From IMG/VR virus record IMGVR_UViG_3300042467_000997, positions 1 to 28,174 of that record: a stretch of 28,174 bases of DNA, one strand, 5' to 3'. The position numbers and the translations under genes were made by a program. The notes below the pieces were generated by a model. It was given only the letters and a program-made list of their open reading frames with translations. It did no database searches and was not told where the DNA came from. Positions 1 through 28,174 of the stretch are shown here, in pieces; positions within the stretch are counted from its first letter, which is position 1; each line of letters starts with the position of its first letter. The DNA is from a virus.

Positions 1-96
1 TTCTTGATGGTGGGAAGCGGCGGCTGTGATATGGCGCAACACAGATTGCCAGCAGTAAAAATACTTTTTAGTGGCGTATGTAGCTATAGCGATCAT
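1..96 (-). CDS. Partial gene, possible glycosyltransferase N-terminus
   Basis: A 32-codon open frame starts at an ATG at 96-94 and runs off the left edge. The start overlaps the stop of the upstream cupin gene as ATGA, the coupling used widely in this genome, which supports it being real. The visible protein begins MIAIATYATKKY, a hydrophobic beta-strand followed by a Thr/Tyr-rich segment. That resembles the first strand of GT-A glycosyltransferases and agrees with its position after a sugar-epimerase-like gene. No catalytic motif is in view, so the functional guess is an inference; the existence of the gene is better supported than its role. Confidence 0.55.
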   Translation of the reverse strand, partial: MIAIATYATKKYFYCWQSVLRHITAAASHHQE

Positions 97-521
97 CGTG
101 ATTCAGGATTCCAGTTATAATTAAATTCATGTGGCCCGACCCTGTCTTCGTCAGGATCATCAATGCTGTATGGTTTTGAGACAATGTTCAAAATGGCAGT
201 TTCGCGGTAACCCCAAGCTGGCGTAAATCCATGCCAAATACCAGCAGGAATTGTCACCAACACGGGAACAGAAGAAGACAATATAATGGTTTGGCTTTGG
301 CTCGTTTCGCTATTATACAAACCAAGCCTAGATGCCCCGCCAACACAATACCAACGATCTATTTGCTCCTTGTGGCGATGCCAAGCCTTGATTACGCCAT
401 GTGTGCAAGTGGTAATGTATGTCTGACCGAAACCATGGGGATCATCGGTAAGCCTGAATATTTCTGTCAAGCATCCACGGTCATCGATATTGACTTTAAG
501 CTGTTTAATTTTTGCTAACAT
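93..521 (-). CDS. RmlC-like cupin, dTDP-4-dehydrorhamnose 3,5-epimerase family
   Basis: This 142-residue protein has the hallmarks of the RmlC cupin family, which epimerises nucleotide-linked 4-keto-6-deoxy sugars. It shows DDRG at 13-16, a long strand with the conserved HRHKEQIDR at 48-56 (His48 and His50 in the cupin core), a later IWHGF at 96-100 and a PY..DDPDEDR segment near 118-127, like the family's C-terminal region. At 142 residues it is shorter than typical RmlC (about 180), so it may be a minimal or FdtA/WxcM-like sugar isomerase. It overlaps the upstream HTH gene by 7 nt and is ATGA-coupled to the partial gene at the left edge. In a phage it could supply a modified sugar for glycosylating DNA, virions or the cell surface; substrate unknown. 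Confidence 0.8.
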   Translation of the reverse strand: MLAKIKQLKVNIDDRGCLTEIFRLTDDPHGFGQTYITTCTHGVIKAWHRHKEQIDRWYCVGGASRLGLYNSETSQSQTIILSSSVPVLVTIPAGIWHGFTPAWGYRETAILNIVSKPYSIDDPDEDRVGPHEFNYNWNPESR

Positions 522-811
522 TTCGGCCTGACAAAGTTGATCGTTCTAACACATCCACTACTGCACTTAACTTTGGCCTTTTGTAGTTCCATTTTTATTC
601 CGCGATTGCCAAGGGCATTGATGTAGTTTTCAGCGTATCCGCTTTCTTCAGCGGCTTGCTTAACCGTTTTCCATCCTTTAGCGTTCATGGCCTCAATTGT
701 GGTTGTTCCGTTGCTTTCACGAAACGACCGCCAAACGCTATCCCACTCTGGGACTACAATTTGAGCATTGGGGCTTTTTGTTCTGCTAGTTTTGCTATGA
801 TGGGTTGCCAT
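515..811 (-). CDS. Small HTH-like protein
   Basis: 98 residues with the ATG at 811-809, chosen over an upstream start because AAGGAA lies about 8 nt before it and the extra upstream codons read as an antisense-like Pro/His/Arg-rich shadow of the phosphoesterase gene. Residues 50-75 (AEESGYAENYINAL and flanks) resemble a helix-turn-helix, suggesting DNA binding. The protein is basic, with three cysteines near the C-terminus (two in the SSGC/VRPKC tail region). The start overlaps the end of the metallophosphoesterase gene by 58 nt, long for this genome; a later Met is possible but would lose the conserved-looking VPEWDSVWRSF segment. It overlaps the cupin start by 7 nt. Role unknown; a small regulator is possible. 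Confidence 0.6.
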   Translation of the reverse strand: MATHHSKTSRTKSPNAQIVVPEWDSVWRSFRESNGTTTIEAMNAKGWKTVKQAAEESGYAENYINALGNRGIKMELQKAKVKCSSGCVRTINFVRPKC

Positions 812-1539
812 GTGTAGGTTCCTTTGTTGACGGTAAAGATGACGAATCCAAAGTCCACTAATCCCGTGCATCGGCGGGCTCCGTAGCGGCTCCCGAATCC
901 CTGAAGGGCTGGGGTGGTCATGGCCAGCCAGTCGGGGCCTCCCGCATAGTTGTGGTAGTGGACATGGCTTCGGATGAAGATGTCGGCCTTGGGCTGTAGC
1001 TCCCTTTCGGCCCACATGATGTTCCACATGCGGTCTCTGGCCACCGCTGTATGCCGCCCATGGGGGAGGTTGCTTGATCCTGCTGGGTGGTGTTTGAGGT
1101 CGAAAATAACGTCTTCAACGTTGACCCATTCATGCTCTCCAATTCGGGCATCCACCCGCTGGGCCACGTTGTTTTCCCAATCCTCCTCATTTCCCGTATG
1201 GTAGGGAGTGCCTCTTGTGATAACAATCTTGCAATTCTTTGCTTTCGGGATTTCGCGAATCAGCTTTACGGCCATATCACACTGCTCCTCCATGTCGGTG
1301 GTTATAAGCTCCGTGCCGCCGCTTTTGGCACCTCGCCCGTCCACCAGATCTCCGTTGAGGAAAATGATGTCGTAGGGGCCATTACGCGCAATCTGGAGGG
1401 CATACCAGTTGTAGTAGGCTCTGTTAGCCGTCACCCATTCAGCCCGCTCTTTGACGGGTTGTTCTGGGAGGTAGCCCTTGGGGGTTAGGCCAACTTTGTG
1501 GCCGCAGTGGAAGTCCGAAAGGACCGCTATTTTTTTCAT
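754..1539 (-). CDS. Calcineurin-like metallophosphoesterase
   Basis: A 261-residue protein with the ordered metal-binding blocks of the calcineurin-like phosphoesterase fold: SDFHCGH with Asp9 and His11, NGDLVDG with Asp64 and Asp67, RGTPYH at 109-114 in the place of the usual GNH block, and SHVHYH at 191-196. These residues normally hold two metal ions and hydrolyse phosphomono- or diesters. The third block has GTPYH rather than GN[HD][DE], a variant I also associate with phage-encoded members. The substrate cannot be read from the sequence; nucleic-acid ends, cyclic nucleotides or host signalling nucleotides are all possible. It starts 4 nt after the preceding gene with no Shine-Dalgarno site, and its end is overlapped by the HTH gene. 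Confidence 0.85.
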   Translation of the reverse strand: MKKIAVLSDFHCGHKVGLTPKGYLPEQPVKERAEWVTANRAYYNWYALQIARNGPYDIIFLNGDLVDGRGAKSGGTELITTDMEEQCDMAVKLIREIPKAKNCKIVITRGTPYHTGNEEDWENNVAQRVDARIGEHEWVNVEDVIFDLKHHPAGSSNLPHGRHTAVARDRMWNIMWAERELQPKADIFIRSHVHYHNYAGGPDWLAMTTPALQGFGSRYGARRCTGLVDFGFVIFTVNKGTYTWQPIIAKLAEQKAPMLKL

Positions 1540-1543
1540 AAGA

Positions 1544-1765
1544 TTAGCTAAAATTTACATTTCGCTCGTTGACCATCTCCCACAAAAGCTGTCGAATTTC
1601 TTCAACAGTAGTGCTGTCCCAATTGGGATGAGAATCATAGCGGAGATGATTGCGAAGCTCATCGCTAAGATCGGTAATGATGCTATGAAGATCGACTGCC
1701 TTACAAGCCATCTCAAACTCGACTTGTTCTTCGGGCAGGTTGAAGGATAGTGTGCCATTGGCCAT
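1544..1765 (-). CDS. Small phage protein, FNLPEEQ.EFE type
   Basis: 73 residues, beginning MANGTLSFNLPEEQ. The N-terminal FNLPEEQVEFEMACKA followed by HSIITDLSDELRNHL is a pattern I recognise from small uncharacterised proteins in many tailed phages, where 'LPEE..EFE.A' precedes a helical domain. The rest is predicted helical with a conserved-looking VEEIRQLLWEMV. No catalytic residues are apparent and function is unknown. It was preferred to a nearly coincident alternative frame (1555-1758), which has no family resemblance and an odd composition. There is no ribosome-binding site; the 37-nt leader is C/A-rich and contains the AATCCCGAAAC motif shared with other late genes. Confidence 0.75.
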   Translation of the reverse strand: MANGTLSFNLPEEQVEFEMACKAVDLHSIITDLSDELRNHLRYDSHPNWDSTTVEEIRQLLWEMVNERNVNFS

Positions 1766-1790
1766 TGGGTGGTTTTGGTTGTGTTTATGG

Positions 1791-1801
1791 TTTCGGGATT
1801 G
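1791..1801 (-). promoter_or_regulatory. AATCCCGAAA leader motif, copy upstream of 73-residue gene
   Basis: On the minus strand this reads as CAATCCCGAAA about 26 nt before the ATG at 1765 and directly after the stop of the previous gene. Near-identical elements occur before the coat-protein gene (7367-7378) and twice before the spike gene (13974-14011). The function is unknown; a phage-specific promoter or mRNA element is possible. Confidence 0.35.
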
Positions 1802-1802
1802 C

Positions 1803-2066
1803 TTACAGGTCTTTGAGGACTTTCTTCAAGTCTCCGTCATCCAAGTCGTCGTCATCGTCTTCGTCCTCGTCTTGTCCATAGAGGATGTCATGGATGTTCG
1901 ATACAATACCTTCAATAGCATAATCATTGCCAAATTTGAGAAAGGCGTTCTTGGTTTCGGTGCCATCTTGAAATGTAGCCACCACAAAGCCAGAGTCAAA
2001 ATATTCAACAAGTTCTGAGCAAAGCTTGTCCAGCACCTCTTGTAGCCGTTTGTCATGGACGGCCAT
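1803..2066 (-). CDS. Small acidic protein of unknown function
   Basis: 87 residues starting MAVHDKRLQEVL. The N-terminal half is a mixed helix/strand region (VLDKLCSELVEYF, then a strand-rich GFVVATFQDGTETKNAF). The C-terminus is an extremely acidic linker, QDEDEDDDDDLDD, ending in a short basic-hydrophobic tail, KKVLKDL. Such tails often mediate protein contacts or mimic nucleic acid, but no function can be assigned. The start has no Shine-Dalgarno site (A-rich leader) and lies 1 nt past the upstream zinc-ribbon gene's end, consistent with translation as part of the late transcript. Confidence 0.65.
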   Translation of the reverse strand: MAVHDKRLQEVLDKLCSELVEYFDSGFVVATFQDGTETKNAFLKFGNDYAIEGIVSNIHDILYGQDEDEDDDDDLDDGDLKKVLKDL

Positions 2067-2067
2067 T

Positions 2068-2214
2068 TTAGTCTTGGGTTTCTCCGCAGGTTTTGCATCT
2101 GAGGATATGGACTACCCCATGATCAATCCGTTCAATCTTTTCCGATCCACAGTAGAAACAGGTCTTGGATTGCGGCTTGCGGTAAACCTTTTTCTTCTTT
2201 TTTTCTTCGCTCAT
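2068..2214 (-). CDS. Small zinc-ribbon protein
   Basis: 48 residues starting MSEEKKKKKVYRK. The start at 2214 overlaps the stop of the endolysin gene as ATGA; the longer open frame upstream reads only as a shadow of that gene. A very basic N-terminus (residues 4-14) is followed by two CxxC knuckles, CFYCGS and CKTCGE, separated by about 18 residues: a compact zinc ribbon. Such proteins bind nucleic acid or protein partners; the lysine-rich arm favours nucleic acid. It sits between lysis and accessory genes, which gives little extra hint. Confidence 0.7.
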   Translation of the reverse strand: MSEEKKKKKVYRKPQSKTCFYCGSEKIERIDHGVVHILRCKTCGETQD

Positions 2215-2891
2215 TTTTTGACTGTTGATGGGTTGATTCGCACAAAGTTGCGTACTAGCGAGGCAGACCGCGTCTTGAGCCACACCCCGTCCCCAGACTT
2301 GCTGTCCCGCGTCCCCCTGCCGTTTGTGTTGCCCTCGACACATTGGAACCTTCCGTTGAGAAGGACCTTGGTCACAATCCCGATATGGGAGAAGTCAAAA
2401 ATAACAAAGTCCCCAACATGGGGCTTGGCCTTGTTAGAAAGAACCTTGGCCGTTGCGGGGCGTTCTTTGGCCCATGAGATATAGCCAAACGCCGCCGCTG
2501 TCCTCGGTCTCCACTTCTCAGGGGTCATTACCTTGAGCCCCAACCACTCAACATTTTCGGGGTCTTTGAGCCACTCGCGAACTACCCATGAAGTCAGGGC
2601 GGCACACCACGGCCAAGAAGCGGGCTTGAGGTTGGTGGCGGCTTGATACTTCCGCACCTGTGGACCGTTGTTGTTGCCCCCCACTTCTTTGACTCCCACT
2701 TGGGACAGGGCAATCTTGGCTAGGTTCTCAAGAGCCTTGGGAGTCTTCTGTTTCGGGGTTTCCCTCTTCTTTTCGACGGGCAACTCTGGCTTTGAGTTCT
2801 TCTTGAATTCGGATGGCAAGCTCGGCAAGGACGGCGCTTGGCCACCTTCTGATTCTATCCCAAGTAGTTTCTGGATTAACTGCCAAATCAT
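2211..2891 (-). CDS. Endolysin, CHAP/NlpC-P60-like cysteine peptidase
   Basis: 226 residues. An N-terminal helix (WQLIQKLLGI) is followed by a Pro/Lys-rich linker to about residue 50 and then a catalytic domain. It has WPWCAALTSWV with the likely nucleophile Cys96, HVGDFVIFDFSHIGIV with the likely catalytic His169, and VEGNTNGRG near 186-193 supplying the polar third residue, the order seen in CHAP-type amidase/peptidases that cut peptidoglycan. Its place directly after three small membrane proteins makes it the lysis enzyme. There is no signal peptide, so release would depend on a holin. It overlaps the zinc-ribbon gene by 4 nt. No Shine-Dalgarno site is visible. Confidence 0.85.
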   Translation of the reverse strand: MIWQLIQKLLGIESEGGQAPSLPSLPSEFKKNSKPELPVEKKRETPKQKTPKALENLAKIALSQVGVKEVGGNNNGPQVRKYQAATNLKPASWPWCAALTSWVVREWLKDPENVEWLGLKVMTPEKWRPRTAAAFGYISWAKERPATAKVLSNKAKPHVGDFVIFDFSHIGIVTKVLLNGRFQCVEGNTNGRGTRDSKSGDGVWLKTRSASLVRNFVRINPSTVKK

Positions 2892-2910
2892 CTGGGTTAC
2901 TGCTCACCCA

Positions 2911-3117
2911 TCAATTATAACAACGACAGACCCGTTTGCCAATATCCCAATTCCTAGAAATCCGCTCCACCTCGGACTCCAACGGAGACGCCTGTTTTTC
3001 CATCATGGCCCCGCTTGGTGATTTTTGCGGTGAAGCGGAGGGAACCGAATAAACGGACAAGGAAACTTCTGCGATCTTCTTGGTTCCCTTTGGTAAATAT
3101 TGCTTTGAGAATTTCAT
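2911..3117 (-). CDS. Small basic protein of unknown function
   Basis: 68 residues starting MKFSKQYLPKG, between a membrane protein and the endolysin. It is rich in Ser, Pro and basic residues, with a central disordered-looking stretch (PSASPQKSPSGAMMEKQ) and two Cys near the C-terminus (KRVCRCYN). I do not recognise a family. The upstream GAAGAAGATC is at best a weak ribosome site. Support is its fit between the neighbouring genes (12 nt and 19 nt gaps) and the absence of any alternative gene; it could be a lysis accessory protein or a spurious frame. Confidence 0.45.
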   Translation of the reverse strand: MKFSKQYLPKGTKKIAEVSLSVYSVPSASPQKSPSGAMMEKQASPLESEVERISRNWDIGKRVCRCYN

Positions 3118-3129
3118 TGTTGATCTTCT

Positions 3130-3477
3130 TCACTTGCGCTTGCGCTTTGTTGCGGGCTTTTTGACTTCAATGGCCCTGCGAATCTCGGTGTAGGTCACGG
3201 GACCAGCAACCCCATCTTCATCGGTATTGACCAAGGCTTGGATCTTCTTGACTCCCTTGACGTTGATTTCGTTGGTAACGTAGTTAACAATGGCAAGAAT
3301 CAAAGCAACGACAAATCCCGTAAGGCTCACTTGGTCTACGGACTCGGCCAGCTTGGGGTCAATCATGGCCAGCTTGCTAACCACGGCGGCAATCCCCATG
3401 GCAATGAACGGGGTGATGACCCCGCCCATCTTGGAAACCAGAAAAGCCAGAAGTTTGTCTTTGGTTGTCGCGATCAT
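3130..3477 (-). CDS. Holin-like membrane protein with peptidoglycan-binding-like tail
   Basis: 115 residues. Two hydrophobic helices are visible at about 17-36 (GGVITPFIAMGIAAVV) and 52-68 (LTGFVVALILAIVNYV). Residues 75-103 (VKKIQ..VN..EDGVAGPVTYTEIRRAI) resemble the repeat of peptidoglycan_binding_1 domains, which have (I/L)Q..LN..DG..GP.T...I. The tail ends in a basic KPATKRKRK. Gene context (endolysin downstream) supports a holin role, with the tail possibly contacting the wall or being a relic of an endolysin domain. The start overlaps the upstream gene's stop by 4 nt (ATGA type). Confidence 0.65.
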   Translation of the reverse strand: MIATTKDKLLAFLVSKMGGVITPFIAMGIAAVVSKLAMIDPKLAESVDQVSLTGFVVALILAIVNYVTNEINVKGVKKIQALVNTDEDGVAGPVTYTEIRRAIEVKKPATKRKRK

Positions 3478-3758
3478 TGGTCGATTTTAACCCGCTGAAC
3501 GGCGGATTCAACCGTAAAACGAATCAGAGATTCAGAGGCATCAATGCCATTACGCAGGGCTGCGCTGGTGAGTTTTTTGACAGCGGCTTCGCGCTTTTGT
3601 GCGCCAGTTTTGCTAGTATCGGCCAACTCGCGGACAATGTCCAAAGCGAGAGGTAGAAGGGACGCGGCGGCATCCACAAAGAGTTCGCGGAGGATCGGCC
3701 CGTAGAAGGCCCAAATCTTGGAAGGAATACCCAGAAGGGTGGCGAAGAATGATTTCAT
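3474..3758 (-). CDS. Small lysis-region protein, LLH-holin-like
   Basis: 94 residues starting MKSFFATLLGIPSKI. A moderately hydrophobic N-terminal half (to about residue 45, with SLLPLALDIVREL) is followed by a charged helical segment, SKTGAQKREAAVKKL, and ESLIRFTVESAVQ. The 'TG..KREAA...L...' arrangement is one I associate with small LLH-type holin proteins next to phage endolysins. It may act with the neighbouring two-helix protein. It overlaps that gene by 4 nt, so the two are probably co-translated. No Shine-Dalgarno site precedes it. Confidence 0.6.
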   Translation of the reverse strand: MKSFFATLLGIPSKIWAFYGPILRELFVDAAASLLPLALDIVRELADTSKTGAQKREAAVKKLTSAALRNGIDASESLIRFTVESAVQRVKIDQ

Positions 3759-3773
3759 AGGTTTAAAGCTAAA

Positions 3774-4058
3774 CTAGAATCCTTTGGATTTCAAGTAATC
3801 TTCGATTCTTTTTGTGCGCTCGTCAATTCGGGCCAAGGTCTCAGATCTCTCTTGGTTCTCCTTATTGATCATTTCAATCCGCGCATCCTGTTTAGCATCA
3901 TTGGCTTGGATAGACCGCATTTGTTCGGGTAGGACAACCCATCCATTGAGCGCCGAAAATAAAGTAACCATCAGGGCGATGCCTGCAATCAACTCGCTCA
4001 TCGTGAGCTTCACTCCCCGCTCCATTCCTCTGCGTCTTGGTATTTCTTCTACGCTCAT
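3774..4058 (-). CDS. Small membrane protein with coiled-coil, spanin- or holin-accessory-like
   Basis: 94 residues. A basic N-terminus (RRRGMERGVK) precedes one transmembrane helix at about 22-42 (ELIAGIALMVTLFSAL), then a charged heptad-like coiled coil from 50 to 90 (RSIQANDAKQDARIEM... and IDERTKRIEDYLK). This N-in, C-out topology with an external coiled coil resembles inner-membrane spanin subunits or phage proteins that gate holins. It heads the lysis cluster. Internal Met codons at 12 and 20 are alternative starts, with 20 close to the helix. No ribosome-binding site is seen. Confidence 0.6.
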   Translation of the reverse strand: MSVEEIPRRRGMERGVKLTMSELIAGIALMVTLFSALNGWVVLPEQMRSIQANDAKQDARIEMINKENQERSETLARIDERTKRIEDYLKSKGF

Positions 4059-4064
4059 AAGTTA

Positions 4065-5021
4065 TTATACGTTTGTTGGCGTGAAAGTGGGGGGTGGTGG
4101 CCCACCAAAACCAGTCGCGCCCCATCCTGTAGCCAGCCAAGGTTCTGCCACATCGCTGGTAGATTCGTAGTAATCGTCGCCATTCTCATTAATGAACCAG
4201 CGCGATCCGTCCCAAGATATTACCGAAGAAGTAATAAATATCCCTCTGTATGACGGCCTGCCATTAACATTGCCATCAAACACATGAGTGCCATTGACAA
4301 TGACCGCCCCAGCGCCCGCGACAATGACAGCATTAAAAGTGGTCGTTGTAGCAAGTTGCGTAATAATGGAAGCCACTTGATAGCGCCAAGGCCAATCGAT
4401 ATATGTGGCTAGGTTTACGGGGTTGCCCGTGTCTCCACGATAGGCGGCGGCAATATGCCCCAAAGCTTGTTTTTCTCCCCAGTCGATAGTTCCAAGGCTC
4501 GACCCCGAAACAGCATTGTAGATATCCTTCCATGCATACTGTTTAGGTAGTCCAATATACGCTGTTTCATCTTTCGGTGCGCCTGCGGCTACGGCAATCT
4601 TGGCCCAGAGATAGCGTTCTGGGAGGGAGATGTAATTGGCTATGGGGTTGACTGTGGGTATTTCGGTTGCGGTGGGAGGCGGCCCATCCGCATCATCCAC
4701 AATCCAAGTTCCAAGCCAAGGAAATTGAACATCTTCTTGAATAACATATGTTATTCGATCTTCAAAAGAATCAAATAAAGTCCAAATACTTGCTCCATCC
4801 CAAGTAATGGTATTTGATCCAGAAACATATTTGTTTCTTCCGTTTTCTTGGCCATCCAAGGTGTAGGTACCATTAGAGGTATCAGTGCCAGCGCCCGAAA
4901 CCAAAACACTAGAAGCTCCTTGTGTTTCTTCTTTCTCTCCCACCAGCCATTGGGCAAGCATGTACTTTCGGGGCTGGTCAGCCGCCGAAGCAAAGACAGA
5001 ATCTAAAGTGGGGAGAGCCAT
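4065..5021 (-). CDS. Virion-associated protein with internal duplication
   Basis: 318 residues, no family recognised. Two copies of a module of about 80 residues lie at 39-117 and 232-312: each has (V/I)(S/A)GAG..., NGT(Y/H)..DG..NGR..Y, a strand ending I(T/S)WDG, and a terminal PWL.T.W followed by GPPPT. They probably form paired beta-rich domains. Between them, and at the N-terminus, short repeats of the form YI.(L/W)P.(R/Q)Y.W..I recur at about 130-147, 155-172 and 207-223. Position after the head genes and before lysis suggests a tail or head-decoration component. It starts 19 nt after the acidic protein gene. Confidence 0.7.
   Translation of the reverse strand: MALPTLDSVFASAADQPRKYMLAQWLVGEKEETQGASSVLVSGAGTDTSNGTYTLDGQENGRNKYVSGSNTITWDGASIWTLFDSFEDRITYVIQEDVQFPWLGTWIVDDADGPPPTATEIPTVNPIANYISLPERYLWAKIAVAAGAPKDETAYIGLPKQYAWKDIYNAVSGSSLGTIDWGEKQALGHIAAAYRGDTGNPVNLATYIDWPWRYQVASIITQLATTTTFNAVIVAGAGAVIVNGTHVFDGNVNGRPSYRGIFITSSVISWDGSRWFINENGDDYYESTSDVAEPWLATGWGATGFGGPPPPTFTPTNV
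4086..4328 (-). repeat. Second copy of an intragenic beta-module duplication
   Basis: Encodes residues 232-312 of the 318-residue protein. It is the diverged partner of the copy at 4671-4907, sharing GAG, NGT, NGR, SWDG and PWL..GW landmarks in the same order. The divergence suggests an old duplication. Confidence 0.6.
4671..4907 (-). repeat. First copy of an intragenic beta-module duplication
   Basis: Encodes residues 39-117 of the same protein. Landmarks in order: SGAG, NGTYTLDG, NGRNKY, TWDG, PWLGTW and GPPPT. Confidence 0.6.
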
Positions 5022-5040
5022 AGCCTATGGTCTCCGTCCT

Positions 5041-5286
5041 TTAAGCCATGCCCATGATTCGCTCACCCATGCCAGCCATAGGGGACACGCCAGCTTCCAT
5101 TTCGTCAGCAGCCTCGTCCTCCATCTCGTCTTCGTCCTCGGCCTCTTCAGCCGCAATCTCGACGCCAGCAATCATGGTCGGGACAAGCGAATCGCCTTCG
5201 ACGCGATAGGTTGTGAGTTCTTCAAAAGTATCGCCGTCCGCGACATCCTCTGGCAATGTGTAATTTTCGGGCAAGGGAAGTTTCAT
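5041..5286 (-). CDS. Small acidic structural-region protein
   Basis: 81 residues from the ATG at 5286, starting MKLPLPENYTLPEDV. A longer frame to 5361 only shadows the HNH gene. The N-terminal half (PEDVADGDTFEELTTYRVEGD, then LVPTMIAGVEI) looks like a small beta domain; I associate this 'PE.V.DG..FE...T.R..GD.L....I.G' pattern with short unclassified proteins beside phage coat genes. The C-terminal half is Glu/Asp/Met-rich (EAEDEDEMEDEAADEME) and ends in a Met/Gly-rich tail. A capsid-decoration or assembly role is possible, not shown. No ribosome-binding site. Confidence 0.65.
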   Translation of the reverse strand: MKLPLPENYTLPEDVADGDTFEELTTYRVEGDSLVPTMIAGVEIAAEEAEDEDEMEDEAADEMEAGVSPMAGMGERIMGMA

Positions 5287-5290
5287 AATA

Positions 5291-6007
5291 TTAGGTTTGT
5301 TTAAAGTATTGCGGGAAGTATTGGCGTTCTGCTTTTTCGCGGGCCGCACAGGCTTCCTCAAATGTATGGAAGTATCCTAGATGAATTGACTTACGATTGC
5401 AAGTAATAGTTGCATAATATGGGTTAGTTTTATTTCGGTGGGGCGCAAACTTGACGCCCTTTTTTCCGCTTTTGTTCCTCTTGCCAGCCCGATTTTGGAT
5501 TGGGTGCGCCACTCCGTTGTGTGGGATATACACCTTTTCTTTGTCTCTGTCTGGTCGGGCAAACTCCCCGAAAACAATCTTTTCGGCAGATTTGCGGGCA
5601 GCTATGGCGTCTTCTTTTTCTTGAAACTGCCCAAGAATCTTCTTTTTGCCATCAACTGTGATATAGGCGAACCATTTCTGCTTGGTAGAAACGTAGCAGA
5701 CCCCGACATGCCCCGAAGCATTGTCAGATCGTCTACGGCGGTTCATGGCGTTCTGGCTTGGTGTCACAACCCGAAGATTTTCCCTTCGATTGTCTAGGGT
5801 GTCACCGTTGATATGATCCACAATTTGCCCCTCTGTGGCATTCATTATAAGGCGGTGCATTCGTAAGTGCCGTCCCATTTCTGTAGCACATGCATAGGGA
5901 TTGCATCCATCTGGAATAATGAACCAGTGATGTTGAATTAACTTTTCATGGTCACAATCATCTACGATTGTGAATTTATTATCGTTGAGTGGTATTTGTT
6001 TAGACAT
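5291..6007 (-). CDS. HNH homing endonuclease with two AP2 domains
   Basis: 238 residues. An HNH_3-type nuclease core is visible at about 48-84 (LRMHRLIM, VDHINGDTLDNRRENLR: His51, Asp64/His65, Asn73). It is followed by two AP2-type DNA-binding modules, at about 98-150 (GHVGVCYV..KWFAYI..GKKKILGQF..KEDAIAARK) and 179-231 (KKGVKFAP..YYATI..KSIHLGYF..FEEACAARE). This order is typical of free-standing phage homing endonucleases that cleave a gene lacking the element and copy themselves. It lies directly after the coat-protein gene, interrupting the head genes, and is best read as a mobile gene. No ribosome-binding site is apparent. Confidence 0.92.
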   Translation of the reverse strand: MSKQIPLNDNKFTIVDDCDHEKLIQHHWFIIPDGCNPYACATEMGRHLRMHRLIMNATEGQIVDHINGDTLDNRRENLRVVTPSQNAMNRRRRSDNASGHVGVCYVSTKQKWFAYITVDGKKKILGQFQEKEDAIAARKSAEKIVFGEFARPDRDKEKVYIPHNGVAHPIQNRAGKRNKSGKKGVKFAPHRNKTNPYYATITCNRKSIHLGYFHTFEEACAAREKAERQYFPQYFKQT

Positions 6008-6012
6008 AAGTA

Positions 6013-6038
6013 AGGGTGGCAGCTTACGCCACCACCCT
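6013..6038 (-). terminator. GC-rich hairpin after the coat-protein gene
   Basis: On the minus strand AGGGTGGTGGC, a GTAAGCT loop and GCCACCCT can pair with a small bulge, between the coat-protein stop and the HNH start. There is no following T-run, so it may be an imperfect terminator, a processing site or a structure shielding the HNH start codon, which lies only a few bases downstream. Confidence 0.35.
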
Positions 6039-6065
6039 CACTTTGTCAATACTGATTTCCGTTAC

Positions 6066-7325
6066 TTAGGGGACGAGGTAACCATAACCTGCCCCAGAGG
6101 CGCAAGGAACGAGATCGTTCGCAAGGCTGCAACGGAGGTGGATAATGTAATAGCCCCACTCAGGGAAGATTTGCTTCACCGCGCAGGCCATTTTGGCGCG
6201 CCAGTAACCACTATTCTTGTCGGGGTTACAGTTCTTATCATACTCGTTGATCCAGCGGAAATCTCCGCGATAGTTCTGAGCATCATAGACAAGTTTGCCG
6301 ACTTTGAGGTTAGGATTCGGGACGAGCCACTCCAGCGCCTTCGGATGGAAGATAACCGTGGAGGTGTACTTCGCATTCTTGTAGGCGGGGTTGACGATAG
6401 CTTTGGTGCCTTTGAAGGCCGAATCCGTGATATACGGAGGGACTTCGACAAGGGTGCCGCCAGCGCCATCGTTGAAGCGTTTCGGGAACGGACGGCTGTG
6501 GAACACATAACCAGCGTAGCTCTTCTTGGGAAGAAGCATCTGGCCATTGGTGCCCAACAGATCGTTCACGCGATCACTCCAGCGGATGTCCTGACGGATG
6601 TCCTCGTTGATCTTGATCATCTGTTCGATGGTGGCACGATCCGACATCACGTTGAAGACGGGAGCGCCGTCATCGGTGACCGCATCGCCGTCATCTCCAG
6701 CGTTGTCCGAGTAGAGGCTGTCGTAGATCTGACGCAGAACGCCAGTCGTGAGAACGCTCGTCGGGGCCGTGAGACCAGTGATCGTGGCATTGTCACCACT
6801 AAAGGTGACGCCAGTTCCAATCTGGGTGTCAAAGCCAGCTTCGACGCTCAAGATATTGACGTTGGACAGATAGTCGTTGTCGTAACGCTTAATCCACTCG
6901 ACGTTGACGTTGTCGGCCAAGATCTTGATGTAGTTGTTGACATCATCAATCGGGAAAGCCGAAGTACGAACGTCTTCCAAGCAGATCCAATCCGACTCCA
7001 CAGCCTGATGGCGGAGCGAGAAGTTTTTCTGGTCGAAGGCGTAGCCGACTTTCTTGACGGGAGCCAAGCAGGAGTTGTCCTGACCAGCTTCGCCAGTGAC
7101 ACCGATGGACTCCCAACCACTGCCAGAGGCGATGGTACGGCGAGCAATAGTGTTGGTGATCGTTTTGCCCATGTTGTCGGGGAAGGCCGACTGGGTAACA
7201 AGACGAAGGTAGGGATCTTTATAAAGACCCAAGCGATGGGTGCCAAGGGCAATACGTCCAGTCTCTCTCTGGAAATTGTCGTTAATGCTCTCGCAAGTAA
7301 CTGAAGCAGCGTTAGGTGCTGACAT
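6066..7325 (-). CDS. Major capsid protein (probable)
   Basis: 419 residues starting MSAPNAASVTCESIND. The assignment rests on size (coat proteins are commonly 300-450 residues), on its place right after the scaffold gene and downstream of the portal, and on an abundant-structural-protein look: few cysteines, many Asn/Asp/Ala, no enzymatic motifs, and frequent G+C-ending codons unlike the AT-rich fibre segments. I cannot name a specific coat family by eye, though an HK97-type fold is expected by default. A 208-nt leader with hairpins precedes it, unusual here and consistent with special regulation of the most abundant protein. The long plus-strand frame over it is an antisense shadow. Confidence 0.75.
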   Translation of the reverse strand: MSAPNAASVTCESINDNFQRETGRIALGTHRLGLYKDPYLRLVTQSAFPDNMGKTITNTIARRTIASGSGWESIGVTGEAGQDNSCLAPVKKVGYAFDQKNFSLRHQAVESDWICLEDVRTSAFPIDDVNNYIKILADNVNVEWIKRYDNDYLSNVNILSVEAGFDTQIGTGVTFSGDNATITGLTAPTSVLTTGVLRQIYDSLYSDNAGDDGDAVTDDGAPVFNVMSDRATIEQMIKINEDIRQDIRWSDRVNDLLGTNGQMLLPKKSYAGYVFHSRPFPKRFNDGAGGTLVEVPPYITDSAFKGTKAIVNPAYKNAKYTSTVIFHPKALEWLVPNPNLKVGKLVYDAQNYRGDFRWINEYDKNCNPDKNSGYWRAKMACAVKQIFPEWGYYIIHLRCSLANDLVPCASGAGYGYLVP

Positions 7326-7366
7326 AATATTTTATTTCTTTCTAGTTAAATAGGGTTAGATTTTGA

Positions 7367-7378
7367 TTTCGGGATTTT
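7367..7378 (-). promoter_or_regulatory. AATCCCGAAA leader motif, copy upstream of coat gene
   Basis: Reads AAAATCCCGAAA on the minus strand, 42 nt before the coat-protein ATG. It matches the elements at 1791-1801 and 13974-14011. Confidence 0.35.
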
Positions 7379-7494
7379 AGGCCCTAAATCGGTTAAGTTC
7401 TGGGCCGCGACCAGAGATTTACGGCTACAAATTGTGAAGGCGCTAACTCGCCAGCAGAGTGTCCGCGACCAACTCGGACTCAAGTCTTGAGCGC

Positions 7495-7523
7495 AAACTA
7501 TTACATTTGCGTTAAATTGTCAA
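7495..7523 (-). promoter_or_regulatory. Possible sigma70-like promoter for coat gene
   Basis: A perfect TTGACA (minus strand, 7523-7518) is followed after 17 nt by TAGTTT (7500-7495), a weak -10 match. It lies just after the scaffold stop. The -35 is convincing, the -10 is not, and part of the spacer belongs to a hairpin, so this is tentative. Confidence 0.3.
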
Positions 7524-7533
7524 TAGCAGAATT

Positions 7534-8847
7534 TTAGCGGAAGATAGATTTTCCGAAATTCATCAGGCTGTCGGGATTTTCGTCATCCCCGTCATTGGTG
7601 TCGGTTTCGGTGGCCTTGCCCAAGCTTGGGGTGGCTCCGACCAAGCCTTCTAGCTGAGTCTGGAGTTCTTTGATCTTGCCGTCTTTTTCGGCGTTCACCC
7701 GTTCCATTTGGGTGGTGTAGTGGTTGATGGCACTCTCAAGGAAGGGGACTACAGCAGCCCGTGCGAGGATGGCGCTGCGGTCTTCGACGCTCAAGCGGTC
7801 CAGATTGGTTTCGGCGGCGTTCTTCTTGGCGCTGCGGATATGGCCATTCCACTCATCCTGTCCTTCGACTTCTTGGAGGAAGTTATAACGATCTTCCAAA
7901 TTAGTCCAAGTTTTGGCCGTGAAGGCTTTTTGGAGACGAAGATCGTTTTCAATAAACTCTTGTTCGGACTGGGCCTTGCGGGCGTTTTCGGCTTCGGCCA
8001 AGGTTTCGGCCTCCTTCTGGAACCGCTCATGGTATTGGGCCAACTCATGGTATTTGTCGGCCATTTTGACGATGGAGAGTTGCTCCATGCGCTTGAAGTC
8101 TCCCGTCAGGTCTTCAAGAGAGTCGATTCGTTTGCGGGCATCGGGCTCGGTGAGGGCTTGCCAGAGTTTGCTGAAGTCGGCGTCATTGGCTTCTGCAATG
8201 GCCTTTAAATCGCCCTGAAGGCCCGCCAGAGGCTTTTTGATGGCTTCGACATATTCTGGACTTCTTTCAAAGTTGGCGGTCTTTAGCTCGCGGCCTAGCT
8301 CTGCCAAGCGAGTCTTGTAGCCTTCCAGTTCTTCTTGGAGGGATTTGACGGTCTCCCCCTCATACTTGCCGACCTTCTCTTTGGTGGCTTCCAGTTCGGC
8401 CTTGAGGCGATCCCGCTCTTCACGGGCCTTTTTCATTTCGATTTTAATCTCTTTCCAGCTTGAGATACCCTTTTCAGAATCATCACCTTCAGGTTTATCA
8501 GAAACAGCTTTATCTTGAAAATGGGGATTGAGAGGGAGATCGTCTTCCGAAGCTTCGGCTTTCGGGGTCTCGTCCTTGGTCTCCTTGGAAACGCTCTCGG
8601 TGATCTTCTCTACGGCCTTGGCCGTCTCTTCCTTGGTGGCCTTGGGCTTCTTTTCGGCCTTGGGTTCCGCTTTGACGGGAGCGACCTTCTCCTCTTTGGG
8701 AGCTTCTTCTTTCGGCGCTTCGGCTGGCTCTGGAGTGGCGGTTTCGACTGCGGGTGCTTCATTGACTTCAGGTTGGTTTTTACCACCAAAGATGGTTCCA
8801 GCAAAGTCTGCTTCGCCCGTGAGGGCTGAGTTGAGGATATCGGCCAT
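7534..8847 (-). CDS. Scaffolding protein
   Basis: 437 residues, overwhelmingly Glu/Lys/Ala. The first 110 are a low-complexity Ala/Pro/Glu/Lys region (repeated APKEE/KPKATKEE-like stretches); from about 125 to 215 and again from 250 to 300 long heptad-like coiled coils follow (MKKAREERDRLKAELEATKE, EELEGYKTRLAELG). A further coiled coil at about 385-410 precedes an acidic, Asp/Asn-rich end (NDGDDENPD) and a short basic SIFR tail, the kind of C-terminus that binds coat protein. This architecture directly before the coat gene is the standard signature of a capsid scaffold. No Shine-Dalgarno site precedes its ATG; the leader is A/T-rich. Confidence 0.85.
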   Translation of the reverse strand: MADILNSALTGEADFAGTIFGGKNQPEVNEAPAVETATPEPAEAPKEEAPKEEKVAPVKAEPKAEKKPKATKEETAKAVEKITESVSKETKDETPKAEASEDDLPLNPHFQDKAVSDKPEGDDSEKGISSWKEIKIEMKKAREERDRLKAELEATKEKVGKYEGETVKSLQEELEGYKTRLAELGRELKTANFERSPEYVEAIKKPLAGLQGDLKAIAEANDADFSKLWQALTEPDARKRIDSLEDLTGDFKRMEQLSIVKMADKYHELAQYHERFQKEAETLAEAENARKAQSEQEFIENDLRLQKAFTAKTWTNLEDRYNFLQEVEGQDEWNGHIRSAKKNAAETNLDRLSVEDRSAILARAAVVPFLESAINHYTTQMERVNAEKDGKIKELQTQLEGLVGATPSLGKATETDTNDGDDENPDSLMNFGKSIFR

Positions 8848-8897
8848 AAGTGTATGTATCGTTAATAGTTACTTGTTTGTATAGATGCGCTTAATAA

Positions 8898-9200
8898 TTA
8901 AGCTGTTTGTGTTTTGTCTTCTAAATCTATATGGGAGAAGGGTTCTGGCAAGTCGAATCTGGGTTTGGTCTCTACCTTACCATCGGCCAAAATAGAAATG
9001 AGATCAATGACCTCTTGAGAGCCCTCATAAAAACCCGCACTCTTGATAAACACGGGCGACAGATCAAAGCCTTGGGCCACGGGGCCTGTTGAACGTTTCG
9101 GCCTAACGCGCCTTGCAATGTGTCGCAAGCCTTTCTGCATATGGGGCATCGCCCACGTTTTACTCCATTCACGGGCGTCCTGATCGGTCCATTCAGTCAT
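8898..9200 (-). CDS. Conserved-position protein between portal and scaffold
   Basis: 100 residues starting MTEWTDQDAREWSK. The N-terminal part is Trp- and Arg-rich with basic HIARRVRPKRS, which could bind DNA or the portal rim; the C-terminal part (VIDLISILADG then FDLPEPFSHIDLED) is more acidic. I recognise no family. Its position between portal and scaffold genes is where phages often keep head-assembly accessory proteins, but nothing in the sequence confirms that. No ribosome-binding site; the leader contains TATATAT and a small CCGC/GCGG hairpin. Confidence 0.65.
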   Translation of the reverse strand: MTEWTDQDAREWSKTWAMPHMQKGLRHIARRVRPKRSTGPVAQGFDLSPVFIKSAGFYEGSQEVIDLISILADGKVETKPRFDLPEPFSHIDLEDKTQTA

Positions 9201-9250
9201 TAGATATATACTACCGCTATACGCGGATCTATGGTTTGTCTAGAAGAAAA

Positions 9251-11524
9251 TTATGCTTCGGTCGCCATCGGGGGTCGGCCTGCGGGCCTAGCCGTTTTCT
9301 CCAATATAGAACTCCGCGTCTTGAGATCATTGAGAGCCATTTGCTGACGGATGGTTTCCATCTTCTGCGCGTGGGTCTCTTGATTCATCATCCGCTTCTC
9401 TTGCATTTCGGCCAGTTTAAGTTGCGCCTTTTGGAATTCCATTTCCATCTTGGGATCAATCTGCTGCTGTCCACCCTCCTGCGGGGACATAGCTTGTTCC
9501 TGCATTTGGCTTTGTTCGGCCATGGCACGATTGATGACCTGTTGTTCCAACTCGTCCACATAAGCTGTGACGTTTTGAAGCTGGCGCTTGAGTTCGTTGA
9601 CTTCTTGTTTGCGGAAGCTGTTGGTTGAGAAAAGAACCAGATGTTCGGTGGTGTGGTCGGCGGTAGGGCGAAGGATAGCCATGGCTTGCTCGTCTGGAAT
9701 TTGTTGCTGACGATGCATCTCAATAATCTCAGCCATGAGCGGAATGTGGGCTTCGATATGCACAGCGTGGTTTTGACTATCATGCACCATCTGTTGGATT
9801 CCGTTGCGGAGGTTGCCGTTTTCCAAATTAGCGATATCAAAGTCAATCGTACGGCGCGGGCCCTTCTCCGAAACGAAGAGGTTGACCTTCTGCCAACCCA
9901 CTCCAGAGATACCAGCGATGACGGAACGAAGGGTGTTTTCTTTGCCCTTTTCATCCATCAGGGAATAAAGCTCCATCAACTGCTTGGAGGCCATCTCGGT
10001 CATTACGGGGCTCCCATCTCCCATGGCTCGGAAGGCTGTAACCTTCAAGAACTGGCGCATCCGCTCCACACTTACTCCCCTGCGTAGACAACGTTTGCGG
10101 AATTCTAAGGCTAGGCGTCCACCCTTATCGTTTGCCGTTAATAGCGGGCTTACCGCCCTACGATACTGCTCGGTCAGAAGTTTGTTATATGGAGTATAAA
10201 AGAGTTCCAGTGCTGCGGCGTTGAGCGTGGATTCTTGACGGGCCTGCTGGACAACTTCGGTAGCCGATCTTGCCTGTCCTTCGGGCGTGGTCTGGCGCGA
10301 GCGGTAACTACCTGTATTATTCTGCAACACCTGACTCATCAGGTTGTAAACAGGAAGCCCCTGAGTTGCTACTGCGGGAGGTTGAAGTTGGATCGGGGTC
10401 AGCCCACTAGGGATGAACGTATAAGGCCCGACCTCAATGTATTGAAAGTCTTGGATGGCTTCGGCGTCACCCTGCAACTGGATGAGACCAGAGGTGATGG
10501 CGGCTTGGGCAGCTTGGCACAACACGCGGTTAGAAATCTGGATCTGGTTGTAGATCTTCTGCTTGAGTCCGCGAATGGTATGGAATGTCCCCTGACCAAC
10601 TCCGTAGGTGAAGATAACAAAGCACTGATTTACGTTTCCATAGCGGCTGTAGCGTTCGTAGAGGAAGTCCGAAGAATCCCGACTCCCAATTAGCTGGGTG
10701 AACTTACCATCAAACTCCTTGTTATAACCATAGACCAACTGGGCTCTGTGGTAGGCCGACTCCCCAGCGTAAAGATCGTTCTCCTTGATTTCGCGCTCAA
10801 AGTCTTCCCAGTGAGCGGTATAGTTTTTCCACTGATCTCGCTTGGTTGAAGCCTTCCAAATCGCCTGCTTAACCGCATTAAGATTCCAACCAAGGGCTTT
10901 GGCCGCTTTAGGATTGCGGATGTAGTTGTAAAGCTCGCTCACACTCATGGAGCGTTGGACAATAGCTACTTCGATAGACTCATCTGAAACCTTGGTGTCG
11001 CGGGCCACCTTGAAGTCTTTTAGCCCACAGGGCTCCCAGAAGATGGAGCGTTCATCGGGCCACATGGCCACCCCAACCCCGTCACCCACAAACTCCCTAG
11101 AGAGGAGTTGCATGTTGTAGGCATGGTCGCTCCATTCTTTGAGCATCCAGTCGAATTCTTCAGAGATGATCTCAGAGTCCTCGTTGGAGTCTCCTTCGTA
11201 GGAGTCCATGATGACGTTGGCAATGCGCGGCACCCCGTTCTGGAGTTCGATATACGGGGCCAAGGCGGCTTCCATGATGGCGTTAGCTTCCCCAAAGTTG
11301 GCATTAACCACATGGGTTAGACCCTTGCTCTTTAGCTCTTCGGCATCGTAGGGGGCTTCGCCGTTGACCAAGGCTTGCGCTCGCGCCCGAAGGTACGCCG
11401 CATCCTCATCTTGTTCGATATACTTGTTAGCGATGGCCACAAGGCTATCCGATGACTTTATGCGTTTTTTCGGGGGACCACCACTCTCTGGTAGGTTTTC
11501 CAGTTCTGCGTTGCCTGTTGCCAT
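9251..11524 (-). CDS. Portal protein
   Basis: 757 residues, the size of long portal proteins of podovirus-like phages (about 700-760). After a basic N-terminus (PPKKRIKSSD) it has a helical region with YLRARAQALVNGEAPYDAEE, then mixed alpha/beta with repeated aromatic segments. Portal-like features include QKIYNQIQISNRVLCQAAQAA, resembling the long wing/stem helix, and TPEGQARSATEVVQQARQES. From about 650 to 740 the C-terminus is a Gln/Met-rich coiled coil (LKRQLQNVTAYVDELEQQ, KRMMNQETHAQKMETIRQQM), as in portal barrels. It sits upstream of the scaffold and coat genes. It forms the dodecameric DNA channel docked by terminase. No Shine-Dalgarno site. Confidence 0.85.
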   Translation of the reverse strand: MATGNAELENLPESGGPPKKRIKSSDSLVAIANKYIEQDEDAAYLRARAQALVNGEAPYDAEELKSKGLTHVVNANFGEANAIMEAALAPYIELQNGVPRIANVIMDSYEGDSNEDSEIISEEFDWMLKEWSDHAYNMQLLSREFVGDGVGVAMWPDERSIFWEPCGLKDFKVARDTKVSDESIEVAIVQRSMSVSELYNYIRNPKAAKALGWNLNAVKQAIWKASTKRDQWKNYTAHWEDFEREIKENDLYAGESAYHRAQLVYGYNKEFDGKFTQLIGSRDSSDFLYERYSRYGNVNQCFVIFTYGVGQGTFHTIRGLKQKIYNQIQISNRVLCQAAQAAITSGLIQLQGDAEAIQDFQYIEVGPYTFIPSGLTPIQLQPPAVATQGLPVYNLMSQVLQNNTGSYRSRQTTPEGQARSATEVVQQARQESTLNAAALELFYTPYNKLLTEQYRRAVSPLLTANDKGGRLALEFRKRCLRRGVSVERMRQFLKVTAFRAMGDGSPVMTEMASKQLMELYSLMDEKGKENTLRSVIAGISGVGWQKVNLFVSEKGPRRTIDFDIANLENGNLRNGIQQMVHDSQNHAVHIEAHIPLMAEIIEMHRQQQIPDEQAMAILRPTADHTTEHLVLFSTNSFRKQEVNELKRQLQNVTAYVDELEQQVINRAMAEQSQMQEQAMSPQEGGQQQIDPKMEMEFQKAQLKLAEMQEKRMMNQETHAQKMETIRQQMALNDLKTRSSILEKTARPAGRPPMATEA

Positions 11525-11568
11525 TAAAGTAGAAAGTGTAGGTTAGTTAAGGGTTGAAATCAAACAGA

Positions 11569-13953
11569 TTAAGAAACATTTTCAAAATTGGAATCATTAA
11601 AATATGTTGCTGTGTATCCAGTAGAAATGCCTTGTGCGGTGTCAATATTCGCTATCAATGTGTTAATCGGAATGTTTGAACCACCAGCAATAATGTCTCC
11701 GCCCCAAATAGCTTGCAGTTCGCCGCCTTCATCATTAGCTGGATTTGGCGCGGAGAACGCCAGTCCAACAAGAACTGGTTCATTATTTATTAGCAAAAAT
11801 AACGGAGATCCAGAATCTCCAACTACTACATTTTTATAAAAAGCTCTTTGATTTCCATCAAGCCCCGAAACATAAATTGGTCCGTAGTTGGGGTCTGAAG
11901 ATGAAAATGGAATCTGAGTAGACGCAGAATTATTAGAAAATGCGCTTATGGTAGTAATAAGTGCTTCTTTATCTTTATTAATCCAAAAAGAACCAGAAGA
12001 AAACACAGCGCTTGTAAATTTTTTTGACGCACTTGCTGGGAGAATTTTAACAATATTAATACTTTCTGGCAAATCACTGTTAAGTAATGCTATGCCAACA
12101 TCAAAATTAACTTGAGAATTTATTGTTCTTGAAATTGTTCTTTCGACAACTGTATTTGAATTTGTGATGAAGCGAATTGTTGCACCAGTTAACGATGTTG
12201 TAATGTGCTTGGCAAACCAAATGTGCCTTGGCGTTATGGCGATGCATCCAAAGTCATCTCCATAAGCACTGTTCCAAGGGCTATAACCAGTAAGCAATTC
12301 CGCTGATTCCCCCAACCAATTTGATGCGTTTCTTGTGTATGATGGCGTAACGTCATCTCTTGTGGAAAACAATGGAAGAGAATCGTTAACATTACTTATC
12401 TCGGATATTTTGTTTAGTATTCCACTATTTGAAACTTTAAATATTAATTTTTCATCATCAATGTGTGGAACAATTGTTTTTGCATTGTCTCTGTTTGTAA
12501 ATTCACATACTGGAAGATTGTCTATGTTATAATGAAAAACACTATCAGAATTTAATGGCACAAAACCAAACACTTTATTTCTGTCTGTTGCAAGCGGGTT
12601 TATGTTAAATCCAATATTGCTGTAATTGCCAGAGTGAGATATTACACAATTGACACAACCATCATATTTAGCACTCAAATTAATCAACGTTGTTGTGATT
12701 TTTGAACAGTTATTGAAAAAACAATTTGTTAATTGCGTGTAAAAAGAAGAATTTGACACTCTTTGCGTTTCATTACTTCCAGTGTACGAACAAGAAAGCC
12801 TTGATCCTGCTATTGTTTTTGAAATAAATAAATTAAAATTACTGCTATGTTTAATGGAAATGTTTGAACTTCCTGCACCAAGTAATCTTATTGCTAAATT
12901 AACAGATGCACAGTTTTCAACAAAAACATTTGCCACTGTGGCTGCCGAAGAAAGTCCTCCAGCTTGAAGCAAAATAGCGGTGGATTCTTTAAAAGAAAGC
13001 CTTAACAATGAAGAGCTTGCCGCGCCGCGCATTAAAACGTGCGGCCTGATGACGTCACTATATCTTGTTACAGAGTTAACCGTTGGTCGAGAACACTCAA
13101 TTTTAATATCTCTAATGTTTGAACTTGTATCTAAGGACGGATTTGAAAAATCCCTACAGAATGTTGAAACATATTTAGCCTCATTACGACCACCTAAACC
13201 GCCAGACGGAACACTACCAACTGAGGGTCCAGTAAATGCTAAATCAGTACCAAATGTATAGGTGTGATCAAGATGGCAAAATGGAAGCCAATCTGACGTT
13301 CCATTACTAATAAGGTCACTGATATCAATTGGCTCGGTAGTTGTCGTTTCAATACATTGAAAAACTTGACCTGTTGCATTTCTTAAGTATTGTCCAACAG
13401 TGTAGGTTGTCCCGTTTTGCCAAAGAGGGATGGGGTTGGCTCCAGCGGTTGGATCAATGTTCCAAATTTTAAACCTTACGTTTCTCCAATCATAGGTTGC
13501 AGAAATGTCACGAAGATTGTCTTTCCTATAAGTGATAAACCCCTTTGCCTCCCTCGTTCCATCAAGATAAGTCAGCGATGGATCGTAGTGGATGATGTCT
13601 TGTGGAAAAAGATTGGAATATGCATTCTTGGAAACATTGCTGGAGCTATAAGCATACACAACAAGAGGTTCGGGCGTGGCCGCAATGGAAGCTACCGTGA
13701 ATGCCGTGCCATTGTTGTTGCTAACGTTTGCCGTGTTTGACGGGGAGATCCACTCGCTGTCGTTGGACATGTATTCCGTGACAAAGTCTGTGATGCGATA
13801 GTGAAATCCCGCCTTGAGACTCTGGCTGCCCATAAGAGACATTAACCCAGCATGGGTTACGTCGATAATCCTAGACGCATTCCCTTCCGCATAGGTGCCT
13901 GCGGTGGTGCCAGCTACTACTGGTAATGGGTAATATGCAGAGAGGGAGGCCAT
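11569..13953 (-). CDS. Tail-spike-like protein with C-terminal trypsin-like protease domain
   Basis: 794 residues. Residues 129-166 (YLDG..EAKGFITYRKDNLRDI..YDWRNVRFKIW) match a motif I know from phage tail/fibre proteins. From about 280 to 460 short Asn/Ser-rich repeating strands look like a right-handed beta-helix. The last 230 residues carry the ordered marks of a chymotrypsin-fold protease: IWFAKH with His583 (compare TAAHC), FDVGIALL with Asp618 (compare DIALL), GDSGSPLF with Ser714 (compare GDSGGPL), then LVGLAFSA. Likely role: a receptor-binding spike that digests a surface protein or cleaves itself; activity is an inference. The gene body is markedly AT-rich relative to its neighbours, suggesting recombination. 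It follows a pair of AATCCYGAAACATAATA repeats and has no Shine-Dalgarno site. Confidence 0.7.
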   Translation of the reverse strand: MASLSAYYPLPVVAGTTAGTYAEGNASRIIDVTHAGLMSLMGSQSLKAGFHYRITDFVTEYMSNDSEWISPSNTANVSNNNGTAFTVASIAATPEPLVVYAYSSSNVSKNAYSNLFPQDIIHYDPSLTYLDGTREAKGFITYRKDNLRDISATYDWRNVRFKIWNIDPTAGANPIPLWQNGTTYTVGQYLRNATGQVFQCIETTTTEPIDISDLISNGTSDWLPFCHLDHTYTFGTDLAFTGPSVGSVPSGGLGGRNEAKYVSTFCRDFSNPSLDTSSNIRDIKIECSRPTVNSVTRYSDVIRPHVLMRGAASSSLLRLSFKESTAILLQAGGLSSAATVANVFVENCASVNLAIRLLGAGSSNISIKHSSNFNLFISKTIAGSRLSCSYTGSNETQRVSNSSFYTQLTNCFFNNCSKITTTLINLSAKYDGCVNCVISHSGNYSNIGFNINPLATDRNKVFGFVPLNSDSVFHYNIDNLPVCEFTNRDNAKTIVPHIDDEKLIFKVSNSGILNKISEISNVNDSLPLFSTRDDVTPSYTRNASNWLGESAELLTGYSPWNSAYGDDFGCIAITPRHIWFAKHITTSLTGATIRFITNSNTVVERTISRTINSQVNFDVGIALLNSDLPESINIVKILPASASKKFTSAVFSSGSFWINKDKEALITTISAFSNNSASTQIPFSSSDPNYGPIYVSGLDGNQRAFYKNVVVGDSGSPLFLLINNEPVLVGLAFSAPNPANDEGGELQAIWGGDIIAGGSNIPINTLIANIDTAQGISTGYTATYFNDSNFENVS

Positions 13954-13966
13954 GAAATATGTATTG

Positions 13967-14010
13967 TATTATGTTTCGGGATTTGGGGCTACTATTATGT
14001 TTCAGGATTT
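13967..14010 (-). repeat. Pair of 18-nt direct repeats before spike gene
   Basis: Forward-strand TATTATGTTTCGGGATTT (13967-13984) and TATTATGTTTCAGGATTT (13993-14010) differ at one base and are spaced 26 nt apart. On the minus strand they read AAATCCCGAAACATAATA and AAATCCTGAAACATAATA, 14 nt and 40 nt before the spike ATG. They share the core seen at 1791-1801 and 7367-7378. Candidate late promoter or operator; the distal copy also encodes the end of a small frame. Confidence 0.5.
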
Positions 14011-14120
14011 TGACCTGATTGCAAACCCGCCACAGCCTCCCCACTCGCCTCCGCAAAGGTCGCCTGCGGCTGGCCGAAAGCCTCCGCTGGTGCGGGTGTG
14101 ACGGTATTACTCACTGGCAT
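13995..14120 (-). CDS. Possible 41-residue peptide
   Basis: A short frame starting ATGCCAGTG at 14120, encoding a Pro/Ala/Gly/Gln-rich peptide (MPVSNTVTPAPAEAFG) that ends just before the spike leader. It overlaps the preceding gene's end by 14 nt and has GGAGGAGG immediately upstream, but that purine run also encodes the preceding protein's Glu-Glu, so the site may be fortuitous. The composition is disordered, with no known family. The longer in-frame extension to 14255 is antisense-like and was discarded. Real status uncertain. Confidence 0.4.
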   Translation of the reverse strand: MPVSNTVTPAPAEAFGQPQATFAEASGEAVAGLQSGQNPET

Positions 14121-14508
14121 CCTCCTCCACAATCGGTTCGGGCAAAGGCGTAATCGTAACAGTCTCGCCGCTCCACACCCATTCGCGGGTGCGCTCGACG
14201 GGTGCGCGGACGCCGCTGCCGCCAGCGGCGAGGATCTGGTTGATGCCTTCCGCACTCGCCGTGTAAAGGGCGAGCAGTTCTTCGGACTGTTGCTGGCCCA
14301 GCTTCCCCAGCACGGCTTTGAGTGTCACATCATCAAGGCCGAAGATTTTGGCGTGCAGGGTGGAGAGGCTTTGCGCGTAGAGTTCGCCGTAGTAGCGGCT
14401 GGTGGCGGCGGCGCGGTCGATGTCGGCGATGGCGCGTTCGGCGGGGGTGACAGGCAGGAGTTGCGCGTGGGCGCTGGCGGCGAGGATGAGGATAAGGAAA
14501 TGTTTCAT
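14107..14508 (-). CDS. Small secreted protein with signal peptide
   Basis: 133 residues from the ATG at 14508: MKHFLILILAASAHAQ is a textbook short Sec signal peptide, with a likely cut after Ala15. The mature part is helical (PAERAIADIDRAAATSRYYG, LYAQSLSTLHAKIFGLDD, KAVLGKLGQQQSEELLALYTASAEGINQIL) and ends in a strand-rich, acidic tail (WVWSGETVTITPLPEPIVEED). No family recognised. It starts 4 nt after the fused fibre gene and is clearly GC-richer than the AT-rich spike gene that follows. Upstream Met codons were rejected because they precede the signal peptide. A secreted or periplasmic protein inside a tail-fibre region is unusual. It could be a fibre chaperone or a host-derived gene. Confidence 0.7.
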   Translation of the reverse strand: MKHFLILILAASAHAQLLPVTPAERAIADIDRAAATSRYYGELYAQSLSTLHAKIFGLDDVTLKAVLGKLGQQQSEELLALYTASAEGINQILAAGGSGVRAPVERTREWVWSGETVTITPLPEPIVEEDASE

Positions 14509-14512
14509 AAGT

Positions 14513-15253
14513 TTAGGGAGCCATTTTGGTGACGGAGAGCATTGACGATTGGATAAGCGTTGTGGCATCTGCGGAGTTGTTGATGGGATACCAGCGGTAG
14601 TTCATGGTGTTGGCGTTGCTACTGGTCAGCACATAGACAAAGCCTGCCACGGCGAATCGGCTTCCAGAGGATATGGCGGAAACATTTGCCAGCCCGATTG
14701 CTGTCGCATTTGTGCCAGAAGTAATCGATGTCAACGTAGCGTTCGCGGCTTGGCCCACGCCACTGCGATGGTTAAATTCTGAAAGATTGGTCGAGAACCC
14801 TAGTCCGTGAGCGAATCCAGAGTTGGTGGTCGCCACCCACGCAATGGCGTATTCCACGCGATAAAAGCTGTTGGCATCAAGCGACCATGAACCCATCTGT
14901 GGGTCGTTGTTGGTTGATTGCGTAACAGCGTTGAATCCCCAATTGGTTTTGGTTTGGTCGTTGGTGGTGAATTTGGTGACCGTGCGGCTGGCTACAAACG
15001 AGGAGCTTCCTGCGCCGTCTGCGGCGAGCAGCGCACCATTGGCGGCGGCTCCGCTAGGCGGGTTGCCTGCGGTCAGGGCGCCATTGGTGCTGATCAAGGC
15101 TGTGCGCGAGTTGGCGTTGGTCAAAGGCGCGAAGCGAAGGTTGTTCGTAAAGGTCAGTTCGTTGGTGCGCCCTGTAACGATGTTGCCATTGGTATCCGTT
15201 ACCATGTCGCGGACTTGGGCCATACCGCTTGCGGCAAAAGCAAGCAGTGTCAT
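14513..15253 (-). other. Buried signal-peptide module, alternative internal start
   Basis: Codon 667 (ATG at 15253-15251) begins [16 protein letters not shown], followed by [15 protein letters not shown], closely parallel to the start of the 901-residue fibre (signal, Ala-Gln, then VLVGTNGAVVQPTNF). As a separate product it would be 246 residues with a predicted cut after GMA. The Arg expected before the hydrophobic core lies upstream of the ATG, as if the original start was lost when the genes fused. Confidence 0.45.
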
Positions 15254-17251
15254 TATAGCCAAGGCAACTCGGGAAAGTGTGCCATCGTCATTAATGGTGA
15301 TCCGCCAGCGGGTGTTGTTTGGTGATTTCAAAACAAGTCCTTTGGTTGAGTCTGTGACTTCGGTGTCGTTGTTCGCGGTGAGCGTGGTGAAGGTTCCTGC
15401 GGCGGGCGTGGTGTTGCCGATGGCGGGCGGGGCGGCGAAGTTCACACGGGCGTTGTCGAAGGTGCCTGTAGTTACATCTGCGGCGGCGTGGGTGTGTGTA
15501 TCGACAGGGATGAGCGACCAATTTCCAGATGAGCCGCCGCCCGAACGCAAGCGGTATTGCTGCCCTGTGGCCGTGATTGTGACGAGCGTATTGTAAACAA
15601 GCGGCGAAAGATTTGCCACGCCACGAACCGTAATCGGCCCGCTCATTGTGCTGCCGCCGACAATGACATAGGTGTCACCAACCAAGGTGCCTTCTGCTTG
15701 TGTCGGAAGCGTCACCGTAATGCCGCCTGCATTACTGTTTGAAATTGTAATCTGCCTTGCGCGATTAGCTGGCAGCGTTTGATCGGCGCTATAATTGACG
15801 CTTGTCACCGAGAAAATCGTCTGCCCGTTGATTTGATGCGCGGCGAGTGCATCCGTTCCGCCTGTGTGGTGGGTTGATCCGTGAAGCGTGGGCTGGCGGC
15901 TGTCGGTGAGGCGGCTATCGTTACCCTGACAGGCAGTTCCAGCCGTAGATCCATAGCTGACCGTGAGCGTTCTGTTAGCCGTAAGATCTCCCCCACCTGT
16001 AAGCCCTGTTCCCGCGCTAATTGATCTACTTGTCGGCACACCTCCGATATTAGTAAGGGCGGTTGCGGGGTTGCTGACATCACTAAGATTGTTAACCTCT
16101 AAAAGCGCACCTTGCGCCGTAAGAAGCCCGCCCACATTGATTGTCCAAGCTGTGAATGGCCCGCCTGAACCTGCTACTGTATCGACATTAACCACCAATG
16201 ACGTTCCAGAGTAGCTGGTAACAAAAGCATGCATGTGTCGATCTGCATCGTATACAATGGTAACGTCCTGTGTCGGGGTGTAGCTGAGTCCTGATTGGAC
16301 GGTGAACGTCTTAGATCCAGTGGTTAGTGAATGGGAGGTTGTGGAAGTTGTGAGATAGCGGTCTCCGCGATTGGCCAACGTAAACGCCGTAGTAGCAATC
16401 TGAGTGGTATTGGTTCCAGCAGCAGCAGTGGTTGCTGTCGGGGTTCCCGTAAGAGCGGGGGAATCCAGATTGGCTTTAAGGTCTAGTGCCGTCTGGGTGG
16501 CTGTGGAAATTGGCTTTGAGACATCACTTGTGTTATCCACATTGGAAAGCCCGACATCAGACTTGGTGGCAGATGTTCCAGTTGTGACTCTACCCTTGGT
16601 GTCTACTGTGACTTTGGTATAGGTTCCCGCGCTCGCGCCCGAAGCAGCTAAAGTGGGATTGGGATATGTTCCCGTAAGATCTCCTCCTGCGGGGCCGCTG
16701 GGCGCTGTGGAGATGGTTCCCCATTCGGGGGCTGTGGCTCCGCTATTTACTTTCAGAATCTGTCCCGCGCTTCCAATTGGGAGGCGTGTATTAATTCCTG
16801 CTCCCCGATAGAGCATATCACCCTGCGTTGTGAGGGTAGATTCTCCCCCGCCTCCAGATGTGCCAAAACGCGGAACCACCTGCCATCCACGGGTGGCCCC
16901 TGTGTAAATCAGGGTAAAGTAAGCCCCCTCGACGTTACAGACCAGATTCTCGTTAAGGCTTTCAATGGGTTGGCCGTTGCGGGCAATCGTAAGAGGGTTG
17001 GTGTCGAAGGTTTCAGAAAAGTCAAAGATGTCTACTGCATCGCCATTGCTGGGATTGGGCGGAAGGGTAAGAGTAAATGCCCCTCCAGAAGTGTCAGCGG
17101 CGATAAACTGGCGGCTAGTGACCGTCCTGCTGGAAGTAACCACCTCATAGTTGATATCGGGCTGCGGGCCAGTCTGCCCCACGGGCCCCCGTTCGATGAC
17201 CTCAATGATCTCAATCTCCCTCTCTGTGATCTCAATGACCTCTTGGCTCAT
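14513..17251 (-). CDS. Tail fibre, apparent in-frame fusion of two proteins
   Basis: 912 residues. Residues 1-20 are acidic ([20 protein letters not shown]). From about 140 to 660 it is a typical phage fibre: [42 protein letters not shown], and the shaft repeats [13 protein letters not shown] and [15 protein letters not shown]. It would normally end near [18 protein letters not shown]. Instead the frame continues into [19 protein letters not shown] (about 659-678), a signal-peptide-like hydrophobic segment, and a second Asn/Thr-rich domain of 246 residues resembling the N-terminal region of the 901-residue fibre. The ATG at 15253 would allow separate expression of that part. Its start is ATGA-coupled to the adaptor gene. 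Virion fibre is likely for the first part; the fate of the second is unclear. Confidence 0.75.
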
Positions 17252-17616
17252 CGGGCAATCTCCTGATAGACCTTGGCCTTACCTGTGGCGAATGCGATAT
17301 AGGTGTAGCCTTGGTAGAGTTCGATTTCGTAGACGTTGTCGCCTGCTGTTAGGTTTGCGGCCTGTGTGGCGGTGATTTCGATTTCGATGGTGCCCGCACT
17401 CCCGCCCAATGTAATCCCGCCTCCAGAGGTCAGTGTAAGCAAAGTAGCACTATCCTTCGCGCATTCCCGAATCACCATGTTGGCCCCGTAGCCCGAAAGA
17501 TTGACGGGAACATTAGACTTGCCTTTACAGGACTTGGTCAGATAACGAAACTTCGCCGTCCATGTCTTTCCTTGGACGATTTCAATGTCTCTTTCAAGTC
17601 TCCAGTAGTTGGTCAT
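17248..17616 (-). CDS. Fibre-adaptor protein, copy B
   Basis: 122 residues, predicted all-beta. It lines up along its whole length with the 124-residue protein at 20640-21014: VQGKTW (14-19), [14 protein letters not shown] (37-50), a Gly-rich [15 protein letters not shown] centre, YEIELY (96-101) and a final VYQEIAR. The 'QG.....PV(N)L.G..A.M.IR ... Y.(I/L)ELY' pattern is one I associate with small proteins linking fibres to phage baseplates. It is ATGA-coupled on both sides, to the 901-residue fibre and to the fused fibre, which supports a module. Copy A sits ahead of the other fibre. Confidence 0.75.
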
Positions 17617-20318
17617 TTATAAACTGGTAGCCAGAATTGATTGGTTCCAACACGAATCTCAATGAAGTCATTGATCTGGTTGTTGGTTGCGGGGTTTGAG
17701 TTGGTTTGGTTGGTGGAGAAGTCTACAAACCCATTAACCACAAGATTGGTGGTTGCCGTCACAGTGCCAGTAGCTGTCAGAGTTCCAGATGCCGTGACAT
17801 TAGAGAATGTTACGTTATTGGTTTGGCCAAGTCCGAGGTTGGTGCGAGTCACGGCTTGGTTGGTGGTGTTTTCAAACTCAATAGCACGATGGAACATCGT
17901 GGCTCCTGTGTTGGTTTTGATAAGAGTCATCACCTTGTTTGTCGGGCTAACAGAATACACTGTTGCTTCGATAGGATTGGTTCCTGCTGCGGGATCAGAG
18001 GGCCCAATCATCATTAAGGCGTTGTAGCCAAAGACCGAAAACACCGCCACTCCGTTGCCGTTGGTGTTGGTTGAGCGGAAGCCGAATTGCGCGGCCTTGT
18101 TGGTAGCCTCTGAGACACCTACACGGAACAACGTTTCGTTGCTGACGGTTACGTTGTTTGACGCGATGAGGTTGGCGAGGCCAAGGAAGGCTTCGTTGTT
18201 GGTGCGGCGAACGTAAAGCAGACCGTTGTTGGTGGTGGTTTGGTTGATCGTAATGTCGCCGTTGTTGGTGATGCCAGCGAATGTAACAATATTAGTAGAA
18301 GCAAGTTGCAAGTTTGTTAATGTTCCAAGCCTTATCCCGTCTGACGAAAATGAAAGCGGCCTATGAACTGTCCACCCATTGGTGTTGGCTTCTAGATATG
18401 TAAATGATGCATAAGTAAAATAAATTGAATTTGAAGTCCTTCCAATACCAGTCAAGGACTGCCCAAGCGTTTCAGATGGATCCAAATTAATGAGTGATCC
18501 ATTGGTATTTGCCGTTATCAAAGATAAAAAAATAACATTATTTGTTGTTCCCAATCCCAAATTCGTTCTGCTTGCCGCCGCATTGGCTGTGGCGTTGGTG
18601 CCTGAAAAATAGATAGGCTCAATATAAGAAATATTATCGGCCAACCTCCATGCTCCACTGCGATACATCAACAGAACAGTCTCATCCATTTGATTCAGCG
18701 TAATAAGATTTGTTCCTACTCCTGATTGCCTGATAGCAGTTACTGCGTTTGTTGAATTGCCAAGATGGGTAATTGTTGCCCTATCTCCTTCAAATGTGGT
18801 TGCGGGGTTGGTGGGAAGTGTAACCGTATTGGTAACCCCAGATACCGAAGGAGAAAGGCTGAACAAGAAAAGATTGCGACTATTTGTTGCGGCATTTGTT
18901 GATGTTCCTGTAACATTTGTCTGGTATTGGACAGTTGTGGATATCGGGGCCGCTTGCCAGAAGTTGGTCGGGCTTACAACCTCTCCATTGGTATTGACCA
19001 AAACTGGATTGGTATTAGATCCAAAGAGTGCCGCCTGAAATGTTGTGGCGTTGCTGTTGGTTAGCCCAGTCCAAGGGAGTCCAAGGTTGGTGCGAGTTTG
19101 AGCCTGATACAATGGGCGACTTGTTGCGCCCCCAATCTGAATTGCGCCAGAATCAAATGTCCATTCTCCAAAAAATATTCTTGCTTCTGGCTCGATTATG
19201 TCATTAGTTCCCCATCTTATTACGGACTCGCTTAAATAAAGACCCCCCAAATTTACCGTTTCAAATGTCACGCTATTAGTGGCTCCAAGCCCGATGGCAT
19301 TACGGAAGTTTGTGGCATCTGTATTCGTAAGCGCAGACCAGCCTAATCCCAGATTGGTTCTGCTTACTGCCGCATTGGATGAGGCATTGGTGCCTAAAAA
19401 AAGTATAGGCTTTCTAAAAATAATTGTGCCGCCTGCCGCGCCATCAAGCGAAAAAAATTCAACACCATTTTGGTTAAAAAATAACGAGTCAGCCCCATAA
19501 GTTATGGAGTTTGTTGTTTCTCCGTCTTGGTATAATTGAATACTTTCAAATCTAACAACATTTGTTACCCCAAGCCCGATGGCAGTTCTGGCGACCGATG
19601 TGTTTGTGGCGATAAATACCGCATCACCCACTGTAGTAGATCCGAGATTTTGTCGAGCATTTGCTGCATTGGTGGCTCCTGTTCCGCCCGAAGCAATACT
19701 AAGTGTGCCAGACAAATTGGAAAAATTAACCGTGGCAATATTGGATGAAGGAATGATTCCTACAAGATTTGTAGCCTGAAGATTAGTTAGGCTTGCCCCA
19801 TTGCTGGAGGCAAGATTGCTAAGAACCGTTGAAGAAGGTTGAAATGCAGATGCGGGATTTGTCGCCGCTGTTCCCAATCCTAAAGCAGTCCTAAAAGAAG
19901 ACGCATCAGCATTTGTTAATCCAGACCAAGAAAGGCCAAGATTGGTTCTAGTCGTTGTAGGATCTGCAAACGACACATTGCCAAGAAAATATGAATTACT
20001 AGTATCAATAGTTATGGCTGCAACTCCTCTATTGACCAACCATAAAAAACCATTAAAAGCAGCTAAACCATTAGTATTGGTTCCAACTTGAACGGCAGGA
20101 TTGGCGAGGCTTCCAGTTGTAGTAGCAAGAACTCTATTAAAAGTAACATTATTTGTTGCTCCAACACCCAAGCCTACGCGGGCATTGGAGGCATCGGCGC
20201 TCCAAAAATTGGTCGGTTGAACCACCGCACCGTTGGTTCCCACCAACACATTGCGTGTTTGCGCGTAGCCCGAAACAATTAAGGCCCCAGAGATAATTAT
20301 GGAAATTAAGTTTTTCAT
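17613..20318 (-). CDS. Long repeat-rich fibre-like protein with signal peptide
   Basis: 901 residues from the ATG at 20318. MKNLISIIISGALIVSGYAQ is a Sec signal peptide (cut likely after Ala19). The mature protein is rich in Asn, Thr and Gly and carries many copies of RTNLGLGW(S/T)(A/G)LTN..A..F..A(I/L)GLG and GATN(N/S)VTF...V, plus a second copy of the TNG.VV.PTNFW block seen right after the signal. These look like a long trimeric fibre shaft. Signal peptides are not expected on proteins assembled into virions in the cytoplasm, so it may be exported and surface-displayed, or the hydrophobic N-terminus may anchor it in the particle. Base composition alternates between GC-rich and AT-rich blocks, pointing to mosaic recombination. 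It starts 4 nt after the preceding gene. Confidence 0.75.
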   Translation of the reverse strand: MKNLISIIISGALIVSGYAQTRNVLVGTNGAVVQPTNFWSADASNARVGLGVGATNNVTFNRVLATTTGSLANPAVQVGTNTNGLAAFNGFLWLVNRGVAAITIDTSNSYFLGNVSFADPTTTRTNLGLSWSGLTNADASSFRTALGLGTAATNPASAFQPSSTVLSNLASSNGASLTNLQATNLVGIIPSSNIATVNFSNLSGTLSIASGGTGATNAANARQNLGSTTVGDAVFIATNTSVARTAIGLGVTNVVRFESIQLYQDGETTNSITYGADSLFFNQNGVEFFSLDGAAGGTIIFRKPILFLGTNASSNAAVSRTNLGLGWSALTNTDATNFRNAIGLGATNSVTFETVNLGGLYLSESVIRWGTNDIIEPEARIFFGEWTFDSGAIQIGGATSRPLYQAQTRTNLGLPWTGLTNSNATTFQAALFGSNTNPVLVNTNGEVVSPTNFWQAAPISTTVQYQTNVTGTSTNAATNSRNLFLFSLSPSVSGVTNTVTLPTNPATTFEGDRATITHLGNSTNAVTAIRQSGVGTNLITLNQMDETVLLMYRSGAWRLADNISYIEPIYFSGTNATANAAASRTNLGLGTTNNVIFLSLITANTNGSLINLDPSETLGQSLTGIGRTSNSIYFTYASFTYLEANTNGWTVHRPLSFSSDGIRLGTLTNLQLASTNIVTFAGITNNGDITINQTTTNNGLLYVRRTNNEAFLGLANLIASNNVTVSNETLFRVGVSEATNKAAQFGFRSTNTNGNGVAVFSVFGYNALMMIGPSDPAAGTNPIEATVYSVSPTNKVMTLIKTNTGATMFHRAIEFENTTNQAVTRTNLGLGQTNNVTFSNVTASGTLTATGTVTATTNLVVNGFVDFSTNQTNSNPATNNQINDFIEIRVGTNQFWLPVYK

Positions 20319-20322
20319 TAGG

Positions 20323-20643
20323 TTACATTCGTTGAATCCAAACCTTGGCATTGGTCATTTCATCAAAATCATTGGGGCGTATTACTGATGGAGAGCTTTC
20401 GGCGTTGCTACCACTGACCAATTGATAAATTGCTGGAATTCCATTAATAACCAAAAAGATGCAAATTCCGACAGCATAGCTCCCAGAAGCAGTGACAACC
20501 CCATCCAAGTTGGAAGAACCGCCGCCAATCAGCCCCGTAATGGCTGGCTCTACCCGAAGTATGTTGACGCTGGGGGTTTGAAGCTGCGTTGTGCTAACCC
20601 CGATAACGCTGGAGCTTGGGATGGGAATGCAAATTTTACTCAT
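20323..20643 (-). CDS. Small fibre-region structural protein
   Basis: 106 residues starting MSKICIPIPSSSVIGV. Mostly beta-strand with Gly/Ser turns (GLIGGGSSNLDGVVTASGSY) and a hydrophobic segment (AVGICIFLVINGIPAIYQL) that looks more like a buried strand than a membrane helix. The C-terminus PNDFDEMTNAKVWIQRM is charged. No family recognised. It is ATGA-coupled to adaptor copy A and ends 4 nt before the 901-residue fibre, so it is part of that module. Module B, with the 122-residue adaptor, lacks this gene. Confidence 0.65.
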   Translation of the reverse strand: MSKICIPIPSSSVIGVSTTQLQTPSVNILRVEPAITGLIGGGSSNLDGVVTASGSYAVGICIFLVINGIPAIYQLVSGSNAESSPSVIRPNDFDEMTNAKVWIQRM

Positions 20644-21014
20644 CGGGTTACCTCTGGTGAAATGATAACATTGCCTTGCAGGATTCGGGTTGTGACGGAC
20701 CCGTTGTATAGCTCAAGGTCATATACGGCCTTGTCACAGACCGAGAGTTGCGCCGTGTCAGCAGCCGAAATAAATAGTCGAATAGCCCCATTTTGAGATC
20801 CATAGTTAAGAGTGATCCTACCATTGCCAACTGCCGTGGACAACTCAAGAATTAGTGCTTTGGATTCGGGCTTTGAGCGGATGTGCATCTTGGCCGTAAA
20901 TCCCGCAAGATTAACAGGTGTTGACGGCTCTCCCGTTTCATAAAACAGAGTCTGGTCAAAGGTTGCCCCCTGAAAGATACAAATATCGGCAATAGCAATC
21001 GGTAGTTCGGCCAT
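20640..21014 (-). CDS. Fibre-adaptor protein, copy A
   Basis: 124 residues, predicted all-beta, paralogous to the 122-residue protein at 17248-17616: FQGATF (14-19), PVNLAGFTAKMHIR (33-46), a central NGRITLNYGSQNGAIRL, YDLELY (98-103) and a terminal ISPEVTR. The shared landmarks and the same place at the head of a fibre module argue for gene duplication. It starts 21 nt after the terminase stop with no clear ribosome-binding site. Confidence 0.75.
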   Translation of the reverse strand: MAELPIAIADICIFQGATFDQTLFYETGEPSTPVNLAGFTAKMHIRSKPESKALILELSTAVGNGRITLNYGSQNGAIRLFISAADTAQLSVCDKAVYDLELYNGSVTTRILQGNVIISPEVTR

Positions 21015-21035
21015 AGAAAAAATCCAGCGTAGAGT

Positions 21036-22877
21036 CTACCATTGCCTTCGCAAAGTCAAGGCTTGTTTGAGTTTCTTGAAGGTCTCTTTGTTGACTCGTT
21101 TCTTTTCTTCTATTGCCTCCGATCCCGCCATGGCCCCGAATACTTTGCGGGCGACGAACAGTCCCACGGCGAACGAGTCGAATAAGTCGGGGGACTTTCC
21201 GATCCGCCTTTTCATGTCGGTCTTGGATTCGATGATAATCTTCCGCGTCCTACGGGCATACTTCCTTTGGGTCATCTCCCACGCCAGATCGGGGGCGATT
21301 CCCTTGAGTTGCTCGCATTCCAAGAAGTAGCGGGCGGCGAAACATAGTTCACTAGCCATGTTGTGGAAGAGTTCCTTGCCGACTTGGGGTTTTCCAGTCA
21401 CTTCGTTTCTCATGGCATATTGAGCCGATACAGGAAGATCTGAGGCCGCTCCAGCAAAACTCACCGCATGCCAGCCCTTGAGAAGCTCCCTCTCTCCGAT
21501 AGACCAAAAGATACCACCAGCCGAGGCGTCTACCCCTATCCATTGGTTCGGGATTCCCAACTTGATAGATAGGTCGCTAATCTGTTGGATCATTTCGTAT
21601 TGGAAATCTTCTTGAGACCCCGCCCTTCGGTTGAGGACATATTGTTTCTCTACGGCTATCGCCCATTTTCCTGAGATTAGCCTACCATATTTAAGATGGG
21701 TAAAGACAAAGCGGTCACCGCCTTCTGTGTAGCTAGGATCAACTCCTGCTATATCTTTCGGGGTTCCGTCCCAGATGGGTTTATCCAGAGCCCCATGGCG
21801 AGCCAGAAGTATATCCGAGACAATCGTGGAATCATCGGCGTCTGCGGGTGGCCAGAAGCCCCTGAACTTGCGCCAGAACTGGGGATTGAGTTCTCCCAGT
21901 TCCTTTTTAGCCAAAGCTACATCATTTGGTTTTGGTAGAAACGGGTAGCGAAGTCCCTTCCCCTGTTCAAAAGCTTGTTGGTTGGGGTTGTCCTTTTCGG
22001 AGTCAAAACGGATGCATATCCCCTCAATACCAGCCACCCGTATTTTCCAATTCGGGGTATCCTCATCCACACTCATCCATCCCTTGATAGGTTCGCAGAA
22101 TTTTCCGTGGGGGTCGAATATGGATGCGGGGTTGCCTGCTCCCACCACATAGAGTTCTTGTGCGCCCTTAAATCCCCAGATTGCTTCGTTAATCACAGAA
22201 GCCGAACAGTCCTGTAACTCGTCTATAATCAACACAATACGACGATTCTTCTTACCCTGAAGTCGTTTTTGGGCGTCATCTTTGTATTCGTCACCAGCCG
22301 CCAAAAGCATGATGGAGGAGGCATCGCTCACCCCTGTTAGGGGATCGATAATGGCTCCCTCTTCTTCGGATAGCTTGATGATATCCATGGATTCGATGAG
22401 TCGGCCTGATGCGATTCCGAGGTTTCGGGCTTCGCGATACATCTTGACCAGTGCCGCCCAGATACGCTGCTTGGCGTCGATCTTGCTTGTAGAGACCACA
22501 ATGCACATCGTATTGATCGGGTCGCAGAACCAGTTGACCAATGCAAACGCCGCCATGCCGTAGGACTTTCCTGAGTCGGTGCCCCCAGCCAGCCCCGTGA
22601 CGCTACGCATAAACTTGTTGCCAGAGGCCTCGTCTTCTTCGTGGACTGAAGCGCAGAAGGCTTGGGCGGCTAACTCCGCCCATTTATGCCACTGGAAGGT
22701 GGGCCAGATGGCTGAGACGATATTTCGGTAGTGGCGGGCTTTGCCGAGCCCCCCCTCTTCAGGTGTTAACCCCATAAGAAAAGCATCCATTTCGATACGC
22801 AGAGGTGTAATCGCCTGCCCATCCTTGGATAGCCATAACCGCCCGTATTTTTCTATCCCCTGATCTTCTGTTGCCAT
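21036..22877 (-). CDS. Terminase large subunit
   Basis: 613 residues from the ATG at 22877 (MATEDQGIEKYG); an open extension to 22961 overlaps the divergent small-subunit gene and reads poorly. The ATPase half shows Walker A GGTDSGKS (98-105) and Walker B RIVLIIDE (213-220), with the catalytic glutamate Glu220. The nuclease half has the RNase H-like acidic residues in GVDPSY (Asp380), IGVDAS (Asp450) and DLFDSFAVGL (Asp564/Asp567). The enzyme pumps DNA into the prohead and cuts it. It is the first gene of the long leftward late array and is divergent from the small-subunit candidate with only 28 nt between their starts. Confidence 0.93.
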   Translation of the reverse strand: MATEDQGIEKYGRLWLSKDGQAITPLRIEMDAFLMGLTPEEGGLGKARHYRNIVSAIWPTFQWHKWAELAAQAFCASVHEEDEASGNKFMRSVTGLAGGTDSGKSYGMAAFALVNWFCDPINTMCIVVSTSKIDAKQRIWAALVKMYREARNLGIASGRLIESMDIIKLSEEEGAIIDPLTGVSDASSIMLLAAGDEYKDDAQKRLQGKKNRRIVLIIDELQDCSASVINEAIWGFKGAQELYVVGAGNPASIFDPHGKFCEPIKGWMSVDEDTPNWKIRVAGIEGICIRFDSEKDNPNQQAFEQGKGLRYPFLPKPNDVALAKKELGELNPQFWRKFRGFWPPADADDSTIVSDILLARHGALDKPIWDGTPKDIAGVDPSYTEGGDRFVFTHLKYGRLISGKWAIAVEKQYVLNRRAGSQEDFQYEMIQQISDLSIKLGIPNQWIGVDASAGGIFWSIGERELLKGWHAVSFAGAASDLPVSAQYAMRNEVTGKPQVGKELFHNMASELCFAARYFLECEQLKGIAPDLAWEMTQRKYARRTRKIIIESKTDMKRRIGKSPDLFDSFAVGLFVARKVFGAMAGSEAIEEKKRVNKETFKKLKQALTLRRQW

Positions 22878-22905
22878 CTGAGAAATTTCTACTAAACTAA
22901 TCGGG

Positions 22906-23673
22906 ATGGCTGGACAGCGCAAGAACAAGATCGACTGGGACTTACCAGAAAACCGAATCAAAAAACAAAATGCCTTCCGACTTTATGTCGCGGGCCGAGG
23001 GACCAAGGCAATTATGACCGAGCTTGGTTTTACCTCCCCTCCCCAGCTATCGAAGTTTGTCCATAGCGAGAAGTGGGAAAAGCATGCCGAAATCTGGCGG
23101 TCTAGCCCCGAACAAGAAAACCTCTATCCTTGGGAGGTGGAGCGCCCCAATCAACTGGTTCCCGCTCCGCCAAAGATGGAGGAGATGGAAAAAGAAAAGC
23201 GGATGCAATGCATCAAGGCATTTTCGCTATTCTGCTCTGGGCGCAACGTTCCTGATATTGCTTCGGAAATCGGGGTTAGCGTGTCCACAATCAATCTTTG
23301 GAAGGAAACTCAACGCTGGGTGGCATGCCGAGAAAGGCTGGCCAACGACCAAAACCCCGCACCTTGGGAGGATTCTGATGTTCCCACCCTGCTCTCCGAT
23401 ATCACGGCCTCCATTGAGACCATGAAGAAATCTATTAAGTTTTTGACTGGTAAAGTGTTGGTTAAGGCTGCCGATGCCGCGCAAGACCTAGATGGCATGG
23501 AGGCTCTGGGCATGATGCGAAATATCAAGCAACTGGCCGAAGCCGCATCTATCAACTTTAGCGAAGGCAACAACCAGCAAAACGCGGTTCAGATCAATAT
23601 CGCCACCAAACTGGAATCGTTGAAGATCCCAGACAACAACACCTACGAGGCCGAATTGGTAGTCAATGAGTAG
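22906..23673 (+). CDS. Terminase small subunit candidate with duplicated HTH unit
   Basis: 255 residues on the plus strand. Two related units are visible: NAFRLYVAGRGTKAIMTELG (23-42) with EKWEKHAE and YPWEVERP, and KAFSLFCSGRNVPDIASEIG (104-123) with TQRWVACRE and PWEDSDVP. The second has a good helix-turn-helix (IASEIGVSVSTINLWK). Helices after about 165 (IETMKKSIKFLTGKVL, ALGMMRNIKQLAEAA) could form an oligomerisation domain. A DNA-binding protein of this size beside a large terminase is the expected small subunit, which recognises packaging sites. Identification by position and architecture, not family match. It could instead be a transcriptional regulator. Confidence 0.6.
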   Translation: MAGQRKNKIDWDLPENRIKKQNAFRLYVAGRGTKAIMTELGFTSPPQLSKFVHSEKWEKHAEIWRSSPEQENLYPWEVERPNQLVPAPPKMEEMEKEKRMQCIKAFSLFCSGRNVPDIASEIGVSVSTINLWKETQRWVACRERLANDQNPAPWEDSDVPTLLSDITASIETMKKSIKFLTGKVLVKAADAAQDLDGMEALGMMRNIKQLAEAASINFSEGNNQQNAVQINIATKLESLKIPDNNTYEAELVVNE

Positions 23674-24259
23674 TCTTAGATTCTGTTATCCCCGCAAAAC
23701 TGACGTTCCTCCACAGGGCTGGTGGATTAAGTGCCCCGTGACGGGAGAGGCTATCCATGGTGGGGACTTTGGGGACATGGTTAAGAACTGCGAGAAGAAG
23801 ATTTTGGAGCGGGGTTTGGTGCCTCCCACCGATCTCATTTCCCAAATAGAGAATGCCCTTTGTGAGCGTTTGGCGGGGTCTAGCAACTGTGTTCCTTGTT
23901 CTAGCGTTAAGCAGACCTTGGGCTTCGGAGAAATTGTCCGCTGGGTCAGGGCAATGTATAACTTTGCCACCCAATCTAAATTTCAATTGGTAGATCAAGA
24001 GGAGGCAGAGCGTAGAGCCAAAATCTGTGCGGCATGTCCGCATCAAATTTCCACCTCTGGATGTTGGGGGTGCAAGGGAATTGCAGGAATGCTTCCAGCC
24101 ATCGCGGGAGCCCGAAAGACCAGCTATGACAACCAGCTAAAGGCTTGTGGGGTCTGTGGGTGCTTCAATGCCGTGAGTGTTCATCTGCCTCTGGATGTTC
24201 AGCAAGACGCCCATCTCAGCTTTCCCGACCATTGCTGGAAGAAATCTCAAAGCGAGTAA
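23666..24259 (+). CDS. Cysteine-rich, probable zinc-binding protein
   Basis: 197 residues starting MSSLRFCYPRKTD, overlapping the previous gene by 8 nt and so probably co-translated with it. The C-terminal half holds many Cys/His: CAACPHQ, CWGCKG, CGVCGC and a final DHCW, which could bind two or more zinc ions. An earlier CVPCSS adds another knuckle. I recall uncharacterised phage proteins with the order C..CP...GC.GC....C.VCGC...V..P, function unknown. Possible roles are nucleic-acid binding or a scaffold for another protein. Its last 44 nt overlap the convergent helicase gene end. Confidence 0.75.
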   Translation: MSSLRFCYPRKTDVPPQGWWIKCPVTGEAIHGGDFGDMVKNCEKKILERGLVPPTDLISQIENALCERLAGSSNCVPCSSVKQTLGFGEIVRWVRAMYNFATQSKFQLVDQEEAERRAKICAACPHQISTSGCWGCKGIAGMLPAIAGARKTSYDNQLKACGVCGCFNAVSVHLPLDVQQDAHLSFPDHCWKKSQSE

Positions 24260-25550
24260 TCGCCTTGTTAAAGCTCATCGGAGCAATGCCAGTAGCTCCC
24301 TCGCGGTTCTTGGCCACAATGAATTCGACTGTCGGCATTTGAGAATGGTTCTTGGCGTCCTCCTCATCACAATGGAGGATTACCACCATATCACTATCCT
24401 GTTCGATAGCACCAGACCCCTTGAGGTCTGAGAGACTTGGTCTGCCTCCGCGTTTTTCGGGATCGCGATTCAACTGGGCTAGTACCAAAACTGGTACGCG
24501 CAACGTCTTGGCCAGTTCCTTAATGCCACCACTGATCTCTTCGACTTCGTTAACGCGGTTGTCCTTGCTTCGCTTGCTGTCCCCGCGCAACAACTGGAGG
24601 TAGTCGATAATGATCAAATCCAACGGTTCCTTCTGGTGGGCGCGGCGAGCCACGGCCTTGATGTAACCGATAGACTTACCAGAAGTGTCGTCGCAAAGAA
24701 TGTGGCTATCGCGCACTTCGGCGTAGGCGTTTGATAAGCTCTCGCGCTGAAACTTCGTAATGGACTGAGCGAGAATGTCGGCTGCTCGCACGCGAGCCCG
24801 ACTCCGAATCATTCTCTCCATCAGACTGACACTGGTCATCTCAAGTGAGAAAATAAGGACTCGCTTCTGGGCATCCAAGGCAACATGCTCGGCAATCTGC
24901 ATAGCAGCACTGGTCTTGCCGACTGCGGGTCTGGCCGCGAGAACAATCATGTCTCCTCCTCGCATGCCGAACATTAGGAGATCGTCCACTGGTACCAAGC
25001 CTGTGCGTATGCCAATCTTGGGCTCACCGCGCATTGTGGATTCGATGTTGTCTAGGGCGCGGTCTACTACGCTCTTAATCGACAGTTTCTCGGTGTTGTC
25101 GATCAGGTAGTCAGCCCGCATAATGCTGGTCTCCGACCAGTTCTTGAGTTCTTCCAGCTTTAGCTCGCGGTCACGGGCCTTGTGGACAATATCACCGCCC
25201 AACATCTCAAGGGAACGGCGATAGCGAGCTTCCTCAAGCTGGGGGAAATAGCGCCTCCAATTGTGGGAGGACTGGCAATAGGAGGCTATGTCTGCAAGAG
25301 TCTTGTCTCCCCCAGCATCTTCTAAGGTTGCGTTGCCATCCAGATCACTCTTGATGGAGATGTAGTCGGCATGGATGGATTTACCAACCACACGAAGGAA
25401 CGACTGGAATATCAGCTTATGCTCGTAGAGATGGAAGTGATCCTCTCTGAGGGTGGATAGCATCTCTCTTTGCTCATCAAGTTGTGCGTGGAGGAAACAG
25501 GAAAGAACGGCGCTTTCCGACGATTGGTCGAAGATGGATTCGTTGTTCAC
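24216..25550 (-). CDS. dnaB: DnaB-like replicative helicase
   Basis: 444 residues, close to bacterial DnaB length (about 450-470). An N-terminal helical domain (ESAVLSCFLHAQLDEQREML, FHLYEHKLIFQSFLRV) is followed by a RecA-like motor: Walker A ARPAVGKT (206-213), FSLEMTSVSLMERM, Walker B LIIIDYLQL (312-320), AQLNRDPEKR with the sensor region, and SDLKGSGAIEQDSD. These are characteristic of hexameric DnaB/gp4-type helicases that unwind the replication fork. It starts with GTG (25550), 6 nt after the glycosyltransferase stop, without a ribosome site, and its end overlaps the convergent plus-strand gene by 44 nt. Primase and polymerase are not in the window. Confidence 0.92.
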   Translation of the reverse strand: MNNESIFDQSSESAVLSCFLHAQLDEQREMLSTLREDHFHLYEHKLIFQSFLRVVGKSIHADYISIKSDLDGNATLEDAGGDKTLADIASYCQSSHNWRRYFPQLEEARYRRSLEMLGGDIVHKARDRELKLEELKNWSETSIMRADYLIDNTEKLSIKSVVDRALDNIESTMRGEPKIGIRTGLVPVDDLLMFGMRGGDMIVLAARPAVGKTSAAMQIAEHVALDAQKRVLIFSLEMTSVSLMERMIRSRARVRAADILAQSITKFQRESLSNAYAEVRDSHILCDDTSGKSIGYIKAVARRAHQKEPLDLIIIDYLQLLRGDSKRSKDNRVNEVEEISGGIKELAKTLRVPVLVLAQLNRDPEKRGGRPSLSDLKGSGAIEQDSDMVVILHCDEEDAKNHSQMPTVEFIVAKNREGATGIAPMSFNKAITRFEISSSNGRES

Positions 25551-25556
25551 GAAGGG

Positions 25557-26774
25557 TTAGACAACACCTTGGGCTTTTCGTTCAGCCTTTCTTGCGAGAA
25601 TCGCCTTCATGGCCTCGCTGCGGCGTTGGCGTTCCTCTGAAGAAAGCATGCGTTTTTTCTTCTTTTTAGGCGGATCTTGTTTGATTGCCCGCATTTTTTT
25701 TTCCCTTGTGGTTATACCTACAGCCTCGCACAAGACTTGGATGGGATATGGGGCGTAATTCGCCTCTTCTGATGTTTTGTTGCAAACCGTAGTACCTTGC
25801 AAACAAGTGTCTACATTTTGTGTCACTTCCTGCAATGATATGTCGGGTTCCCGAACGGGTATATGAACAATCTCAATTTCGTCTCCTACAGAGACATTGG
25901 AAAAAGCCTGTTCCTGATCGGGTATACTTTCTAATCCCATGGAATTCGATGGGATATCTAATCCCGTGGAATCTGACGGCATTACAGGTTTATCTTCGGG
26001 CATTGGAAATCCCGCAATAGCCATCTTGTGGAGAGATCCGTCTTTGCATCCGTGGATAACCACAGCTTTACTGGAGATAACTCTATCGGGACAGGTGACT
26101 CCTTGAATGGCTTGGGATTCGGGGTCTTCGGCAAAGAAGACAATCTTCCCATCCTTCCATTGGTAGTTCACACTCCTCCAGTAGGTTCGCATGAGAGGGC
26201 AGTCCCGACCAATGGCCATGAAGTTCCAGCGACAACGAACGTCCCAAGGCTCTGGAATAGATCCAGCAGAGCGGTAGGCCAAATTGTAGTTGTCGAGGCT
26301 TCGGGCCGATGGGCAGAAGTCCAAGAAATTGGGTGGATAGATGGCACTACCCACAATCATTTTGTAGATATTCTTCCCATTGGTGGCCATGCCCCCTTCG
26401 TATTGGTGGCCAAGGATGGCGGGTTCTTTGCGGAATTCGGCCTCAAGGTCATCAGCCCAGCCTTGTTTCATGGGGACACAATCGGGCTCCCAGAACATCC
26501 AAGGCTCGTTGACGGAGTAGCATTGTGCCGCCGCATCACTGAACATCTGGTTGGGGCCAAGAGGCCAACCATTGAACCCGTCTTGGGCGATGATTCTGCC
26601 GACTTCGGGAAAGCTTTTCTTCAACTCTTCGATAATATCGAATAGTAGGGCGCTATCGTTCGTGGCACATACGGTGGCTTTATGTCGCATGTTTATGCCA
26701 AAAGAGGTGATAGCTTTAGCAGATAGCAAAGCCAACTCCGCATCTCCGTTGTGGTAGGCAAAGACAATGTTCAT
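25557..26774 (-). CDS. GT-A-like glycosyltransferase with disordered basic tail
   Basis: 405 residues. MNIVFAYHNGDAEL and an internal MFWEPDCVPMKQGW (93-106), where EPDC fits the DxD-type metal/nucleotide-sugar site, suggest a GT-A fold of about 250 residues; VIHGCKDGSLH (239-249) looks like its closing segment. The remainder is low complexity: an imperfect 9-residue tandem repeat at 267-284, a Val/Thr/Cys-rich linker and a very basic end (PPKKKKKR..SSEERQRRSEAMKAILARKAERKA). A Shine-Dalgarno GAGGAG precedes its start. It may modify phage DNA, proteins or host surface; no acceptor is evident. It pairs thematically with the cupin and the partial gene at the left edge. Confidence 0.65.
   Translation of the reverse strand: MNIVFAYHNGDAELALLSAKAITSFGINMRHKATVCATNDSALLFDIIEELKKSFPEVGRIIAQDGFNGWPLGPNQMFSDAAAQCYSVNEPWMFWEPDCVPMKQGWADDLEAEFRKEPAILGHQYEGGMATNGKNIYKMIVGSAIYPPNFLDFCPSARSLDNYNLAYRSAGSIPEPWDVRCRWNFMAIGRDCPLMRTYWRSVNYQWKDGKIVFFAEDPESQAIQGVTCPDRVISSKAVVIHGCKDGSLHKMAIAGFPMPEDKPVMPSDSTGLDIPSNSMGLESIPDQEQAFSNVSVGDEIEIVHIPVREPDISLQEVTQNVDTCLQGTTVCNKTSEEANYAPYPIQVLCEAVGITTREKKMRAIKQDPPKKKKKRMLSSEERQRRSEAMKAILARKAERKAQGVV
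25930..25983 (-). repeat. 27-nt imperfect tandem repeat in glycosyltransferase gene
   Basis: Two adjacent 27-bp units (25930-25956 and 25957-25983) both begin TCTAATCCC on the forward strand and encode SNSMGLESI-like and SDSTGLDIP-like segments. The repeat lies in the disordered linker after the catalytic domain and is likely length-variable. Confidence 0.7.
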
Positions 26775-26959
26775 GTCTTCTCCTCGTCATCGAAATGGAG
26801 TGGCCAAGTCGGATGGGTGGGGTCTTCCATGCGGACGCGGACGTTCTTGTAGCCCTTGACTATAAGGGCATTGGCCACATGCTTGGCTTCGTCTTTGGAC
26901 AGGTTGTGGTTGTGGAGTTCCACCACTTTCTCTCCATAGCACACTAAAAACTTATTCAT
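26771..26959 (-). CDS. Small protein of unknown function
   Basis: 62 residues starting MNKFLVCYGEKVVEL. The alternating strand-helix pattern (FLVCYGEKVVELHNHN, EAKHVANALIVKGYKNVRVRME) resembles a tiny alpha/beta fold common among phage early proteins; the acidic end is DDEEKT. AAAGGAAA lies upstream as a ribosome site. It overlaps the glycosyltransferase start as ATGA and the upstream gene's end as ATGA, so three genes are translationally linked. Function cannot be assigned. Confidence 0.75.
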   Translation of the reverse strand: MNKFLVCYGEKVVELHNHNLSKDEAKHVANALIVKGYKNVRVRMEDPTHPTWPLHFDDEEKT

Positions 26960-27186
26960 TTGTTTTTCCTTTTCTTTGCTTCTGCTTGGTTGATGTATTT
27001 GGTAAACTGTTCAGCGCATGTAGTGGCCATGTCGATTTCGGTGGCGGGGTCGAACCAGTAGCCATTACGTTCAGCGAACAACGCTTCCATTGGCATGGGG
27101 GTTCCTCGACGGAATCGTGGGCCAACCACGAATGGGGAGACGGAGTCTTCATTGATGACGGTTAATACTACTTTGAATCGGGCCAT
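26956..27186 (-). CDS. Small protein of unknown function
   Basis: 76 residues starting MARFKVVLTVINED, chosen at the ATG at 27186 with GGAG close upstream (a TTG three codons earlier is less likely). Beta-rich N-terminal half, then GYWFDPATEIDMATTCAEQF and a strongly basic C-terminal tail (QAEAKKRKNK). Preferred over the overlapping frame at 26952-27152, which lacks ordered features. It is ATGA-coupled to the next gene and overlaps the previous one by 19 nt. No family recognised. Confidence 0.7.
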   Translation of the reverse strand: MARFKVVLTVINEDSVSPFVVGPRFRRGTPMPMEALFAERNGYWFDPATEIDMATTCAEQFTKYINQAEAKKRKNK

Positions 27187-27356
27187 GGACTCCAATACTT
27201 AATCACACGCTCAAGTATATGTCCAATACCACTCCATCCATGGTGAGGATGGTAGTGACAGGCCCACCTCAATGGAGGGTTTGACTCGTCGTTTTTAATA
27301 AGGTAGATTCCCTCAGTATCGGGCTTTGTATTGTTGTAATCGTTCCAAGTGATCAT
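27168..27356 (-). CDS. Small aromatic-rich protein, DUF551-like pattern
   Basis: 62 residues from the ATG at 27356 (MITWNDYNNTKPDTEG). The longer open frame above it is a shadow of the HNH gene on the other strand. It shows many Trp/His residues, a YLIKNDE strand, WACHYHPHHGWSG and a final VIKYWSPWPDS. The 'P...G.YL...' opening and '.YW.PWP' ending look like short phage proteins of the DUF551 type. Function unknown. Its ATG is only 7 nt from the divergent HNH start. Confidence 0.6.
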   Translation of the reverse strand: MITWNDYNNTKPDTEGIYLIKNDESNPPLRWACHYHPHHGWSGIGHILERVIKYWSPWPDSK

Positions 27357-27363
27357 AGTAGGT

Positions 27364-27738
27364 ATGACAAGAAAAACTCCACTTCGTTCAAAAACTCCAC
27401 TCAAAAGGTCGAATGGCCTCAAACGCAGCGGAAGGTTGCGGTACGCATCCCCCAAGCGCCAGCGTGAATACAAGGAGTATGCAAAAGTGAAGAAAGCCTA
27501 CTTGGCACTTCATCCCGTCTGCGAGAAATGCAAGAAGACGAAGAGTCAGGACATCCATCATAAGGCTGGCAGGGTTGGTCGCTATCTTTGCGACTACAGT
27601 CTTTTTGCCGCGCTTTGTCGAGCTTGCCACGATTTTATTCATGCCAATGGCCGAGAATCCCGCAAGCAAGGCTGGATCATTGATACAATTCATGTTCCTC
27701 AAGATCCCGACCAAAGTCAGGCTCATACTCCCGAATAA
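27364..27738 (+). CDS. Small HNH nuclease-like protein
   Basis: 124 residues on the plus strand, starting MTRKTPLRSKTPLK (ATG at 27364; a GTG at 27349 is weaker). A very basic N-terminal arm precedes an HNH-type core: CEKC (53-56), DIHHKAGR with His65/His66, and CRACHDFIHANGRESRKQGWI (Cys85, Cys88, His89, His93). The two CxxC pairs probably hold a structural zinc and the His residues the catalytic site. It resembles small phage HNH proteins such as packaging-associated or NinG-like nucleases; which is not clear. It is the only plus-strand gene in this cluster, and its promoter would have to lie in the opposing gene. Its end overlaps the lipoprotein gene by 62 nt. Confidence 0.75.
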   Translation: MTRKTPLRSKTPLKRSNGLKRSGRLRYASPKRQREYKEYAKVKKAYLALHPVCEKCKKTKSQDIHHKAGRVGRYLCDYSLFAALCRACHDFIHANGRESRKQGWIIDTIHVPQDPDQSQAHTPE

Positions 27739-27934
27739 GCGGATTCCAGACCCTTCCCTTCGGGGCTGTCCAGTTGCGGAAAGCGTCCACGGCATTAACC
27801 CAGCTTGTCTCCAGCGGAGCGTTCCACTCTTCCTCTGGGGGGAAGTTCCACGGGTAAGGCCGTGGATAAGAAACACAACCGATATTGATAAGTAGTGCGA
27901 TTACTATCCCTGTTCTTTGAAGTCGTAAAACCAT
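27677..27934 (-). CDS. Putative small lipoprotein
   Basis: 85 residues starting MVLRLQRTGIVIALLINIGC. A basic n-region, a short hydrophobic core and a Cys at 20 in an IGC context look like a lipoprotein signal, although Asn at -3 is atypical. The mature part is Pro/Trp/Glu-rich (SYPRPYPWNFPPEEEWNA) and ends acidic. AGGAGG lies just upstream. It may be an outer-membrane or periplasmic protein such as an Rz1-like or superinfection-exclusion factor, but no family is recognised and it is far from the lysis genes. It overlaps the end of the plus-strand HNH gene by 62 nt and the preceding gene by 31 nt. Confidence 0.6.
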   Translation of the reverse strand: MVLRLQRTGIVIALLINIGCVSYPRPYPWNFPPEEEWNAPLETSWVNAVDAFRNWTAPKGRVWNPLIREYEPDFGRDLEEHELYQ

Positions 27935-28100
27935 AGTTCCTCCTCGCTTTCACTAACCCATCTGCTGCCTGTATGCTCGCAGCTAAATTCTTGGCTAAAT
28001 ACCTTCCAGTCAGGTTTCTGAGGGAATTGCTTGGCAATAAACGATCCTCCGTCCACCCACACGCTTGCGCGATGGCGATGTTGATTTCTGCGCTGGTCAT
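27904..28100 (-). CDS. MTSAEINIAIA-type phage protein, probably frameshifted
   Basis: ATG at 28100 with a perfect AGGAGG upstream. The first 16 residues, MTSAEINIAIAQACGW, match the start of a widespread small phage family. In the same frame the protein then becomes compositionally poor and overlaps the lipoprotein gene by 140 nt (to 27795). Reading one base back after GGGTGG gives instead DGGSFIAKQFPQKPDWK, FSQEFSCEHTGSRW and ESEEELWFYDF, a natural-looking sequence ending at 27904 inside the lipoprotein start. I therefore read a -1 frameshift at about 28053-28055, as a mutation, sequencing error or programmed event. Start is ATGA-coupled to the partial gene upstream. Confidence 0.55.
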
Positions 28101-28174
28101 TTCGCCTCCTTTTGGATGTCTGCCAGAGCCTTGCGAGCTATCTGCAGTCCCGTCCAATTTATGCTGTCTCTGTC
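28097..28174 (-). CDS. Partial gene, C-terminal end only
   Basis: The last 25 codons of a gene entering from the right edge, ending LQIARKALADIQKEAK with a TGA that overlaps the next start as ATGA. A helical, basic C-terminus; nothing more can be said. The ATGA coupling and the natural composition support it over the alternative TTG-start frame that reads through this region. Confidence 0.55.
   Translation of the reverse strand, partial: DRDSINWTGLQIARKALADIQKEAK

Follow-up and report, generated by a model that had tools for sequence, protein, structure and literature searches.

The glucosyltransferases of phage T4 glycosylate phage DNA, the seroconversion genes of temperate phages remodel the surface glycans of the host, and the serine-rich-repeat adhesins of bacteria are secreted proteins with dedicated transferases. 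Mycobacteriophages are the only phages for which the accessible portions of the sources report glycans on virions: for Che8 and Rita, in work credited to Freeman et al. 2023, they describe phage-encoded glycosyltransferases and glycans on virion proteins and name capsid and tail-tube subunits (PMC11256854, PMC12619734). The same sources count putative glycosyltransferases among the core genes of a lineage of jumbo phages, and consider that these might act on DNA, on the host or on the virion. A literature search that covered few subscription journals returned, among the papers listed, no report of a phage Ser/Thr-rich or mucin-like acceptor together with its transferase. Here we analyse one virus record of 28,174 bases, itself a fragment (the window, i.e., the whole stretch of DNA studied), whose left-edge transferase gene lies in relatives beside a variable Ser/Thr-rich gene, so that the phage probably attaches a sugar to the protein encoded there.

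Sugar-related genes at the two ends of the window

An earlier note on this DNA had described an RmlC-like cupin at the left end and, linked to it by an ATGA, the start of a possible glycosyltransferase. The cupin gene is real (93..521 (-), 142 aa) and its TGA stop codon (95-93) overlaps the ATG of the next gene (96-94), of which the window holds the first 32 codons (1..96 (-)). The sequence past the left edge is supplied by contig L002, which shares 4,798 bases with the end of the window at two mismatches and adds 2,108 bases; it completes the gene (L002:4703-5734), whose 343-aa product we named GT343. Cupin, overlap and a gene of 343 or 344 codons are kept in all 12 of the closest contigs (L002-L013), and two further contigs, L014 and L015, differ only in how these genes are ordered. 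Differences between L002 and L003 at the three codon positions amount to 15/6/36 in the cupin and 43/14/158 in the transferase, the pattern expected of selection on protein. The start of the cupin gene is overlapped by the end of a 98-aa gene (515..811 (-)), after which the pair is inserted, and upstream lies a calcineurin-like phosphoesterase gene (754..1539 (-); PF00149, 2e-5) that was found in the relatives compared at sites both with and without the pair.

The cupin scored above the cut-off for PF14667 (Polysacc_synt_C; 4e-9, 37 bits, cut-off 28.7), and below those for FdtA (PF05523; 18.3 bits, cut-off 23) and RmlC (PF00908, dTDP_sugar_isom; 15.1 bits, cut-off 27), while its homologue in L014 reached 28.7 bits against PF05523. 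Weak PDB matches comprised QdtA, an FdtA-type isomerase and Cap5F, and residues Y35, H48, H50 and H97 are invariant in the 17 phage cupins aligned. A scan of genome contigs yielded 38 confirmed cellular relatives, the best of them 42% identical, in metagenome-assembled genomes of many phyla. Among the products of the two nearest genes on each flank of these cellular cupins (135 proteins, with those over 900 aa excluded), raw counts gave 23 RmlD and 23 NAD-dependent epimerase matches, in overlapping sets, as well as seven DegT aminotransferases and six nucleotidyltransferases. Given its family and the sugar-nucleotide loci in which its cellular relatives reside, the phage cupin most likely acts on sugar nucleotides, which supports the earlier note's reading of it as a sugar-modification gene.

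Searches by sequence gave no convincing match of GT343 in Pfam, PHROG or the PDB, and three GT343 proteins gave no PF00535 (Glycos_transf_2) hit at an E of 1 or below. No relative was confirmed in the genome-contig scan, where 26 stretches fitted two peptide patterns and none of them was confirmed, nor was there any match among 50,697 phage records; named phage records had no match to the cupin or GT405 either, and gave one weak match to the terminase. Viral contigs, by contrast to all of these, contained 115 confirmed relatives. The counts that follow draw on the best 80 of them together with earlier lists, and identical GT343 copies were counted once, leaving 70 distinct loci.

The fold was approached through an AlphaFold2 model built from a 42-row alignment (pLDDT 81.8, pTM 0.78). 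In the PDB, Foldseek returned 152 matches with an E of 0.001 or less, with glycosyltransferases at the top and the collagen galactosyltransferase COLGALT1 as the best (E 6e-7), at modest TM-scores of 0.16-0.48 among the matches listed. The best 50 VIA-align rows, at Z 17.9-15.5 over 172-227 residues, are all titled glycosyltransferases or polysaccharide synthases; they include hyaluronan synthase, the fucosyltransferase WrtF (Z 17.6, 174 aligned residues, 2.6 A), mannosylglycerate synthase, COLGALT1, TarP and TarS, which we take to share the GT-A fold. Viral structure matches (BFVD) also include named glycosyltransferases. E108-x-D110, T275-Q276-D277 and D301-H302 are invariant in all 42 rows of the alignment, and the DxD-like motif E108-x-D110 sits in the model after a strand at 103-107; by analogy with well-known GT-A enzymes, these may be the metal-binding and catalytic residues. 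The model further contains a helical stretch at 172-235. The left-edge gene product is thus clearly predicted by its model to be a GT-A glycosyltransferase, and would represent a glycosyltransferase family missed by the sequence libraries searched. A left gene of some other kind, the first half of what the earlier note had named as evidence against its reading, is therefore not what was found.

The 405-residue protein at the other end, called GT-A-like in the earlier note, corresponds to a reading frame (GT405, 25557..26774 (-)) whose start is overlapped by the end of a 62-aa ORF (26771..26959 (-)). A homologue of this ORF immediately precedes GT405 in 55 of 72 loci. Directly downstream of GT405 lies the gene of a DnaB-type helicase (24216..25550 (-); PF03796, 2.9e-75). 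GT405 has 118 confirmed relatives in viral contigs, and dnaB directly follows it in 80/80 loci of the best 80. In alignment A3 (42 rows) the N-terminal ~260 residues are conserved, the linker is variable and a conserved basic tail forms the end. E96-x-D98 is invariant in all rows of A3 and in the ten of A4, seven of which are 24-29% identical to the window's protein. A model from the close-relative alignment reached a pLDDT of only 42.7, too low for a fold search; PDB sequence searches with alignments A2, A3 and A4 gave nothing convincing, and a profile comparison detected no relation between GT343 and GT405. Distant relatives (24-32% identity, best E 2e-17) were found encoded right after or beside GT343 in 9 of its 70 distinct loci, and the seven of these nine that were aligned share GWP, N75, E96-x-D98, D178, H241 and other residues with the window's protein. 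These neighbours with common residues support GT405 as a probable GT-A-like transferase and tie the two families together, short of proving the fold.

The link that had been drawn between the two ends holds to the extent of these adjoining relatives, yet the ends differ in kind, since the left pair is optional (present at 7/49 sites, see below) and GT405 is always found before dnaB (in the best 80 relatives). Moreover, GT405 was found in just three of the seven GT343-bearing records of the window's lineage, the other four being 30-47 kb long and maybe fragments, which counts against a fixed partnership. Some GT405 relatives, in L181 (8744-10516), L183, L185 and L215, are 543-591 aa long with an extra C-terminal part; the stretches PRCGTT and FIRPPVDR of the L181 protein presumably recall sulfotransferases, and Pfam returned nothing for the extra parts of the L181 and L215 proteins.

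Elsewhere in the window, a 794-aa protein encoded between the portal candidate and the fibre genes (11569-13953 (-)) contains the stretch VVGDSGSPLF, which we take to resemble the active-site serine motif of trypsin-type proteases, and for which protein Pfam gave nothing. Two fibre-like proteins carry hydrophobic, signal-peptide-like stretches that are odd for phage tail proteins, one inside the protein at 14513-17251 (-), which matches PHROG tail families, and one near the start of that at 17613-20351 (-). Whereas most late genes and that of the terminase large subunit share one strand, the other strand carries a candidate gene for the terminase small subunit together with a 197-aa gene (22906-24259 (+)). 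HNH endonuclease-like genes are located at 5291-6007 (-) and 27349-27738 (+); the former, with an HNH and a weak AP2 match, adjoins the capsid candidate and is missing there in some relatives.

An optional cassette and its Ser/Thr-rich neighbour

A scan with the N-terminus of the product of a conserved gene, p791, gave 67 loci. The insertion site, from p791 to the 98-aa gene, is complete in 49 distinct loci; the other 18 were excluded as duplicates, as truncated within the site or for want of a recognisable marker. Cupin and GT343 are present in 7 of the 49 complete sites of the window's lineage. One GT343-bearing relative, G001 (72,849 bases), has an exact 123-base terminal repeat and is probably complete; besides the cupin, GT343 and GT405 it encodes a GT2-type protein (PF00535), a DUF3431 protein and two methyltransferases. 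A further three relatives, of 68-70 kb (G008, G015 and G016), contain homologues of GT405 and of the 98-aa gene, and GT343 was searched for in them and not found. At the same site, G015 has two DUF3431 genes, G008 a Cys-rich 550-aa gene and G016 a 278-aa gene with a HIDHDVF stretch that we assume to be transferase-like. Since the same site holds other genes in these relatives, cupin and GT343 form an optional, exchangeable cassette.

The pair also occurs in a second phage group, represented by 17-kb stretches where few core genes of the window are seen, and in this group GT343 is followed by the cupin; the order thus differs between the groups, and the pair has been kept or formed in two arrangements. 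The cupin adjoins GT343 in only 33 of the 70 distinct loci, and in 28 neither a cupin nor a DUF3431 nor a GT405-like gene lies within 2.5 kb. The two small methyltransferase genes of G001 stand in a row with two unannotated genes (L290:4265-7282 (-)), after a gene that we regard as primase-like from its CPFHREKSPSF stretch.

Beyond GT343, and tail to tail with it, lies a Ser/Thr-rich gene, which in G001 encodes 622 aa with a combined Ser and Thr fraction (S+T) of 0.254 and in L002, from the window's own population, at least 389 aa at 0.26. In the second group a Ser/Thr-rich gene of ~440-860 aa shares the strand of GT343 and commonly stops 18 bases ahead of it, and in eight of these loci it is preceded by a homologue of p290 as well. 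Overall, 65 of the 70 distinct loci adjoin a gene with an S+T of 0.215-0.394 (median 0.302), compared with a median of 0.130 and a highest value of 0.289 for the 151 remaining ORFs of 400 or more residues in these loci, and the neighbour is the most Ser/Thr-rich ORF of that size in 59 of the 61 loci that permit the comparison. BLASTP groups these neighbours into 26 clusters, of which the largest has 28 members. Three of the five exceptions (L169, L226 and L230) end too soon, and two (L225 and L231) have no such neighbour despite a flank of at least 4.8 kb.

In the 49-site set, all seven cassette sites contain a p290 homologue and a gene of 602-702 aa at S+T 0.254-0.328, whereas none of the 42 cassette-free sites has an unassigned gene of at least 300 aa at 0.25 or above (highest 0.225). 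The corresponding Fisher test (p = 1.2e-8) overstates the association, as the threshold of 0.25 was chosen after the values had been seen and the test ignores shared descent. Short genes of 131-194 aa at S+T 0.252-0.284 occur in three cassette-free sites, p290 occurs in one, and the site of L367, like that of G016, has a 278-aa possible transferase gene and no Ser/Thr-rich partner. High Ser/Thr content is also found elsewhere in these phages: the neighbour in G001 is only second of 45 ORFs, behind a 191-aa ORF at 0.325, and phage fibre proteins are rich in Ser/Thr in any case, those of the window's own phage reaching 0.25 and 0.23. Neither the Ser/Thr-rich nor the p290-type proteins tested had an informative PHROG or Pfam match, so that their structural role is putative. 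In G015, which lies outside the 49-site set, a p791-type protein of 1,186 aa (L337:5820-9377; S+T 0.575; 42% identical to p791 over 77 residues) is encoded beside the two DUF3431 genes and contains roughly 800 residues of SSTNSSTQ-like repeats, an arrangement that fits the idea of a transferase with its acceptor.

Sugar supply and candidate acceptors

The nine related records searched gave no match to PF00483, and PF16363 and PF04321 were each found in one of them, in both cases G011. There, downstream of GT343, an RmlD-like gene lies at 2.4 kb and a GDP-mannose-dehydratase-like gene at 3.6 kb, with one for ribonucleotide reductase in between, a gene set that agrees only loosely with a 6-deoxy sugar. 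Judged from these nine records, the phage probably does not synthesise its sugar de novo; as no family of sugar-nucleotide synthesis was seen in them besides those of G011, the substrate is probably a sugar nucleotide of the host that is altered by the cupin. The proposal that the phage makes and attaches a modified sugar is accordingly narrowed to its modifying and attaching parts.

We infer the identity of the sugar, the acceptor, its location in the virion and any activity of GT405 along the following lines. The cupin would epimerise or isomerise a host-made, nucleotide-activated sugar, probably a 6-deoxy-4-keto form, and GT343, translated from the start codon that overlaps the cupin stop, would move it onto hydroxyl groups of the hypervariable Ser/Thr-rich protein encoded just beyond, which is probably fibre-like and part of the virion. 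The gene of GT405 lies among those for replication, and this enzyme may act in the initiation or elongation of a glycan. That the cassette alters a host nucleotide sugar and GT343 glycosylates the neighbouring protein, with GT405 as a separate transferase, is the reading we favour, at somewhat better than even chances. A more far-reaching version, which we put forward tentatively and at rather less than even chances, holds that in at least two phage groups a virus-only GT-A enzyme, GT343, is dedicated to O-glycosylating a virion protein of hypervariable, mucin-like character, that enzyme and acceptor are exchanged together (as p290, Ser/Thr-rich gene, GT343 and cupin), and that other transferase and acceptor sets occupy the same site, such as the two DUF3431 genes and the ~800-residue Ser/Thr-rich repeat protein of G015.

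Of the three targets raised by the earlier note, DNA, virion and host surface, a Ser/Thr-rich phage protein is thus favoured. Glycosylation of phage DNA in the manner of T4, with GT405 beside dnaB as the main enzyme, would account for the constant position of this gene in the best 80 of its 118 relatives and for its basic tail, as a DNA-acting enzyme might have; but relatives of GT405 adjoin GT343 in other phages, and PF00303 (the thymidylate-synthase family) was found in none of the nine related records, including the probably complete G001, in a search whose positive control matched in 9 of 14 named genomes. PF12851 gave 0/9 as well, but since no control matched in that search, the result does not count against a TET/JBP route. 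As the thymidylate-synthase-type hydroxymethylase was not found in these nine records, we disfavour T4-type modification and consider a DNA target very improbable.

Remodelling of a host surface glycan (O-antigen or capsule) against superinfection deserves more weight, even if we think it unlikely: the cassette site is an exchange hotspot, the cellular cupins sit in sugar-nucleotide loci, GT343 resembles the surface-polysaccharide transferases WrtF, GtrB, TarP, TarS and RmlT, and the cassette might lie beside a receptor-binding gene because both are co-exchanged as host-range genes. What the cassette accompanies, however, is high Ser/Thr content rather than gene variability as such: the cassette-free sites hold variable genes too, and those of at least 300 aa reach an S+T of 0.225 at most. 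The same resemblance of cupin and transferase to surface-polysaccharide enzymes would suit a general auxiliary module that acts on the host's own polysaccharide and has no dedicated phage acceptor, an explanation we find highly doubtful given that GT343 is tied to one kind of phage gene and had no confirmed relative in the genome-contig scan or the 50,697 phage records.

Comparison with known systems

If glycosylation of the Ser/Thr-rich neighbour by GT343 is correct, a system of this kind would be widespread among uncultured phages. A single transferase family would be linked genetically to the protein that it modifies, and sequence would suffice to predict that protein; the link would also explain the high Ser/Thr content kept by a variable and probably host-contacting protein. 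The rule we offer is that the Ser/Thr-rich gene goes wherever GT343 goes.

At the level of the enzymes, GT343 shares its predicted fold and its E-x-D motif with GT2-type GT-A enzymes such as WrtF, TarP/TarS or hyaluronan synthase, as well as with COLGALT1; it differs in having no sequence match to PF00535 or to PDB chains of this kind. The cupin keeps in its alignments the H-x-H pair of QdtA and of the FdtA-type isomerase, yet it departs from the FdtA/QdtA, RmlC and Cap5F C-terminal cupin families in passing the threshold of PF14667 only. GT405 is reminiscent of the T4 DNA glucosyltransferases as a phage transferase encoded near replication genes; unlike in T4, no thymidylate-synthase-type hydroxymethylase accompanies it in the nine related records. 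As in the serine-rich-repeat adhesins, transferase genes stand beside a Ser/Thr-rich gene, with the long SSTNSSTQ-like stretch of G015 as a further likeness, but the adhesins are secreted bacterial proteins and here the genes are those of phages. Che8 and Rita, as far as the accessible portions of their descriptions go, have phage-encoded glycosyltransferases in common with the phages analysed here, and glycans are reported there on virion proteins, with capsid and tail-tube subunits named; what sets the present phages apart is the likely acceptor, a hypervariable protein rich in Ser/Thr whose gene adjoins that of the transferase.
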